Position numbers and translations under genes: made by a program. DNA of 64,000 bases from Planctomycetaceae bacterium (lineage in GTDB: Bacteria; Planctomycetota; Planctomycetia; Planctomycetales; Planctomycetaceae): NCBI GenBank assembly GCA_021732785.1, contig JAKFUG010000012.1, forward strand, positions 62,001 through 126,000, written 5' to 3'. Below are positions 1-64,000 of the stretch, piece after piece. Within the stretch, counting starts at the first letter, position 1, and each line of letters starts with the position of its first letter. Under the pieces are notes generated by a model. That model saw only the letters and a list, made by a program, of their open reading frames with translations, ran no database searches and had not been told where the DNA came from.

Positions 1-127
1 GCAGCGCGGAGACCAACGCCGTCGGCTCCGTCAATTTGTGACGGAGTGCCATGATCCCGACGACGACAGTGGTGGCCACGCCGCCCCACGCTCCCACCAA
101 CCACACGCCCACTTTCCGCTGTGCCAT
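1..127 (-). CDS. Myo-inositol-1-phosphate synthase, N-terminal fragment
   Basis: The frame runs off the left window edge and shows only the first 42 residues, starting MAQRKVGVWLVGAWGGVATT. The glycine-rich GxWGGVATT stretch directly after the start looks like the Rossmann NAD-binding loop of planctomycete-type inositol-3-phosphate synthases, which convert glucose 6-phosphate to inositol 3-phosphate. The following ALRHKLTEPTALVSAL also fits the start of that family. This is a family-level call from a short N-terminus; another NAD-binding protein is possible. The gene is transcribed leftward, away from the repeat-rich region. Confidence 0.55.
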   Translation of the reverse strand, partial: MAQRKVGVWLVGAWGGVATTVVVGIMALRHKLTEPTALVSAL

Positions 128-293
128 CGTTGCCGCTCGTGTTGACTGACCGATTGTGCTGCCCGCCGTGGCCATTCGTCCGGGAACCGCCCATCGGAAC
201 CGCCGAATACGTCAGTTTACCCGCGAGAACGACCCACCGCGAGGGAGCGCGAAAATGGTCGCAATCTTACCGACAGGGGTGCTTAACCGACAG

Positions 294-336
294 GGGTGGC
301 CCAGACGCCGTACTCGGCGTCTGGGTTCACAAGAGG
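294..336 (+). repeat. REP-like 43-bp palindromic repeat, solo copy
   Basis: This 43-bp unit begins GGGTGGCCCAGACGCC and ends with ACAAGAGG. Its core CCAGACGCC-GTACTC-GGCGTCTGG is a hairpin. It lies just downstream of the RAYT transposase gene and is nearly identical to the units at 913-955, 984-1026 (inverted), 4391-4433 and 4464-4506 (inverted). Confidence 0.85.
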
Positions 337-341
337 AAATC

Positions 342-854
342 TCAGTCAACCCATTCAATCGGAATCCCCACGGTCCGACGTTCCGCATACCACCGCGCCG
401 AACTCCACCGCCAGTCGACAGCCCGCTCCACCAACCCCGCCCGCACCGGATTCATGTGCATGTACGCCAGCTTCTCTTCCAACTTCGCTGACGAGTAAAT
501 CTCGAACGAATGAAACCGGACTTGCCACACAGGATCATCCAACGAGACGTGTGCAGCATACTCCGTCATGTCATCGCGCAGAAATTGTTTGATCTGCGTG
601 GAACTGCGTCCTTTCAATTGCTGGACGAAGCGACTGAGTTGCCCCGCCGTCGGGAACCAGATCAGAAGATGCACATGATCCGGCATCAGCACGAACCCGA
701 CGACCTTCGCCGCGAACTTTTCGCGTACGTCGTCCAGGACACCGAGAAAAATTCGCTTGGGCTGATCGTGGTCGAGCAGACGCCGCCGATGGTAGCAGGA
801 GAACGTAATGAAGTGCGTGTAGAGGGCGTCATCGATGCGACGAGGATGAGGCAT
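342..854 (-). CDS. REP-associated tyrosine (Y1/IS200-like) transposase, RAYT
   Basis: A 170-residue single-domain Y1 transposase. The HUH-type metal-binding pair lies in MPDHVHLL (His60 and His62), and the C-terminal block YMHMNPVRAGLV followed by DWRWSSARWY is typical of REP-associated tyrosine transposases. Tyr120 in FEIYSS is the best candidate nucleophile, by position only. The frame is open to 1031, but the extra 59 residues translate the REP-like repeats and an unrelated spacer, so the ATG at 854 (MPHPRRIDD) is preferred. RAYTs cut and join single-stranded REP hairpins. Here 43-bp hairpin repeats flank the gene on both sides, as expected for a RAYT and its own substrate. Confidence 0.88.
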   Translation of the reverse strand: MPHPRRIDDALYTHFITFSCYHRRRLLDHDQPKRIFLGVLDDVREKFAAKVVGFVLMPDHVHLLIWFPTAGQLSRFVQQLKGRSSTQIKQFLRDDMTEYAAHVSLDDPVWQVRFHSFEIYSSAKLEEKLAYMHMNPVRAGLVERAVDWRWSSARWYAERRTVGIPIEWVD

Positions 855-912
855 GGTGCCGCGAATTGTAACGCCTCTTGTGACCCCAGAAACGCCGAAG
901 ACGATCCGCGTT

Positions 913-1026
913 GGGTGGCCCAGACGCCGTACTCGGCGTCTGGGTTTACAAGAGGGCCATTCATTTGAGGCCGACTCGCTCGACCTCTTGTGAACCCAGA
1001 CGCTGCGGACAGCGTCTGGGCCACCC
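913..1026. repeat. BIME-like inverted pair of 43-bp REP-like repeats
   Basis: Two copies of the 43-bp unit face each other: 913-955 forward and 984-1026 reverse, separated by 28 bp. Each has an internal hairpin, and the pair forms a larger palindrome upstream of the RAYT start. The arrangement matches bacterial interspersed mosaic elements, in which REP units occur in inverted pairs. Confidence 0.85.
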
Positions 1027-1418
1027 GTCAAAGAACCCTTGCCCTGTCAGCCATCCTGCCGCGCAGAGGGTGTCCCCCGGTGGTGTGATGCAAACAGGTG
1101 CCTTCAACCTATCTGGGGGGGATGCGCGCGACGGCGCGGAATTCCCATGTGTGGGAACTGGCAACCCAACGGCCTGTGTGCCACCGCTTCGTCCGCGAAT
1201 CAGAGTCGAGCGCTTCTGGAAGCATCCAAAGACACTGCTCCTCCGCAGTGGCACGGCGCTGGTTCAGGCGGTGCTATCCCGCCCGCGCGGTGGGTCGCTG
1301 GTGTCGGAGTCCGCGACGACCCAGCATGCCGTCCATGCTGTTCTCTGGGGCGGCGAAGACTTCGCCCCAGCCACCCGTCGCTCGACCGGGGCTTCCGTCG
1401 GTCGAAGGGGTGGCCGGG
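1027..1418. other. Gene-free stretch with decayed palindromes
   Basis: No convincing gene. The longer open frames here have no SD-supported start and no family motifs. A decayed palindrome spans about 1176-1254 (GTGCCACCGCTTCGTCCGCG pairing with a right arm ending GCAGTGGCAC) and resembles the repeat at 3721-3813. A second short hairpin, CTGGGGCGGCGAAG/CTTCGCCCCAG, lies near 1346-1371. Confidence 0.6.
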
Positions 1419-1430
1419 GTTGGAGCGTAC
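1419..1430. repeat. Target-site duplication, left copy
   Basis: GTTGGAGCGTAC sits immediately outside the left inverted repeat of the IS element and is repeated exactly at 3058-3069. Confidence 0.9.
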
Positions 1431-3057
1431 CTTGTCATGACCCACAATTTTACAAAATTGGTGGTTTGTCGGCGCTGGGTTGGGCGGGATGGGAGTTGGC
1501 GGATGTCTTGTGAGCGCGGGTGGTTGCGTGGAATCGTGTTCTCGTTGGCGGGTTTGGTATCGCGATTGCGGGGAAGGTGTGAGACGCCAGGGACGGGTTC
1601 GGCGTCAGACCCCTGCGCCCAGGACGAGCGAAGTGTTTTCGCAGCTTGGGCGGTGTCTCACATGCGTTCGATTCAAACGGCTTCGGAGTGGGCGATGACC
1701 AATTTCGGCACGTGTGACCTGGGTGATGCGCGGCGGACGCAGCGGGCCGTGCAGGTCGCCGTGCGGATGGCGGATCATCCCGGCGGTTCGTCGCCGCAGC
1801 AAATGACGGACTGGGCGGAACTCAAAGCCTGCTACCGCTTCTTCCACAACCCCGCGGTGACCTTCGATGCGCTCGCGCGGCCGCACTGGGAACAGACCTG
1901 TGCGGCGGCGAAGGGTCGGGTGTTAATCCTCAATGATACGACGACGATCAGTTACAAAGAACGACGGGAAGTGAAAGGCTTCACCCGCGGCGGCAAGGGG
2001 ATGCCGTATGGGTTCCAGCTCCACAATGCGTTGATGGTCGACGCCGACGACGGTGCGGTGCTGGGTCTGGCGCGACAGGAACTGTTCTATCGCGTTCCCG
2101 CTCCGAAGAAAGAGAATCGGCGTCAGAGGGCGCGACGTCCGCGCGAGACCGATGTGTGGGGCCGGATCATCGATGCCATCGGTGTGCCCGCCGACGGCGT
2201 GGAGTACATCCACGTTTGCGATCGCGGAGCCGACAGCCTGGAAGTCTTCTGTCATCTGCAGCAGCAGCAGCGTTGTCAGTGGGTGATCCGCTGCAGCCAT
2301 CTCAATCGCGAGGTCCAGCCCGTGGTGTCGGGAGAACTGGCATCGGCGACGAGAGTCGAGCGCGTCATGGCCGGTCTGCCGCTCGGGGGCACGACTTCGT
2401 TGTCGCTCCGCGCCCGGCCCGGTCAGCCGGCCCGAACCGCAACGCTGGAAGTGCGCGTGGTTGCGGTCTCGATTCCGCAACCCCGGCACCGCACGCCGTA
2501 TTTGCGCGAACGGGACTTTCGCGGACTGCGGCAGACGCTGGTCGAACTGCGTGAAGTCGCTCCGCCGCGGGGAGTCGCCCCGTTGCGGTGGGTCTTATGG
2601 ACCAGCCTGCCGGTCACAACTTTGGACGAGGCGCTGGCCATCGCGAAGATCTACGAACAACGCTGGCTGATCGAAGAGCTGCACAAGGCGATGAAGACGG
2701 GTTGTCAGCTTGAAGACCGGCAATACGAGTCGGCTCACTGTCTGGAAGGGGTCGCGGGGATCACCAGCGTGCTGGCCGTGCGGTTGCTGGCGCTCAAGCA
2801 ACTGGCCCGTTCGGCCCCGCAGACTCCCGCGGCCGACGTGGTGCCCAAAGAATGGCTGCGGATGCTGGAAATCCTGCGAAAGAGACCGCTCCCCACCGTT
2901 CGCGACTTCATCCGCCATCTGGCCGGTCTGGGCGGCTTCCTGATGCGCAAAGGCGACGGCGAACCCGGCTGGATCACCCTCTGGCGCGGCACACAGAAAC
3001 TCACCATCGCCCTGCAAACCCAAGCCGCACTCAAGAGAAAATGTGGGTTATGACAAG
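1431..3057 (+). mobile_element. IS4-family (Tn5-like) insertion sequence, complete
   Basis: A 1627-bp element with terminal inverted repeats: left CTTGTCATGACCCACA at 1431-1446, and right TGTGGGTTATGACAAG at 3042-3057, which matches the left end in 15 of 16 positions when reversed. It is flanked by a perfect 12-bp direct duplication (GTTGGAGCGTAC). It carries one transposase gene whose stop codon lies inside the right inverted repeat. Intact ends, an intact gene and a perfect duplication point to recent insertion. The target is a stretch of short hairpins (GGCCGGGG/CCCCGGCC) on either side. Confidence 0.92.
1662..3053 (+). CDS. IS4-family Tn5-like transposase
   Basis: A 463-residue DDE transposase. 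Residues about 8-60 (WAMTNFGTCDLGDARR onward) form the Tn5-type N-terminal DNA-binding domain. The catalytic triad is visible as Asp92 (LILNDTTT), Asp187 (HVCDRGAD) and Glu338. The Glu lies in the IS4 signature Y-(2)-R-(3)-E-(6)-K, read here as YEQRWLIEELHKAMK. Length and spacing match Tn5 transposase closely. The frame is open upstream to 1098, but that part crosses the left inverted repeat, so the ATG at 1662 inside the element is chosen. It should be active by sequence, since no motif is broken. Confidence 0.92.
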   Translation: MRSIQTASEWAMTNFGTCDLGDARRTQRAVQVAVRMADHPGGSSPQQMTDWAELKACYRFFHNPAVTFDALARPHWEQTCAAAKGRVLILNDTTTISYKERREVKGFTRGGKGMPYGFQLHNALMVDADDGAVLGLARQELFYRVPAPKKENRRQRARRPRETDVWGRIIDAIGVPADGVEYIHVCDRGADSLEVFCHLQQQQRCQWVIRCSHLNREVQPVVSGELASATRVERVMAGLPLGGTTSLSLRARPGQPARTATLEVRVVAVSIPQPRHRTPYLRERDFRGLRQTLVELREVAPPRGVAPLRWVLWTSLPVTTLDEALAIAKIYEQRWLIEELHKAMKTGCQLEDRQYESAHCLEGVAGITSVLAVRLLALKQLARSAPQTPAADVVPKEWLRMLEILRKRPLPTVRDFIRHLAGLGGFLMRKGDGEPGWITLWRGTQKLTIALQTQAALKRKCGL

Positions 3058-3069
3058 GTTGGAGCGTAC
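3058..3069. repeat. Target-site duplication, right copy
   Basis: GTTGGAGCGTAC directly abuts the right inverted repeat and is identical to 1419-1430. Confidence 0.9.
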
Positions 3070-3160
3070 TCGCGATACCCCGGAAAACAGCGTGTTGCCA
3101 ACCAGCCGGGGCTTCCCTTCGGTCCAGCCCCGGCCACCCCGCCGACGTACGAAATCAGGG

Positions 3161-3568
3161 TCAACGGAGTAACGTGGCACCTGGCGGTGGCGATTCAGTC
3201 CCAGAGAACACAAAAGGGATAGGTAATACTTCGTTTCCAATAGAAATAACCCCAACACCAGCCCCTAGAATATGTGTTCCAACTTGTATTCCCTTGTAGC
3301 GGTTATAAACACTAAAAGGGATGCCGTCTCCTGAGTACGAATAACGACTTGTTGCACTCCAAGCGGACAGACCCAGGAAAGCAAATTCAGAGAATTCACC
3401 CTTCCCCGGACCGTCGATGAATACCCCGTTCTGCTGGAATTCGAATGTCGTCTCTTCAGCAGCGTTGACTGTATAAGTCTTTCCCTTGACGCTCGCCGCC
3501 GCCTGTTCCTCTGACCCACCCAAGATGAGGACCGCCACGACAATAACTGCGCAAAGTCCACTTCGCAT
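3161..3568 (-). CDS. Small secreted protein, paralogue 1 of an unknown family
   Basis: A 135-residue protein with a clear Sec signal peptide (MRSGLCAVIVVAVLILGG...AAA). The mature start SVKGKTYTVNA is shared in pattern (A-[SG]-V-[KR]-G-[KR]) with the proteins at 3937-4299 and 43690-44079. All three also carry a central W-[ST] after a Gly/Leu-rich strand (here LGLSAWSATS). The DNA upstream, including the segment reading MSIRSLELG, is nearly identical to that of its neighbour at 3937, so the two arose by tandem duplication. The ATG at 3568 is preferred over 3601 because a GGGGA sequence lies just upstream and the signal peptide then starts correctly. Function is unknown; it is probably an exported beta-rich protein. 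Confidence 0.7.
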   Translation of the reverse strand: MRSGLCAVIVVAVLILGGSEEQAAASVKGKTYTVNAAEETTFEFQQNGVFIDGPGKGEFSEFAFLGLSAWSATSRYSYSGDGIPFSVYNRYKGIQVGTHILGAGVGVISIGNEVLPIPFVFSGTESPPPGATLLR

Positions 3569-3720
3569 CACTATCCCCAGTTCAAGAGATCGAATCGACA
3601 CAGAGTCGCTTCAAGACTCTACAGCAAGGCCGAAATGTGCGTCAAATGAATTTCGCGTTCGTAAGCAACATTGGGCCGATTTCACCGGCCGAGCTTCGGA
3701 AGTCGTCGATCCATCAGCGT

Positions 3721-3813
3721 GCGTGCCACTGCTTCGTCCGCGAAGCAGTGCCGATTGATTGGCAATCCGCCCTCAAAGGCACTGCTCCTCCGCGGACTCC
3801 GGAGCAGTGGCAC
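3721..3813. repeat. Imperfect palindrome (GTGCCACTGC family)
   Basis: The left arm GTGCCACTGCTTCGTCCGCG pairs loosely with the right arm GCGGACTCCGGAGCAGTGGC. A decayed relative lies at 1176-1254 and a more distant one at 21260-21346. The whole interval 3569-3936 between the two small secreted genes holds only this and a second weak hairpin (CAGATTGCCGGGGCAATCTG, about 3881-3900), plus the promoter region of the gene at 3161-3568. Confidence 0.65.
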
Positions 3814-3936
3814 ATCTCTGGAGCAAGCAGTGCCATCGCGCCATGTGTAGGGTGTTTGCTCTACGCAGATGCGCGCCCCAGATTGCCGGGGCAATCTGAG
3901 CCACCCCCGATCAATCTGAGCACCCGGAGAATACTT

Positions 3937-4299
3937 TCAACGGGATGTGTCTTGTATCTCTTCTGCTGTGAGAATGCTAAATCCTATCACCACATACAAT
4001 TTGTCAAACACTTGAATCCCGAAAACGAAGATGCCCTGCTCGTTAAGCAGGGGAACAACTGTTGACCAAAACGAGATTTCGCCGAGATTCAGCTCAATCC
4101 AAGTCCCATAAATTGGAATAGTAATATCGCCGCCATTGACATCCAATTCAAAATCGTTGTTCGATTTGAACAGGAATACCGGTGTACCCGGTCGCGCCCT
4201 GTATCCTTTCCCGCGCACGCTCGCCTCTGCCCGGTCCGTTGACCAGCCACCGAAGACCACGACAGCTATTAAGAAAACTGTACAGAGTCCACTTCGCAT
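3937..4299 (-). CDS. Small secreted protein, paralogue 2 of an unknown family
   Basis: A 120-residue exported protein with signal peptide MRSGLCTVFLIAVVVFGG and a mature start ASVRGKGYRARP. It shares the post-signal A-[SG]-V-[KR]-G-[KR] motif and the strand pattern LNLGEISFWSTV with the paralogues at 3161-3568 and 43690-44079 (there LDFGMVSYWTGT). A strong ribosome-binding site (GGGAGGG) stands just ahead of the ATG at 4299, which decides the start against the upstream in-frame option at 4335. Function is unknown. The divergent C-terminus suggests relaxed or diversifying evolution after duplication. Confidence 0.7.
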   Translation of the reverse strand: MRSGLCTVFLIAVVVFGGWSTDRAEASVRGKGYRARPGTPVFLFKSNNDFELDVNGGDITIPIYGTWIELNLGEISFWSTVVPLLNEQGIFVFGIQVFDKLYVVIGFSILTAEEIQDTSR

Positions 4300-4390
4300 C
4301 ACTTTCCCTCCCAGTTCAAGAGAACGAATCGACACAGAGACGCTTAGTGAGTCTAAAATGATGCCGACATCTGTGTCAAAGGAATTCGGC

Positions 4391-4506
4391 GGGTGGCCCA
4401 GACGCCGCTCTGGGCGTCAGGGTTTACAAGAGGAACTTGGGAGTCGGTCTCACTTCTTTCAATCCTCTTGTGAACCCAGACGCTGAGTACAGCGTCTGGG
4501 CCACCC
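4391..4506. repeat. BIME-like inverted pair of 43-bp REP-like repeats
   Basis: Units at 4391-4433 (forward) and 4464-4506 (reverse) are 30 bp apart, the same architecture as 913-1026. The forward unit has changes in its hairpin (GACGCCGCTCTGGGCGTC), showing sequence drift. It lies between the secreted-protein gene at 3937-4299 and nadE. Confidence 0.85.
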
Positions 4507-4527
4507 ATTTCTTTTGATTTGGAACTG

Positions 4528-6189
<1,662 letters not shown>

Positions 6190-6305
6190 GAAGGCCGTCT
6201 CGATTTCAAAGTAGGGATGAAGCCGCCGCGGGTCTCGTTATACTACCGCTTCACAGAACACCGCTGGAGTGCCCAGCGTGGGATATCCGTAATCGAACGG
6301 GATGA

Positions 6306-6443
6306 AGTTCCAAGCTCCAAACACCAAGCTCCAAACAAATTCCAAAGCCGACAGAAATTCCAAACGAAGAAAGTTCGCTTCCCCCGTTTGGAATTTGGAA
6401 CTTGGCGCTTGTTTGGAATTTGGCGTTTGGAATTTGGAAGTTC
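6306..6443. repeat. TTCCAAA/TTTGGAA long palindrome, copy 1
   Basis: The left arm is built of repeated TTCCAA words and the right arm of TTTGGAA words. They meet at a short variable centre (AAACGAAGAAAG ... CCCCGTTTGG). The transcript would fold into one hairpin of about 60 bp per arm. It lies in the divergent spacer between nadE and the parvulin gene. Related copies are at 30857-31006, 40358-40529, 53212-53352 and 54030-54178. Confidence 0.88.
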
Positions 6444-6497
6444 AGGACTCTTCCCCGTTCGAGAAGATTCTGATTGTTCGCAGCAGAGGAACCAACT

Positions 6498-7397
6498 ATG
6501 ACAGTAGCCGCACGGATCGCAGGGGTCTATCTCATCGCCGGGGGGTTGCTCGCTGGTACTGCCACCGCCGCCGATACGAAAACGGTCGTCACGACGGTCA
6601 ACGGCCAGGCGATTACCACCGGCGACGTCGAATTCTTTGGGTTTTCCCGGGGCCTCAGTCCCGAAGAGCAGGCCGCGCAGCGCCGGTTGCTCGTGGAGCA
6701 ATTGATCGACCGGCAACTCATCCGGGAGTTTCTGGCGGCGAAAAAGGTCGTCGCCGATGAAGACAAGTTGAAACTGCACGTGGAAGAAATGAATCAGCTC
6801 GTGATTCGCCGTGGTGCCAAACCGGACGAGTTATTCAAAAAGCTGGGTCTGACGCCGGAGCGGATCAAGTCGGAACTGGGGCTGACACTGGCCTGGGCGG
6901 CGTATATTGAGAAATCGACGCCGCCGGAAGAGATTCGCCGCTATTTTTCCGAACATCGCCCCGAACTGGACGGGACGCGCGTGCGCGTCCGGCAGGTGTT
7001 TCGCAAAGCGCTCGATGATACGACCCGCGCGGACGCCGAGGCGTTGCTGACCCGCGTGAAACAGGAAGTGGAATCAAAAGCGATGACTTTTGAAGGGGCG
7101 GTGCGGTCCTATTCGCAGTCACCCAGCGCGAAGCAGAACGGCGATGTCGGGTGGATCAGCCGCCGCGGTCAACTCGCGGACGAACTCACCGAAGCGGCAT
7201 GGAAGCTGGCACCGGGGGAAGTCGCCGGGCCGATCAAAACGTCGTTCGGAATCCACCTCATTCAGGTGACCGACAAGGAACCGGGCCAACTCAGCGTGGA
7301 AGATGCCCGGCCGCAGATTCTCGAACAGATTTCCGCTCAGCGCTGGACGGACGTCGCCACCGCCGAGCGTATGAAAGCGAAGATTGTACGTCCGTGA
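6498..7397 (+). CDS. Periplasmic peptidyl-prolyl isomerase, parvulin (PpiC/SurA) type
   Basis: A 299-residue exported protein. The signal peptide is MTVAARIAGVYLIAGGLLAG...AAD. It is followed by a SurA-N-like helical region (TTVNGQAITTGDVEF, then EEQAAQRRLLVEQLIDRQL) and a parvulin domain in the last 120 residues. The domain is recognised by FEGAVRSYSQSPSAKQNG, DVGWISRRGQL and VAGPIKTSFGIHLIQV. It probably catalyses prolyl isomerisation and chaperones exported or outer-membrane proteins. A GCAGAGGA ribosome-binding site precedes the ATG at 6498; the earlier in-frame start at 6474 would bury the signal peptide. Confidence 0.9.
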   Translation: MTVAARIAGVYLIAGGLLAGTATAADTKTVVTTVNGQAITTGDVEFFGFSRGLSPEEQAAQRRLLVEQLIDRQLIREFLAAKKVVADEDKLKLHVEEMNQLVIRRGAKPDELFKKLGLTPERIKSELGLTLAWAAYIEKSTPPEEIRRYFSEHRPELDGTRVRVRQVFRKALDDTTRADAEALLTRVKQEVESKAMTFEGAVRSYSQSPSAKQNGDVGWISRRGQLADELTEAAWKLAPGEVAGPIKTSFGIHLIQVTDKEPGQLSVEDARPQILEQISAQRWTDVATAERMKAKIVRP

Positions 7398-7427
7398 TTT
7401 TTGCCGCCGACGCTGCTCAGACAGCGA

Positions 7428-7553
7428 TCAGTCGTCGCTGTTCACCGTTCCGTTCCTTATGCCTTGGGATGCTTTGACGGCACAGTCATACATCGCGAAT
7501 GTGAGACACCCGACAATAAACATGCAAAGGATCGGCCCCTTGAGCAACGCCAT
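7428..7553 (-). CDS. Putative 41-residue membrane or lipoprotein-like small protein
   Basis: The reading frame MALLKGPILCMFIVGCLTFA... has one hydrophobic segment with two cysteines and a polar tail. GAAGGA lies 7 bases ahead of the ATG at 7553, a well-placed ribosome-binding site. The frame extends upstream to 7733 without support. Base composition of this stretch (7398-7760) is lower in GC than the neighbours. No family recognised; it could be a chance frame in a spacer. Confidence 0.35.
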   Translation of the reverse strand: MALLKGPILCMFIVGCLTFAMYDCAVKASQGIRNGTVNSDD

Positions 7554-7760
7554 GCTCGCTTCCTTCGTCAAACAGAGATGAGGAGAAATCCACAAACGAA
7601 CGCTGTGGTAGACATCTGTCTCGAAGCATAAGCCGAAGCTGAACTGTATTCGAGTGTTCACGCAAGATGCCGCGATCTCTGACAATATCTTCTCAATTGG
7701 GCCGATACTTTCCGTCTTGACGGACACTGGCACACCAAAGTGTTAACGGTACAAATGCGA

Positions 7761-8504
7761 TTATGGCCAGCGCGGGTCTTCATCGGCGAACGGGTGCAGC
7801 AACCCCGCGAGTTTTTCCTTGGGCAACAAATCGAGGCACGCGGATGCCATTTTGAGATCGTCTGCGGCGGTGATTTTGAAGTTGAGCGGTGACCCCGGCA
7901 CTACATGCACCGGGTAACGGGCCCGTTCCAACAGTTGCGCTTCGTCGGTCGGTTGGAACGCGCCCCGTTTGGCGAAGGCATCCAACAACCAATCCCGGCG
8001 GGCGACCTGCGGCGTCTGGGCGGCCCATAAATCGGCACGGGGAACGGTTTCTTGAATACGGGTCTGATCCACCACGCGCTTCACGGTGCTAGTGATGGGT
8101 GTGGCCAGAATCGCTGCGCCGTGGGATTCCGCCGCTTGGAAAACGTTCGCGATCCATTCCTTGGCGATCAACGGCCGGGCGGCATCATGCACGGCGACGA
8201 AGTCGGCTTCTGGTTTGACGCGGGCGAGCGCCTGGGCCACGGAATCCGCTCGTTCCGCCCCGCCGATGACAATTTCGATGTCGAGAAACGCCAGATTCGG
8301 CCGGAATTTCTCGCGAAACCACTCCTCGTCATCGGCGGCAATCACGATCAGCGTCTGGATGACGTCATCGCGATTGACGAACATTTCCGCGGACCGCAAC
8401 CAGACCGGGCGTCCCTGCAACTCAGCGAACACCTTCTTCCGCGCGGTCCCCGCAAACCGGCTGCTCCGCCCCGCCGCAGGAAGAATCACGGCAAACTTAG
8501 CCAT
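7761..8504 (-). CDS. ispD: 2-C-methyl-D-erythritol 4-phosphate cytidylyltransferase
   Basis: A 247-residue enzyme of the MEP isoprenoid pathway that transfers CMP from CTP to methylerythritol 4-phosphate. The N-terminal nucleotide-binding loop reads ILPAAGRSSRFAG with the following basic KKVFAELQGRPV. The family blocks VAVHDAARPLI, TVKRV and RADLWAAQTPQVARR are present, and the C-terminus has the NFKITAADDLKMA motif. Length is standard. The ATG at 8504 (MAKFAVILPAAG) is chosen, with AAGGA 10 bases upstream. The frame stays open to 8618 through a repeat and is ignored there. Confidence 0.93.
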   Translation of the reverse strand: MAKFAVILPAAGRSSRFAGTARKKVFAELQGRPVWLRSAEMFVNRDDVIQTLIVIAADDEEWFREKFRPNLAFLDIEIVIGGAERADSVAQALARVKPEADFVAVHDAARPLIAKEWIANVFQAAESHGAAILATPITSTVKRVVDQTRIQETVPRADLWAAQTPQVARRDWLLDAFAKRGAFQPTDEAQLLERARYPVHVVPGSPLNFKITAADDLKMASACLDLLPKEKLAGLLHPFADEDPRWP

Positions 8505-8591
8505 TCGAGGCACGTCCTTCATTGAATGCAGAGGCAGAGATTCAGCCGCGAAAAATCGCAAGAAGTCGCAAAGCAAAATACGGAAGAGATT

Positions 8592-8682
8592 TGGCCACAA
8601 GAGGCACAGAAGACACAAAAAATGTAAGGGAAGAGAAAATCACCTCTTACACTTTTGTGATTTCTGTGCCTCTTGTGGCTAA
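8592..8682. repeat. GCCACAAGAGGCACAGAAG palindrome, copy 1
   Basis: The left arm GGCCACAAGAGGCACAGAAG pairs with the right arm ending TTCTGTGCCTCTTGTGGC, around a centre of about 40 bp that is A/T-rich. It fills much of the 372-bp divergent spacer 8505-8876 between ispD and the TPR protein gene. A second copy is at 10577-10684. Confidence 0.85.
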
Positions 8683-8876
8683 ACCGCATTGGCTTCCCTC
8701 TGTTCGCATATTTGCGACCACGACACCATTTTGCAGACTGACTCTTCGCATCCTACGTTTTGGCGGCAAATGCCGCAAACTCGTCGCGGCTTGACGGTTT
8801 TGCGCAGGTGGTCCTATACTCACGCACTTCTCCCGGCCGCGACGATGGGCCGGTATTTGTCCGGAGCGAAGGCGAC

Positions 8877-9761
8877 ATGAAGAGCGAACACCGCCACGAA
8901 CTGCAACGCAACGACCTGAAAGAAATCGCCCTGCGGGCCAAGCCGTGGTTTGAACAACACGGCATGCAAGCCCTTGTTGGGCTTGTGGTTGCGCTGGTGA
9001 TGATTGCCATTGGCGTCTATTGGATCAACCAGCCGAAGCCCGACGCTCCCGGCTGGGGACGGCTCACGTCCGCCCAGACGGTGGATGAATACGGAGCCGT
9101 CGCCGACAAGTACGCCGACAGCCTCGCCGGCGTGTGGGCGCGACTGCGAATGGCCGAGTTGAATCTCGAAGACGGCATTCTCGCGCTCTTCACCGATCGC
9201 GAGTTGGGCCTCAAAGACGTCAAGCGGGCGCAGGAAGATTTTGAAGCGGTGCTCAAAAGCTCCATCGCGCTGCCGGATGCGTTGAGACAACGGGCATTGC
9301 TGGGGCTGGCACGGGCACAAGAAGCGGCCAGCGACGGAGATACGCAGGCGGCGCTCGCCACCTATCGCAAGCTGGAAGAAGACTATCCGACCTCGATCTA
9401 TGAGGGTCTGGTCAAACAAAAGATCAAGGATTTGGAAACGGGCGATGCAAAAGCGTTCTATGCATGGTTCCATTTGCAGAAGCCGAAGCCGCCCGATTTC
9501 CGACGACCGAGCGATGGCACACCCGGCGGGATTTCGCTCCCACCCGGTTTCTCGATTCCCGGCGAAACCCCGGATGTAAGCCTGCCGCCGAAGCCAACGG
9601 GGACTACGCCACCCACGGAAACACCCAAGACCGAAACGCCGAAAGAAGAGCCCAAAGCGGACGCCGCCAAGCCGGAGACGCCCAAGGAAGAAGCGCCAGC
9701 GGAGAAAAAGGCCGACGAAGAGAAGAAGCCCGCAGAGGACAAACCGGCGACGAATCCGTAA
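8877..9761 (+). CDS. Membrane-anchored TPR protein with Pro/Glu/Lys-rich tail
   Basis: A 294-residue protein. After a cytosolic N-terminus of about 35 residues (MKSEHRHELQRNDLKEIALR) a single transmembrane helix follows (ALVGLVVALVMIAIGVYWI). TPR-like helices cover residues about 60-200 (RALLGLARAQEAASDGDTQA, TYRKLEEDYPTSIYEGLVKQ). The last 80 residues are a low-complexity tail of PKEE, PET and EEKK repeats, probably disordered. The layout resembles YfgM-like single-pass TPR proteins acting in envelope protein traffic, but the tail is unusual. The ATG at 8877 is favoured because the upstream in-frame extension has no membrane or TPR character. Confidence 0.75.
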   Translation: MKSEHRHELQRNDLKEIALRAKPWFEQHGMQALVGLVVALVMIAIGVYWINQPKPDAPGWGRLTSAQTVDEYGAVADKYADSLAGVWARLRMAELNLEDGILALFTDRELGLKDVKRAQEDFEAVLKSSIALPDALRQRALLGLARAQEAASDGDTQAALATYRKLEEDYPTSIYEGLVKQKIKDLETGDAKAFYAWFHLQKPKPPDFRRPSDGTPGGISLPPGFSIPGETPDVSLPPKPTGTTPPTETPKTETPKEEPKADAAKPETPKEEAPAEKKADEEKKPAEDKPATNP

Positions 9762-9807
9762 TACCCCACTGTTACTGCCCCGCCTCCGAGTGACCGCTTG
9801 CGCTTTC

Positions 9808-10512
9808 TCAGCCGTCGGGCATCACTTTCCCAACCTTCCGATCCTGCCACCACAGGACCGCAATCAGCGGCACAAACGCGAGTGATGCCCATTGGTAGCC
9901 GGTGAACCCGCCGGTGAGACGCACTTCCGGGCGAATGAATTCGGTTACGAACCGGTAACCGCAATATGCCAACAGATAAAGTTTGAAGCGTTGTCGCGGG
10001 AACCAACCGAGACGTTCAAGGACAAAGAGCACCACTGCCATCAACAGGTGAAACGCGGTTTCGTACAACTGCGTGGGATGCCGCGGGATACCATCACCAA
10101 AGTCGACGCCCCAAGGCAGCAACGTCCGCTGTCCATAACAGCAGCGACCGACAAAACAACCGAGGCGACCGATGCCGATGGACACAGCGACGGGAATCGC
10201 GAACGAATCGCCGGTCTTGGTCTGCACGCCGACAATCGCTTTGGCAATCTCGACCCCGATGTAACCCCCGGCGAGCCCGAACAGAATCGTTTTGCCGTCG
10301 CTGAGCCACGCTTGAGCACAGAGCGCCCCGCGGGGATCGGCGAGCGCGAATGGCAATTTACTGCCGAGCATCCCCCCGCAAAACGCCCCGATGGCAACCG
10401 CCGCGCGTTGCGAACCCGTGAGCGCAAGTTTCGCTTGCCGTCGTTGTGAAAGGGCAATTCCCGCCACCAGCGCCGTCAACATAATGAGGGGAAACAACGC
10501 CGAGACGGACAT
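9808..10512 (-). CDS. lgt: Prolipoprotein diacylglyceryl transferase-like protein
   Basis: A 234-residue polytopic membrane protein. The Lgt signature is present as GRLGCFVGRCCYG (family GRIGNF/GCFxxxCCYG) and RHPTQLYE, with a later YRFVTEFIRPEV block. Lgt moves diacylglycerol from phosphatidylglycerol to the lipobox cysteine of prelipoproteins. The protein is about 50 residues shorter than enterobacterial Lgt, mostly at the N-terminus, and the usual HGL motif is not seen, so a divergent or specialised paralogue is possible. It starts at ATG 10512; the frame upstream runs into the repeat at 10577-10684. Confidence 0.8.
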   Translation of the reverse strand: MSVSALFPLIMLTALVAGIALSQRRQAKLALTGSQRAAVAIGAFCGGMLGSKLPFALADPRGALCAQAWLSDGKTILFGLAGGYIGVEIAKAIVGVQTKTGDSFAIPVAVSIGIGRLGCFVGRCCYGQRTLLPWGVDFGDGIPRHPTQLYETAFHLLMAVVLFVLERLGWFPRQRFKLYLLAYCGYRFVTEFIRPEVRLTGGFTGYQWASLAFVPLIAVLWWQDRKVGKVMPDG

Positions 10513-10576
10513 CGAACAGCCACATGCGAGAGGATGAATTGCAGATGAGCGACGAAAAGACGAAAGGAGCAGGATT

Positions 10577-10684
10577 TTAGCCACAAGAAGCACAGAAGAC
10601 ACAAAAGGGAAAGCAAAGAAAAGATGCAGGTCGTGTCTTTCTTTGTCCTTGTTTTTGTGCCTTCTGTGCCTCTTGTGGCGAAAA
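10577..10684. repeat. GCCACAAGAGGCACAGAAG palindrome, copy 2
   Basis: The left arm TTAGCCACAAGAAGCACAGA pairs with the right arm ending TCTGTGCCTCTTGTGGCGAA, around a centre of about 50 bp. It lies between the lgt-like gene and the GspF-like gene, both leftward, and matches the copy at 8592-8682 in both arms. Confidence 0.85.
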
Positions 10685-10704
10685 AATCTTCCGCGGTTTC
10701 GTGG

Positions 10705-11754
10705 CTAGAACTGCCCGTTCGCGGCGTTGTTGATCATGTTGACGTAGAACATCGCCAGCCGGAAGATCAGGAAGATGATCATCGCGGCGACGAACATCCA
10801 CACCGCGCCGCCGAGCATCATCGTGAGGGCCGCCAAACTCCGGCGGGCATCGTCTTCAAATTGCGGGCTGAGTCGTTGCAGCGTTTCCGGCACGGTCCCG
10901 GAGCTTTCCCCCACGCGGACCATCTCGATGAACTGCCGCGGGAACAACCCCGTCGCGGCGACGGCGTCCACGAACTCTTCGCCTTCCATCACCATCGCAA
11001 TGACCATCGGTGACGCGGCGGCGAAGGCCCCGTTGCCCGTCGCTTTGAAGGCGGATTCGAGACTCGGCTTGATCTCCATGCCCGCCTGTTGTGTGAGCGC
11101 ATACGCCCACGAAAATCGGGCGATGGCGAAGGAACGCATGCAATGGCCCACCACGGGGATTTTCAACATCAACCCATGGACGAACGATGCTTGCCGGAAC
11201 CCACGGATCAGCAAAAAGTAAATGACTCCAAAGGCGATCGCAGACCCGAAACAATACGACAGCCAGATGAGCGCCCCGACGGGCCCTTTTAATCCAAAAC
11301 CCAGCGGATCGAACGACGTTTGCCCCGGCTGTGATTGCGAGACCCAGCCCATCACGAGAATCATGCCGGCAATGATGAACACCGCGGCGATGAGTTGAAT
11401 CACCGGCCACGCAATGGCCCCGAGGAACATCCGTTTGACACGTTCCAGGTTTTCGTAATGCGACGCGAGACCGGCGAGCACTTCCGGCAACGACCCGGTT
11501 TGTTCCGCCACGCTCACCATGTCGGTCAGCAGTTCGGGAAACCACGTTCCATGTTGACGCAGAGCCGTGGCGAGGTCCGATCCTTTCCGCAGTTCGTCAT
11601 GCACGTTTTCCAGAATGCGGCGAGCATTGTCCGAACGCTGTTGCTTGCTGATGACCGACAGCGCTTTCAACAGCGGCACGCCGGAATCGAGCATCGTGCC
11701 GAGCGAACGGCAGAACATGCTCAGGGATGACAGCGGCATCTGCGGTGCAAACAC
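10705..11754 (-). CDS. Type II secretion/type IV pilus inner-membrane platform protein (GspF/PilC family)
   Basis: A 349-residue protein with two T2SSF domains: residues about 10-130 (LGTMLDSGVPLLKALSVIS, FPELLTDMVSVAEQTGSLPE) and about 215-340 (YALTQQAGMEIKPSLESAF, QFIEMVRVGESSGTVPE). The repeated [VA]xxGExSGxLPE helix motif and membrane segments at about 145-170 and 195-215 are diagnostic. It lacks the extra cytosolic N-terminus of classical GspF (about 400 residues). The start is GTG 11754 or ATG 11739. No other secretion gene is adjacent, so it is an isolated platform protein here, although pilin-like genes occur at 35.1-35.9 kb. Confidence 0.85.
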   Translation of the reverse strand: MFAPQMPLSSLSMFCRSLGTMLDSGVPLLKALSVISKQQRSDNARRILENVHDELRKGSDLATALRQHGTWFPELLTDMVSVAEQTGSLPEVLAGLASHYENLERVKRMFLGAIAWPVIQLIAAVFIIAGMILVMGWVSQSQPGQTSFDPLGFGLKGPVGALIWLSYCFGSAIAFGVIYFLLIRGFRQASFVHGLMLKIPVVGHCMRSFAIARFSWAYALTQQAGMEIKPSLESAFKATGNGAFAAASPMVIAMVMEGEEFVDAVAATGLFPRQFIEMVRVGESSGTVPETLQRLSPQFEDDARRSLAALTMMLGGAVWMFVAAMIIFLIFRLAMFYVNMINNAANGQF

Positions 11755-11948
11755 AGCAACACTTTCGCGACGGACATGGGAAAAGGTTCAGCTCTGAGTG
11801 TAACCGTCGCGTCGACCGTTTGGCGATGCCATCGCTGACAAACCGCGGTTTAGCTTTGTAGGGTGGCCCGAGTCCGCGAGTTCCACCGTTCGCGGGGTGA
11901 AGTCAACCACGCGGACGTAATTCATCCGCAAAGCGCAAGCGGAGACAG

Positions 11949-12281
11949 TTACGTGGTCTCATTCAGATAGCGCGGGACGCGTTGCCGCAGGAGTTTCACG
12001 AGCTTCGGGTCCATGAATTCGTAATCGTCCGGGATCGACAGGCAACCGATTCGTTTTCCGCGAAGTTGTGGACCAAACTGTGTTGTCAGCTTGCGACGAT
12101 GCTTCGGCTCCATCACCAGAATCAAGTCGGCCCAGTCCAGCAGATCCGCCGTCACCGGTTGTTCCGCGTCGGGATTTACGCCAGCCGATGCCGTGGCGAT
12201 TCCCGGACATTCCGCAAACACCCGCTCCGCGGTCGGACTGCGCCAGCGATTCCGCGAACAGACGAAGAGGACGTTGGTCAT
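11949..12281 (-). CDS. Low-molecular-weight phosphatase-like protein
   Basis: A 110-residue protein. The N-terminal P-loop FVCSRNRWRSPTAE contains the CX5RS phosphatase signature (Cys8, Arg14), and the C-terminal IPDDYEFMDP supplies the general-acid Asp region of LMW protein-tyrosine phosphatases. It is about 40 residues shorter than typical LMW-PTPs (about 150), losing helices in the middle, as in a compact subfamily of predicted phosphatases. The substrate is unknown and the gene stands alone. Confidence 0.8.
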   Translation of the reverse strand: MTNVLFVCSRNRWRSPTAERVFAECPGIATASAGVNPDAEQPVTADLLDWADLILVMEPKHRRKLTTQFGPQLRGKRIGCLSIPDDYEFMDPKLVKLLRQRVPRYLNETT

Positions 12282-12740
12282 TCGCGAACCCGAAGTGGGA
12301 TTGTAGGCCGTGGAATTACTCTACGCATAAACGGGTGCATCCGGCGATTGGTGGGGAACATCCGTGAACAATTCCGGACTCCGGAGCCCCAACGGGGTGA
12401 CATTCGATAGCCCAGCCCGAGGTCTTCCGAAGGGCTGGGTTCGTGATCGCACGGCACCCGCAGCCCCACCGGGGCGCGACTCTTTCATGCGTTTGTCGCG
12501 CCCCGGTGGGGCTCGGCAAGGCCCTCCGATCCGTTGACCCAGGGCTGCGCGAAGACGCTGCGCCCTGGGCTATCGAATCGCGCCCCCTTCGGGGCTGAAG
12601 ACCCTTGACGGACTCGTCCACCAAACAGCGGATGCGCCCCGCGCAAACCATTTCTATCGTTTTCCGTTGCGACGCATCCGAGAGGCGATATCTTGAATGA
12701 ATCATCCGCGGAGTCAGATTCATGCCCCGATTCGATCTCT
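12282..12740. repeat. Gene-free block of nested hairpins
   Basis: No gene supported. The block holds a perfect 19-bp hairpin (AGCCCCACCGGGGCGCGAC at 12462-12480 against its reverse complement at 12495-12513). It also has CGATAGCCCAGCCC/GGGCTGGG and a copy of CCCAGGGCTGCGC/GCGCCCTGGG near 12539-12573. The arms contain GGGGCT words, typical of dispersed intergenic repeats. The remaining sequence shows nothing recognisable. Confidence 0.7.
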
Positions 12741-12864
12741 TTAGGAGTTACGCAGTTGCCCCATCAGACCCGTTTTTGACCGGAATATAGCCAGGCATGG
12801 GTAGAGTGGGGCGTTTGCGAGTCAGACCAAACCCCCGAAAAACAGGCAACTGCGTAACTCCTAA
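12741..12864. mobile_element. MITE-like element with perfect 20-bp terminal inverted repeats
   Basis: A 124-bp non-coding unit bounded by TTAGGAGTTACGCAGTTGCC (12741-12760) and its exact reverse complement (12845-12864). Size, perfect termini and lack of coding capacity fit a miniature inverted-repeat element mobilised in trans by a transposase not present in the window. The ends differ from those of the IS4-family element at 1431-3057. No clear target duplication outside the ends was found; a TTA/TAA palindromic target could be included in the ends. Confidence 0.7.
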
Positions 12865-13019
12865 TATAGACGGAACATACTTCCCATTGAAAAACCGAAG
12901 CCCAGGGATTCTGATCCCCTGGGTCTTTGCGTTGAATACACATTCGACTTTGCACCCACGGCATGGTACGACTTCGTCTGTCGAGACCGAATTCAAATCT
13001 CGTCCTCAAAGAGTCTGTT

Positions 13020-13598
13020 ATGGCCGCCGTGGAACGGAGTCCCGAATTGCACCACCGCGCGTGCAGCCGCGTGGTGATTATCGACGTCCAGGAAAAGCTC
13101 GTTGCCGCGATGCCGAAGGGAACGGAACTGGTCGCGAATGTTCGCTGGCTGGCGGACGCCGCCCGGTTGTGTGGCGTGCCGATTCACGTCACCGAACAGT
13201 ATCCGCAGGGTTTGGGACCGACGGTCGCCGGGCTGCACGAATTCGCGGTCGATCGCCTCTCCAAACTCCGTTTCAGTGCTACGGAATTGCTCGGATGGCC
13301 GCCGGCATTGTCCGATCCCGACGGCCGCGATCAGATCATTCTGGCGGGAGTGGAAACCCACGTCTGCGTCCTGCAAACGGCGTTTGACCTGCTCGCCCTC
13401 GGTTACCGGGTGACGATTGCCGCCGATGCCGTTGCGAGCCGCCGCGATTTCGATCAGCAAATCGCCCTGCAACGGCTGCGTGACGCCGGGGCGACCATCG
13501 CGACCATGGAAGCGATTGCCTTCGAGTGGATGGAAACCGCCGCCGACCCGCAATTCCGGGCGTTAAGCCTGCTGGCAAAAAATCGCGGGGGAAGTTGA
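13020..13598 (+). CDS. Isochorismatase-like cysteine hydrolase
   Basis: A 192-residue single-domain protein. The catalytic triad of the isochorismatase/nicotinamidase fold is visible: Asp in VVIIDVQEKLV, Lys in LSKLRFSA and Cys in GVETHVCVLQTA. The cis-peptide strand precedes the Cys as usual, and DAVASR follows. The YcaC-like subgroup acts on small amides or unknown substrates; the N-C substrate cannot be told from sequence. ATG 13020 is chosen because the upstream in-frame part (from 12963) has no family similarity. It appears monocistronic. Confidence 0.88.
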   Translation: MAAVERSPELHHRACSRVVIIDVQEKLVAAMPKGTELVANVRWLADAARLCGVPIHVTEQYPQGLGPTVAGLHEFAVDRLSKLRFSATELLGWPPALSDPDGRDQIILAGVETHVCVLQTAFDLLALGYRVTIAADAVASRRDFDQQIALQRLRDAGATIATMEAIAFEWMETAADPQFRALSLLAKNRGGS

Positions 13599-13605
13599 GC
13601 TGGGG

Positions 13606-13675
13606 TCCGTGGTCAGTTGTCAGTAGAAAAAGGCAGATCCGGTTCTTCTCAACTGACAACTGACAACTGACAACC
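13606..13675. repeat. TCAGTTGTCAGT hairpin repeat
   Basis: GGTCAGTTGTCAGT pairs with the tandem ACTGACAACTGACAACTGAC on the right. It begins about 7 bp after the isochorismatase-like stop codon, a position where it could end or stabilise the transcript. Confidence 0.75.
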
Positions 13676-13749
13676 AATCAGCTATCCTGTGCCGTGACCG
13701 ACCCGGCGTCCGGTCCCATTCCCCCCTTCTCTTTGCGGATTCCGTTCTG

Positions 13750-14121
13750 ATGACCGTCCGTGGCATTCGTGGCGCGACCAGCGTGCCGGAAGATCGTTCC
13801 GACCTCATTCTCGCGGCAACGCGCGAGCTACTGGAAGAATTGATCGCCGCCAATCAGATCACGGACTTCGAGGACATCGTCTCGGCGATCTTCACCACCA
13901 CGCCCGATCTCACGTCCACCTTTCCGGCGGAAGCGGCCCGCGCCATCGGCATGAAACAAGTGCCGCTCCTGTGTGCGTCGGAAATCGCCGTCCCGAAGAG
14001 TTTGCCGAAGTGCATCCGCGTGCTGCTGCACGTCAACACATCGAAGCGGCAAGGTGAAATCCAGCACATCTACCTGCACGAAGCGAAGAAGCTGCGTCCG
14101 GACATGATCAGCGCGCAGTAA
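13750..14121 (+). CDS. aroH: Chorismate mutase, AroH type
   Basis: A 123-residue protein of the trimeric AroH fold, converting chorismate to prephenate for Phe and Tyr synthesis. Active-site residues of the family are seen: Arg in [10 protein letters not shown], Glu in LLEELIAAN, Arg in [11 protein letters not shown] and Tyr in IQHIYLHEA. The block [20 protein letters not shown] is the family signature. Length matches Bacillus AroH. The ATG at 13750 gives the canonical [10 protein letters not shown] start. Confidence 0.95.
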
Positions 14122-14288
14122 TCGTCTCATCACCGTCCGGAGCGCGAGCGACGGGCGTGTTTTTGCGCTGTTCCCTGTGGTGTCCGCAAAACGCAAGCGG
14201 TGTCGCACCCTTGCGCTGGTGACGGGAATGTGATTAGAATCACTCCGTGAGGCGAGGGCATCGAAATTCGGTTGTGGGAGTAGGCAGC

Positions 14289-16274
14289 ATGCTGCGGAAA
14301 ATGGGCGTGACCGTTGCGCTGATCGGCTGGGTGTTGTGCGGCGCAACGTCGCTCCGGGCTGGTGATGCCGTCACCGATGCCAAAGATCGGCTGCTCGAAA
14401 ACGTCAAATATCTCGCCAGCGATGAACTCGAAGGCCGGGGCATCGGTACGCAGGGATTGGCGACCGCGGGCAACTTCATTCGTGAAGAGTTCCAGAAGCT
14501 CGGCCTCGCCGTTGATCGGGTTCAAGGCAATGCGTACCAGAAGTTCGACCTGATTTCGTCCGCGAAGCTGGGGGAAAAGAATTCGCTCCAACTCATTGGA
14601 CCGGACGGTAAGACGATTGATCTCGAACTCGGCAAAGATTTCGAGATTTGCTCGTTCGCCGGTTCGGGGGAATTCGAAGGCGAAATCGTCTTTGCCGGAT
14701 ATGGCATCGAAGACGGCGACTCGAAGTACAACGATTTCGATGGCATCGACGTCACCGGCAAAGTGGTGATCATCATGCGGCGCAATCCCCAGCAGGAAAA
14801 TCCGAAGGGGCCCTTCTCCGGGCATGGCACCTCGCGGCATGCCGAATTGCGGACGAAACTCATCCAGGCGAATCAGCACAAAGCCGCCGCGGTGTTATTC
14901 GTGAATGATCCGTACGGGGTGAAGCAGAAAGGGGAAAGCCGCGACAAAAGTCTGGCGAAGGTCACCGCGGAAATCGCCGCCCTCGCGGATGCCTATCTGA
15001 CGACCCCGGAAGCCGATCCGAAGGAAAAACTCACGGCGGCGATTGCCAAATGGAAGCCGCAGAAAGACGCCGCCGCGAAAGCCGTCGATGACGAACTCAT
15101 GAAGTTCGGTTACGCCGGACACGGCGACGACAAGCCGATGGCCCCGGCGATCCATGTGACGCAGGCCCAGATCAACACGCTGCTGAAAGCGGCCCTGAAA
15201 ACCAGCCTCACCGACCTCGAAGCCGAGATCGATCAGGACTGCAAACCACACTCGCAGGGGGTGACCGGTTGGAAAGCCAAGGGGGCGGCGTCCGTTGTGC
15301 GCGTGCGGAGTGACGTCGCTAATGTGATTGGCATTCTCGATGGCGTCGGTCCGAAAGCGGAAGAAACCATCGTCATCGGTGCCCATTACGATCACGTCGG
15401 CCGCGGCGGTGCGAATTCCTTGTCGCCCGGATCAACCGATGTGCATAACGGGGCGGACGACAACGCATCCGGCACCGTCGCGCTATTGGAACTCGCGCGG
15501 CGTTTTGCCGCTCGGCCAGAAAAGTTGCCGCGGCGGTTGATGTTCATCGCCTTCACTGGCGAAGAACTCGGATTGCTTGGTTCCGCGAAGTATGTGAAGG
15601 AACCGATTGTGCCGCTGGACCAGACGATTGCCATGTTCAACATGGATATGGTCGGCCGGTTGCAGGAGGACAAGCTCACCATCTTCGGCAGCGGTACCAG
15701 TTCGCGTTGGGAACCGGAACTCAAAACGCTCAACGAACAGGCGGGCTTCAAGCTTAGCTTCAAACCGGAAGGCTTCGGCCCCAGCGACCATTCGTCGTTC
15801 TACGGCAAGAAGATTCCGGTCCTGCATTTCTTTACGAATAACCATCCCGACTATCACCGGCCGACCGATGACTGGGAGAAAATCAACGTCGCGGGAATCG
15901 AGCGCGTGGTTTCGATGCTCGAAAAAGTCATCGTGATGACTGCGGAGAATCCCGAGCGGCCGGATTACATCGAAGTCAAACAAGCCCCGACCGCCCAGCG
16001 CGGCGGCAATCGTCCGTACTTCGGCACCATTCCCGACTTCGCCAGTGAAGGCGAAGGTTACGGCATCTCCGGCGCGGCGGCCGACAGCCCCGCCGACAAG
16101 GGGGGACTCAAAGGGGGCGACCGCATCATCGCGCTCGGCGACAACAAAGTGACCGGCCTCGACGACTTCGACCTCGCGCTGCGCAAGTTCAAAGCGGGCG
16201 AAGAAATCACCGTCACCGTCACCCGCGACGGCAAACCGGTGGTGTTGAAAGTCACGCTCGCACCGCCACGGTAG
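14289..16274 (+). CDS. Exported M28-family zinc aminopeptidase with C-terminal PDZ domain
   Basis: A 661-residue secreted peptidase. The signal peptide is MLRKMGVTVALIGWVLCGAT...LRAG. A region with PA-domain character sits between (FAGYGIEDGDSKYNDFDGID). The two-zinc M28 core shows GAHYDHVGRGG (His about 365), HNGADDNASG (Asp about 389), AFTGEELGLLGS (Glu about 424), NMDMVG and a final HPDYHRPTD. Residues about 587-657 form a PDZ domain (AADSPADKGGLKGGDRI). It probably trims peptides in the periplasm. ATG 14289 is preferred over the GTG at 14247, since GGGAG lies just upstream. Confidence 0.92.
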   Translation: MLRKMGVTVALIGWVLCGATSLRAGDAVTDAKDRLLENVKYLASDELEGRGIGTQGLATAGNFIREEFQKLGLAVDRVQGNAYQKFDLISSAKLGEKNSLQLIGPDGKTIDLELGKDFEICSFAGSGEFEGEIVFAGYGIEDGDSKYNDFDGIDVTGKVVIIMRRNPQQENPKGPFSGHGTSRHAELRTKLIQANQHKAAAVLFVNDPYGVKQKGESRDKSLAKVTAEIAALADAYLTTPEADPKEKLTAAIAKWKPQKDAAAKAVDDELMKFGYAGHGDDKPMAPAIHVTQAQINTLLKAALKTSLTDLEAEIDQDCKPHSQGVTGWKAKGAASVVRVRSDVANVIGILDGVGPKAEETIVIGAHYDHVGRGGANSLSPGSTDVHNGADDNASGTVALLELARRFAARPEKLPRRLMFIAFTGEELGLLGSAKYVKEPIVPLDQTIAMFNMDMVGRLQEDKLTIFGSGTSSRWEPELKTLNEQAGFKLSFKPEGFGPSDHSSFYGKKIPVLHFFTNNHPDYHRPTDDWEKINVAGIERVVSMLEKVIVMTAENPERPDYIEVKQAPTAQRGGNRPYFGTIPDFASEGEGYGISGAAADSPADKGGLKGGDRIIALGDNKVTGLDDFDLALRKFKAGEEITVTVTRDGKPVVLKVTLAPPR

Positions 16275-16365
16275 CCCACACGCTTGCCGCTTCGCAGAAT
16301 CCCTGCGCTCGCGTTCTTTTTGTCCGAGCCACGATCGTCAGGGAGTGAGTTCCCGTCGATTACGC

Positions 16366-16411
16366 AGACGCAGAGCGTCTCGGCCGTGCATTCCCACGCA
16401 GAGCATGGGAA
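16366..16411. repeat. Two short hairpins (AGACGCAGAGCGTCT and TTCCCACGCAGAGCATGGGAA)
   Basis: AGACGCAGAGCGTCT at 16366-16380 is a self-complementary hairpin, and TTCCCACGCAGAGCATGGGAA at 16391-16411 is a second. Both sit in the 261-bp spacer before the DUF1549 gene and could act on mRNA ends of the M28 gene. No T-run follows. Confidence 0.6.
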
Positions 16412-16535
16412 CGAGATCGGATTATGACAACTCGTCAGAAGTGCTCTTGTATCCCAGCCGTCCCAGACCGATAATTCATATCGCTGCCCGTTGATCCTTC
16501 CGCCCGATGCCCCGCCCCACAGTCAGGACCCCACC

Positions 16536-19500
16536 TTGCGACCTGTGCTGCTGATTTTGATCGCGTGCGCCGTCACGTCCCCCGCTTTCGCTGCCGATGA
16601 CACTCTCACCTTCGAGCAGGACATCTGGCCGATTTTTCGGGCTCACTGTTTCGATTGTCATGGTGCCGCCGCGGAATTGAAGGGCCAGCTCGATCTGCGG
16701 CTCGTGCGGTTTCAGTTGAAGGGGGGCGATTCCGGACCGGCGTTGACGGCGGGCGATCCCGCGGGGAGTTATCTGCTCGACCGGATTGAAAGCGGTGAGA
16801 TGCCGCCCGGCGAAGCGAAAGTGACGCCAAAGGAAAAGGACATCCTGCGCCGCTGGATTGCGGCGGGAGCGAAGACCGCGCGGGCGGAACCGACCGAACT
16901 CGCGCCGGGGTTGGGAATCACGCCCGAAGAACGGCGCTACTGGGCGTTCCAGCCGATTCAACGGCCGCAGACGCCAACGGTGAAGGCGGTTGATCGCGTC
17001 GTCACGCCGATTGATGCGCTCGTGTTGCAGAAGCTCGAAGCCCACAATCTGACGATGGCCCCGCCCGCGGATAAGACGACGCTGGTTCGCCGCGCGTATT
17101 TCGACTTGATCGGGCTGCCGCCGACGTTTGAGCAGGTGCAGGCGTTCGTCAACGATCCTTCACCCGGTGCGTGGGAACGGCTCATTGATGATCTGTTGCA
17201 ATCGCCGCATTATGGCGAACGGTGGGGTCGGCACTGGCTCGATGTCGCGGGGTATGCCGATTCCGACGGCGCGTCGAACGACGATCCGGTCCGACCGTAT
17301 GCCTACAAATACCGCGACTATGTCATCAAATCATTGAACGCAGACAAACCGTTCGATCAGTTTCTCATCGAGCAACTCGCGGGGGATGAACTTGTCCCGC
17401 TGCCGCATGCGAACCTGACACCGGAGCAAATCGAAAAGCTCGTGGCGACCGGCTTCCTGCGGATGGCGGTGGATGGGACCAACAGCGGCGGCATCGACCC
17501 AGCGATGGCCAGCAATCAGAACATTGCGGACACAATCAAGATTGTGACGACATCACTGTACGGTCTTTCGGTGGGATGCGCGCAGTGTCACGATCACCGT
17601 TATGATCCGATCCCGCAGGCCGACTATTACGGTTTGCGGTCCATTCTGGAACCCGCTCTCGACGCGAATCACTGGCGAAATCCCCGGCAGCGCGTGGTCT
17701 CGCTCTTCACCGATGCGGACCGTGCCAAATCGGCGGAGATTGAGAACGAAGCCAAACCCGTCATCGCCGAGCGCGACGAGAAGCAGCAGAAATATATTGA
17801 CGACGCGTTCACCAAGGAACTCGAAAAACATCCCGAAGAACTGCGTGACCCGTTGCGCCGGGCGTTTTATACCGCTGCCGACAAGCGGACGCCGGAGCAG
17901 CAAACGCTGTTGAAAGAACGGCCGAGCGCGAACATCAACCCTGGCGTGTTGTACCAGTACGATGCCGCCGCCGCGGAAGAATTGAAGAAGCTCGGCGAGA
18001 AGATTGAGGAGATTCGCCGCAAAAAACCGGTCGAAGATTACATCAGCCCGCTGAACGAACTGCCCAACGTGGCCCCGGTCGCGAAGCTGTTTTACCGGGG
18101 CGATTATCGTCAACCGCAAGCCGAGATTGCCCCTGCGGATTTGCAGATTGCGTCCACCGCCGATGCCCGCAAATCCTTCGCCGTGGACGACGCGGAGTTG
18201 CCGACATCCGGACGTCGATTGGCTTGGGCGAAGTGGTTGACGTCGGGGCAACATCCGCTGGTCGGACGCGTGCTGGCCAATCGCATCTGGATGCACCACT
18301 TCGGCCGCGGGATCGTCTCGACACCCAGCGAGTTCGGCAAGCTCGGCGAACTGCCGACGCATCCGGAACTGCTCGATTGGCTGGCGTCCGAGTTTGCATC
18401 CAACGGCTGGAGTCTGAAGAAGCTGCACAAGACGATCATGCTGTCGAGCGTCTACCAGCAATCGTCCCGTCGCACGCCGGAGCAGGACGCCGTGGATAGC
18501 GACAACCGCTTATACGGTCGCATGTCGGTCAAGCGGTTGGAAGCTGAAGCGATTCGCGACCGGTTGCTGACTGTCAGCGGCGTGTTAGATCGGACGCCGT
18601 TCGGCCCGCCGGTGGCCATCGCGCCGGATGACGCCGGGCAGATTGTGGTGACGAATGATGTCCCGCGTCGCAGTGTCTATCTGCAAGTGCGACGAACACA
18701 ACCCGTCGCCATGCTCACGGCCTTCGATGCCCCGGTGATGGACGTAAACTGCGAGCGTCGCCCCAGTTCCACCGTCGCCGGGCAATCGCTGATGTTGATG
18801 AACAGCCAGCACGTGCTCAAATCTGCTCGGCAACTCGCCGAACGCATTCGCAAGGAGACGACCGCCGACACATCGATCACCGTGCCCGCGGAGTTATCCC
18901 AACGGCTACAACTCGCGCAATCACCGTGGTCGTACGGCATGGGGGGCTTTGACACCGAAACGAACCGCGTCGTGAAATTTGTCCCGTTGCCCCATTGGAC
19001 GGGATCGATCTGGCAGGGCGGACCAATCCTGCCGGACCCGGCGATTGGTTACACGCTGCTGCACACCAACGGGGGTCACACGGGGGACAACCCGGATCAT
19101 GCGACAGTGCGACGGTTCACAGCGCCGATCTCGGGAACGCTGTCGATCCGTGGGTCGTTGCAGCATCCGTCCGAGAATGGTGACGGGGTGCGCGGCCGGG
19201 TTGTTTCGAGCCGCGCGGGTCTGCTTGGGTCATGGACCGTGAAGACAATCTCCGTCGATACGGTAGTCTCCAGCGCGATGATTGAAGCCGGAGACACGCT
19301 CGATTTCATCGTCGATTGCAATGAGAACGTGACGTCCGATTCGTTCACCTGGACGGTGGTGATCGAACTGAAGGATGCAACGGGAGCGGTCCTGCGGAGT
19401 TGGGATTCCGCCGCCGGTTTTCGTGGGCCGACGACCGCGGGCTTGCCGCAACAGATTGTGTCCGCGTGGCGCATGGCCTACGGCCGGGAGATCACGCCGA

Positions 19501-19667
19501 TGGAACTCAGCCGCGCGGTGACCTTCGCCGCGGAGCAACTCGCCGTGCTGCAAACGCTCTCCGCGGACGCCAAGAAAACGAATCCCCCCGCGGACGATGA
19601 ATTGCTCATGCTGACGAATCTTTGTCAACAATTGTTGGGATCGAACGAGTTTTTGTATGTGGATTGA
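16536..19667 (+). CDS. Planctomycete cytochrome c / DUF1549 / DUF1553 protein
   Basis: A 1043-residue exported protein of the PSCyt1-PSD1 type confined mainly to planctomycetes and relatives. An N-terminal signal peptide (RPVLLILIACAVTSPAFA) leads into a cytochrome-type motif with CxxCH (HCFDCHGAAAELKG). The DUF1549 domain follows (IDALVLQKLEA, RRAYFDLIGLPPT, ERWGRHWLDVAGY), with a second CxxCH in GCAQCHDHRYDP. A later DUF1553 domain has HPLVGRVLANRIWMHHFG and LPTHPELLDWLASEF. The last 300 residues include a beta-rich insert before the final DUF1553 part. No ATG opens the frame. TTG 16536, with AGGA 7 bases ahead, gives the best signal peptide; TTG 16491 is the alternative. It pairs with the DUF1501 gene downstream. 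Confidence 0.92.
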   Translation: MRPVLLILIACAVTSPAFAADDTLTFEQDIWPIFRAHCFDCHGAAAELKGQLDLRLVRFQLKGGDSGPALTAGDPAGSYLLDRIESGEMPPGEAKVTPKEKDILRRWIAAGAKTARAEPTELAPGLGITPEERRYWAFQPIQRPQTPTVKAVDRVVTPIDALVLQKLEAHNLTMAPPADKTTLVRRAYFDLIGLPPTFEQVQAFVNDPSPGAWERLIDDLLQSPHYGERWGRHWLDVAGYADSDGASNDDPVRPYAYKYRDYVIKSLNADKPFDQFLIEQLAGDELVPLPHANLTPEQIEKLVATGFLRMAVDGTNSGGIDPAMASNQNIADTIKIVTTSLYGLSVGCAQCHDHRYDPIPQADYYGLRSILEPALDANHWRNPRQRVVSLFTDADRAKSAEIENEAKPVIAERDEKQQKYIDDAFTKELEKHPEELRDPLRRAFYTAADKRTPEQQTLLKERPSANINPGVLYQYDAAAAEELKKLGEKIEEIRRKKPVEDYISPLNELPNVAPVAKLFYRGDYRQPQAEIAPADLQIASTADARKSFAVDDAELPTSGRRLAWAKWLTSGQHPLVGRVLANRIWMHHFGRGIVSTPSEFGKLGELPTHPELLDWLASEFASNGWSLKKLHKTIMLSSVYQQSSRRTPEQDAVDSDNRLYGRMSVKRLEAEAIRDRLLTVSGVLDRTPFGPPVAIAPDDAGQIVVTNDVPRRSVYLQVRRTQPVAMLTAFDAPVMDVNCERRPSSTVAGQSLMLMNSQHVLKSARQLAERIRKETTADTSITVPAELSQRLQLAQSPWSYGMGGFDTETNRVVKFVPLPHWTGSIWQGGPILPDPAIGYTLLHTNGGHTGDNPDHATVRRFTAPISGTLSIRGSLQHPSENGDGVRGRVVSSRAGLLGSWTVKTISVDTVVSSAMIEAGDTLDFIVDCNENVTSDSFTWTVVIELKDATGAVLRSWDSAAGFRGPTTAGLPQQIVSAWRMAYGREITPMELSRAVTFAAEQLAVLQTLSADAKKTNPPADDELLMLTNLCQQLLGSNEFLYVD

Positions 19668-19671
19668 TATT

Positions 19672-19750
19672 CAACAAGCCCGAAGCGCCAGCGCCGGGTT
19701 CCGTGCTTTGATCGAAGAAGAGACCCGGCGCTGGCGCTTCGGGCTTGTTG
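19672..19750. repeat. AAGCCCGAAGCGCCAGCGCCGG hairpin, copy 1
   Basis: The left arm CAACAAGCCCGAAGCGCCAG pairs almost perfectly with the right arm CTGGCGCTTCGGGCTTGTTG. It begins 4 bp after the stop of the DUF1549 gene and separates it from the DUF1501 gene. A second copy abuts the RimK-like stop codon at 29877-29949. Confidence 0.9.
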
Positions 19751-19763
19751 GGACATTCGTGAA

Positions 19764-21203
19764 ATGACGACACCAATCCGCACACGGCGCGAATTCCTGG
19801 CCGACAACGCCATGGGCATCGGTTCCATTGCGCTCGCCTGGATGCTGCAACAGGAACAACTCCTCGCCAAACCCGCGGCGGTCACCGCGCGGCAAGCGCA
19901 GTACGATCTGAAGCCGAAGACGCCGCACTTCGCACCCCGCGCCCAGGCGATGATCTCGCTGTTTATGCACGGCGGTCCGGCTCACATGGACCTCACCGAT
20001 CCCAAGCCCGAACTGACCAAACACAGCGGGCAGGACTACACCGGCGAAGTCGTTTACAGCTTTGTGAATCGCGCCAGCAAGAAACTCCTCGGCAGTCCGT
20101 GGAAGTTCTCCAGGCACGGCGAATGCGGCACCGAACTCTCCGAACTGTTGCCGCACACCGCGGACATCGTCGACGACATGTGCCTCATCCGTTCGATGCA
20201 CACCGGCCACAACGGCCATGAAGTGTCGATCCGTTACTTCCACGGCGGCATCCCGGCGGTGCTGGGACGGCCGACGATGGGTTCGTGGCTGGTGTACGGT
20301 CTCGGTTGTGAAACGCAGAATCTCCCGGCGTACATGGTCCTCACCGATCCGGGCGGGCATCCCGTGGACGGCGTGACGAACTGGTCGAACGGGTTCATGC
20401 CGCCGCTGTTTCAGGGGACGGTGTTGCGGCCGACGGAGCCGCGGATTCTGAACCTCAACCCGCCGCCGCTTTTGAAGGGGACTTTGCAGCAACAGAATCT
20501 CGCTCTGCTCGATGACCTCAACCGTCAGCACAGTGAATTACATCCCGGTGAAGCCGATCTCGAGGCCCGCATCGCCAGTTATGAACTCGCGGCGCGGATG
20601 CAAACCGCGGCGACGGAAGCCCTCGATCTGTCGCAGGAAACCGAAGCCACGCAGAAGCTCTACGGTCTCGATCAGGACGCCACGCGCGAATATGGCACGC
20701 GGTGCCTCATCGCCCGGCGGTTGGTCGAACGGGGCGTGCGCTTCGTGCAAATGTTCCTTGGTGGGCAACCGTGGGATACCCACACGGGCATCCGCGGCGC
20801 ATTGCCCGCTGTCTGCAAACGGACCGATCAACCCGCCGCCGCCTTGGTGAAAGATTTGAAGCAGCGCGGCATGCTCGATTCCACGCTCGTTCACTGGGGC
20901 GGCGAAATCGGTCGGCTCCCAGTGACCGAAGGGACCGGCGATCAGGAAGGCCGCGATCACAACGGGCAGGGCTTTTCGACCTGGCTCGCCGGCGGCGGTG
21001 TGAAGGGGGGCATGGTCTACGGCGAGACGGACGAAGTCGGTCACCGCGCGGTGACGAATGTCGTGACACCGAACGATTATCAGGCCACCGTGCTCAACCT
21101 GTTTGGACTCAATCACGCCGAGTTGATGTACCGGCATAATGGTCAGGAACAGATCATCACGGCGAAACGCGATTGCCGGGTGGTGAGCGAGATCATGCGG
21201 TAG
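19764..21203 (+). CDS. DUF1501 protein (Tat-type N-terminus)
   Basis: A 479-residue protein with an N-terminal RTRREFLADNAMGIG stretch, a twin-arginine-like signal. The body shows the sulfatase/alkaline-phosphatase-like DUF1501 features: ISLFMHGGPAHMDLTDPK near the start, VLTDPGGHPVDGV, QMFLGGQPWDTH and a late VHWGGEIGRLPV with GRDHNGQGFS. DUF1501 genes regularly follow PSCyt1/DUF1549 genes in planctomycetes, as here. The reaction is unknown; it may act on sulfated or phosphorylated polymers together with its cytochrome-like partner. Confidence 0.92.
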   Translation: MTTPIRTRREFLADNAMGIGSIALAWMLQQEQLLAKPAAVTARQAQYDLKPKTPHFAPRAQAMISLFMHGGPAHMDLTDPKPELTKHSGQDYTGEVVYSFVNRASKKLLGSPWKFSRHGECGTELSELLPHTADIVDDMCLIRSMHTGHNGHEVSIRYFHGGIPAVLGRPTMGSWLVYGLGCETQNLPAYMVLTDPGGHPVDGVTNWSNGFMPPLFQGTVLRPTEPRILNLNPPPLLKGTLQQQNLALLDDLNRQHSELHPGEADLEARIASYELAARMQTAATEALDLSQETEATQKLYGLDQDATREYGTRCLIARRLVERGVRFVQMFLGGQPWDTHTGIRGALPAVCKRTDQPAAALVKDLKQRGMLDSTLVHWGGEIGRLPVTEGTGDQEGRDHNGQGFSTWLAGGGVKGGMVYGETDEVGHRAVTNVVTPNDYQATVLNLFGLNHAELMYRHNGQEQIITAKRDCRVVSEIMR

Positions 21204-21259
21204 AGCGTTGTGAGCGGCACGGCGCTAGCCGCCGGTTCTTCGTCTTTGCATTCGTTTTG

Positions 21260-21346
21260 TGTGCCACTGGCCCTGCCGGTGTTCTCCCGATCAATGCAGG
21301 TGGTTTTCCATCGAAAATTAAGACACTGGCGGAGCCAGTGGCACAC
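21260..21346. repeat. GTGTGCCACTGGC palindrome
   Basis: GTGTGCCACTGGC pairs with the right arm GCCAGTGGCACAC about 60 bp away. It lies between the convergent DUF1501 and YHS-like genes and is distantly similar to the GTGCCACTGC repeats at 1176-1254 and 3721-3813. Confidence 0.75.
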
Positions 21347-21350
21347 AAAC

Positions 21351-21388
21351 AAGGACGCCCAGGGTTAAGAAACCTTGGGCGTCCTTGT
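21351..21388. terminator. Bidirectional hairpin terminator between convergent genes
   Basis: CAAGGACGCCCAGGGTT and AACCTTGGGCGTCCTTG form a stem of 16-17 bp. On both strands a short T-run (TTTC or TTTGTG) follows the stem. It lies just past the leftward YHS-like gene end and could also stop the rightward DUF1501 transcript. Confidence 0.65.
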
Positions 21389-21411
21389 TTCAAACGATTC
21401 ATTCACAATCG

Positions 21412-23250
21412 TTATTCGATGCCCGCTGGGGTCGCAAACTTGGCGGGATCGTTGGTGAAGGCCGTGTGGGTCTCTTCGCTGGAGAAGAGATACAACTGGC
21501 CTTTGTACCAGGCGGCGAAGTCCAGCGTTCCTTCGGCCACGTCTTTGTCACGAATCAGGACCACCACGTCGGCACCGTAGGCCGCAGGGGCGTAACCGGC
21601 GGGAGCCTGATCGAATTTGGCTTTCGCTTCCGCGGAAGCAAAGTGGAATTTCTGACCGCGGAATTGCGAGTGGAAGTCGGGCTTGGCGTCTTGCAGTTCG
21701 CGTTCGTCCCTTAGCATGACCGGGCAGAATCCCTTGAGGCCTTTCATTCCGCCGCGTTCCCGAATCTTCTGCATCTTGGCCGCGTATTCCGCAGCTTCGG
21801 GAGTTTGCGTTGTCGGCTTGGCAATGATCGGCTCATTGGGCAGCGTGAGGACCGGTTCCTCGACCGGCTTGGCAACTGCGATCGGCTTGGTGACTTCAGC
21901 AGGCTTCGCGACTTCGATGGGCTTGGCAACCGCGGCCGGTTGAGCCACATCCGCGGGGAAGAACTCCGCGTCTTCACCGGCAGGCAACGAGCCCGTTGGT
22001 GTCGTTACGACTTCTGCCGGCACGTCTTCCGGTTCAATGGCTGTCGCTGCGGGTGCTGGTGTGGCGGTCGCCGTCACCTGGGGAATGGCTAGCGGAGACG
22101 GCTCCGCGGGCGTTTCCAACTCGGGAGCGGCTTCCAGCGGAATGGGCTTGGCAACAAGGGGTTCTTCTTCGTCGAGCGCCAATCCCGAGAACGGCGATTC
22201 CATCCCCTCTTCGTCGGCTTTCGCTTCGCTCTCCGCCGTGAAGGGATCCGGGAATTCCTCGCGTGATGCCGGGGCTTCATTCGCAGCCACCGACATCTCG
22301 GCTTGCGGTTGCGTTACGACGGGTGCTTCAAACGGCGATTCGGACGGAGCATCCGCACCAACAATCACCGGCGATTCGAAGATGGGCTCGGGTTCAGCGA
22401 CGGTGCGGGCGGTGAATGCCTGGGCCGCGGACGGTCCCGTAATCACCGGACCGTTTGTCGGCGCAAGGGTGGTCACCCGAGGGGTCACCATTTGCGGTGC
22501 CGACGTCGCGACGACCTGATCGAGTTGTAGTCTTTCGGCAACGTTGGCCGGTGCCGGTGGTACGACAGCGGTCGACGTGGACTTGGGGGTCGATGCGACG
22601 GCGGCGGGCTGGGCTGACTGTTCGGGCAAACGTTTGGGCTGCGTCCCATTATACGGCGCGTAATTGTGTGCGGCCGGTGGCGTCTTGCCCGCGACAGTGG
22701 GGGCGGGAGTGGTTGGCCGGGTGATTGGCGCTGGAGGTGCGGTCCGTGTGGCGGGCTTCGAACCGGGCATCATGCGTTGGAAGAAGGAGACGACCGGATT
22801 GCGGCTGGTGCTGCTGCGGGTCGGGGCACTGGCGGCGGGAGCCGCCGCATTCGTACGGACCGGCACCGCCGCGCTGGAACCGTACGGTGGCAAGGGGGCG
22901 TTCGCCGGGGCCCCCGTCGATTTTCCATTGATGCGTTGCATTTGATCGGGCGTCGGCACTTCTGGCGCTTCGCGACCGTTTTCGTTGTACAGGCGACGGA
23001 GTTCGCGCTGAACAGGCGTTTCGCCCTCGACCAGATCCTGTGGTGCTGCGGGTGATTCATCCGCGGGGGGAACCGTGGGGGCGGTTCGCTGGGCCGGTTT
23101 AACCGTCTGGCGAGTGGCGGGCTTCACCACCGTCGGCTTGCCCGTGGCGGCGGAGGTTTGGGCAAAGGCTGCGGACGGAGCAGCGAGCATTCCCATCGCG
23201 GCGGCGCTGAGAATCCACTTGGGCATTCGGTAGGGATGTGGCCAACGCAT
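21412..23250 (-). CDS. Secreted Ala/Pro-rich protein with C-terminal YHS-like domains
   Basis: A 612-residue exported protein. After a signal peptide (PKWILSAAAMGMLAAPSAAFA) most of the chain is low-complexity Pro/Ala/Thr/Glu with imperfect VAKP.E/VTKP repeats at about 450-510. The last 110 residues are ordered: GFCPVMLRDERELQDAKPDF and then YRGQKFHF-type strands (QFRGQKFHFASAEAKAKF), a second similar half ending in YKGQLYLFSSEETHTAF. This is a pair of YHS/TRASH-like modules, possibly metal-binding via the Cys and His. The ATG at 23250, with AGGAG 10 bases ahead, is taken; 23226 is an alternative. Function is unknown. Confidence 0.7.
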   Translation of the reverse strand: MRWPHPYRMPKWILSAAAMGMLAAPSAAFAQTSAATGKPTVVKPATRQTVKPAQRTAPTVPPADESPAAPQDLVEGETPVQRELRRLYNENGREAPEVPTPDQMQRINGKSTGAPANAPLPPYGSSAAVPVRTNAAAPAASAPTRSSTSRNPVVSFFQRMMPGSKPATRTAPPAPITRPTTPAPTVAGKTPPAAHNYAPYNGTQPKRLPEQSAQPAAVASTPKSTSTAVVPPAPANVAERLQLDQVVATSAPQMVTPRVTTLAPTNGPVITGPSAAQAFTARTVAEPEPIFESPVIVGADAPSESPFEAPVVTQPQAEMSVAANEAPASREEFPDPFTAESEAKADEEGMESPFSGLALDEEEPLVAKPIPLEAAPELETPAEPSPLAIPQVTATATPAPAATAIEPEDVPAEVVTTPTGSLPAGEDAEFFPADVAQPAAVAKPIEVAKPAEVTKPIAVAKPVEEPVLTLPNEPIIAKPTTQTPEAAEYAAKMQKIRERGGMKGLKGFCPVMLRDERELQDAKPDFHSQFRGQKFHFASAEAKAKFDQAPAGYAPAAYGADVVVLIRDKDVAEGTLDFAAWYKGQLYLFSSEETHTAFTNDPAKFATPAGIE

Positions 23251-23683
23251 TGTCCGGGATCTCCTGCTCAGCCCAACGCTGTGGGCCATGTCCATTTCGT
23301 CGAGGAAAACGGACGTAAACCATTTTCCTGAAATTCATTACGACTCGGGAGTCGTGCTTGCTTCCCTGGGGGCGATTTCGAAGCGGAGGTGAATCCGCAC
23401 TCTCTTTCGCGCTCAGAGTCAGTAAGTTTCATCGTCGTGTCGACCCTGCGGTTTGTACGGCGTATACGGATTTTGCGAATGAATCCGCCGTTACAGCGGT
23501 TACCGTCGACACCTTCGGAAAAGTTGGCAAAGTCTTCCGTAGCTTCCTATGTTCACATTCGGGTTTACGTGAAGTCTCTGCCGAGGGTGCGCTACTCTCA
23601 CGTTCTCCGCCGCGGTATCTTCAAGTGGACAGTCCCCTGGCCGGAAGTCGGCCCCGTTTCCCACCCGCCGAAAGTCGACCGAT
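23251..23683. promoter_or_regulatory. Divergent spacer before sppA and the YHS-like gene
   Basis: A 433-bp stretch with no convincing coding content. It must hold the promoters of both flanking divergent genes, but no sigma-70 boxes stand out. A short ACTCGGGAGT palindrome lies near 23343. Confidence 0.45.
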
Positions 23684-24721
23684 ATGGCCAGTCCGATCTT
23701 TCCCGAAGACAGCGGCAACCGCCCCGCGACGCCCACCGTGGTGGTGCAGACCCAGCCGCATAATTTCTGGCAGACCTGGGCGCTGCGGCTGGTGATGATC
23801 GCGCTGGGCATTTCGATCATGGCGAACATTGGCATGTTCGCTTCCTATCAGGAATATTTCGCGAAAGCCGACCCGCCGCAGGAGCTGTATCACTCCGGCG
23901 ACCGCTTGGCGAGCGACAAAATTGCCGTCCTCACCATGAACGGCACCATCATGCCCCCTTATACCGAACGGCTGATTGAACAAATCAAAGCGGCCGAAAA
24001 AGCCGATGCGGTGAAAGGTGTGCTGCTCGTCGTCGATAGCCCGGGCGGATTGGTCGCGGACAGCCACGAAATCTACCACCGGCTGAAGAAGCTCAGCGAC
24101 AAGAAGCCCGTGTATGTGCAAATGAAACGGATTGCCGCGTCCGGCGGGTACTACATCGCCATGGGGGGCGGCCCGAACGCCAAGATTTACGCCGAACCGA
24201 CAACGTGGACCGGGTCCATCGGCGTCATCATCCCGCGGTACGATGTGACGAAGCTCGCGGAGAAATTCGGTGTCGATTCGGCTCCGATCAAGACGGGCGA
24301 GTTCAAGGACGCGCTGAGTCCTTTCCGGCCCCTCTCCGACAACGAACGCAAAGTGTGGGACAACATCATCGGTCAGGCGTTCGACCAGTTTCGCGAAATC
24401 ATCGATACCAATCGCGAGACGATGAATGCCGATCAGGTGATGGCGGTTGCGACCGGCGAAGTCTTCACCGCGAAGGATGCCAAGGCGAAAGGCTTGATCG
24501 ACGAGATCGGGTACGAAGAGGAATCGCTCGAAGCGCTGAAGGGCAAACTCAACCTGAAAGCCATACGCGTGGTGACTTACACGCACCCCATCACGCTGGT
24601 GGACGTCCTGCTCGGTGCGACGGCGAAGTCCCCCGCAACCGATCGCTGGCGCGCAGTGATGGAAGCCAGTGTGCCGAAAGCGTTGTACTATTGTTCGTGG
24701 TTGCCGCCGTTGCCGGAATGA
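23684..24721 (+). CDS. sppA: Signal peptide peptidase, SppA type (S49)
   Basis: A 345-residue membrane serine peptidase. One transmembrane helix at residues about 32-52 (WALRLVMIALGISIMANIGM) anchors it. The S49 core shows VDSPGGLVADSHEIY, the nucleophile Ser153 in KRIAASGGYY and the base Lys203 in APIKTGEFKDALSPF. This Ser/Lys dyad is the known catalytic pair of SppA, which degrades cleaved signal peptides. The single-domain length fits the short SppA form. It starts at ATG 23684 and stands alone. Confidence 0.93.
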   Translation: MASPIFPEDSGNRPATPTVVVQTQPHNFWQTWALRLVMIALGISIMANIGMFASYQEYFAKADPPQELYHSGDRLASDKIAVLTMNGTIMPPYTERLIEQIKAAEKADAVKGVLLVVDSPGGLVADSHEIYHRLKKLSDKKPVYVQMKRIAASGGYYIAMGGGPNAKIYAEPTTWTGSIGVIIPRYDVTKLAEKFGVDSAPIKTGEFKDALSPFRPLSDNERKVWDNIIGQAFDQFREIIDTNRETMNADQVMAVATGEVFTAKDAKAKGLIDEIGYEEESLEALKGKLNLKAIRVVTYTHPITLVDVLLGATAKSPATDRWRAVMEASVPKALYYCSWLPPLPE

Positions 24722-24774
24722 CGCTCGTCTGAAACGGCCGTGGTGAAACATCGACCGGTGTTGGTGGCGCGGTC

Positions 24775-26163
24775 ATGCACACATATTCATTCTGTGATCG
24801 AGCGAATCGCCGCCGCTGGTGGGCGCAGACGTCCGGTTTGTTTCTGGGCGGCTTAACGTCCGCGCAAGCATCGATGGCGACGACGTCTGCCCCGCGGGCC
24901 AAAACGGTGCTGTTCGTCGTGGCGAACGGCGGGCAGAGCCAACTCGAAACGTGGGATCCAAAGCCGCTTGCACCGCGCGAAGTCCGGGGGGATTTCTCGG
25001 CAATTTCGACGTCGGTTGCGGGAACACAGTTCTCCGAGCATCTCCCGCGATTGTCGCAGCGCGCCCACAAGTTCGCCGTCATTCGGTCGATGTCGCACGA
25101 AGACCTCGATCACGGTTCGGCGTTGTACCTCACGTTGACGGGGCAGTATCACGCCCGGCGATCGGGCAATCCTTTACCCGCTGCGACCGATTGGCCCACC
25201 ATGAGTGCGGTGGTGAAACGGGTGCGACCAACACAGGACACGATCGAAACCGCGATCCATCTCAACGGCCCGGCACAGATCCCCATCAACATCGGCGCGG
25301 GTCAGAACTCCGGGTTTCTCGGACCCGATTTTGATCCGATGCTTCTGGGAGATGTGACCGCCACCGACACCACCTTGCCGGGGCTTTCACCACTGCCGCG
25401 GTTGGATGTCGCCCGGCGGAATGAGCGTGCGCGTTTGCTGCAACAGATGGAACGACCAGCCCACACAGATTCGATTGCCACCCAGCGGCATCATGTCTTG
25501 TATGACCGCGCGTTTGATCTCCTCGATCGGCCGTCGGTGCAACATGCGTTCGACCTTGAACGCGAACCAGTAGCGCTGCGCGAGCGATATGGACGTAACC
25601 GTTCCGGACAAGCGTGTCTGCTGGCCCGGCGTTTGGTGGAAGCCGAGGTTCCCTGGATCACACTCTTCTGGAATCACACCGGCCGCGGGCAAGATCTTGC
25701 GCCGGATGACACCGAGGAATACGGCTGGGACACGCACAACGACATTTTTGACGCATTGAAGAATCGGTTGCTGCCACGATTCGATCAGAGCTTTTCCACG
25801 TTGCTCGACGATCTCGACAGCCGCGGGTTGATGGACCGCACGCTGGTGGTGTGTGCCGGTGAATTCGGTCGAGCGCCATTGGTCGCGCTCGAGAAAAACT
25901 TCGCGGGGGAATCGCCCGGCCGCAAGCATTGGGCGGCGTGCTATTCGGTGATCGCTGCCGGGGCGGGCGTACAGCCGGGGCAAGTGATCGGGGCTTCGGA
26001 TCGCCGTGGAGCATACCCCGCGACGGAAAGCTGGGGCCCGTGGGATCTCACGGCGACGATGTTTTCGGCGCTGGGACTCGATCCCGATTCGCACTTCACC
26101 GATAAAGCCGGCCGTTTATTTCCGATGACGACCGGGCAGATTATCACGCCGTTGTATGCGTAA
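24775..26163 (+). CDS. DUF1501 protein, second copy
   Basis: A 462-residue DUF1501 family member. It has an RRRWWAQTSGLFLGG N-terminus instead of the usual RRxFL Tat motif, so export by Tat is uncertain. The core motifs are VLFVVANGGQSQLETWDPKP, ATDWPTMSAVV and VPWITLFWNHTGRG, with the late VVCAGEFGRAPL. GGQSQLETWD replaces the usual GGPSxxDLWDxKP. No DUF1549 partner is adjacent. It follows sppA by about 50 bp on the same strand. Confidence 0.88.
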   Translation: MHTYSFCDRANRRRWWAQTSGLFLGGLTSAQASMATTSAPRAKTVLFVVANGGQSQLETWDPKPLAPREVRGDFSAISTSVAGTQFSEHLPRLSQRAHKFAVIRSMSHEDLDHGSALYLTLTGQYHARRSGNPLPAATDWPTMSAVVKRVRPTQDTIETAIHLNGPAQIPINIGAGQNSGFLGPDFDPMLLGDVTATDTTLPGLSPLPRLDVARRNERARLLQQMERPAHTDSIATQRHHVLYDRAFDLLDRPSVQHAFDLEREPVALRERYGRNRSGQACLLARRLVEAEVPWITLFWNHTGRGQDLAPDDTEEYGWDTHNDIFDALKNRLLPRFDQSFSTLLDDLDSRGLMDRTLVVCAGEFGRAPLVALEKNFAGESPGRKHWAACYSVIAAGAGVQPGQVIGASDRRGAYPATESWGPWDLTATMFSALGLDPDSHFTDKAGRLFPMTTGQIITPLYA

Positions 26164-26263
26164 TGACGCGATGTTGAGCCGCGACTCGGAGTCCGCGGAG
26201 AGGAGCGCTGCGGGTTGCACGTTCCACGCAGCGCTCCCCTGGCGGGTCGCGGCTAAACACTTT

Positions 26264-27439
26264 TTAATTCTTCCGCCGGGCCATTGCGCGCGGCAGTTCC
26301 ATCTGAAACTCGCGCTGCAGCTCGTTCACCGTCTTGCCGACGATCTTCTCGAACTCCGCGACGCGCTCATCGGGGCGGTCCATCTCCAGCGGTTTCTTGG
26401 CGGCATAATGCTTGACGAGGTTGTTGTATTCCGCCCGGTATTTCGTCACCAGCAACCAGTGCAATCCCCAGGCGTGTCCATAGGCTTCCGCGGCGAGAAC
26501 ATCGCCTTGAAACGGTTCATCGCGCGCCACGATTTCCTGCCACGTGACCACGCGGGCCCGGAGAGCCATCCGGCCGTAACGGTCGCTAATCGATTTCGGC
26601 CCGCTGCGCACACGTTCGCCGTCCCCCTCAAAGCCGGTCGCCATCCCTTCGTTGAACCAGGACGGAACGGGAGCGAAGCGTTGCAGAATCCCGCGGTTGT
26701 AAACCTGCTGATGAACGGCTTCATGCAGCGGCGTATCGAACGTGGTGCATTCACTTAAGCGGATCACCAGGCGATTGGTTTGCAGATCATAGAATGCCGC
26801 GATGTTCGGCGAGGACAGGCCGCCCTGGTCTTCAGTGACCCGCGCTGTGTACGCATCGAAGTGACGATCCGATTCGAAGATGAGCGCCGCCAGGGGATAC
26901 TTCACCGCCTGGGTTTCAATGCGGGCCTGCTTGACGAATTCGAGAAAGCTGGTCTGCATGCCCTTGAAGAATGTGCCCGCCTTCTTCACGACCAGTTGAT
27001 ATCGTTTTTCCACGGTGGGGTCGAGTGCCCCCGGCCGCGCCCGGACCAGGACGATGACGAACGGCTTGTCGATGTTGGTGATGGTCCGCGTGGCGCTGAA
27101 TTCGTCGTTGATCTGCGCGAGGAGTTCTTCGTGCGTCAGCGGTTTGGGATCGGGGCCGGCTTTCCGCTGATGAATGCGTTCCGACGGAATGAGCTTCCAG
27201 CCGCCATCGGGCATTTCGAGCGCCGTTGCCTTACGGCCTTCCCCGGCAAACCGCGCGGTCAATGTCGTCGTCTCGCCGTTGTCGAGCCGGATGGTGAAGT
27301 CATCGGCCCGGGCCGCGGTGGGGGCGAGCAGGAGAGTGCAAAGTGCAAATTGAAAAATGCAAAGTGCAAAATGGGGAAGGCGATGCGCATCACTCCGCAC
27401 CGTGTCCGCTCTGCTCACTTTGCACTTTTCACTTTGCAT
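26264..27439 (-). CDS. DUF1570 secreted putative metalloprotein; N-terminus encoded by a dispersed repeat
   Basis: A 391-residue protein. The body matches DUF1570: VEKRYQLVVKKAGTFFKGMQ, IAAFYDLQTNRLVI and a zinc-peptidase-like LHEAVHQQVYNRG (HExxH about residue 235) followed by PSWFNEGMATGFEG, the third-ligand region of gluzincins. A peptidase role is likely but unproven. The only available ATG (27439) and most of the signal peptide (HFALCIFQFALCTLLLAP) are encoded by the AAAGTGCAAA palindrome at 27335-27458. The repeat thus supplies the hydrophobic leader. Confidence 0.85.
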   Translation of the reverse strand: MQSEKCKVSRADTVRSDAHRLPHFALCIFQFALCTLLLAPTAARADDFTIRLDNGETTTLTARFAGEGRKATALEMPDGGWKLIPSERIHQRKAGPDPKPLTHEELLAQINDEFSATRTITNIDKPFVIVLVRARPGALDPTVEKRYQLVVKKAGTFFKGMQTSFLEFVKQARIETQAVKYPLAALIFESDRHFDAYTARVTEDQGGLSSPNIAAFYDLQTNRLVIRLSECTTFDTPLHEAVHQQVYNRGILQRFAPVPSWFNEGMATGFEGDGERVRSGPKSISDRYGRMALRARVVTWQEIVARDEPFQGDVLAAEAYGHAWGLHWLLVTKYRAEYNNLVKHYAAKKPLEMDRPDERVAEFEKIVGKTVNELQREFQMELPRAMARRKN

Positions 27440-27458
27440 TTGTCACTTTGCACTGCAT
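27335..27458. repeat. AAAGTGCAAA/TTTGCACTTT palindrome overlapping a gene start
   Basis: The left arm AGTGCAAAGTGCAAATTG pairs with the right arm CACTTTGCATTTGTCACTTT and CACTTTTCACTTTGCATT, around a centre of about 45 bp. The start codon and leader of the DUF1570 gene lie inside it. Confidence 0.85.
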
Positions 27459-27471
27459 TGAACGATTTTTG

Positions 27472-28881
27472 TTATGCCAGCACCGCCTCAATCGGCTTTC
27501 CGCTCGACACCACATACGGTCGGCCCTGGCGATCGTGAATCTCGGTGTTCGGCTCGATTCCCAACGCGGCGTAAATGGTTGCCGTGATATCCGCCGGGCT
27601 GACCGCGTCGCGCAGTGGATAACCCCCGTCGCGATCGGACGCCCCGTATAACGCCCCGGCTTGCACACCGGCTCCCGCCATCAGGACTGAATAACAGTAC
27701 GGCCAATGATCGCGGCCGTCTGCTGTCGCTCCGGCCCCCGAGGTGACCATCCCCACTTTCGGCGTGCGACCGAATTCGCCCATGATCACCACGAGCGTAT
27801 CGTCTAATAATCCGCGGTCGGCGAGGTCATCGAGCAGTGCCGACACCGCCCGGTCAAATGGCGGACCTAATGCGCGCCGCATGAGTTTGAAGTGGTCGCG
27901 ATGGGTATCCCATGCCTGATCGATCCGCCGGCCGGTCATCATGGTGACGAGTTTCACGCCGGCTTCGAGCATCCGTCGCGCGAGCAACGCCGATTGTCCG
28001 AGATGCGGCAAACCGCCAAATTTTCGTGCCTCGATGGAGCGGTCGCTGCCCGGATCGACGCCGTATTTTTCGCGGAGTGACGCCGGTTCGCGCGACAGGT
28101 CGAACGCCGTCCGCACCGTGGGCGACGCGAGCAGATCGACGGCCTGTTGTTGAAACAGCGTCATCCGCTCGGCTGCGAGCGTGTCGACCGGATGGGCCGT
28201 GCCGATGCGCTGCATCAGATCGTGACGTTGCTGCAACCGGGCCTGTGAGGATTGAGCCAACGGAGCAAACCCCGGCGGCGAGTATCCCGGCAGGCTGGGA
28301 TCGCCGGTCACGAAGGGATCGTACGCCGCACCGAGGAACCCCGCGGTCTGGCCCGGCAGGTCGGACCCATTATTAAATTGCTTTTCGGCGATATGCAGGA
28401 AGTCGGGCATCGCTCCATGCGATGGTCGCAGCTTCGCCAGCACGGCCCCCACGGGCGGAAAATTCTCCGGACCCGAGTTCACCACGAGTTGCCCACTCTC
28501 AATCGGATACCGCCCGGTCAGCGCGTAATAACTCCCCGCGTTGTGATCGTTGATCGCATGCGTCACCGAACGGACGACGGCGAAGCGGTGAGCGTGCCGC
28601 GATAATCCCGGCAGCAATTCCGTGAACGGCAACTCGGGATGCGAGGTCTGAATGATGCCGAACTCGCCCCGAATGTTGGCCGGGGCTTTCGGCTTCACGT
28701 CCCACAAATCAATGTGAGAGGGGCCGCCATCCATGAAAATCAGCAGGCAACGTTCCGCGATCTTGCGTCCCGGCGGTGCGGTCGCGGCGGCGAGATGAGC
28801 GGTCGTCAATCCCAATGGCGAGAGCGCACCAAGACGCAACCAGTCGCGCCGCGTGAACTCCGGAGTGGGGAAGAACGCCAT
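27472..28881 (-). CDS. DUF1501 protein, third copy, with Tat-like signal
   Basis: A 469-residue DUF1501 protein. TRRDWLRLGALSPLGLTTAH is a typical twin-arginine leader. Core motifs are CLLIFMDGGPSHIDLWDVKP, VTHAINDHNAGSYYALTGRYP and VIMGEFGRTPKVG followed by GRDHWPYCYSVLMAG. Closest in layout to the common planctomycete DUF1501. It is transcribed leftward ahead of the DUF1570 gene, 32 bp upstream, and both could be read from one promoter. Confidence 0.92.
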   Translation of the reverse strand: MAFFPTPEFTRRDWLRLGALSPLGLTTAHLAAATAPPGRKIAERCLLIFMDGGPSHIDLWDVKPKAPANIRGEFGIIQTSHPELPFTELLPGLSRHAHRFAVVRSVTHAINDHNAGSYYALTGRYPIESGQLVVNSGPENFPPVGAVLAKLRPSHGAMPDFLHIAEKQFNNGSDLPGQTAGFLGAAYDPFVTGDPSLPGYSPPGFAPLAQSSQARLQQRHDLMQRIGTAHPVDTLAAERMTLFQQQAVDLLASPTVRTAFDLSREPASLREKYGVDPGSDRSIEARKFGGLPHLGQSALLARRMLEAGVKLVTMMTGRRIDQAWDTHRDHFKLMRRALGPPFDRAVSALLDDLADRGLLDDTLVVIMGEFGRTPKVGMVTSGAGATADGRDHWPYCYSVLMAGAGVQAGALYGASDRDGGYPLRDAVSPADITATIYAALGIEPNTEIHDRQGRPYVVSSGKPIEAVLA

Positions 28882-28964
28882 GGGATCGGTCCGGGAACGG
28901 AAGAAGATGGATGATAAATATGGTATCCGCCCCAGTGAGTTGAAGCCAGACGATGTTGGAAGTC

Positions 28965-29051
28965 GGAGGTTGAGGGTTGATGGTCGACGGTTGAGGGCCA
29001 GAAAAGAGAAACTCTCAGACCCTCAACCTTCGACTCTCAACCCTCAACTCT
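28965..29051. repeat. GGTTGAGGGTTGA hairpin repeat overlapping a stop codon
   Basis: GGTTGAGGGTTGATGGTCGA pairs with CCCTCAACCTTCGACTCTCAACC on the right. The right arm overlaps the last codons of the PIG-L gene (stop at 29044-29046), so the repeat has invaded the gene's 3' end. Confidence 0.8.
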
Positions 29052-29808
29052 GGAGAAGTTCCGCGAGCAAATCATCGTGCGGGTAAGAATGCCCGCGGTG
29101 TTGACAGAAACCCTCACCGTAGGCGACGCCGAGCTGTTGCCCCCGTGCGGCGGACCACCGGCGGGTGCCATCGAGGTATTCGTCCAAACCGTGCTGCCGA
29201 CGGAGCCAGTCGCGCTGGCTCGCATGGCAGGCGAGCATCGCCAGCTTGGTTTCGATCGTGGTCGAGATATCGACAATCAACCCCGGCGTTTGCGGGTTGC
29301 CGTAGTAATCCACCCCTTCAATCGCATCCACATAATACAGATGCGGGATGGCCGACGTCGGCGCGGCCGGGTCCCATTGCCGCGTGGCATAGTGCGGCAC
29401 GGACGCATTGAAACACGCATCACGCACCAGCCGACTGGTGATTTCGTGGTCGGCCATATAGTCGACGGGCGGCGCAGTCATCACAATGTGCGGCCGGGCC
29501 TTGCGAACCGCTTCTGTCACACGCCGCCGACTATCATCATCATGCACGATCGACAGATCGCGGAATTCGAGACAGACGTAATCGGCCCCGATCAAATCCG
29601 CAGCCCGTTTCGCTTCGGCCCGTCGCACCGCGGCAATTTCATCGGGCGGGAGTTCGGCACTCCCCAAATCGCCGGGTGTCATGGTCGCGATGGTGATGGG
29701 ACAGCCGAGTTGCTTCATCCGCAACAACGTCCCCGCACACTGGATTTCAACATCATCCGGATGCGCATGAATCGCCAGGATGCGGATCAATCGTGGGTCG
29801 ATGGCCAT
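29044..29808 (-). CDS. PIG-L/LmbE family N-acetylglucosaminyl deacetylase
   Basis: A 254-residue zinc deacetylase. The metal-binding motif [17 protein letters not shown] near the N-terminus, the [20 protein letters not shown] block (HxxH-type with Asp and His) and [20 protein letters not shown] match bacterial LmbE/BshB-like proteins. Such enzymes remove acetyl groups from GlcNAc-type sugars, including thiol-cofactor precursors; which one here is unknown. The ATG at 29808 ([11 protein letters not shown]) is chosen over the TTG at 29823. The C-terminal residues LLAELLQS overlap a repeat, so the end may be altered. Confidence 0.9.
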
Positions 29809-29876
29809 GTTCGTCACTTTCAATTTGAATAAGGCTGAAGTTTAGCGTGACGAATGTTGTGACGGAATCATCACCC

Positions 29877-29949
29877 GAACGAGCCCGAAGCGCGAGCGCC
29901 GGGTTCTTCTTTCACCCGAAAAACCCGGCGCTCGCGCTTCGGGCTTGTT
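29877..29949. repeat. AAGCCCGAAGCGCGAGCGCCGG hairpin, copy 2
   Basis: GAGCCCGAAGCGCGAGCGCC pairs with GGCGCTCGCGCTTCGGGCTT. The end overlaps the stop codon of the RimK-like gene (29948-29950). Copy 1 is at 19672-19750. Confidence 0.9.
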
Positions 29950-30817
29950 AACGTGCCAACCAACGCACAAAAACATCCGCGATGTCGATCTGGTTCGCTC
30001 GAGCGAATGCCTTCCAGCCGGGGACCGCGTTGACTTCGATCACATAGCCTTGACCGATTTCATTGTACAGAATATCCACGCCGGCAAAGATGGCCCCCGT
30101 GGCGGCGACGGCCCGCAGCGCCCAGTCGCATTCCTGATCGGTCGGCTGATGCGGTTCCGCATGCGCCTGCCGCGACACATTAGTGCGGAAATCGTTTGGC
30201 GAAATGCGCCGCATGCCGCCGAGGACTTTGCCATCGAGAACGAGAATGCGGATATCACTGCCGCCGTGATTGATGTAACGCTGCAGATACAGCACCGACT
30301 GCATCCGCGACAGCGTGAAGAACACGCGCTGGCCGATATCCGGATCGCTCACCCTGACAATGCCGCGGCCTTCCGCACCGAACAATGGTTTCACCACTAC
30401 ATCACCGCCGAGTTGGTCCAGCGCGACGAGTGCAATCTCGGGCGATTCACACACGATGGTATCGGGCACGGGCAAACCCGCGGCAGCCAACCGTGCCGTA
30501 GTGAGATACTTGTCGACCGCACATTCCAGCGACTTCGGCGAATTGATGATTCGCGCGCCGTGCGCTTCGAGCCGCGCGAGCCAGTCCATGCGGACGACGA
30601 CCTGCTCCAGCGACCCCGGCGGCATCGTGCGGACGATGATGGCATCGACCGCCATCGCATTCACATCGCCCGTCGAAAAATCTTCGCGGCCGGTACGGAC
30701 CATACCCGTGAGCAGCGGGAAATCCCAGCGTTCGACGTGATGGCCGCGGTCTCCCATCGCCCGCGCGAGATCGCGGTAGTACCAACTGTTTTCGCTGGCA
30801 AGAATGGCGAAACGCAC
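29948..30817 (-). CDS. RimK-like ATP-grasp alpha-L-glutamate ligase
   Basis: A 289-residue ATP-grasp enzyme. The core shows the nucleotide-binding Lys region DVVVKPLFGAEGRGI, the Arg/Asp cluster QRYINHGGSDIRILVLDGK and the Mg-binding GVDILYNEIGQGYVIEVNAVPGW read as two parts (GVDILYN and VIEVNAVPGW). Family members add glutamate to a cofactor or protein. It lies in the same direction as mch, its upstream neighbour. In archaea and methylotrophs relatives such as MptN act on tetrahydromethanopterin, so a role in glutamylating that cofactor is a reasoned guess. There is no ATG at the N-terminus; the GTG at 30817 with AAGG upstream is used. Confidence 0.85.
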   Translation of the reverse strand: MRFAILASENSWYYRDLARAMGDRGHHVERWDFPLLTGMVRTGREDFSTGDVNAMAVDAIIVRTMPPGSLEQVVVRMDWLARLEAHGARIINSPKSLECAVDKYLTTARLAAAGLPVPDTIVCESPEIALVALDQLGGDVVVKPLFGAEGRGIVRVSDPDIGQRVFFTLSRMQSVLYLQRYINHGGSDIRILVLDGKVLGGMRRISPNDFRTNVSRQAHAEPHQPTDQECDWALRAVAATGAIFAGVDILYNEIGQGYVIEVNAVPGWKAFARANQIDIADVFVRWLAR

Positions 30818-30856
30818 GGGGAAACCTTGGGGGATTGGGTCATCGACTTGATGAGG

Positions 30857-31006
30857 AAATTCCAAGTTCCAAAATCCAAGTTCCAAACAAATTCAAAGTC
30901 CCAAATTCCAAACGAGGAGACGGCCGGCTACTGCTGGAAACGGCGTTCAGTCTCCTCGTTGGAATTTGGAATTTGGCCCTTGTTTGGAACTTGGATTTTG
31001 GAACTT
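30857..31006. repeat. TTCCAAA/TTTGGAA long palindrome, copy 2
   Basis: Arms of TTCCAA and TTTGGAA words flank a centre AAACGAGGAGAC ... GTCTCCTCGTTTGG-like (actual right edge CTCCTCGTTGG). It lies between mch and the RimK-like gene, so a transcript through both would contain the hairpin. Confidence 0.88.
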
Positions 31007-31063
31007 AGCGTTTTGGGGCCGCTGAAATGGGTTCGCCTCGAAGACTCGGCAAACCCTACAAGC

Positions 31064-32017
31064 TCACGCAATTCCGAAGGAGCGACAAAGGATATCGGGC
31101 CGGACGCCGCCGGCGATGTGGACGCGGCCGGTGTCGACGTTGTGGAGAATGATCTCCGCGGGGCTGAAGAGCATTTTGTCGATCTTGTAGAAGTCGCGAC
31201 CGGCGGCTTCGAAGACTTCCAGAAATGGCTTGCCGAACATCGCCGAAGACTGCGACGGCACTTTCGGGGCGATCTCCGCCAGCGATTCGTCGTCGCCGTT
31301 GACCAGCAGCGTGACGCGGCCGCCGTAGAGAATCGCATCGTTGGTGCGGCCGATTCCTTCGAGATCGTTCTTGGCCACGGGAGCCAACGGCGCCACGCCG
31401 TAACCGCTACGGACGCGGTTGACGTCGAAACCGAGTTCGTACAACTTGTGCATCGCCGTTTCGATGGACCGGGCGAGCACCTGATAGTTTCCGGCGATGC
31501 TCGACGTGGGCGCGACGGCAAGGATCACATCGGCGGGGGTCACGCGGGCTTGTTCGGCGATGTACTCGAACACATCGCGGCCGGGCAACTTGGCCGATTC
31601 CAAAACCCCGACGACTTGCGCGGCGTCCTCCTTGTACCACAACTTGTCGAAGAGCTGCTCCTTCCCGTACGCAGCCCGCATGGGACCGGACCCCATCGCG
31701 AAGTATTTGCCGACGCTGATCTGCCAACCGGCATACTGACTGAACAGGCACGCGGCAACGGGATAATCGGTCTGCACCGCGACGTGCGGCCAATGATGAT
31801 TTCCCAGTGTCCCGTAAACCGTACTGATGTCCGCTAGTCCGGACATGGTGATCGAAGCGAGCATCGCCCCGGCTTCGAGCCCCCCCTCGGTTTCGACACC
31901 AAAGTCGAGCAGTAATCCGCTGCCGCCGAGTTCCTGAGCCCCGATGCGAAGATCTTCGGGGTTCTCCGAAACGTCTTCAATCAATTGCGATGCGAGGTCG
32001 TTGAGTTCGAGATTCAT
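31064..32017 (-). CDS. mch: Methenyltetrahydromethanopterin cyclohydrolase
   Basis: A 317-residue enzyme that hydrolyses methenyl-H4MPT to formyl-H4MPT, part of the tetrahydromethanopterin C1 pathway. Recognised blocks are the Gly-rich GLEAGAMLASITMSGLAD, VAVQTDYPVAACLFSQYAGW, ISVGKYFAMGSGPMRA and the late INVIL-free EIILHNVDTGRVHIAGG. The ATG at 32017 (MNLELNDLASQ) matches the family start. The pathway is shared by methanogens, methylotrophs and planctomycetes, and in planctomycetes it probably detoxifies or oxidises formaldehyde. No other C1 enzyme gene is in the window. Confidence 0.95.
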   Translation of the reverse strand: MNLELNDLASQLIEDVSENPEDLRIGAQELGGSGLLLDFGVETEGGLEAGAMLASITMSGLADISTVYGTLGNHHWPHVAVQTDYPVAACLFSQYAGWQISVGKYFAMGSGPMRAAYGKEQLFDKLWYKEDAAQVVGVLESAKLPGRDVFEYIAEQARVTPADVILAVAPTSSIAGNYQVLARSIETAMHKLYELGFDVNRVRSGYGVAPLAPVAKNDLEGIGRTNDAILYGGRVTLLVNGDDESLAEIAPKVPSQSSAMFGKPFLEVFEAAGRDFYKIDKMLFSPAEIILHNVDTGRVHIAGGVRPDILCRSFGIA

Positions 32018-32140
32018 GCTGGAAATCGTTGATGGTTTTTGAATGCAGAAGTGGAACCACGCTGTGGGGTTAAAATCGTATCTGGATTTCCAACCGGCAA
32101 CAATCACGCGGTTGTCACGTTCGGGGCGATACGGCCGATG

Positions 32141-32887
32141 TCAACGTTCACTACTGCGGAGCTTCGCGAGCAGCCGCAGGATTTCGACGTAGAGCCACAC
32201 CAGCGTCACCATCAAACCGAACGCGGCGTACCATTCCATGTACTTCGGTGTCCCCCGGGCCGCGGCGGCTTCGATGAAGTCGAAATCGAGCACCAGGTTC
32301 AGCGCGGCGATGATCACCACGAACGCGCTGAAACCGATACCGATGATGCCGGCTTCATGAATGAAGGGCACTCGAATCGAGAAGAACCCCAGCACCATCG
32401 ATGTCATATACAGGAGTGCAATCCCGCCGGTCGCGGCGAAGACACCGAGTTTGAAATTTTCGGTGGCTTTGATCAGCCCCGTTTGATAGGCCATCAACAG
32501 CGCGAACATGGTACCGAAGGTGAGCCCGACGGCCTGGAGTGCGATGCCGGGGTAGCGGGCGTTGATCATCGCCGTCAAGCCGCCGAGGAACAAACCTTCG
32601 GCGAGGGCATACAGCGGCCCGGTGATGGAGGCCCCGCGGGGATAGAAGCTGGTGATGAGTGCCAGCACGAAACCGCCGATCGCGCCGCCCATGATCCAGG
32701 GCATGGCGGCTTGCGGAGTGGCGAGCACCATCGACCACGTCCAACTCGCCGAGCCAACGCACAGCCCAAGCAGGATCAGCGTTTTCGTCGCCGTCCCCTG
32801 CACGGTCATCACATTCGTTGCCGCCGTCGCGGTAGACTCGTATGGAACGAACGTTTCAGCGTTTAACGTCGGATTACCAGTGCGCAT
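32141..32887 (-). CDS. Bax inhibitor-1/YccA family membrane protein
   Basis: A 248-residue protein with about seven hydrophobic segments after a short N-terminal tail. Typical BI-1/YccA sequences are visible: FLGGLTAMINARYPGI, GLTFGTMFALLMAY and DFDFIEAAAARGTPKYMEWY, with the final WLYVEILRLLAKL. BI-1 proteins form pH-sensitive Ca2+ leak channels or regulate membrane proteases (as YccA does FtsH). The start at ATG 32887 looks correct because the tail MRTGNPTLN is seen in bacterial homologues. Confidence 0.9.
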   Translation of the reverse strand: MRTGNPTLNAETFVPYESTATAATNVMTVQGTATKTLILLGLCVGSASWTWSMVLATPQAAMPWIMGGAIGGFVLALITSFYPRGASITGPLYALAEGLFLGGLTAMINARYPGIALQAVGLTFGTMFALLMAYQTGLIKATENFKLGVFAATGGIALLYMTSMVLGFFSIRVPFIHEAGIIGIGFSAFVVIIAALNLVLDFDFIEAAAARGTPKYMEWYAAFGLMVTLVWLYVEILRLLAKLRSSER

Positions 32888-32982
32888 GGATGCGATCCAA
32901 AAGCGGGAGAAACGGCTCTGTCACCAAAAGTATACGCCATCGGGGGCGCACAGACGAGTACCGAATCGGGACAGTGTCCCCA

Positions 32983-34671
32983 TTAAACCATCGCGGCGGT
33001 GGGAACGGCGACGACGGGATCGTGGTTGATGCGGGTATGCACGGCGGAGGGGGATTCCAGATTCACGTCGATGCGGACGGGAATCGTCACGGTGAACACG
33101 CTCCCTTTGCCGAATTCGCTGAGGAGGTGTACATCGCCGCCGAGTAACTTCGCCAGTTCGCGAACGATCGACAGTCCGAGCCCCGTTCCCTCATATTCGC
33201 GCGTGAGTGTATCGCGTTTGCCGGGCAGCGTTTTTCCCTGGCGGAATTTCTCGAAGATCCGTTCCTGTTCTTCGAGCGGAATGCCGACCCCGGTGTCTTC
33301 GACAACGATGGCCAACGTCACGGGATCGCGCAGTTCCACATACACCCGGATGCGGCCGCCATCCGGCGTGAACTTGATCGCATTCGACAGGAGATTGCTC
33401 AGAATCTGCTGGAGTTTGCCGGGGTCCTGCCACAAGACCGGCACTCGCGGATCGACATCCCAGCCGAGATCGAGATTCTTGCGCTCCGCCAGGGGCAACA
33501 TCGTGCTGACCATGCGCTCGATGAGATCCTGAATCGAAAATTCCTGCGGATGCCGCTCCATCTTGCCGCTTTCGATCTTGGCCAGATCGAGGACGTCGTT
33601 GATGAGACTGAGTAATGTTTTGCCCGACGTCTGGATGTGATTGACGTAGCGTTTCTGTTTGTCCGTCAGGTTCTGCGAGCCATCGAGAACATCGCTGAAG
33701 CCGAGGATCGAATTCAGCGGCGTGCGAAGTTCATGACTCATCGTCGCCAGGAAGTCGTTCTTCAAATTGTTGAGTTCGTACAATCGCAAGTTGGCCTGCG
33801 CGAGTTCGTCGTTCTTGGTTTCGTAACCGTGATTCAAGGCCTGCAGTTCTTCCTGCACGGTGACGAGGTGGCGCAGCATGCGATTGAAGGCGTGACTCAG
33901 TTCCTCGAATTCATCTCCCGTGCGGATGTCGGCTCGCTGATCGAGTGCCCCGCGGGCGATGTTATCGCTCACTTCTTTCAAATGCAGCACCGGCTTGACG
34001 ATCACATAGCGCACGATGGCATACGCGGCGAGCATGGCCAGAAACGCGGTGACGATCGCCGTCGCCAGCAGAATGGCATTGTTCCACGCGAGATCGCGCT
34101 GGGTCTTCTCCATGGGAAAGGAGATTTTCACCATGCCGATGAGGTCGCCCGCCTTCAGGGACGGCTTGTCTTTCGAGTGACGCTGCTGATGACATCCGAT
34201 GCAGGATTCCGAAGCATACACGCCGCCGAAATACTGATACTCGTGTTGTTTCTTGTTGCGCAGAATGCGAACGACTTCGCGCTTGCCGCGTTCGATATCG
34301 TGGAAGGCGAGATGTTCTTCAAGATCATGAAACTTGCTCGGCGATTTGTCCTCGGCGTCAACTCCCATCATCGCCCAACTGTATTCCTTCAGATCGTCGG
34401 GCTTCAGTTCCGTCGCCATTTCGGAGACACGGCCGGCGAAGCCGAATTCCTGACCCCGCTCCGACCATTCCCAATGCTTTTCCAGAATGACCGGGGCGAC
34501 GAGCAATTGAGCCGTGACGCGGTTCTGCGAGTAAACGAGTTCGGTCGTCTGACGGGCATAGAAGTAGAAGCTGCCGGTGATGAGCGTGAGCAGACCGCTG
34601 CCGAACAGGAAGCGGCACTTCCGTTCGAGGCTGGTTTCTCCCAGCAGACGTTTGATTGTCCGGTACGACAT
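32983..34671 (-). CDS. Haem-motif sensor histidine kinase (DUF3365-HAMP-HisKA-HATPase)
   Basis: A 562-residue membrane kinase. TM1 lies at about residues 23-41 and TM2 at about 200-222. Between them is a periplasmic DUF3365 (Tll0287-like) domain with a c-type haem motif, ASESCIGCHQQRHS (Cys-x-x-Cys-His near residue 158). Then come HAMP (KPVLHLKEVSDNIARGALDQ), HisKA with the phospho-His in MSHELRTPLNSILGFSDVL (about 310), and the ATPase boxes NLLSNAIKF, DTGVGIP and GTGLGLSIVREL. It probably senses redox state or a gas. No response regulator is adjacent. The ATG at 34671 has GAGGA 9 bases ahead, which decides it over 34692 and 34749. Confidence 0.92.
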   Translation of the reverse strand: MSYRTIKRLLGETSLERKCRFLFGSGLLTLITGSFYFYARQTTELVYSQNRVTAQLLVAPVILEKHWEWSERGQEFGFAGRVSEMATELKPDDLKEYSWAMMGVDAEDKSPSKFHDLEEHLAFHDIERGKREVVRILRNKKQHEYQYFGGVYASESCIGCHQQRHSKDKPSLKAGDLIGMVKISFPMEKTQRDLAWNNAILLATAIVTAFLAMLAAYAIVRYVIVKPVLHLKEVSDNIARGALDQRADIRTGDEFEELSHAFNRMLRHLVTVQEELQALNHGYETKNDELAQANLRLYELNNLKNDFLATMSHELRTPLNSILGFSDVLDGSQNLTDKQKRYVNHIQTSGKTLLSLINDVLDLAKIESGKMERHPQEFSIQDLIERMVSTMLPLAERKNLDLGWDVDPRVPVLWQDPGKLQQILSNLLSNAIKFTPDGGRIRVYVELRDPVTLAIVVEDTGVGIPLEEQERIFEKFRQGKTLPGKRDTLTREYEGTGLGLSIVRELAKLLGGDVHLLSEFGKGSVFTVTIPVRIDVNLESPSAVHTRINHDPVVAVPTAAMV

Positions 34672-35118
34672 CGAGCTGCATCCTCGTGCCATTCCCTGCG
34701 GCACGTCATCCGTTGTACCCGCTCGTTTCTTCCAGAGCGAGAGCAGCACCCATCACGTTCGCGAGACGGTGTGGTGAATCGGCAACACGGCATCATTTCG
34801 CGGGTGCGCTCCTAACCCTTTCGCGACAAGGTGATTACTCGATTTTCACTCGCGCTGACCGCATTCCCTGTGGCGATTGGTCAACACACTGCCGGGGCCT
34901 CATTCGCCGTGCCGCAGCGGACGTCAAAATTTTCTTTCATCGCGATTACCGCTTCATGCAATTGACGTTACGTCGATTGCGCCAGCCATTTCGTCAAGGA
35001 AAATGAACGCCGCCGCGCGATTGGCATTCAACCTGCTTTACATCCTCACATCCTGCGACACACACAACACAACAAACAACCGCAGGACACACTTAACCGC
35101 CTTGAAGGAATCGCCGCC
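34672..35118. promoter_or_regulatory. Divergent spacer before the pilin-like gene
   Basis: A 447-bp stretch with no supported gene. It lies between the kinase and the divergent first pilin-like gene. An ACACACAACACAACAAACAA tract lies at about 35057-35079, just ahead of the ribosome-binding site, as an A/C-rich leader. No promoter boxes could be assigned with confidence. Confidence 0.45.
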
Positions 35119-35424
35119 ATGTTGATGAACATTCTCGCCAAGTTGAACCGTGACGAAGCTGGTTTCATCGTCTCTGCCGAACTCGTCCTCGTCGCTACCA
35201 TCGCCATCCTCGCCATGATCGTCGGTCTCTCGGAAGTCGCCATCAATATCAACAACGAACTCGAAGACGTCGGCTCGGCCTTCGGGAATCTGAATCAGTC
35301 CTACCAGGTCCACGGCACCACGGGTCACAAAGGCTCGGCCAGTGGCAGCAGCTTCTACGACGTCCCGGACTTCTGCGACAACTACTGCGATATCGTCGCT
35401 GGCGACGTGCAGGGCGAAAACTAA
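35119..35424 (+). CDS. Flp-pilin-like small membrane protein, paralogue 1
   Basis: A 101-residue protein. A short basic N-terminus (MLMNILAKLNRDEAGFIVSAE) leads into one hydrophobic helix (LVLVATIAILAMIVGLSE). The DEAGF-[IV]-[VS]-S-[AS]-E boundary resembles the Flp/type IVb prepilin cleavage site (G/xxxxE), with the conserved Glu a few residues into the mature form. The polar C-terminus is Gly/Ser-rich with a CDNYCD pair of Cys. AAGGA lies 9 bases before the ATG. Its paralogue follows at 35614. A Tad-type pilus or related surface structure is possible, but no tad genes are near. Confidence 0.7.
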   Translation: MLMNILAKLNRDEAGFIVSAELVLVATIAILAMIVGLSEVAININNELEDVGSAFGNLNQSYQVHGTTGHKGSASGSSFYDVPDFCDNYCDIVAGDVQGEN

Positions 35425-35613
35425 GCTCTGACGCAAACCTCGCTCCGAACACTCTCCGCTACGCCGTTCGCCGTGATGCACCCTCACCGCGAACGGCAAC
35501 ACTGACCACCGCGAACACCCCGGCAAGCCGTGTCACCACCACGGCTTGCCGACGCGACCCGAACCCATGCCGATTTTGACTTCGCACCCAACTTGCACGT
35601 GAGGAATTGATTC

Positions 35614-35937
35614 ATGAAAACGTTGACCTGCAAACTGTGGAAAGATGACGCCGGTTTCGTCGTCTCTTCCGAACTCGTCCTCGTCGCCACGATTGTGGTC
35701 CTCGGGATGGTCGTGGGGCTCTCCGAATTGTCCCACGGGATCAACCAGGAACTGGAAGATGTCGGCTCGGCCTTCGGTGCCGTTAACCAGAGCTTCTGCT
35801 ACCGCGGCCTGAGCGGCCACCTCGGTGATACGGGCGGAAGCACCTTCGGCGATTATGTCGACTTCTGCGATTCGGCCAACGATGTCGTCTGCGACACGCT
35901 CGCTTCGGGTGAAGTGGGCCAGTCTACGCACAACTAA
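35614..35937 (+). CDS. Flp-pilin-like small membrane protein, paralogue 2
   Basis: A 107-residue paralogue of the upstream gene. The N-terminus KLWKDDAGFVVSSELVLVAT and the helix continuing VVLGMVVGLSE align with paralogue 1, as do the shared QELEDVGSAFGxxNQS and the C-terminal FCDSANDVVCD Cys pair. GAGGAAT precedes the ATG. The two genes lie 189 bp apart on the same strand, so tandem duplication is clear. A terminator follows at 36012-36051. Confidence 0.7.
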   Translation: MKTLTCKLWKDDAGFVVSSELVLVATIVVLGMVVGLSELSHGINQELEDVGSAFGAVNQSFCYRGLSGHLGDTGGSTFGDYVDFCDSANDVVCDTLASGEVGQSTHN

Positions 35938-36011
35938 GCGATACAGAAGGGGACTCTGGTGCGATCGATCCGCGTTGGTCGCATCCACCTCCCTCGAACC
36001 TTTCTGGCGGA

Positions 36012-36051
36012 ATCGGTCCTCGGCGATGTGTGTCGCCGGGGGCCGATTTTT
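36012..36051 (+). terminator. Rho-independent terminator after the pilin-like pair
   Basis: ATCGGTCCTCGGCGA and TCGCCGGGGGCCGAT form a long stem with loop TGTGTG, followed by TTTTTCG. It lies 75 bp after the second pilin-like stop codon. Confidence 0.8.
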
Positions 36052-36120
36052 CGTTTTCACCCCAGAAGCCCACGGATTCTAATGCCGATCCTCACAATGA
36101 ACAGCGCGTTGTGTGGAATC

Positions 36121-36180
36121 CGCTCATCACGCGGAGCGTGATGGCTACTATGGTGGCCATCACGCTCCGCGTGATGAGCG
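36121..36180. repeat. Perfect 25-bp inverted repeat (hairpin)
   Basis: CGCTCATCACGCGGAGCGTG (start of the left arm, 36121-36145) is followed by a 10-bp loop TACTATGGTG and an exact reverse complement at 36156-36180. The arms contain nested palindromes (CACGCGGAGCGTG). It lies in the spacer at the convergent ends of the pilin-like and UPF0210 genes. Confidence 0.85.
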
Positions 36181-36244
36181 GTACGTTTCAAAACGCGCGG
36201 AGGATTCCTGGAAGGCGTATAAACCGTGGGTCTCTGCGTTCTGA

Positions 36245-37600
36245 TCACCGCACGCCCGGGATCCGACCGCCGCGATTCAGGAACGTCGATGACGCCGCTT
36301 GCGGGACCCGCAACACCACCGCGTCGCCGAGATCGCGGCCAAACGTCACGCGATCACCGGCCTGTTTGCCGGGCACCGGTATCAGCCGAACGACGGTGGG
36401 GCGACGGGTCACCACCGCCATTGCGAGTTGATCGGAAATCAACGACGACAGCGTTTGCGGATCGGTATCGCCGGGAACGGGGATCAAGTCGAGCCCTAAC
36501 CCACCGACCGCGGAAAGCTGTTCCAGATATTCCAGCGACAACGAGCCCGCCTCCGTGGCCGAAACCAGTCCGGCGTCCCGCAAGACCGGCAACAGCACGT
36601 TCGCTTCCGCCGCCGCATCCGTCGAGGCAAACCCGCCCGCGGAGCGAATCGCGCCGTAAATCATGGATAGCGCGGTGGCCGTTCCCGGACTGCCGAACGC
36701 GGACACCCCAAGCACGTGCAATAATTCTGCAATCGTTTGGCCGGGGCGAATCGTGGGGGCCAGCGAGACGTCCACGCGGCCGAATTCGGCACCCACCCGT
36801 TGCGCAATTTCCCGGCCGATCAACTCGGCCACCCGCGCGGATTGGAACGCCGCCGCTTTAATGTCACCCGCCAATGTCGGCAGCGAAGCTTGGGGATCTT
36901 TTGCCAGACGCTGCTCCAGCGTGTGACGAATGGGGCCCATCGCACTCATGCTGACGTGAACCACGAGATCGCCCCAGCCTTCGCCCACGAGAGCACCCGA
37001 AAGCGGGGGCCCTTCCGTCGGAAGATTGGCCAGCACCGAAAGTTTTGCCGCGCCGATTCCATCCCGGTCGGCGGTCGCTTTCGCCGTTTCCTGGATGATC
37101 CGCCCGAGGAGTTCGACCGCATCAATGTTGATTCCCGAAGCACTTCCCGCCGCTTCCACGGCCGCCTGCACGCGATCGGTGTGGGCAAGCACACTCGGCA
37201 GCGATTCGATCATCAGCCGCGCCCCGCGCGACATCCCGTTTTGCACACGGACGAGGAATCCGGCAATCTGGTCGATCCGCACGTGTCCCGCCGCGCCGTC
37301 CAGTGTCTTCGCGATGTGGAGCACATCGTCCGCATTGTGCCCTTCCGCCAGGCGATCGATCGGTGAAACGCACACCCGTCGTTGAAGAATCGGTACGCCA
37401 TACTCGGCGGATACGGTTTCGCACAATTGCACGAACGGCTGCGCTTTTTGCAGGATGCGTTGATACAACCCTTCGCACAGACGGTTCAGGCTGCGATCCG
37501 CTAAATCGGCCGCATTGATCCCGAGCGTCACCGTCCGCACTTCCAGCGGCGGCAACGTGGCCGTGTTCGGATCGAGAAAAGAAACGCGCCGTCGCGGCAT
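36245..37600 (-). CDS. UPF0210 (DUF711/PFL-like) family protein
   Basis: A 451-residue protein of the UPF0210 family. Signature segments are TLGINAADL near the N-terminus, VQNGMSRGARLMIESLPSVL, EGWGDLVVHVSMSAMGPIR and the C-terminal GGLGLDLIPVPGD. The length is usual for the family. The reaction is unknown; the fold is related to the pyruvate-formate-lyase type in annotation only. The ATG at 37600 (MPRRRVSFLDP) is used; the TTG at 37633 has no support. It follows an ACT-domain gene, as often seen with UPF0210. Confidence 0.85.
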   Translation of the reverse strand: MPRRRVSFLDPNTATLPPLEVRTVTLGINAADLADRSLNRLCEGLYQRILQKAQPFVQLCETVSAEYGVPILQRRVCVSPIDRLAEGHNADDVLHIAKTLDGAAGHVRIDQIAGFLVRVQNGMSRGARLMIESLPSVLAHTDRVQAAVEAAGSASGINIDAVELLGRIIQETAKATADRDGIGAAKLSVLANLPTEGPPLSGALVGEGWGDLVVHVSMSAMGPIRHTLEQRLAKDPQASLPTLAGDIKAAAFQSARVAELIGREIAQRVGAEFGRVDVSLAPTIRPGQTIAELLHVLGVSAFGSPGTATALSMIYGAIRSAGGFASTDAAAEANVLLPVLRDAGLVSATEAGSLSLEYLEQLSAVGGLGLDLIPVPGDTDPQTLSSLISDQLAMAVVTRRPTVVRLIPVPGKQAGDRVTFGRDLGDAVVLRVPQAASSTFLNRGGRIPGVR

Positions 37601-37669
37601 TGCTGAAAACTCACACAGAGTTCTTATCGACAATCATCTAAAAAATAGACAAACACTACGAGGCAGAAG

Positions 37670-38275
37670 TTATGCACTTCGGGTTCGTAAGACCGGTTGT
37701 GGTTCTGGTTGCGAAATCGCCTGGAGGACGTGATCGTGGAACAGACCGACGGTGAGTGCGTCCTCACCAAACATGAGACTCAAATCTTTCTGCAGGAAGG
37801 CCACGTTCACCCCTTTGGGGACGGCGAGTTGCAGGCAGGTCACAAAGGTGTTGTCTTCGTCGTGTCGCACGCCATAAAGATCGACGACATCGATTCCGTC
37901 CTGGGCGAGACGATGGGCGACACGCCGCAAGACCCCGGGGCGATCATTCCCGGAAATGCGCAGCAGATACTCAATCGTGTCGTCGTCCGCGGCGGCCTCC
38001 AGCGGGCTCAGGCCCATCGCAGCATCTTCCTCGGGATCCTTCAGCGTGACGACGCCACCAAAGGGGCGACAGACCGCCTGGATGTGCTCCACGATGACGG
38101 CCGGGTCGCGCTCGTCCGGAAATTCGACGGCGATGATCATCGTGAAATACTGTCGCATCACCGCCTGGCTCACGTCGACAAAGCTGCCGCGGAGTTCGTC
38201 CAAAGCCGTGCCCAGCGCAGCGAGAATCCCCACGCGATTCACCGCCATCACCGACATCACGTACTGTCTTGCCAT
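37670..38275 (-). CDS. Two-ACT-domain regulatory protein (UPF0237/GcvR-like)
   Basis: A 201-residue protein with two ACT domains. The first is QYVMSVMAVNRVGILAALGT with FVDVSQAVMRQYFTMIIAVE; the second is YLLRISGNDRPGVLRRVAHR with GIDVVDLYGVRHDEDNTFVT. ACT domains bind amino acids. The tandem form resembles GcvR and UPF0237 proteins, whose genes often neighbour UPF0210, here directly upstream in the direction of transcription with 69 bp between. The start at ATG 38275 has AGGGA ahead. It probably controls or senses amino acid metabolism linked to the UPF0210 protein. Confidence 0.85.
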   Translation of the reverse strand: MARQYVMSVMAVNRVGILAALGTALDELRGSFVDVSQAVMRQYFTMIIAVEFPDERDPAVIVEHIQAVCRPFGGVVTLKDPEEDAAMGLSPLEAAADDDTIEYLLRISGNDRPGVLRRVAHRLAQDGIDVVDLYGVRHDEDNTFVTCLQLAVPKGVNVAFLQKDLSLMFGEDALTVGLFHDHVLQAISQPEPQPVLRTRSA

Positions 38276-38387
38276 CCGGTCTTCCCTTGCGTGAAGCCAC
38301 ACAGAGACCATTCCAGTATACGCTCGGCCGCCCGATTTTGCCGCGCCGAGGCGATCGCATCCGGACGTCACCACGTTACCAATGACG

Positions 38388-38417
38388 ACGCCCGCGGCTG
38401 CGAACAGCCGCGGGCGT
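38388..38417. terminator. GC-rich hairpin between convergent-facing ends
   Basis: ACGCCCGCGGCTG and CAGCCGCGGGCGT form a perfect 13-bp stem with loop CGAA. It lies 35 bp past the leftward Tyr/Gly-rich gene stop and acts as the likely end of its transcript. There is no T-run on that strand, so it may be a processing block instead. Confidence 0.55.
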
Positions 38418-38451
38418 GAAAATTGCGATCTGCATTCCTTCGCAACGGCGG

Positions 38452-39108
38452 TTAGAAGCCGATGTAAAGGCTCCCGCTGCCGTATGCCGGGTAGCCGTAC
38501 GACGCGCCGCCATAGTACGGGGAGCCGCTGGAGTAGTAGCCCTGACTGTAGACGGGGTAAGAATAAGACGCCGGGGCCACGTAATTGTTGTAATTCACGT
38601 AGGCCGACGACGGGTAGACATACGACGACGTCACCACCGGATAGCTGGAAACATACGTCGGTGCGGCATAGCTGTATGAGGAGTAGTACGGGCTATAGCC
38701 ACGATACCCATACGAGGCGTAATACGGGCGATATCCATACCCGTAACCATAGTACGGACGGTAATTAGAGTAGCTCGAATAGCCGTAGTACGGCCGGTAA
38801 CTGTAATAGGGCGAGTATCCATATCCGCCGTAATACGGACGGTAGGCACCGTAACCACCGTAGCCGGAGTAGAGCGAGGGGCGGTAATAGCCATAGCCCC
38901 GGTAGCCGCCCCAGTACGAGCGGTAGTAACCGCCGCCGTAACCCCAGCCGCCGCCATACCAGCGATGAAAACTGGTGGCCGATGTGGCCAATGGTTCTGA
39001 AGCTTGTAGCAGAATTTGCTGATTCGTCGCCAAATCAGCCGCTTGAGTGGTCGCCGAGAATGTTGTGGCGGCGAGCATCAGCGCTGCACAGATGAGTCCG
39101 ATTCGCAT
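38452..39108 (-). CDS. Secreted Tyr/Gly-rich repeat protein
   Basis: A 218-residue protein. The signal peptide is MRIGLICAALMLAATTFSAT. After a short linker, residues about 45-215 are almost wholly Tyr, Gly, Ser and Pro in short YGGYG, YRPYYGGYGYSPYY and GYSSY repeats. Such Tyr/Gly composition is typical of self-assembling or adhesive extracellular proteins. A GGGGGGA ribosome-binding site precedes the ATG at 39108, deciding the start. No enzymatic domain is visible. The assembly role is inferred from composition alone. Confidence 0.75.
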   Translation of the reverse strand: MRIGLICAALMLAATTFSATTQAADLATNQQILLQASEPLATSATSFHRWYGGGWGYGGGYYRSYWGGYRGYGYYRPSLYSGYGGYGAYRPYYGGYGYSPYYSYRPYYGYSSYSNYRPYYGYGYGYRPYYASYGYRGYSPYYSSYSYAAPTYVSSYPVVTSSYVYPSSAYVNYNNYVAPASYSYPVYSQGYYSSGSPYYGGASYGYPAYGSGSLYIGF

Positions 39109-39293
39109 GGAAGTCCCCCCTTCATTTCGCATTTTCGTCAAGGCCCGATTTCTGCCTCCAATCGTAAGACGCGGCCGACCCTGGGTCAATTCGGTGGCGG
39201 CCGACAGTTACAAAATCGACAGGGGACAAGCTGCTGACAGAAAGCGTTATGAAAGGTCGTGGATCGATGCCGATGCAGCGCCGAATGCCGTAA

Positions 39294-40334
39294 TTAAGCG
39301 GCAATTTTCGAGCGGACAACGGTATCGACCGTGTTCGCGATCGTCGCCCTCTTGGGTTTCCACAGCAACACAAGGGAGGTGACGACCTCACCGGCCATCC
39401 AGACCGCCCGCAATAACCAGGAGGCCAGGAAGGCTTGTGCCGCCGTGATGTGGGGCTGGGATTGAAGCACTTCGGTTTGCAGCATTTCGCGGACGCCAAG
39501 ACCGCCGGGCGCGATCAATACCACGAAGCCGCCGACGGTGCTGAGCGTGGTGGCAGACATCCAGACGGGGAAGTCGGCGAGCGTGAATGACGCGCCGAGG
39601 GCTTTCATGACACAGCCGAGACTCAGTGAGAAGAGCACCCAGCCGAACGAGACGATGATGAGTCCTTCGAACAACATCCGCGTGGAAATGCTCACCGGTG
39701 GCGCGCCGGCTTGCAGATCGCGCGGGGCCATTTTTGCCGCAAGCATCGTGAAAATGCGGGACAGCACCGGAAGTGCCGCGAGGGTCGCCACGAGGACAAT
39801 CGTGGGCAGCAAGTAATGCTGTGTGCGCAGCGGTTGTAACCACGCGGGAAGGTTTTCCCACATCGTGGCGCTGGTGGCGAATGGGGCGAGGGCGACGGCA
39901 ATCGCGGCCCCGGCTCCCATGGTGGTCAGTGTTTCATACACCGCCGTGATGCCCGCGACGCCCGGATGCACGCCGACTTGCTTCATCATGCCGGCGCGAA
40001 TCACCAGCACCGCGGCTTTGCCCGGCACGTACTTGCCGAGATGACCGAAGTAGTATGCCCGGATGGCGTCATACCACGGCGCTTTCTGTCCGCACCCGCG
40101 CAGCATCGCCTGCCAGAAGACGACCGCGGGCAACCAGCCGACCGAGTAAAACAACAGCGCCGGCACCAGCCACGCCCATTGAATTTGCAACGCTCCGGCG
40201 GGGGCATCACGCCACAATTCCATCCCGCGTCGGCCGATAAACGCCATCACCAGCGCGAATGCCGTCCACTTGATGAGCGGGAACAGCCAGCGTTTTTTGG
40301 GGGCAGGCGGGGTCAGCGGGAGCGTGTCGTCCAT
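39294..40334 (-). CDS. Lysylphosphatidylglycerol synthase-like/flippase-like membrane protein
   Basis: A 346-residue polytopic protein with about eight hydrophobic segments. Recognised parts of the LPG_synthase_TM family are YDAIRAYYFGHLGKYVPGKA (the Gly-Lys-x-x-Pro-Gly-K motif), AVYETLTTMGAGAA and VVLIAPGGLGVREM with a final LLRAVWMAGEVVTSLVLLW. Family members flip or synthesise lipids or glycolipids. It is an isolated gene. The ATG at 40334 (MDDTLPLTPP) is chosen; the frame extends to 40550 through the TTCCAAA repeat and is not counted there. Confidence 0.85.
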   Translation of the reverse strand: MDDTLPLTPPAPKKRWLFPLIKWTAFALVMAFIGRRGMELWRDAPAGALQIQWAWLVPALLFYSVGWLPAVVFWQAMLRGCGQKAPWYDAIRAYYFGHLGKYVPGKAAVLVIRAGMMKQVGVHPGVAGITAVYETLTTMGAGAAIAVALAPFATSATMWENLPAWLQPLRTQHYLLPTIVLVATLAALPVLSRIFTMLAAKMAPRDLQAGAPPVSISTRMLFEGLIIVSFGWVLFSLSLGCVMKALGASFTLADFPVWMSATTLSTVGGFVVLIAPGGLGVREMLQTEVLQSQPHITAAQAFLASWLLRAVWMAGEVVTSLVLLWKPKRATIANTVDTVVRSKIAA

Positions 40335-40357
40335 GGTGTGGCTCCGGGGGAATAATG

Positions 40358-40529
40358 AAGTTCCAAATTCCAAGATCCAAATTCCAAACAAGGGCCAAAT
40401 TCCAAGTTCCAAACGAGGAAAGAGTGACCGAGGGGTTATCTCAGAATGGTAATCGTGATCTGCCTTTGTAGCTTGGATTTTGGAAATTGATATTTGTTTG
40501 GAATTTGGCGTTTGGAACTTGGGATTTCC
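40358..40529. repeat. TTCCAAA/TTTGGAA long palindrome, copy 3
   Basis: GAAGTTCCAAATTCC on the left pairs with GGAATTTGGCGTTTGGAACT on the right. The centre (about 40401-40470) differs from other copies and has lost part of the right arm. It lies just upstream of the flippase-like gene. Confidence 0.85.
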
Positions 40530-40777
40530 GCTTATTCGCGCCACAGCCATTTTAGCGATTCCGGCAGAATCGCGCCGCCGGGTTTGTAGTCATCCGCAGC
40601 AAAGGCTGTCACGCACCGTGACAACAGGCAGAAGGTGGACCAGCAACGATACATCGAAAGATTCCCCAAAGAGCGTGAACTGTAGGGGCGAGTCGATATT
40701 GGTGCAATCGCGCTTGCGCTTCGCGGATGACACTGCGCGAGTACTGGCATCCGCAAAACGCAAGCGTGGCAGCATTA
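40530..40777. repeat. Spacer after zwf with CGCTTGCGCTTCGCGGATG hairpin
   Basis: The palindrome spans about 40710-40770: GCGCTTGCGCTTCGCGGATG against CATCCGCAAAACGCAAGCG. The same arm occurs near 60205-60283, and single arms (CCGCAAAACGCAAGCGG, CCGCAAAGCGCAAGCGG) near 14187 and 11926. A leftward frame (start at 40756, ending GAILPESLKWLWRE near 40532) could be a gene remnant but has no support. Confidence 0.6.
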
Positions 40778-42355
40778 TCAACCCGGACTGCGCCAGCGAT
40801 GTCCCGTGGAGTGCGTCAATTCCTGCGACGCTTGCGGGCCCCATGTCCCTGCGGCGTAGGGCTCGGGCACCGTCTTGTTCTTTTCCCAGAAATCGAGGAC
40901 CGGCGTCACAAACTCCCACGCGGCTTCCAACTCGTCACTCCGCATGAACAGCGTCGAATCGCCCCGCAACACGTCGAGCAGCAGTCGTTCGTATGCTTCG
41001 GGCAGCTTCTCGCGGAAGGCCTTGTCGTAGCTGAAGTCCATCGTCACGGGCAGAATCTGATATTGCATCCCCGGCCGTTTTGTCGAGAACGACAGGGAAA
41101 TTCCCTCGCTCGGCTGAATCCGGAACACCAGCGTGTTCGGCTTTGCCTCGACGAGATCGCAAATATCGCCTTCGCATTCCACCGTGCTGAACAAATTCAG
41201 CGGCGGCAGCTTGAACTGGATCGCGATCTCGGTCACCCGCGTCGGCATCCGCTTGCCCGTCCGCAGATAGAACGGAACGCCGGCCCATCGCCAGTTGTCG
41301 ACATGCACTTTCATCGCCACGAACGTTTCCGTGTGGGAATCGGGCGGGATCCGTTCTTCACCGAGATATCCCGGCACCTTCTCGCCTTTGATTTCCGCCG
41401 CCGTGTATTGGCCCGGGATGGCCCATTTGTCGATCTGCGTGCGATGCCCCGGAGCAAGGGCTTTCAGCACACCGAGTTTTTCCGCGTGCAAGTCCTCGGC
41501 CTCAAACCGGGCCGGCGGGTCCATCGCGATGAGGCTGAGGAGTTGCAGCACGTGATTCTGCATCACATCCCGCAGCGCTCCCGCGGTATCGTAGAAGCCG
41601 CCGCGGCCGCGTTCCATGCCTTGGGATTCCGCAACCGTAATCTGCACCTGTTCGACGTGATTCCGATTCAGCAGCGGTTCAAAAATCGCATTGCCGAAGC
41701 GGAAGAGCATGATGTTCTGAACGGTATCTTTGCCGAGGTAATGGTCTATGCGGTAAATCTGATCTTCCCGCAGCCGCCGCCGCAGTTGGTTGTTCAAATC
41801 TTTCGCGCTGGTGAGATCGTGGCCGAACGGCTTCTCGAAGACGACCCGCAACCATTCGCTGGATCCCCGACCGGGAATCAGCCGCGTGTGGTGCAGATGT
41901 TCGACGGCCGGAAGGAACAGATCCGGTGACGTCGCCATGTAGATGATGCGTTTGCCTTTGGTTCCGGACGTCAGTTCGAGTTCTTCAAGCCGGGCGTCGA
42001 GTCCGGGGTAGCCCTCGATCTGGGAGATATCGAGCGTGTGGTAGTGCAGTCGTTTGGCGAACTTCGCCCACCTCTCGGGAGTCACCAGGCCCGAGCGCAC
42101 TTCCGATTTCACGGCTTCGTAGATTTCCGCCCGGAACTCGTCGTCGGTCTTTGGCCGCCGGGCGACACCGACGATGGGCGCCGTATCCGTCAGATAACCG
42201 TAATGCCACAGGTCGTAGAGCGCCGGCATCAGCTTCCGGGCGGTCAGGTCGCCGGAGGCCCCGAAGATGACAATGGTGGCGTTGCGCGGTTCCGGCGGCG
42301 TGGATGAAGCGGCGGTGTCGATTGAATTGGCAGCATTCAGTTGGATTTCAGTCAT
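40778..42355 (-). CDS. zwf: Glucose-6-phosphate 1-dehydrogenase
   Basis: A 525-residue enzyme, the first step of the oxidative pentose-phosphate pathway. The NADP-binding fingerprint IVIFGASGDLTARKLMPALY lies near the N-terminus. The catalytic block RIDHYLGKDTVQNIML, with its active-site His/Lys, and the substrate-binding VFEKPFGHDLTSAKDLN are present. The C-terminus has DELEAAWEFVTPVLDFW. Length is normal. The ATG at 42355 (MTEIQLNAANS) is chosen. The frame stays open as far as 43126 across the divergent upstream gene, which is a chance overlap. Confidence 0.95.
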   Translation of the reverse strand: MTEIQLNAANSIDTAASSTPPEPRNATIVIFGASGDLTARKLMPALYDLWHYGYLTDTAPIVGVARRPKTDDEFRAEIYEAVKSEVRSGLVTPERWAKFAKRLHYHTLDISQIEGYPGLDARLEELELTSGTKGKRIIYMATSPDLFLPAVEHLHHTRLIPGRGSSEWLRVVFEKPFGHDLTSAKDLNNQLRRRLREDQIYRIDHYLGKDTVQNIMLFRFGNAIFEPLLNRNHVEQVQITVAESQGMERGRGGFYDTAGALRDVMQNHVLQLLSLIAMDPPARFEAEDLHAEKLGVLKALAPGHRTQIDKWAIPGQYTAAEIKGEKVPGYLGEERIPPDSHTETFVAMKVHVDNWRWAGVPFYLRTGKRMPTRVTEIAIQFKLPPLNLFSTVECEGDICDLVEAKPNTLVFRIQPSEGISLSFSTKRPGMQYQILPVTMDFSYDKAFREKLPEAYERLLLDVLRGDSTLFMRSDELEAAWEFVTPVLDFWEKNKTVPEPYAAGTWGPQASQELTHSTGHRWRSPG

Positions 42356-42533
42356 GTCCGGAGACTTTCCCAAGGAGATCGTGGCCGCGACAGTATCCGC
42401 CGATCCGTCCAAGTGCGCCAAGTCCTCTCGCCAGAATCGGCGGTTTCTGCTACAAGCCGCCGCCATGTGGGCACGCGACCGGCATCGAAAGCCATCGACG
42501 TGCGCGAAGCAGGGGTTTCCGAGCGGTTTTATC

Positions 42534-43667
42534 ATGGTCAGCGCCACCACCAAAGCCTTGTTAACGTTGGCTGTGTTCGCGATCGGTGCCGGACTCGGTC
42601 TCGGTTTGCGACAGGGTTGGTTGCCCGTCGAATTTCTGCCCCCGCCTGCGGGTTCTCTGCACGAATCCGCCGAAAGCGATGCGCCGGACGCGGATGTCCC
42701 CACGACGAATTCCGCGGAGGTGGCCCGGCAAACCGAGCCGCCGCTGTTCGAGTCGCAGGCGGAACCGCGGCCCGTTGTCGCCGATGCGCCGCCGCGCCGC
42801 TTGCCGATCCCCAGTGTGGAAGCCGAATTGCTGGAAGCGCGTGCTCGGGTCGACCGCGAACCGCCGCATCGCGTGCAGCTCGACATCGAAGAAGTTTCAA
42901 AGAATGGCGTTCGACAGGCCCAGTTCGACCAACCCGCCCCGACGGTCAAGCCGACGGCCCGAACTTCTAAGGACAAGAGTTTTGTCGAGACGCTGTCCGC
43001 TGCCGATGCGCATGTAGAGCGCGAGGAATGGCTCGCCGCGCACAAGGAATTATCGCGGCTGTATTGGGCCGAACCCGATCGCCGGCCGGAAATCATGGAC
43101 CGGCTCAATCGCACCGCCCAGGCCATCTTTTTCAGTCCGCAGCCTCACTTCATCGAACCGCATGCCGTAGGGGCGGGAGACCGGCTGCAAACGATTGCCA
43201 GTCAGCACAAACTCTCGTGGGAATACCTCGCCCAGCTCAATCAAATCGATCCGAAACGGATTCGTGCGGGTCAGCGGCTGAAGGTGATTCGGGGGCCATT
43301 TTCTGCCGTCGTGGAGCTCGAGCGTTTTTCCATGACCGTAAATCTCCAGGGGTACTACGTGAAAGAGTACGCCGTGGGAGTCGGCAAAGACGGGGCTTCA
43401 CCCATCGGCAAGCATGCGGTGCTCGACAAGGTGGTGAACCCGCAATACACCGCACCGGATGGCAAGGTGCTCGATGGTGACGATCCCGCCAATCCCCTCG
43501 GAGAACGGTGGATCAGTCTCGGCAACAGTTACGGCATCCACGGCACGATCGAGCCGCAATCGATCGGCAAAGCGGCGTCGCGCGGGTGCATTCGCCTCGA
43601 CAATGACGATGTGATCGAGGTCTACAACTTCCTCGTCAACGGCAGCGAAGTCGTCATCCGCCGTTGA
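42534..43667 (+). CDS. LysM L,D-transpeptidase (YkuD family)
   Basis: A 377-residue exported protein. A transmembrane or signal segment (ALLTLAVFAIGAGLGLGL) is followed by a Pro/Glu-rich linker. LysM-like residues (HAVGAGDRLQTIASQHKLSW, LAQLNQIDPKRIRAGQRLKV) lie at about 205-245. The catalytic YkuD domain ends in HGTIEPQSIGKAASRGCIRL, with His336 and Cys352 as the nucleophile pair. It cross-links peptidoglycan 3-3. It is divergent from zwf with about 180 bp between, and shares no operon. The ATG at 42534 is chosen for the membrane segment. Confidence 0.92.
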   Translation: MVSATTKALLTLAVFAIGAGLGLGLRQGWLPVEFLPPPAGSLHESAESDAPDADVPTTNSAEVARQTEPPLFESQAEPRPVVADAPPRRLPIPSVEAELLEARARVDREPPHRVQLDIEEVSKNGVRQAQFDQPAPTVKPTARTSKDKSFVETLSAADAHVEREEWLAAHKELSRLYWAEPDRRPEIMDRLNRTAQAIFFSPQPHFIEPHAVGAGDRLQTIASQHKLSWEYLAQLNQIDPKRIRAGQRLKVIRGPFSAVVELERFSMTVNLQGYYVKEYAVGVGKDGASPIGKHAVLDKVVNPQYTAPDGKVLDGDDPANPLGERWISLGNSYGIHGTIEPQSIGKAASRGCIRLDNDDVIEVYNFLVNGSEVVIRR

Positions 43668-43689
43668 AGAGGAAGTTCCATTTCAGAGC

Positions 43690-44079
43690 CTATGGTCCAA
43701 CGTTCGCGATGCCCGATCGCACCACGTAGCCGGACGCGGCGGCGGCGCCGCTGTTGGTCAGCCGGTAGGTCGAGACGAAGCTGAAGAAGCAAAAGCCGCT
43801 GACTTCGTAGGTGGGGGCACCGGTGAAGGTGCCGGTCCAGTACGAGACCATGCCGAAATCCAATTCGGTGTACGTGCCGGGGTACGCATTCGGGATTCCG
43901 CCGATGCTTTGGACTTCCGAGCGTGCATTGCCGATGGCGGCAAAATCGAGCACGGTTTCTGCGGAATTGCCCGCGACGGCGTTGATCGTGCCGGTGAATT
44001 CGCGCCCGCGGACGCCGGCGTCCGCACTCCCTGCGGCCATTGTGAACAGCAACATGAACATGATCATCGCGCGTGGCAT
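43690..44079 (-). CDS. Small secreted protein, paralogue 3 of an unknown family
   Basis: A 129-residue exported protein with signal MPRAMIMFMLLFTMAAGSAD. The mature start AGVRGREFTGTINA has the same A-[SG]-V-[KR]-G-[KR] motif as the pair at 3161-3568 and 3937-4299, and the central LDFGMVSYWTGT matches their W-[ST] strand. A strong AGGAGG sits 6-7 bases before the ATG at 44079. It lies about 40 kb from the other two, so the family is dispersed. It is convergent with the L,D-transpeptidase gene. Function is unknown. Confidence 0.7.
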   Translation of the reverse strand: MPRAMIMFMLLFTMAAGSADAGVRGREFTGTINAVAGNSAETVLDFAAIGNARSEVQSIGGIPNAYPGTYTELDFGMVSYWTGTFTGAPTYEVSGFCFFSFVSTYRLTNSGAAAASGYVVRSGIANVGP

Positions 44080-44369
44080 TGTCTACCTCCTGTAATCGAA
44101 AACCGGGGACACTTTTTGCGATCCAAACTCGCGGCGCTGATTATTCCCATCGGCCTGCGAAGAAGACAGACACAAATGCGAGAATTCACGCAAACTTCCC
44201 GGAATGCGCACTCCGTCTGTCCGTCGGGCTTCTTCTGATGCGAACTCACTCCCACTTTGCCGTGGTTCGTCGCAGCGATGCTGTGAAAAAATGCACCGCC
44301 GCCGTTCGGCCAACGTGCCGGGGAGATGTTGCGAATGGCATACCACGCGAACGGCTCACGCAGGGGCTG

Positions 44370-47300
44370 CTATTTCCCCTTTTCGATTTTCGTGGCGCGA
44401 ATCGACAAGCTTTTGACAGTGAACGTGGAACCGCAGGCCTGATCGCTGGCGTCTGCACTGACCCCGACACGAACGATGTCGTTGCCTCCCACCGGGCGTT
44501 GTGCGAGTAAGCGGAAATCCTCGGAACCGGGGGCGGCAATGAAGTGATAGATCACGTCCCCCTTGCGTTGCAGCCGCAGTCGACCCGCGGGTGCGAATTC
44601 ATTGATCGCTTCATTCAGAAACAGGTGCGGCCGCGTGGAGACGTAAATGGTTTGCGAGGCATTCGTCACTTTCGCGGCCGACTTGTTCCACTCGCGCAGT
44701 TCGATACCGACCTGGTAGGAGCCATCGAGAGCCACGTTGAAGCCGATGCCGCCGCCCCAGCTTTCTTCACCGGGGACCGTTTTCAGGTTCTCGTATTCCA
44801 TCGTGACGATGAAATCGCCGCTGATGCGAATCTTCGGCGTGATGCCCGCCACTTGCGGCTTGGTTTCACCGGCCGGCATCGTGTAGCGCAGCCCGGCGTT
44901 CGTGGGGGTGATATATTTTTCCGAGTTTGAATCCCAGATCCAGTGGAATTCATCGCGATTGAATTGGGACTTCGTGAAGTCCCAGGTGATCGCGCTCCGC
45001 AAATTGGCATCGGGAATCGCCGCGAGCGCCTGCGGGCCTGCCGCGAGATCCTGGTTGGCCACGCTCGGCAGTTGTTTCGGCCAGTCCCCCTGATAGCGGA
45101 CATTCCGGACGCGAACGTTCGATTCATTCGCATAATGAAACAGGCCGAAGTGCCGCAGATTGGTCGGTTCGATCGCCCGCGTCAGGATCGCTTCTCCGTT
45201 CAGTTCCACGGTGAGCGTGTCCCCTTTCGTACGGAACGCGACGGCATTCCAGTCCCCCGCTTTCAGAGGTAACGGCTTCGCTACGGTTTCCTCGACATTA
45301 TCCGCCGTGAGGCCGGTCCGGTCCCAGCGTCCGTCGGTCAGCCAGTGAATCTTCACGCCGTCGGGTTCCAACAGGCAAACCATCCGATCGAGGGCCGGAT
45401 GAACCACGGTTTTTCCCTTGATGGTTCGTTTCGGTGCCTCGGGCCCGAGATACGAATACTGATTGCTAATGGGAGCCGTCAGTTTCACTTCGGGGTCATA
45501 GTAAAACTCGTAGGCAATCGCGCCGTCTTCGAGCAGCGGGCGATGATAGCGGATGATGTTCTCCACCTTGCGTCGATCGCGGCTGGAGTTCGCATCCAGC
45601 ATTTGCGGCGAGGTCAATTCACCCTCGGCGAGCTTCCATTCAAACGGAGCCTGTCCCCATTCGATGGCGTAGTAATCGGTCATCCAGCCGGTCAAATCGG
45701 GGGAGCCCAGCAGATCCAGTTCTTTGGGAATGACCGGCTTCCCGGTGATGCGAATGTCGCGAACCGCGCGCGAAGACTGCCCGGCCCAACCCGCCACCGC
45801 CAGCCACGGGTCGTGTTCGGGGGGGAGGTCTTCTTCGTAGAGTTTTTGTCCATTCACGAAACTGGAATACCGGCCGTCTTTCACCACGAGTTTGTAATCG
45901 CTCCACTGATGCACGCGCGGGGCGATCGGTTGCTCCAGCGGCAATTCCTGCACCATTTTCATGGCCCGCGTCAGTCGCACCTTTGCATGAGAGGAATGCA
46001 GCGCATTCGAAATGCCCGCTCCCATCAGCAGCGCTTCGCGCCAGTCGAAATTCGAGATGCGGCACGTCACCTCGTAATTGCCACGCAACGGTGACTGGTA
46101 ATATGCCATGTCGAAATCGTGGCCGCCGCGCTGTGCCATTTCCCCGGCGATGACATCGAAGGCCGCAATGGGATATCCCGTCCCGCGCGATCGGGCGCGG
46201 GGTTGTGCAACGCTGCGCCATTGCTTCGTTTTTGGCTGCGTACCGAATTCTTCCGACGAGCCCCCGTACATGAGATACACGCACTCCCCGTGGAGTTGCC
46301 GCACGAAGCGCATGAATTCCGGGGTGCCTTGGTTACCGGATTGAAGCTGACTGCTTTGCAGGGACGTCAGCAGTTCAAAAGCCGCTTCGCGAGTACCCGG
46401 ATGTTGAATGGCGATGCTTGCCAGCGCGAGGTCGCCCCATCGCGAATACATCGCCGTGTCTTTGTGTTGAATGAGCAACGCCTGACATTCGCGAAGCCGC
46501 TCGATGGCCTGCGCCGGCTGATCTTCCAGCAGATCGATCATGCCGAGCATCGCCGCCCGGTTGCGGGCCATTTCGCCGGAACTGGAAGGGTCGAACCCGT
46601 CCACCTGATTGCGCAGTTCCGGCAGCCGATCCAGTTCCGCCGCGGCGAGCACCAGCAGGATTGCCGGGCAAACGAAGTTCCCACCGGTTTGCACCCTCCG
46701 TTGATCGACCGCCTGTCGAACTTCCAGCATGGCCATATCGATAGGATTCTGCTGCTGTGAAGGGGGCACCGGATGCGTGGGCGTAAATGCTCCCGCAGTG
46801 CGCATCAGATCGTGCGATTCATTCGGAATCACCCAGCGCTGCAAGAATTGGTAACGCGCTTCCGCGTCGAGCTTCACGGCTTGCCGCGCCACTTCGAAAG
46901 CGTTGTCCGAGATGTACGCTTCATTCAACATATACGTCAGAAACCGCGAATTCGCGAGTTTCTGGACCGCTTCCGGCGATTCGATCGCTGCCCGTGTGGC
47001 CGCATCAAACTCTTTGGGCCAATCGCCGGACAGGACGACATTCCGAATACGGAGATTCGAAGTCGCGGCATTGTGAAAGAAGCCGAATCGTCGTGAATTC
47101 GTGGGGTCGATCTGCTCCGATAAAACTTCCTTCCCATTCAGTTCAATCGCGAGATGATCCCCCCGCAGGGACAGCGCCACCGCGTTCCATCCCGTTTGGC
47201 ATTCGCCGGGACAATTGCGGCGCGCGAGTTTGTCGGTGGGGGATAATGTCCCTTGTGGTTTTCCCTCGGCGAAGGCGTAGACCGTGTCACCGAACGTCGG

Positions 47301-49967
47301 CTGCGCCGTGGTGCTGCCGGGTTGATGCCAGAATTCGAAGCGGAGTGTTTCCCCATCCCGGAGCGGTCGCTGATAGGAAAGCCATGAGGGAATCGCGTCG
47401 CCGAAAAAATCGCTGCGGCGTTCGGACCGCAGTTCACCTGCGGTGAAAGTCCAATCGGTTTGCGCGACTCCCACCTGGGCCGGTTCGCCTTCCATCGTGC
47501 CGTCGTCTTCCACGATATAATTCAGCGTCTGCCCGTTCCGCTCCACTTTCACCTGGATGTATTTTCGCGTGCGCAGCGAATCCGGCTTTGATTCCCCAAA
47601 GAAGCTGGCGATCCATCCGCGCAGGCGTTCGTCGGTGAGCAAAGCCACTTCGCGCGGAATGATTGGCGTGCCTGTGATACGCAGGTTGCGGTATGTCGGC
47701 GTGAAGCCCGCCGTGCCGCCGAGGGTCAACCACGGAGCCGCGCTTCCCGGTTGATCTTCGAAGACCGGTTGTCCGTGCGCGAAGTATTTCACCGTCTTGC
47801 CGTCCACGCGGACCGTGTACCGGTTCCACGGTTCCTTGTTGAGCAGGTTGGTCATCTTCGGGCTCGACTCGTAGCCGGAATTCCCCTTGCCGGCGAGATT
47901 CACGGAATCCTGATAGGCATAAATTTGACACCCCGCGCCGCCGTAGCCGACGCGTCCTTCCGACCAGCCCCCCTCGCGGCATTCGACCGTGAACTCGAAC
48001 GTGCCCGTCAGCGGAATCCCGAACGCCAGATCGGAATCACTGCCGCTCGACGCATGAACCAGGTACCCTTCCTGCGCATACCACGTGGGAGATAACGCCC
48101 CCATGGACCGTTCCGCCGCAGATTCGAAGCCGATGAAATCCCACAGTTTCGGCAGCGTTTTCAGCCAATGCCGAGCGACTTCCCCGGTCCCGGCGGCAAC
48201 TCCATCGACATCGCGATTCGGCAGAATGTCGAATGATCGCAAGCGCAGGGTTTCCAGCCAGGCCAGGCGAATATGGTCCCGTTGTCGCGCGGCTTGCGCC
48301 CGCTGACTGTGTTCCAGCAAGCGGAAGAGGATGGCCTGCGAGACCTCGCGCCATTCCGGGCGAAGGGCGGCTTCCACCGCAATGACGTAAGTGTCCAGCG
48401 GCGGTGGCGGCTTGTTCTGCATTTCCCATTTGGGGACGCCCGCCGTCGTGGTGTCCAATAATGCTTGCAAGCGCGCTAAGACAAGGGAATCGTTCGGAGC
48501 CTTTGCCGATGCCTCGCGCATCACGATTGCCAGGGTGTGCAGCGCTTGCACGGACGGAGTTTGCGGTGTGATCGCTTTCAATTCCGCGATCAATTCCTCG
48601 AACTGACCGAGTTCCCGTGCTGTGGCGACCAGTTCGCGGTCGGTGCTGAAAATGTCGGACAGAACGCCGGAGCCCAGTTTCGACGTGGCATCAATCGGGA
48701 CGAAGTCGATCAGTGATCGCACGGCATCGCGTTCGCCATCGGGGAATGCCCATTTGCGGAGCAGCGCATACCGTTCGGCAGGCGGCAACTTTCGCAAGGC
48801 ATGGCCCATTTTCGCCGCCAGATTGATGGAGCTGTCGTTGCGAAAATAACGGACGGCCCGCGGATTCGGCGTTTGTCCGGCGAGTTCCAGCGCGTCGGTG
48901 ATCATCCCGGCATCGAGCAAGATCCCGGCGGCCTGCAGCTTCATGCGGTCGTTCAGGTAAGCCCCATAATCCTCACCGAAACGGTTGCCGATGGGCTTCG
49001 CGATGGCCGCCATCGCACAGCGTTTAGCGTCGTTGGCACGCCCCGCCCGAGCATGGATTTGTGCGGCCTGAAGCTGCAACAGCGGTGTGTTGGATCGCAG
49101 GCCGTTGTCCGCGGGCAAAGACTTTTCGATCCGGTTCCAGACGGCTTCCAGCAGTTTCAGCCCCGCGGCTTCCGTGCGCGAATCGTGCAGGGCCGCCATC
49201 ACGGCATGACACTGATATTCGAGTCCCGGTGCGGTCGCCGTGTCGGCGTCTTCGAGCAGTAATCCCAACACTTTGTTTGCCGCTTCGGCATCTTTTTCGG
49301 CAACCGCCAACTGCACCGAGAAGACACGGGTGGCCACGGCTTCCAGGTTGGCCGCCGCGGTCTCGGCATTGGACTGATCGGCAGGAGCGGGTTTGACGGC
49401 GGGTGTTTCGGCCAGCCGCTTTTTGACGGCGGCTGTCTGTTTGGCCACAACGGACCAGCGGATCAATTCGGCACCCACACTTTCCGGCGCGGGGATCGGA
49501 TTATTCGTTCTCGTCACATACCCGGTGTCGTAAGTGAGCTGCCATTGCCCGACATACGGCCGCACTTTTCCCGGCGACTGCGTGGGCAACACGATCTCCA
49601 TCAGGACGGCGACCACCTCCGCGGGCTTTGCCTGATTGGTTTCCCAGACCTTCGACAGCCGCATCACACTCGGGGCAATGGACCGCATTTCGGGATGTTC
49701 GAGTGGATCGTTCACGCCGCCGTCGCGGAACGCCTCCGTGGCTAATTCCAGGGATTTGGCCACGTTTCCGTTTTCGGCCTCGGTAACGGCCTGGTTCAAC
49801 GCCGCATGACCGCGAAACGGCTGGTACGCCCGCGCTGGAGTCGCCGGCTTCCGACCGAACAGCCCTTTGAAAAAATCGAGTTGTGCCGATGCCGGGTGCG
49901 GCAGTGCGAAACAACATGTCGCGGCGACGAGTGTCGTCCAGAAAATCGAGCAGATGCAATTCTTCAT
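44370..49967 (-). CDS. Giant secreted protein with duplicated DUF1581/DUF1583-type modules
   Basis: A 1865-residue exported protein with leader MKNCICSIFWTTLVAATCC...ASAQ. Residues about 40-640 are Ala/Leu-rich helical repeats of TPR-like look (LQLQAAQIHARAGRANDAKR, LQAAGILLDAGMITDALELA). Then come two similar beta-rich blocks, about residues 670-985 and 1290-1630. Each has FDMAYYQSPLRGNYEV-like or TGTFEFTVECREGGW-like strands, a WLTLGGTAG or WLAVAGWAG step and a closing LRHFGLFHYANESN...GDWPK signature (RRFGFFHNAATSN...GDWPK in block one). A third, shorter block with FIVTMEYENLK ends the chain. The repeated FGxFHxA...GDWPK motif is the basis for the DUF1583 call. Possibly glycan-binding; no catalytic residue recognised. 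Confidence 0.75.
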   Translation of the reverse strand: MKNCICSIFWTTLVAATCCFALPHPASAQLDFFKGLFGRKPATPARAYQPFRGHAALNQAVTEAENGNVAKSLELATEAFRDGGVNDPLEHPEMRSIAPSVMRLSKVWETNQAKPAEVVAVLMEIVLPTQSPGKVRPYVGQWQLTYDTGYVTRTNNPIPAPESVGAELIRWSVVAKQTAAVKKRLAETPAVKPAPADQSNAETAAANLEAVATRVFSVQLAVAEKDAEAANKVLGLLLEDADTATAPGLEYQCHAVMAALHDSRTEAAGLKLLEAVWNRIEKSLPADNGLRSNTPLLQLQAAQIHARAGRANDAKRCAMAAIAKPIGNRFGEDYGAYLNDRMKLQAAGILLDAGMITDALELAGQTPNPRAVRYFRNDSSINLAAKMGHALRKLPPAERYALLRKWAFPDGERDAVRSLIDFVPIDATSKLGSGVLSDIFSTDRELVATARELGQFEELIAELKAITPQTPSVQALHTLAIVMREASAKAPNDSLVLARLQALLDTTTAGVPKWEMQNKPPPPLDTYVIAVEAALRPEWREVSQAILFRLLEHSQRAQAARQRDHIRLAWLETLRLRSFDILPNRDVDGVAAGTGEVARHWLKTLPKLWDFIGFESAAERSMGALSPTWYAQEGYLVHASSGSDSDLAFGIPLTGTFEFTVECREGGWSEGRVGYGGAGCQIYAYQDSVNLAGKGNSGYESSPKMTNLLNKEPWNRYTVRVDGKTVKYFAHGQPVFEDQPGSAAPWLTLGGTAGFTPTYRNLRITGTPIIPREVALLTDERLRGWIASFFGESKPDSLRTRKYIQVKVERNGQTLNYIVEDDGTMEGEPAQVGVAQTDWTFTAGELRSERRSDFFGDAIPSWLSYQRPLRDGETLRFEFWHQPGSTTAQPTFGDTVYAFAEGKPQGTLSPTDKLARRNCPGECQTGWNAVALSLRGDHLAIELNGKEVLSEQIDPTNSRRFGFFHNAATSNLRIRNVVLSGDWPKEFDAATRAAIESPEAVQKLANSRFLTYMLNEAYISDNAFEVARQAVKLDAEARYQFLQRWVIPNESHDLMRTAGAFTPTHPVPPSQQQNPIDMAMLEVRQAVDQRRVQTGGNFVCPAILLVLAAAELDRLPELRNQVDGFDPSSSGEMARNRAAMLGMIDLLEDQPAQAIERLRECQALLIQHKDTAMYSRWGDLALASIAIQHPGTREAAFELLTSLQSSQLQSGNQGTPEFMRFVRQLHGECVYLMYGGSSEEFGTQPKTKQWRSVAQPRARSRGTGYPIAAFDVIAGEMAQRGGHDFDMAYYQSPLRGNYEVTCRISNFDWREALLMGAGISNALHSSHAKVRLTRAMKMVQELPLEQPIAPRVHQWSDYKLVVKDGRYSSFVNGQKLYEEDLPPEHDPWLAVAGWAGQSSRAVRDIRITGKPVIPKELDLLGSPDLTGWMTDYYAIEWGQAPFEWKLAEGELTSPQMLDANSSRDRRKVENIIRYHRPLLEDGAIAYEFYYDPEVKLTAPISNQYSYLGPEAPKRTIKGKTVVHPALDRMVCLLEPDGVKIHWLTDGRWDRTGLTADNVEETVAKPLPLKAGDWNAVAFRTKGDTLTVELNGEAILTRAIEPTNLRHFGLFHYANESNVRVRNVRYQGDWPKQLPSVANQDLAAGPQALAAIPDANLRSAITWDFTKSQFNRDEFHWIWDSNSEKYITPTNAGLRYTMPAGETKPQVAGITPKIRISGDFIVTMEYENLKTVPGEESWGGGIGFNVALDGSYQVGIELREWNKSAAKVTNASQTIYVSTRPHLFLNEAINEFAPAGRLRLQRKGDVIYHFIAAPGSEDFRLLAQRPVGGNDIVRVGVSADASDQACGSTFTVKSLSIRATKIEKGK

Positions 49968-50255
49968 CGTTCACGTCCTGAGCCTGAGCGGCCAAGCGGG
50001 ATGCGGATTCATCGGCGACAGCGAACGTGTCATGACTTGGGGCGTCGAATGCAGACACGGCGTCTTGAATCATACCGAACGGGAGGGTCGGTTTGTCAAT
50101 GACAAGGCCGATTCAAAACCGTCATCACGCAGCGTTCGTTTCCATGCAGGGGGTTTTCGCCGATTTCTCTCGGCATCTTCATGAAGACTACATCGATATC
50201 TGGATGATATTCATACGGAAGGCATTGTGCGCTCATCACTTGTGAGGAACACGAC

Positions 50256-51134
50256 ATGCACCGACACCAGGGACGGCGTCGAGCGGTTCGCGCGCTCTTT
50301 GTGAGCGACATCCATCTCGGCTGTCGCCATGCTCATCCGCGGGAATTTCTCGAGTTTCTCAAGGGTTATGCCCCCGAATCGCTCTATATCGTCGGCGACT
50401 TCATCGACTGGTGGAAACTGCGACGGTCGCATGCGTGGGAGCAAATTTTCAACGATATCCTCGCGCATCTCCACACGATGGCCGAGAACGGGACTGAGAT
50501 TTTCTACACCCCCGGCAACCACGATGCGTTCCTGCGATCGTACCTGTGGAATTTCTCGTTCGTGACGATCAAGGACGAGTTCATTCACGAACTGGCCGAT
50601 GGGCGGCGGTTTCTGGTCACTCACGGCGACAAATTTGACCGCGTGGAGTGTGCCGCGGGATGGGTGTCGATGCTGGCGTCGGTCGGTTACGACGTTCTCC
50701 TGTCCGCGAATTGCCTTGTCAGCCGGGTCCGAAAGCAACCGCGAAGCGGGCAATATTCGTTCAGTGCCGGGATCAAGCGGCGGGTGAAGCAGGTGGTCCG
50801 GTACATCAGCGACTTTGAGGTGCGGTTGGCCGATTATGCCCGGAAACGGGGTTGCGAAGGAGTTCTCTGCGGACACATTCATACGCCCGCGCTGACGGAG
50901 ATTCAGGGGATCACCTACGCGAACACCGGCGATTGGGTTGAGAATTGTTCCGCGTTCGTGGAATATGACGATGGCGTCCTCGAATTGCTTCGCAACCTAC
51001 ATTCGGACCGCCTGATCGAGCCCTTGGACGCGGTGTTTCCGCGGAGCGAATTCGCCCCGTCCGACCCTGACCTGCCGTTGATTGACCCGCTGGAAGTCCC
51101 GGATCGAAATGTTGAACCAGCCGCGGTTTCCTAA
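50256..51134 (+). CDS. UDP-2,3-diacylglucosamine hydrolase-like metallophosphoesterase
   Basis: A 292-residue calcineurin-type phosphoesterase of the LpxH/YbbF type. The five metal motifs are in order: FVSDIHLGCRH, VGDFIDWWKLRRSHAW, YTPGNHDAFLR, THGDKFDRVE and LCGHIHTPAL. The long mid-insertion and C-terminus make it bigger than LpxH (about 240), as in LpxH-like planctomycete proteins. LpxH cleaves UDP-diacylglucosamine to lipid X in lipid A synthesis; other UDP-sugar pyrophosphate substrates are possible. It precedes the BtaA-like gene by 33 bp on the same strand, so both probably share one transcript. It starts at ATG 50256. Confidence 0.85.
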   Translation: MHRHQGRRRAVRALFVSDIHLGCRHAHPREFLEFLKGYAPESLYIVGDFIDWWKLRRSHAWEQIFNDILAHLHTMAENGTEIFYTPGNHDAFLRSYLWNFSFVTIKDEFIHELADGRRFLVTHGDKFDRVECAAGWVSMLASVGYDVLLSANCLVSRVRKQPRSGQYSFSAGIKRRVKQVVRYISDFEVRLADYARKRGCEGVLCGHIHTPALTEIQGITYANTGDWVENCSAFVEYDDGVLELLRNLHSDRLIEPLDAVFPRSEFAPSDPDLPLIDPLEVPDRNVEPAAVS

Positions 51135-51167
51135 ACCGCCGCTGTTTGACGTTCCCTTGCCGAGCGA

Positions 51168-52436
51168 GTGGAAACCATTGGTGCGACTGGGGATGCGACT
51201 CGTCTGGCGTACCGTTTCGCCCCGGCAGATCACATGGTCGTTGAACGGCTCAGCAAGACGTGGTTCAAATTTGTCCACGGTCGGAACATCGTCTACAACC
51301 AGTGCTGGGAAGACCCCCGGCTGGACCGTGTCGCGCTGGAACTCACTCCACAAGACCGGGTGGTGGTGATTACTTCCGCGGGATGCAACGCGCTGGATTA
51401 CGCCCTCGCCGGGGCCGGGCATGTCCACGCCGTCGACATGAATCCCCGGCAGAACGCCCTGCTCGATTTGAAAATCGCGGCGGCGAAAGCCCTCGATTAC
51501 GAAGAATTCTTCCAGATTTTCGGTCGCGGCAAAGCGACGCAGTGGAAGACGATGTACCCACAGCGGATTCGTCCGCTGCTGACACCCGAAGTCCAGAAAT
51601 TCTGGGACCGCAAAGGCGAAATGTTTTCGCCCTACGGACGCCGGAAATCCTTCTATTTCCGCAGCACTTCCGGCACATTCGCCTGGCTGGTGAATGTGTA
51701 CGTCGACAAGGTCGCCAAACTGCGCGACTCCATCAACGCCATGCTGGCCACCGACAGCGTTGAGCAGCAGCAGGACCTGTTTCAGCAGTACAAACTGGCG
51801 GAACGGTTGTGGCGGCCGTTCATCAAGTGGGCGATGCGCCGTGACATGACACTCGCGCTGCTGGGGGTGCCGCGGGCACAACGGCGACAGATCGACGAGC
51901 AATATCCCGGCGGAATTCTGCAGTTTGTGATCGACCGCGTGGAAACCGTCTTCACCAAGTTGCCACTGAAGGACAACTACTTCTGGCGGGTTTATCTCAC
52001 AGGGGAATACACGCAGGATTGCTGCCCGGAGTATTTGAAGCCGGAAAACTTCGAGACGCTGAAAAACTCCGTCGTGAACCGCGTGACGACGCACACGGCG
52101 TCGGTGCTCGCCTTCGTGAATGAGCAGCCCGCAGGGCAGATTTCGCGGTTCATTCTGCTCGATCACATGGATTGGCTGACGCGCGAGCCGTCCAAGAAGA
52201 TTCTGACGGACGAATGGCAGGGGATTCTCGATAAAGCGGCCCCGAAAGCCCGCGTGTTGTGGCGTTCCGCGGGTCTCGACGGTGAGTTTATCAACTCACT
52301 TACCGTAAAATCCGGCGGGCAAACCCGGCAACTGGGCGAACTGCTGAATTACAATCGTGACCTCGCAACCAGCTTGCACGCGAAAGATCGCGTTCACACC
52401 TATGGCAGCTTCTGCATTGCCGATTTACACCGCTGA
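51168..52436 (+). CDS. BtaA-like 3-amino-3-carboxypropyl transferase (DUF3419)
   Basis: A 422-residue enzyme of the DUF3419/BtaA family. Signature parts are FVHGRNIVYNQCWEDPRLDR, the SAM-binding ITSAGCNALDYALAGAG with VHAVDMNPRQNALLDLKIAA, and the late FILLDHMDWL. BtaA moves the aminocarboxypropyl group of S-adenosylmethionine to diacylglycerol to begin betaine-lipid (DGTS) synthesis. A BtaB N-methyltransferase is not adjacent. The upstream gene is the LpxH-like phosphoesterase, so the two could act on polar-lipid head groups. The start is GTG 51168 or ATG 51234; the family Arg-Asn block begins only a few residues after the second option. Confidence 0.88.
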   Translation: METIGATGDATRLAYRFAPADHMVVERLSKTWFKFVHGRNIVYNQCWEDPRLDRVALELTPQDRVVVITSAGCNALDYALAGAGHVHAVDMNPRQNALLDLKIAAAKALDYEEFFQIFGRGKATQWKTMYPQRIRPLLTPEVQKFWDRKGEMFSPYGRRKSFYFRSTSGTFAWLVNVYVDKVAKLRDSINAMLATDSVEQQQDLFQQYKLAERLWRPFIKWAMRRDMTLALLGVPRAQRRQIDEQYPGGILQFVIDRVETVFTKLPLKDNYFWRVYLTGEYTQDCCPEYLKPENFETLKNSVVNRVTTHTASVLAFVNEQPAGQISRFILLDHMDWLTREPSKKILTDEWQGILDKAAPKARVLWRSAGLDGEFINSLTVKSGGQTRQLGELLNYNRDLATSLHAKDRVHTYGSFCIADLHR

Positions 52437-52559
52437 CAGGCAGATTTTTGACAGAGATTCTTGTGAAAATGCCGCGTTGCGTCTAGGATACTGTTGTCCG
52501 GAATGTGCTGGATCGAGGGAACCGCGGTCGCTGCTCTTCCGACGGCATGGAATCGTAAA

Positions 52560-53207
52560 ATGGCCTTGGCATTGGATGAGCCCGATCAAACCATGTTGCA
52601 GTTGCTGCAACAGCGGGGCTCAGCCACCATTCAGGATCTCTGCGATGCGACAGCGGTGACGGCGACGGCTGTGCGCCAACGCCTGAACCGCTTGCAGGGC
52701 ATGGGGTTAGTGGGTCGTGAAGCGATTCGGGCCAGCCGTGGTCGCCCGCATCATGCGTATGTCCTCACCGACACAGGTCGCCAGCAGTTGGGCGACAACT
52801 ACGCAGAACTGGCGATTCTGTTGTGGAACGAAGTTCGCCAGATCGAAGAACCGACGATTCGAAATCGGGTCTTGTCGAAAGTCGAAGCCCAACTCTCGCG
52901 GGGGTATGGTGCGGCTGTGGTCGGGGAAACGGTCGGGCAGCGATTTGAACAATTACAGAACGTTTTGCAGGAAAGAGGGTTCCGCATCGAAATTGCGGTG
53001 CGGGACGGCCTGCCAATTCTGCGGGAACAGCATTGTCCCTATCACAAACTCGCGGTTGCCGACGCCGATATTTGCCAGATGGAACAACGGGTCTTTGAAA
53101 AGGTGCTGGGGGTGCCGCTGACATTAACGCAGTCGTGCCGGGACGGGCACGGCTGCTGCGAATTTCATGTCGCGGAGCCGATGATGGTCGGCCAACAGGA
53201 AGTGTGA
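52560..53207 (+). CDS. sufR: SufR-like iron-sulfur-sensing transcriptional regulator
   Basis: A 215-residue DeoR/ArsR-type regulator. The N-terminal winged-helix DNA-binding domain is residues about 7-75 (MLQLLQQRGSATIQDLCDAT, RQRLNRLQGMGLVGREAI, RPHHAYVLTDTGRQQL). The C-terminal part carries Cys residues at CPYHKLAVADADIC (Cys-x12-Cys), another Cys 20 residues later in LTQSC and a CC pair in RDGHGCCEF, plausible ligands for an iron-sulfur cluster. SufR represses suf genes and senses cluster status in cyanobacteria and relatives. It lies first in the suf locus. The ATG at 52560 is used; 52494-52503 would add unlikely residues. Confidence 0.85.
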   Translation: MALALDEPDQTMLQLLQQRGSATIQDLCDATAVTATAVRQRLNRLQGMGLVGREAIRASRGRPHHAYVLTDTGRQQLGDNYAELAILLWNEVRQIEEPTIRNRVLSKVEAQLSRGYGAAVVGETVGQRFEQLQNVLQERGFRIEIAVRDGLPILREQHCPYHKLAVADADICQMEQRVFEKVLGVPLTLTQSCRDGHGCCEFHVAEPMMVGQQEV

Positions 53208-53211
53208 TCAG

Positions 53212-53352
53212 GAAATTCCAAGCTCCAAACGCCAAGTTCCAAACAAACGCCAAGGGGTAATTTCCAAACGAAGAACTGGAATCGGCCTTGCTCGTTTGGT
53301 ACTTGGAATTTTGAAACTTGTTTGGAATTTGGTGCTTGGAATTTGCAACTTC
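53212..53352. repeat. TTCCAAA/TTTGGAA long palindrome, copy 4
   Basis: GGAAATTCCAAGCTCCAAAC pairs with GTTTGGAATTTGGTGCTTGG on the right. The centre is AAACGAAGAACTGG ... CTCGTTTGG. It lies in the sufR to nuoB spacer, 5 bp after the sufR stop codon. Confidence 0.88.
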
Positions 53353-53460
53353 AAGTGTGTGAAGTGAACGGCTGCGGCGGTTTGCGGTTCACTCGATGAG
53401 AGTGCTACACTGGCGATCGGCGGAATTGCGAACCGACATTACGGATGGAAACCAGCGAAC

Positions 53461-54018
53461 ATGACCACGTGGATTGAAGGCCGATTTGAAGAAAATGTCG
53501 TCACCACGACGCTTGAGCAGGCGATGAACTGGGCGCGGCAATCGAGCATCTGGCCAATGACATTCGGCCTCGCATGCTGTGCGATCGAGATGATGGCCGC
53601 CGGTGCGAGCCGGTACGACATGGACCGCTTCGGTGCCGGTGCTTTCCGCGCCACACCACGGCAAGCCGACTTGATGATCGTTGCCGGAACCGTGACCTAC
53701 AAGATGGCCAGTCGTGTTCGTCGGCTGTGGGAACAGATGCCCGATCCAAAGTACGTGATCGCGATGGGCGCCTGCACGGTCGGTGGCGGTCCCTATTTCA
53801 AGTACGGCTATCATGTGGTGAAGGGCGTCGATCTGGTGGTGCCGGTCGATGTGTATGTCCCCGGTTGTCCCCCGCGGCCGGAAGCGCTGCTCGAAGGTTT
53901 GATGCGGATTCAGGACAAAATTAAGGCGAAGAAGATCACCCGGTCGACGCCGGAAATGCTGCCGATTCCCCACCACACCGGCCGCGTCGGCTTGCCGACC
54001 GGGTTGATTCACGCCTAG
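53461..54018 (+). CDS. nuoB: NADH-quinone oxidoreductase subunit B, orphan copy
   Basis: A 185-residue NuoB, the subunit that carries iron-sulfur cluster N2 in complex I. The four cluster ligands are Cys39 and Cys40 in [13 protein letters not shown], Cys105 in [11 protein letters not shown] and Cys136 in [15 protein letters not shown]. All are intact. No other nuo gene is in the window; it sits between sufR and sufC, bracketed by TTCCAAA palindromes. It may be a paralogue kept outside the complex I operon, or a unit moved here with its flanking repeats. ATG 53461 gives the expected [13 protein letters not shown] start. Confidence 0.93.
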
Positions 54019-54029
54019 GTTGAAGTCGA

Positions 54030-54178
54030 GAAATTCCAAATTCCAATGAGCAAATTCCAAACAATTTCCAAGGAATAAATTCCAAACGAAGAATGACGAT
54101 GTTCCGGCTGATCCATCCTCGTTTGGAATTTGAAATTTGGCCCTTGTTTGGAATTTGGTGCTTGGAATTTGGAGTTTT
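54030..54178. repeat. TTCCAAA/TTTGGAA long palindrome, copy 5
   Basis: GAAATTCCAAATTCCAATG pairs with TTTGGTGCTTGGAATTTGG on the right. The centre is AAACGAAGAATGACG ... CCTCGTTTGG. It begins 12 bp after the nuoB stop and ends before sufC, so nuoB is bracketed by copies 4 and 5. Confidence 0.88.
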
Positions 54179-54240
54179 TAGGCCCTAGTCAAGATTGTTG
54201 AGTCGTCCGATTGCGACTCTCGAAGAAGGTCCGCGACGGT

Positions 54241-55080
54241 ATGTCCAGTTTGTTGAAGATCATCGATCTGCATGTCTCCGTGGAAGACAAGCCGATTCTC
54301 CACGGCGTGAGCCTCGAAATTCGCCAGGGGGAAATCCACGCCCTGATGGGGCCCAACGGCTCCGGCAAAAGCACGCTGGCTTACACCCTGGTCGGCCACC
54401 CGAAGTATGAAATCACCAGCGGCTCGATTGAAGTTGATGGCACGCCGCTCAACGAACTCGATCCGTGCGAACGCGCCCGCAAGGGTTTGTTCCTTGCGTT
54501 CCAATATCCGGTCACCATCCCCGGCGTGAAGGTCTCCGACTTCCTCCGGCACGCGGTCACCAATGTCCGCAACCCCGAACGCAAAGACGGCGAAAGTCTC
54601 ATGCCGATGCGCGAGTTCCGCAAAGAACTCAAGCAGAAGATGGAAGAACTCGGCATGGACACTGAGTTTGCCCGGCGGTACCTCAACGAAGGTTTCTCCG
54701 GCGGCGAAAAGAAGCGCATGGAAATTCTGCAACTCGCGATGTTGCAGCCGAAGTTCGCCATCCTCGACGAAACCGACAGCGGTCTCGACAGCGATGCGGT
54801 GCGGGTGGTCAGCGAAGGGGTGCGAAAGCTCTCCGGTCCGCAGATGGGCGTGCTGATCATCACTCACCACGAGCGGTTGCTGGAATACAATGTCCCGCAG
54901 TTCACCCATGTGATGCTCGCTGGAAAGATCGTCGAAACCGGCGACGCCGCGCTGGCGCATGAACTCCACAACCACGGTTACGCCCAGATTCGCGAACGGC
55001 ACCCCGTGGAAGCGGCGGAAGAACAATCGCGGCAAAACCGCCCCGAAACCGTCGGCGTCGCCACCGCGGTCGCAAAGTAG
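54241..55080 (+). CDS. sufC: SUF iron-sulfur assembly ATPase SufC
   Basis: A 279-residue ABC-type ATPase of the SufBCD scaffold. Walker A is GPNGSGKSTLAYTL (about residues 37-50), the ABC signature is in NEGFSGGEKKRMEILQ (about 153) and Walker B ends in AILDETDSGLDSDAV (about 174). The later ITHHERLLEYNVPQFTHVM is the H-loop. About 25 extra residues at the C-terminus are Ala/Glu-rich. It starts at ATG 54241 with a GAAGG motif upstream. It heads the suf core: sufC, sufB, sufD, with inserts. Confidence 0.95.
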   Translation: MSSLLKIIDLHVSVEDKPILHGVSLEIRQGEIHALMGPNGSGKSTLAYTLVGHPKYEITSGSIEVDGTPLNELDPCERARKGLFLAFQYPVTIPGVKVSDFLRHAVTNVRNPERKDGESLMPMREFRKELKQKMEELGMDTEFARRYLNEGFSGGEKKRMEILQLAMLQPKFAILDETDSGLDSDAVRVVSEGVRKLSGPQMGVLIITHHERLLEYNVPQFTHVMLAGKIVETGDAALAHELHNHGYAQIRERHPVEAAEEQSRQNRPETVGVATAVAK

Positions 55081-55243
55081 CAAGGAAGGTGGTAACCGCT
55101 CCACCGGATCGCACAGAGGTTGTGATGGCCGACCACCGCTCATCCTGATATCAGACTGGCCTGGTGGGTTGAATCCACCCGCTAACGGTCAATAGCTCCC
55201 GCTGGCTGCGATTTGCCGGCTGTTGAAATAAGGATTGCTGACC

Positions 55244-56659
55244 ATGTCCACCGAAGCTCCCGCGACACCGGAAATCGGCGTTGGCGACTATCAATACGGG
55301 TTCCACTACGGCACCGAAGATTACGTCTTCCGCGGCCGCAAGGGGATTGATCGCGACATCGTCAAGCAGATTTCGCAGATCAAGAAGGAACCGAAGTGGA
55401 TGCTCGACTTCCGTCTGGAAGCTCTCGACATCTTCTTCCAGAAGCCGATGCCCAAGTGGGGCGGCGCGCTGTCGGAACTCGATTTCCAGGACATCTTTTA
55501 CTATGTCCGCGCTTCGGACAAGCAGGAAACGAGCTGGGAAAGCCTGCCGGACGACATCCGCAAGACGTACGACCGCCTGGGCATCCCCGAAGCTGAGAAA
55601 AAATATCTCGCCGGGGTGAAGGCGCAGTACGAGTCGGAAGTCGTCTACGGCAGTCTGCAGGAAGACCTTGCCAACAAGGGCGTGATCTTCACCGATACCG
55701 ATTCGGCGCTGCGTGAACACCCCGAATTGTTCCGCGAATACTTCGGCACCGTGATCCCGTCCGCCGACAACAAATTCGCGGCCCTCAACTCCGCGGTCTG
55801 GTCCGGCGGGTCGTTCATCTATGTCCCGAAAGGCGTGCAGATCGAGTTCCCGCTGCAGGCGTATTTCCGCATTAACTCCGAGAACATGGGCCAGTTTGAA
55901 CGGACGCTGATCATCGTCGATGAAGGGGCCTCGATCCACTACGTCGAAGGCTGCACGGCCCCGACATACAGCAGCGAAAGCCTGCACTCGGCGGTGGTCG
56001 AGATCATCGTCAAGCGGAACGCCCGCTGCCGGTACACGACCATTCAGAACTGGTCGAACAACGTCTACAACCTCGTCACCAAGCGGGCGATGGCGTACGG
56101 CGACTCGCTCATGGAATGGGTCGACGGCAACCTCGGTTCCAAGCTGACGATGAAGTACCCGGCCATCTATCTGATGGAACCGGGGGCTCGTGGTGAAACG
56201 TTGTCGATTGCGTTTGCCAATCACGGCCAGCATCAGGACGCCGGGGCGAAGATGGTCCACTGCGCCCCGCACACATCGAGCCGCATCATTTCGAAAAGCA
56301 TCAGCAAAGGGGGCGGCCGCGCCAGTTACCGCGGTCTGGTGAAGGTGGAAAACAACGCGCACCACTGCAAATCGAACGTGGTGTGTGATGCCCTGATTCT
56401 CGACTCGGCCAGCCGCAGCGATACTTATCCGTATATTGAAGTCGATCAGGATAATGTGGCCATCGAACACGAAGCCTCGGTGTCGAAGATCGCCGAAGAG
56501 CAACTGCTCTATCTGATGAGCCGCGGCATGACCGAGACGGAAGCCTCCGCGATGATCGTTACCGGCTTCATCGAGCCGCTGGTCAAAGAGCTGCCGATGG
56601 AATACGCCGTGGAAATGAACCGGCTCATCGAACTGCAAATGGAAGGCAGCGTGGGGTAA
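55244..56659 (+). CDS. sufB: SUF iron-sulfur scaffold protein SufB
   Basis: A 471-residue SufB. Family markers are [16 protein letters not shown]-like sequence (read [19 protein letters not shown]), [33 protein letters not shown] and [20 protein letters not shown]. The scaffold C-terminal [20 protein letters not shown] is also typical. It forms the SufB2C2 or SufBC2D complex that builds 4Fe-4S clusters. AAGGA lies 9 bases before the ATG at 55244. It is followed closely by Uma2 and sufD, with only 5 bp to Uma2. Confidence 0.97.
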
Positions 56660-56664
56660 TTGCC

Positions 56665-57261
56665 ATGTCCGCGGTTCCCGTTCCTTTTATCAGCCAAGCC
56701 GAGTACCTTGAACGGGAGCGGTCCGCGCCGACAAAAAGCCAGTACTACCGCGGCGAAATCTTTCTGATGGCGGGCGGATCGGAAGCACACAATCTGATTT
56801 CGCTCAACATCGGAACCGCCCTCAACAACACACTCGCGGATCGTCCTTGCCGCGTGTATCCCAGCGATCAGCGTTGTGCGTGTCCAACGGGATTAATCAC
56901 CTATCCCGATGTCTCCGTGGTCTGTGGCGAACGGGAATATCTCGACGGTCGTCAGGACACCTTGTTGAATCCGCTGGTCATCGTCGAAGTGCTTTCTGCG
57001 TCAACTGAAGGCTATGACCGCGGCAAGAAGTTCGAGCACTATCGGACGATTTCATCGCTGCGGGAATATATTCTCGTCGCCCAGGATTCGGTGACGGTGG
57101 AACGATTTGTGCGCGAGTCGGCAACAGGAAAATGGACTTTATCCGAGTACCACGGACTGGATGCCGTTCTAACCATCGACGTCTTGGCTTGCAATCTTGC
57201 GTTACGGGATGTTTACCGCAAAGTCGATTTTCCGCCCGAATTGCCGAGCATCGTGAGTTGA
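56665..57261 (+). CDS. Uma2 family (DUF820) endonuclease-like protein
   Basis: A 198-residue Uma2-family protein with the PD-(D/E)xK-like layout: YRGEIFLMAGGSEAHNLIS at the N-terminus, the catalytic-type ITYPDVSVVCGE, then LVIVEVLSASTEGYDRGKKFEHYR. The Asp, Glu and Lys at these positions are conserved in the family. Function is unproven; the family is very abundant in planctomycetes and cyanobacteria. It sits 5 bp after sufB and just before sufD, so it is an insert inside the suf operon, probably co-transcribed. Confidence 0.88.
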   Translation: MSAVPVPFISQAEYLERERSAPTKSQYYRGEIFLMAGGSEAHNLISLNIGTALNNTLADRPCRVYPSDQRCACPTGLITYPDVSVVCGEREYLDGRQDTLLNPLVIVEVLSASTEGYDRGKKFEHYRTISSLREYILVAQDSVTVERFVRESATGKWTLSEYHGLDAVLTIDVLACNLALRDVYRKVDFPPELPSIVS

Positions 57262-57326
57262 CCCCACCTGACGATTCATCCCATCGTGGATCAATGATCT
57301 GCGGAGAACACTGGACTGAAGAACGC

Positions 57327-58628
57327 ATGAGTACGACGATGACCACTCCTTGGTCAACCGCAAGTTTTGAAGATTTTCTTGCTTCGCGCAACGAACCCGC
57401 GTGGTTGACCGACCGGCGGCGACAGGCGTTTGCGGCGTATCAGGAATTGCTGAAGAAGCCGCTCGATCCGGAAGAGTTCAAGCGGATCGATCTGCGCGCG
57501 TTGCGGCCAGACAAGTTCGCGCTGGTACCCTCCGGAGATGCCGTCCCGTTGTCGACGTTGATGGCGAACCGCGCGGACTTCGGCGGCACGGTTTCGCACA
57601 TCGATGGCAAAGCGGTCGCCAGCCAGTTGCGGCCGGAACTCGCAGCGAAGGGTGTGATTTTCGGCTCGTGGGAAACGGTTCTTGCCACTCGGCCAGAGAT
57701 TTTGCAGGCTCTCGAACGAGCCGTTCCCGCGGATACCGATCGTTTCTCCGCCTGGCATACCGCGTTCTGCACCGGCGGGACGGTGTTGTTCGTCCCGCGC
57801 AACGTGCAGGTCGATGTCCCGCTTTACAGTTTGATCGGTCTCGCGACCAATGGGGCTGCCGATCTGTCCCACACGCTCGTCGTTCTTGAGGAAGGCGCGT
57901 CCGCAACGCTGCTTGAAGAAACGGCGTCGCTTGACCCATCGCATACGGGACTACATGTCGGTGCCGTGGAGTTGCTCGTCGCGCCGCGGGCGGTGTTGCG
58001 GTACGTGCAATTGCAGAACTGGAGCGAAAAGGTCTGGCATCTCGCGCATCAGGCGGGCCGCGTGGCGAACGACGCCTCGCTGCAATGGACCGTCGGCGGT
58101 CTCGGAGCCAAGGTCGCGCACATTCATCAGGACATTCACCTCGACGGCAAAGGGGCCGCGGCGGAAGTCAACGGCGTCACCTTCTCGACCGACAAGCAGA
58201 TTCACTCTTACTACACGCAGCAGGGACACCACGCGCCGAACACTCGCAGTGATCTGCTTTACAAAGACGTGATCCGCGACCGTGCCCGCATCATCTGGCG
58301 GGGCATGATCCAGGTCGATGTCGATGCCCAGAAGACCGACGGGTATCAACGCAACGATGCTTTGATGCTCAGCGATGCCTGCCGGGCGGACCTTATCCCC
58401 GGTCTGGAAATCGAAGCCGACGATGTCCGCTGCACGCACGGGGCCACCGCCGGCCGCGTGGACGAAGAGCAACTCTTCTATTGCATGTGCCGCGGGATCA
58501 GCCGCAGCGAAGCGATGCACGTGATCGTCGAGGGTTTCTTCCAGCGGGTCTATGACCGCATCCCGGTGGAACTCGTGCGGGAAACGCTCAGCCAGGCGGT
58601 GCAGCGGAAGTTGGGGATCGACGGTTGA
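57327..58628 (+). CDS. sufD: SUF scaffold protein SufD
   Basis: A 433-residue SufD, paralogue of SufB. Recognised parts are AWHTAFCTGGTVLFVPRNVQ, HTLVVLEEGASATLLEE, VRLRYVQLQNW-like (read VLRYVQLQNWSEKVW) and KTDGYQRNDALMLSD followed by IEADDVRCTHGATAGRVDEE. The C-terminus ends in VIVEGFFQRVYDRIPVELV. It pairs with SufB and SufC. The ATG at 57327 (MSTTMTTPWSTASF) is chosen; the frame opens earlier but inside the Uma2 gene. 65 bp separate it from the Uma2 stop. Confidence 0.96.
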   Translation: MSTTMTTPWSTASFEDFLASRNEPAWLTDRRRQAFAAYQELLKKPLDPEEFKRIDLRALRPDKFALVPSGDAVPLSTLMANRADFGGTVSHIDGKAVASQLRPELAAKGVIFGSWETVLATRPEILQALERAVPADTDRFSAWHTAFCTGGTVLFVPRNVQVDVPLYSLIGLATNGAADLSHTLVVLEEGASATLLEETASLDPSHTGLHVGAVELLVAPRAVLRYVQLQNWSEKVWHLAHQAGRVANDASLQWTVGGLGAKVAHIHQDIHLDGKGAAAEVNGVTFSTDKQIHSYYTQQGHHAPNTRSDLLYKDVIRDRARIIWRGMIQVDVDAQKTDGYQRNDALMLSDACRADLIPGLEIEADDVRCTHGATAGRVDEEQLFYCMCRGISRSEAMHVIVEGFFQRVYDRIPVELVRETLSQAVQRKLGIDG

Positions 58629-58637
58629 TCGCACCCG

Positions 58638-58703
58638 TAGGATGGCCCTTCTGGGCCGTCGAGATTAACGCGGACGAATGGCGGCCCGTAAGGGCCATCC
58701 GAC
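58638..58703. repeat. GGATGGCCCTTCTGGGCCG hairpin
   Basis: TAGGATGGCCCTTCTGGGCC pairs with GGCCCGTAAGGGCCATCC. It lies 10 bp after the sufD stop and directly before the second Uma2 gene, in the middle of the suf locus. Confidence 0.8.
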
Positions 58704-58713
58704 ATAAGGGGGA

Positions 58714-59355
58714 ATGACGATGACCGTGCTGTTGCAATCGCCGTCGCAGACCGTTCCCGCCACGACGGAGCGAGCGGAATATGAGTTGGATGCGCAGTCC
58801 AACGGCACGTTGATGACCCCGGAGGAGTTCGATGCCGTCGAGGAGTACGACCGCGACTACCACTACGAGCTCATTCACGGAGTCGTCATCGTGAACCCCA
58901 TTCCCGGCGGCGGTGAGACGAGCCCCAACGACGAACTGCGGTATCTTTTTCGACACTATGCCGAGGTGCATCCGGCCGGGGCCGCGATTGACGACACTCT
59001 TCCTGAACAATACGTCTTTCTGCCCAACGGCAATCGTCGCAAAGCGGATCGACTCGTGTGGATGGGACTCGGTCGCGTGCCCGATCGGCGACACGACATC
59101 CCGGCGATCGCCATCGAGTTCGTCTCCAAATCGCGGCGGGACCGCCGCCGTGATTACGAAGAAAATCGCGATGAATATCGATCACTGGGAATCAAAGAGT
59201 ATTGGGTGATCGACCGGTTCCGCCGTTCCATGACGGTCTTCCGGAGTGATGAGGAAGTCCTGATCTCTGAGACCGAAACGTATCAGACGCCGCTCTTGCC
59301 GGGGTTCGAGTTGCCGCTGGCCAAACTACTCGTGTTTGCGGACCGATACCCGTGA
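58714..59355 (+). CDS. Uma2 family (DUF820) endonuclease-like protein, second
   Basis: A 213-residue Uma2-family member, not closely alike to the one at 56665. Motifs are YHYELIHGVVIVNPIPGGG, NRRKADRLVWMGLGR, AIAIEFVSKSRRDRRRDYE (acidic and Lys/Arg-rich catalytic part) and IKEYWVIDRFRRSMTVFR. It begins 10 bp after the hairpin repeat that follows sufD. Two unlike Uma2 genes in one suf locus suggest independent insertion. Nuclease activity is inferred from the fold only. Confidence 0.88.
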   Translation: MTMTVLLQSPSQTVPATTERAEYELDAQSNGTLMTPEEFDAVEEYDRDYHYELIHGVVIVNPIPGGGETSPNDELRYLFRHYAEVHPAGAAIDDTLPEQYVFLPNGNRRKADRLVWMGLGRVPDRRHDIPAIAIEFVSKSRRDRRRDYEENRDEYRSLGIKEYWVIDRFRRSMTVFRSDEEVLISETETYQTPLLPGFELPLAKLLVFADRYP

Positions 59356-59367
59356 AATGGAAAACGC

Positions 59368-59441
59368 TCACCAGCCCGTTGCGCGAGCAAGGGCGAATGG
59401 CTGGCAGGAATGACTCCCTTGCTAGCGCTACGGGCTGGTGA
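59368..59441. repeat. ACCAGCCCGTTGCGCGAGCAAGGG hairpin
   Basis: CACCAGCCCGTTGCGCGAGC pairs with GCTAGCGCTACGGGCTGGTG on the right. It lies between the second Uma2 gene and the Rieske-SufT gene, overlapping the alternative GTG start at 59438. Confidence 0.78.
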
Positions 59442-59464
59442 ACACTCTTGGAATTGATGAAACG

Positions 59465-60199
59465 ATGACTGCAACTATGGAACTGGTCGCGGCGATCGAT
59501 GAACTTCCGGTCGGAGCACGAAAGTCGATTTTTGTCGATGACCTCCCGGCGCTGTTGATTCGGGTTGCCGACGAATACTTCGCGATCGAAGACGTCTGTT
59601 CGCACGATGGCCAGCCACTGACCGATGGGCCGGTTCAGGCCGGACAGATCACCTGTCCGCGGCACGGGGCGCGGTTCGATCTGCGGACGGGCAAGCCGAT
59701 GTGTATGCCGGCGACTTCGGGGATTGCGGTCTTCGCGGTAGAATGCCGCGAGGATGGCATCTATGCGGGTCCCAAAGCTGCGGCGGAGACTTCGTTTTCG
59801 GCGGCGGCTGTGGGATCGACGACTGCTGCCACAGCAACGGTGTCAAATCCATCGGCCGCGAGTGCCGTGGCCCGCGAAGCGCAAGCGAATGGGGATGTCG
59901 ATCTCGATGATGGGGCGATCATCGATGCGCTGCGCCAGGTTATCGATCCCGAGTTGATGATCAACATCGTCGATCTCGGTTTGGTCTACGCGGTCAATCA
60001 TGGTGAGAAGAAAATTCAGATCGACATGACGCTCACCAGTCCCGCATGCCCGGCCGGGCCGCAGATTGTGCAGCAGGCGAAGATGGTCCTCGAAAAATTG
60101 CCGGGGATCGAGGAAGCGCAGATCAAGCTGACGATGACCCCGCCGTGGACGCCGGATCGGATGACGGACGAAGCCCGCGATCAGTTGGGGATTTTTTGA
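59465..60199 (+). CDS. Rieske ferredoxin - SufT (DUF59/MIP18) fusion protein
   Basis: A 244-residue two-domain protein. Residues about 5-105 are a Rieske 2Fe-2S domain with ligands Cys45/His47 in DVCSHDGQPL and Cys64/His67 in ITCPRHGARFDL. After an Ala/Thr linker, residues about 145-244 are a MIP18/SufT domain: GAIIDALRQVIDPELMINI, VDLGLVYAV and LTSPACPAGPQI with its Cys. SufT helps load iron-sulfur clusters onto target proteins; the Rieske part would bind or donate a cluster. The order sufBCD then SufT is common, but the Rieske fusion is notable. ATG 59465 is preferred over the GTG at 59438. Confidence 0.88.
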   Translation: MTATMELVAAIDELPVGARKSIFVDDLPALLIRVADEYFAIEDVCSHDGQPLTDGPVQAGQITCPRHGARFDLRTGKPMCMPATSGIAVFAVECREDGIYAGPKAAAETSFSAAAVGSTTAATATVSNPSAASAVAREAQANGDVDLDDGAIIDALRQVIDPELMINIVDLGLVYAVNHGEKKIQIDMTLTSPACPAGPQIVQQAKMVLEKLPGIEEAQIKLTMTPPWTPDRMTDEARDQLGIF

Positions 60200-60204
60200 T
60201 GGCT

Positions 60205-60283
60205 TCTTCGCTTGCGCCTTGCAGATCACAGGACTCGGTTTATCTATCGTCTCTCCTGTGGTCCGCAAAGCGCAAGCGAAGAG
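60205..60283. repeat. CGCTTGCG/CGCAAGCG hairpin
   Basis: CTTCTTCGCTTGCGCCTTGC pairs with GTCCGCAAAGCGCAAGCGAAG on the right. It begins 6 bp after the Rieske-SufT stop, in the spacer before the DUF3500-like gene, and shares its arms with 40710-40770. Confidence 0.75.
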
Positions 60284-60373
60284 ATGGAAAATTCATTTGC
60301 GAAATCGCCCACGATCGGCGCATACTGCTGGCGCGTGATTTCTCCTCTCTGTCGCTCGTACGGGAACCCGATC

Positions 60374-61411
60374 ATGGTGCCTTGTCCCGATTGTGATGGC
60401 GGCTCGCTGTCGCCCGTGTCTCGCCGTCAGTTCGTGCAAACCGTGGGGACCGCCGCCGCCCTCGTTGGTGTCGCGCCCTTGCTGGCCCGCGGCGATGACT
60501 CCGCCGCCAAGCCGAAGCCGGAGAATCTCGTCAAGTCGTTGTTCGATTCGATGACTCCGGAGCAGAAAGACGAAGTCTGCTTCGACTGGGACCACAAGGA
60601 CGATCGCGGTCTGCTGCGGATGCACGTCTCGAACAACTGGAGCATCACGGAGAAGAAGATTGGCGACGGCAACTTCTTCAAGAAAGATCAGCAGGACATG
60701 ATCGAGGCCCTCTTCTGGGGGCTCTACAATCCCGATTGGCATGACCGCATCAAGCGCCAGTTGCAAGACGATGCGGGTGGCTATGGCAAGCAGCAGTCCA
60801 TCGCGATGTTCGGCACGCCGGGCTCGGGCAAGTTTGAATTCGTGATGACCGGCCGCCATCTCACGATCCGTTGCGATGGCGACAGCACCGAACACACCGC
60901 GTTCGGCGGGCCGATCTTCTACGGTCACGCGGCGAAAGACTTCAACGAAGCTCCCGATCATCCCGGCAGCGTGTTCTGGGATCAGTCCAAGAAAGCGAAC
61001 GCCCTGTTCCAGATGCTCGATGGCAAGCAGCGCGATGTGGCCCTCATCGAGAAAGCCCCGCCGGAAAGCCAGGTCCACTTCAGCGGCAAGTCGAAAGTGA
61101 TTCCCGGTCTGCCGATCAGTGAACTGACCGCCGATCAAAAAACGCATGCTCAAACGGTGCTGAGCACGCTGCTCGAACCGTATCGCATGACCGATCAGGC
61201 CGAAGCCCGGAAGTGTCTCGAAGCGCAGGGTGGGCTCGATCAATGCCGCATCGCCTTCTATCAATCTGGCGATCTCGGCAACGACAAGGTCTGGGACATG
61301 TGGCGGCTCGAAGGTCCGTCGTTCGTGTGGCACTATCGCGGTGCGCCGCACATCCATGTGTGGGTGAACGTGGCCGATGATCCCTCGGTGCAGATTACCA
61401 CACGCGGATAA
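60374..61411 (+). CDS. Tat-exported DUF3500-like protein
   Basis: A 345-residue exported protein. The N-terminus has SRRQFVQTVGTAAALVGVAP, a twin-arginine signal, preceded by a CPDC pair. The body shows VCFDWDHKDDRGLLRMHVSN, YNPDWHDRIKRQLQDDAGG, FVMTGRHLTIRCDGDS, FGGPIFYGHAAKDFNEAPDH and a final WHYRGAPHIHVWVNVADDP, blocks of a planctomycete DUF3500-type protein. The many His and Asp suggest a metal site, with no known reaction. It is the last gene of the suf run, followed by a terminator at 61432-61461. Confidence 0.75.
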   Translation: MVPCPDCDGGSLSPVSRRQFVQTVGTAAALVGVAPLLARGDDSAAKPKPENLVKSLFDSMTPEQKDEVCFDWDHKDDRGLLRMHVSNNWSITEKKIGDGNFFKKDQQDMIEALFWGLYNPDWHDRIKRQLQDDAGGYGKQQSIAMFGTPGSGKFEFVMTGRHLTIRCDGDSTEHTAFGGPIFYGHAAKDFNEAPDHPGSVFWDQSKKANALFQMLDGKQRDVALIEKAPPESQVHFSGKSKVIPGLPISELTADQKTHAQTVLSTLLEPYRMTDQAEARKCLEAQGGLDQCRIAFYQSGDLGNDKVWDMWRLEGPSFVWHYRGAPHIHVWVNVADDPSVQITTRG

Positions 61412-61431
61412 TTCTCAGGTCGTCTTCGTAG

Positions 61432-61461
61432 GAAGCCCAAGGGAGATTTTCCTTGGGCTTC
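61432..61461 (+). terminator. Hairpin terminator after the suf locus
   Basis: GAAGCCCAAGGG and CCTTGGGCTTC form an 11-bp stem around AGATTTT, followed by TGCTCTTGG. It lies 20 bp after the DUF3500-like stop codon. Confidence 0.7.
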
Positions 61462-61591
61462 TGCTCTTGGCAGCGACAGTCCAAGGCGGCACAATGCCCG
61501 CGTTGTGTTCAATCGATGAAACACAGCGCCTGCAATCGTGAACGTTTTGCCCGCCGGAAGCTGCGGCCCGTTACTCCGAAGGATGCACTGA

Positions 61592-62509
61592 GTGACGTCT
61601 TCCGAATCGAATTCTCCGCCGACCATGCCCTGGTGGTCGATGTTCGTCCGGCCTCTGTGGTTCGATGCCACGACGAAGCTGCTCGCCGGCGATCTTCCCT
61701 TCGCGCTGCACCAATCTTTGGTCTGCGGCGATAATTTGCCAGATCAAGTTGCCGCGTTGCAAACCCGTCCGCAATGGGGGTTGGGCGTGCTGCGGAAGCG
61801 GCTCTGGCAATTTGGTCTGCAACGTTCGGCCGAGTTATTTTCTCGTCGCAACATCGCGGTCTCTTCATTAAGTTGGGCCGGCGGCTTTACCGGTACATTA
61901 GGCTTTGGGCTTTGCGAAGCCGTCGATGACGCGATGAACGCTCTGGAAGAGGCCGACTGTATTGGCGCACGCACGCTGATCATCGCGCCCGGTGGTCAGG
62001 GAACGTTCACGTACCGCCATGCGCGGCGAATGGCGATCGATGGTGTCCAGCGTCTGATCGGTCCCGCGGCCGATCGGCATATCCGTTTGGCTGTCCTGGC
62101 AGACATCGGTCTGAAGTCGTCACAAAAATCGTTGCTGACATCCTGGGAGGCCGCTGCAGAATTTCTCGATGACATCGGCGCGCCGCATCTTGGTCTGGCG
62201 GCACCGTTACCGACGCTGAAGTCCCTGGGCTCGGGGTCACAATGCTGGGAAGCGTGCGCGGCGAAACTGTTCATCGCGACTTCGCCCGCGGAGCCGGGAA
62301 ATTCGGCGAGCCGCCCGTTGTTGGGAAATGCTCCGGCTGAGATCGCGGAGGTCATCACCGGACTCACCGCCGCGGGTTTTCGAGGGACCTGGGAGTTTGC
62401 ATCGCCCGACTATTCGGCTCCGTGGTGGAATGGTCGGGAAGCGCTGCTGCATTGCTGCTCGTGGGTGAACACCGTATCACGACAGCGCGGGCGGGTTCGC
62501 GCGGGGTAG
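61592..62509 (+). CDS. Sugar phosphate isomerase/epimerase-like protein, degenerate active site
   Basis: A 305-residue protein similar to planctomycete TIM-barrel (AP-endonuclease-2-like) sugar phosphate isomerases. Shared parts are LSWAGGFTGTLGFGLCEAVD, LEEADCIGARTLIIAPGG and RHARRMAIDGVQRLIGPAAD. The metal-ligand strands seem changed: where the family has an acidic ALEPxH-like end there is RLAVLADIG, and the later GLAAPLPTL lacks the usual Asp. The protein may be inactive or have another role. GAAGGA lies 8 bases before the GTG at 61592, which is used; the ATG at 61625 is an alternative. Stands alone. Confidence 0.65.
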   Translation: MTSSESNSPPTMPWWSMFVRPLWFDATTKLLAGDLPFALHQSLVCGDNLPDQVAALQTRPQWGLGVLRKRLWQFGLQRSAELFSRRNIAVSSLSWAGGFTGTLGFGLCEAVDDAMNALEEADCIGARTLIIAPGGQGTFTYRHARRMAIDGVQRLIGPAADRHIRLAVLADIGLKSSQKSLLTSWEAAAEFLDDIGAPHLGLAAPLPTLKSLGSGSQCWEACAAKLFIATSPAEPGNSASRPLLGNAPAEIAEVITGLTAAGFRGTWEFASPDYSAPWWNGREALLHCCSWVNTVSRQRGRVRAG

Positions 62510-62636
62510 CGGACTCCTGCCACTTCGGGCACAATACCGGAATTGAAAGTGATGAGTCTTGTCGTCTCGACGGAGATGACCGCAGGCCATGACTTTCGGC
62601 ACTCCCCCCGCATCCTTCCTGCCGGTTAGCCCGCCC

Positions 62637-63341
62637 ATGTCTCAAGACTGGTACACGCTTGACGAACTGTCGCGCCAACTCGGCCGCGATCGTCGTGAGA
62701 TCGAGAAGCTGGTCCATCGGGGACGGATTCCAGGACGAAAGATCGCCGGCGACTGGCAGTTCCATCCCACGGAAATTACGCACTGGCTCGAGCAGGAAAT
62801 GCGCGAATACACCGACCGCGAACTCGCGCTGGTCGAACAGACGCATCGTTCGGGTGAGGTCAACGACGATTCCCCGGTGGCCAGTTTGTTGACGTTGGAA
62901 ACAACGCAGGTTCCGCTCGAAGCCCGGACGAAACGCTCGGTGCTGGAAACCCTGGTGGAAGTCGCCGGACGAACCTGGCAGATCTGGCAACCCGCGGCGG
63001 TGCTCGCCGCACTGCAGGAACGGGAAGCGGTCCTCTCCACCGCCTTCGATAACGGCGTTTCGATTCCGCATCCGCGCAATCCGCTGCCGGAAGCGATTGG
63101 CCAATCGGTGATCGCGTTCGGCAAGACGTCGTCCGGCATTCCGTTCGGGGCACCCAATCGCGAATTGACGGACATGTTCTTCCTCATCCTGTGCCGCGAC
63201 TCCCGCACCCACCTGCAAGTGCTGGCACGGCTCGGCCGATTGATGCAACAGCCGGGTTTTCTCGATAAGTTGCGTGCCACGGAAGATTCCGTAACAGCCT
63301 ATCAGACGATCGTGGATGCCGATCGGCAACTCGTGGTGTGA
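62637..63341 (+). CDS. HTH (excisionase/MerR-like) - PTS EIIA fusion protein
   Basis: A 234-residue fusion. Residues 1-55 form a small winged-helix DNA-binding domain of excisionase type (WYTLDELSRQLGRDRREIEK, HRGRIPGRKIAGDWQFHPTE). Residues about 95-230 are a PTS EIIA type-2 (fructose/mannitol or nitrogen-regulatory) domain with the phospho-acceptor His145 in NGVSIPHPRNPLPEA and the following LFFGKTSSGI-like run (read AFGKTSSGIPFG). It could switch DNA binding by phosphorylation. No other PTS gene is near. The start at ATG 62637 (MSQDWYTLDEL) is chosen; ATG 62589 would add 16 residues. Confidence 0.85.
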   Translation: MSQDWYTLDELSRQLGRDRREIEKLVHRGRIPGRKIAGDWQFHPTEITHWLEQEMREYTDRELALVEQTHRSGEVNDDSPVASLLTLETTQVPLEARTKRSVLETLVEVAGRTWQIWQPAAVLAALQEREAVLSTAFDNGVSIPHPRNPLPEAIGQSVIAFGKTSSGIPFGAPNRELTDMFFLILCRDSRTHLQVLARLGRLMQQPGFLDKLRATEDSVTAYQTIVDADRQLVV

Positions 63342-63352
63342 GCCTGCCTGCC

Positions 63353-64000
63353 ATGTCCACTGTCGATGCCCTTTCCGCTTCCCCCCCGACGGCGGTTCCG
63401 ATGCCGAACGAGGGCTGTCCGCCGCCGCTGCGCTGCCGCGACGTTTGGGACAACGTGCATCATCAGGCAACCGTGTGGGAACGGACCTCCCCCCGTGGTG
63501 CAACACTGTCCGGATGGACGCTCGGCAGCGGTCCCACGGTCGTCTTCATCGCCCCCTTCGGCGGTTCTGCGGATCTCTTTGCACTGGTGGCGTGGTTGCT
63601 GCGCGATGAAGTCCGGTCGATCGCAGTCCAATGGCAGGACGCCGGGAACACGCGTTCAATCGCCGACTTTGCCAGCGATGTGTGGGATGTGCTGGACGCG
63701 GATTCATCGCCACCAATTTCACTTTACGGCACGAATTGGAGCGGTGCGGTGGCTTTGGAAGCCGCACGCTTGAGACCCGATGATACGGCGATGGTGTTTG
63801 TGCAGGACGGGTTTGTACAACGGCGGTTATCCATCGCCGAACGGTGTCTCGCGCATCTGACATTGTGGTCGCGTCGTCCGTTGGCCGACTGTCCGAACCG
63901 TGAGCGGGTGCAGATGCTGAACCATCGTCGCTGGTTCCCGCCGCTCGATCCCGATCGTTGGGCCTGCTTTCTGGAATCGACGGGAGCCAATCCGGTCTCG
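63353..64000 (+). CDS. Alpha/beta-hydrolase-like protein, C-terminally cut by the window edge
   Basis: 216 codons of an open frame begin at ATG 63353, 11 bp after the HTH-PTS gene, and run off the right edge. The fold is suggested by TVVFIAPFGGSADLFALVAW, then SIAVQWQDAG and the nucleophile-elbow-like ISLYGTNWSGAVALEAARL. In this elbow the residue that is Ser in active hydrolases (G-x-S-x-G) is Asn128, with the Ser two places later. So the protein may be non-catalytic or use another site. The gene is likely co-transcribed with the fusion gene. Fold-level call only. Confidence 0.6.
   Translation, partial: MSTVDALSASPPTAVPMPNEGCPPPLRCRDVWDNVHHQATVWERTSPRGATLSGWTLGSGPTVVFIAPFGGSADLFALVAWLLRDEVRSIAVQWQDAGNTRSIADFASDVWDVLDADSSPPISLYGTNWSGAVALEAARLRPDDTAMVFVQDGFVQRRLSIAERCLAHLTLWSRRPLADCPNRERVQMLNHRRWFPPLDPDRWACFLESTGANPVS

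Follow-up and report, generated by a model that had tools for sequence, protein, structure and literature searches.

In the window, i.e. the whole stretch of 64,000 nucleotides analysed here, the gene of a DUF1570 protein starts inside a palindromic repeat made of tandem heptamers, and this repeat very probably provides a Sec signal peptide with its start codon, its n-region and the greater part of its h-region. With good confidence, we favour the explanation that a heptad palindrome replaced the start and the front part of the DUF1570 signal peptide. At the sequence level, it is a clear example of a targeting signal taken over by palindromic repeat DNA. As to its nature, the palindrome most likely represents the gene-less, MITE-like version of an element that, when complete, has a PF05635 gene between like arms.

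Repeat and leader at the start of the DUF1570 gene

The source genome (G000) was compared with a syntenic sister genome (G002), which holds the closest DUF1570 relative. The features of the locus, in window positions, are the following:

26264..27439, minus strand: DUF1570 (PF07607) gene, ORF of 391 aa, predicted exported
27437..27439, minus strand: ATG start, in the arm (CAAATGC unit), with an in-frame TGA two codons upstream
27416..27454, plus strand: palindrome arm, 5' in the gene, with the start codon and the basic n-region (MQSEKCKV)
27374..27415, no strand: loop between the arms, in frame, 42 bases, containing the alternative start GTG14
27335..27373, plus strand: palindrome arm, 3' in the gene, with the hydrophobic h-region HFALCIFQFALCT
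27305..27439, minus strand: leader, residues 1-45, MQSEKCKV...HFALCIFQFALCTLLLAPTAARA, proposed cleavage ARA/DD (from the sequence and the A-x-A rule)
27306..27473, no strand: stretch without blastn alignment to the sister genome (leader and spacer), 216 bases in the latter
27472..28881, minus strand: upstream gene in the same direction, ORF, syntenic in the sister genome, which we take to be DUF1501-like

The inverted repeat (27342-27373/27423-27454) is 32 nt long and 88% complementary, and its arms are built from tandem heptamers AAANTGM. The sequence AAAGTGCAAA, described earlier as a palindrome, is a unit of the palindrome arms and not itself palindromic; it is present three times in the window, always within 27340-27428 (expected number 0.11; three copies were reached in 0 of 100 shuffles). 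The fold of the gene strand amounts to -57.5 kcal/mol vs. -38.3 ± 3.7 kcal/mol in 200 shuffles (z -5.2). The first 35 codons of the DUF1570 gene coincide with the inverted repeat, which extends past the gene boundary at 27439 to 27454.

Concerning the possible starts, the in-frame ATG, GTG and TTG codons are ATG1, GTG8, GTG14, TTG60 and ATG76. ATG1 and GTG8 lie within the start-side arm, GTG14 within the loop and HFALCIFQFALCT (residues 23-35) within the other arm; no further in-frame ATG, GTG or TTG is present between GTG14 and TTG60, every such codon before residue 60 falling inside the arms or between them. The preliminary description had the palindrome covering the only ATG and the hydrophobic leader. 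The arms do hold the only early ATG and HFALCIFQFALCT, but the repeat does not include the LLL that ends the h-region, nor the c-region APTAARA. A basic n-region, a hydrophobic h-region and an A-x-A motif before the mature domain were found from the sequence and by our own KD and charge criteria. The A-x-A rule is also the basis for the proposed cleavage site, and the protein would be exported and cleaved at ARA/DD. With any of the starts ATG1, GTG8 and GTG14, the translated leader includes the hydrophobic stretch HFALCIFQFALCTLLLAPTAARA ahead of the mature domain; initiation at GTG14, in the loop, would lose the repeat-derived n-region but keep the h-region.

Codons 46-59 differ from those of the sister genome mostly at third positions (two, one and eight differences at positions 1, 2 and 3, respectively) and therefore look translated. 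In the AlphaFold model of the protein (5-sequence alignment, mean pLDDT 69), the first predicted beta strand corresponds to residues 44-51, residues 1-44 have a pLDDT < 50, and the conserved domain starts at about residue 44-46. F48 is invariant, and the conserved part of the four aligned relatives starts at the same place, the rows ending at the match boundary. Taken together, the start codons, the codon-position bias, the first strand and the relatives indicate that translation most likely starts at or before the loop.

As for the protein, residues 237-352 match PF07607 with 62.1 bits (Pfam gathering cut-off 22), which places it in the DUF1570 family. An HExxH motif is found at residues 239-243, with H239, E240 and H243 invariant in the 5 aligned sequences, and an invariant W-F-x-E-G is also present in this alignment. 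The best PDB matches of the model are collagenase peptidase domains (E 4e-4, TM about 0.3), so that the predicted fold weakly resembles that of gluzincin metallopeptidases of the collagenase type. The product is likely an exported metallopeptidase.

DUF1570 matches, many of them distant, were found in 54 of the 59 genomes searched, the source genome included. The comparison of orthologues called for in the preliminary description was carried out on the 22 best other loci (L070-L091): translation of their upstream regions gave different leaders, mostly conventional hydrophobic ones and none of them repeat-like, and in the nearest three loci the repeat was looked for in the DNA and not found. 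The homologue of the sister genome is 88% identical over residues 28-391, the mature gene being intact. Synteny holds on both sides; blastn homology (L070 vs. the window) reaches 27305 and picks up again at 27474. The sister leader, VLLRSFLTTMLLLFHVNAFG followed by DEF, lies outside the sister's own spacer palindrome. The latter, at about 2600-2740 of L070, is a different palindrome (GTGCCACTGGCTYTGCCAGTG) in the spacer orthologous to that of the window palindrome, and therefore the ancestral state at the sister site is not a clean one.

The tail TLLLAPTAARA/DDFT can be aligned at equal spacing with MLLLFHVNAFG/DEFT of the sister genome, a likeness that rests on three leucines, and part of the older DUF1570 signal may survive in it. 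That the repeat was recruited as the secretion signal, or replaced the original one, had been suggested beforehand and agrees with the sequence; since signal-peptide-like leaders are already present in the homologues, the exchange of a pre-existing leader agrees better with the data than the acquisition of a new one. A copy of the dispersed heptad palindrome would have landed in the gap separating two genes of the same direction, or grown into it. There it would have taken the place of the start codon, the n-region and the beginning of the h-region in the DUF1570 signal peptide, with the mature protein left unaltered, an order of events that we infer from these comparisons. Its geometry, i.e. 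the frame-independence of the heptads and the palindromic order, would explain why the palindrome is tolerated at a gene start.

Coding geometry and dispersal of the heptad palindromes

Because 7 and 3 share no common factor, the three frames of a pure heptamer array all give one and the same seven-residue cycle. An array of GCACTTT gives TLHFALC, which is hydrophobic, and its complement gives AKCKVQS, which is basic and comes with NTG starts. Real basic arms are not open in every frame, because a TGA appears in one of the frames wherever a unit ends in A. As the element is palindromic, the basic-then-hydrophobic order holds on both strands. Both strands are open in 1184 of the 2344 heptamer classes, and two of these 1184 combine an arm KD ≥ 1.5, a complement charge ≥ 2 and a start codon; both are units of the AAANTGM repeat, the thresholds of this ranking, like those for signal-like frames below, having been set after the DUF1570 case was known. 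The variable base of AAANTG in the arrays of the source genome is G in 98, A in 58, T in 30 and C in one of 187 units, almost always giving an NTG start codon; this count uses a pattern that needs a following unit, and the match list holds a few more AAACTG.

A frame was considered signal-like if it had a start, a basic n-region and a hydrophobic, charge-free 12-mer and was open to the end. Such frames represent 30 of the 192 frames in the 32 paired-arm palindromes of the source genome, and come from 19 of these 32 elements; without the three genes named in this report (DUF1570 and those of contigs C52 and C26), they still amount to 22 of 174. In comparison, 20 dinucleotide shuffles gave a mean of 2.1 (maximum 4), 380 intergenic segments of 110 bases gave 18 of 2280 frames, and random segments 30 of 3054. 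No signal-like frame was found in the five heptad palindromes of another family present in the window; these five (6300-6445, 30855-31020, 40355-40530, 53210-53350 and 54025-54180) have CCAAATT/TTTGGAA arms and a loop without a gene. A palindrome of the AAANTGM family just 5' of a gene for a secreted protein is, by its predicted translation, a near ready-made Sec n-region and h-region. This coding geometry, combining period 7 and palindrome, is the reason why the AAANTGM repeat can be recruited more readily than others.

The repeat is dispersed: the pattern AAANTGCAAANTG has 112 matches in the source genome vs. two for the reversed control, and 55, 17 and 0 matches in genomes G003, G002 and G001, respectively. 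A pattern requiring two full units gave no matches, and the AAANTGC pattern has 17, 12 and 12 matches in G008, G017 and G165. A search of the source genome with the leader only gave 67 matches at E ≤ 10, on both strands. Arrays were surveyed in 45 stretches of this genome (the window and 44 others), from 100 of the 112 matches listed and, for later contigs, from the leader search, so that cluster counts are lower bounds. At least 52 array clusters were obtained, with 32 showing paired arms in the order plus then minus and one the reverse order, the rest being one-armed or mixed; some three-unit clusters may be due to chance, e.g. L043 and L064 at C40:33738. At least 51 merged elements lie between tandem genes (29), divergent genes (16) or convergent genes (1), at an edge (2), overlapping a gene (2) or inside a called gene (1), the last one being the DUF1570 case. 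Only one of the 47 gene gaps holding arrays is convergent, as compared with 22 of 123 among control gaps with a minimum length of 100 bases (Fisher P 0.005), and this scarcity indicates that the arrays sit 5' of genes. At L047 of contig C14 (465-1079), two arms about 550 bases apart enclose another inverted repeat and a small ORF; they are perhaps nested insertions, and the ORF does not resemble an IVP gene. A scan for heptad palindromes of any kind proved too strict and was set aside, as it returned 10 in 349,928 bases and missed the window palindrome.

A second full case of a recruited leader was found on contig C52 (L067), where a 772-residue protein has the leader MMSGQCKVQS...HFSLCIFHFALCTLLTPVSIAAAPP; a Pfam search of this protein at E ≤ 0.1 gave no match. 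In a partial case on contig C26 (L060), every ATG, GTG and TTG before residue 74 of a PPC-domain protein lies in the repeat or at its edge, the h-region being partly native. The leader could be read in seven of nine relatives of the C52 protein (24-30% identical) and in all six relatives of the C26 protein, and in each of them it is a different one. The remaining genes read that meet an array have possible starts after it. No recruited leader was recognised at 18 loci with arrays in G003, where genes were called with the codon model of the source genome, nor at two distinct arrays of the sister genome. The family thus has many copies, paired inverted arms and some in-frame copies, which involve two genes fully and one partly. 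The DUF1570 case had been presented as uncommon; another full case and a partial one in the same genome, as well as a Yersinia precedent of 2007, weaken this view, while recruitment is rare in the sense that most arrays of the source genome are intergenic.

PF05635 genes between heptad arms

On contig C39 of the source genome, arms 466 bases apart flank a gene matching PF05635 (23S rRNA IVP; 48.6 bits, cut-off 33.8), a family whose fold we take to be a four-helix bundle:

L062, 2965-3510 (contig C39): IVP gene in heptad arms, with counterparts L210 and L214; syntenic in three genomes (G000, G002 and G003)

The genes on either side are presumably those of a MoxR-like ATPase and a DUF58-like protein. 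Of the C39 element and the window copy, only the former has a PF05635 ORF between inverted repeats, as in 23S rRNA intervening sequences; the window copy has a 42-base loop without such a gene. Neither lies inside a 23S rRNA helix: the C39 element is located between two protein ORFs and the window copy at a gene start.

A PF05635 search of five genomes gave 22 loci, 17 of which are bracketed by period-7 inverted repeats of many different heptamers. In these 17 loci, the lag-7 identity ranges from 0.56 to 0.80 and exceeds all other lags tested; in control windows, any such inverted repeat was found in 5 of 300 and a heptad one in 1 of 300. The other five loci (L196, L200, L203, L209, at a contig edge, and L213) had no spanning inverted repeat, and an internal stop is present in three of the 22. 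At the phylum level, PF05635 matches were found in 48 of 99 genomes, and the best 29 further loci were analysed: 22 have an inverted repeat, with period 7 in 14 and period 8 or 9 in six of them (lag values read by eye). With the looser controls used for these phylum loci, an inverted repeat was found in 42 of 300 and a heptad one in two, one of them being the C39 element itself; only period 7 was counted. Outside rRNA, short-period inverted repeats thus flank the majority of the IVP genes examined, and gene-less copies exist around the genome in the two families looked at. One of them is the AAATCCG heptad of the source genome, with 43 matches vs. 0 in the control; by eye, these form 12 short pairs, one long pair enclosing an IVP gene, and seven unpaired copies.

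Between the C39 element and its syntenic counterpart in the sister genome, nine of the 39 stem columns show the same change in the two arms and three a change in one arm only, and the IVP gene shows 39, 18 and 92 changes at codon positions 1, 2 and 3, with 104 of 145 residues kept. Both the hairpin and the protein look constrained at C39, as judged from the paired stem changes and the codon-position pattern. As for the gene-less palindromes, their own arms match each other no better than those of others: 5305 of 10,000 permutations did as well, in a test on 26 of the 32 palindromes (six with fewer than two units in an arm having been dropped) that is blunted by unequal arm lengths. The C39 IVP locus is therefore the only place where the two arms are seen to change in concert. 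The C39 element, being also syntenic with G003, is old and has been inherited in place, which makes it a candidate source of the palindromes and not a proven one.

G000, G003 and G002 each have an IVP gene with arms of the AAANTGM-palindrome type, and such arms are absent from the three IVP loci of G001. G165 has 12 matches to the repeat pattern, yet among its three IVP loci one has arms of another heptad and two have none found, and because of this counter-example the agreement between repeat family and IVP arms across genomes is suggestive only. The link between IVP genes and palindromes appears as an association, and does not imply that IVP moves the palindromes. Other arm types are shared as well: the IVP locus L215 of G003 has arms of the CCAAATT/TTTGGAA type, and a heptad palindrome of GGTTGAG units at 28960-29055 of the window has the same type of arms as the IVP locus L197 of the sister genome.

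Alternative explanations and known systems

It could be argued that the repeat is extragenic and the N-terminus misannotated, translation starting from CTG37, TTG60 or ATG76 and the in-frame repeat being accidental. A passage of PMC3733652 warns that misannotation may account for most REPs in N-terminal coding regions, which would then be extragenic. As no frame of the hydrophobic arm is closed, runs in frame ahead of genes are also to be expected, and many were seen. We regard this as very improbable, given that codons 46-59 differ mostly at third positions, that the first predicted strand begins as early as residue 44, and that F48 is conserved in homologues with signal-peptide-like leaders before it; a start at TTG60 or ATG76 would cut this strand and remove any export signal, whereas CTG37 is compatible with the sequence. 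A leader translated but retained as an uncleaved membrane anchor, or a gene poorly exported and decaying, would be in keeping with the long n-region (22 residues from ATG1) and the Cys-rich h-region. This too seems improbable, as A-R-A/D-D fits the A-x-A rule and is placed where the leaders of the homologues pass into the mature domain, and as the mature gene is intact.

More weight, although it is still an unlikely alternative, may be given to a palindrome kept for a role in RNA or DNA (5'-UTR hairpin, attenuation or protein binding), with its coding use incidental. The strong hairpin of the window copy, the position of the arrays 5' of genes with few convergent gaps, and the stem columns changed alike on both arms at C39 all point that way. 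However, the arms of gene-less palindromes match no better than those of strangers, and such a role leaves unexplained why both the start codon and the h-region fall in the palindrome. It is in any case compatible with the preferred reading, in which the heptad palindrome replaced the front part of the DUF1570 signal peptide.

Repeat-derived signal peptides are already known, and the more novel part of this work is the relation between the elements and IVP genes, as an association. The closest precedent among the passages retrieved is the Yersinia repeat RU-2 (Ypal) in YPO1552, together with ERIC/RU-1f (Delihas 2007; PMC2759123, PMC2229807). In YPO1552, RU-2 covers residues 1-30 of a 41-residue predicted signal (PMC2759123), and, as with the DUF1570 leader, related proteins elsewhere carry unrelated signal sequences (PMC2759123, PMC2229807). 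The passages describing RU-2 mention no tandem heptamers, whereas the DUF1570 start, n-region and h-region come from two heptad arms, and the DUF1570 genome also has a second full case and a partial one. The palindromic elements of Rickettsia (Ogata 2000, as cited in PMC2759123) are described there as in-frame inserts in protein genes, e.g. that of guanylate kinase; they are inserts in conserved proteins, while the DUF1570 palindrome would replace an N-terminal targeting signal.

REPs (GTAG/CGTC) are likewise dispersed palindromes, some of them intragenic, and are possibly moved by a protein encoded elsewhere (RAYT), according to the passages seen of PMC3733652. The window palindrome differs in its heptad tandem arms, the gene found between such arms is PF05635, and inspection of the ends of its arms by eye showed no GTAG/CGTC tag. 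The open-licence passages retrieved hold no frame-independent heptad design of this kind and no heptad repeats in planctomycetes, and no account was found in the open-licence literature of IVP genes outside rRNA that are flanked by short-period repeats.

The likeness to the intervening sequences of 23S rRNA lies in the stem-loop of the C39 element, with terminal inverted repeats around a PF05635 gene (PMC4990558). According to the same source, rRNA intervening sequences are viewed as remnants of transposition or mobile elements. The C39 element differs in being located between protein genes, in its short-period tandem-repeat arms and in its many gene-less copies. Tentatively, and with somewhat more doubt than belief, we propose that planctomycete palindromes with a period of 7-9 bases could be non-autonomous copies of a large class of PF05635 hairpin elements, that the 23S rRNA intervening sequences could be members that landed in rRNA, and that the AAANTGM family, whose arms encode a basic and then a hydrophobic stretch with little dependence on frame or strand, could act as a portable signal-peptide cassette, captured now and then at the 5' ends of genes. 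The bracketing of IVP genes by inverted repeats provides a starting point for the unsettled questions of how rRNA intervening sequences arose and how they move.
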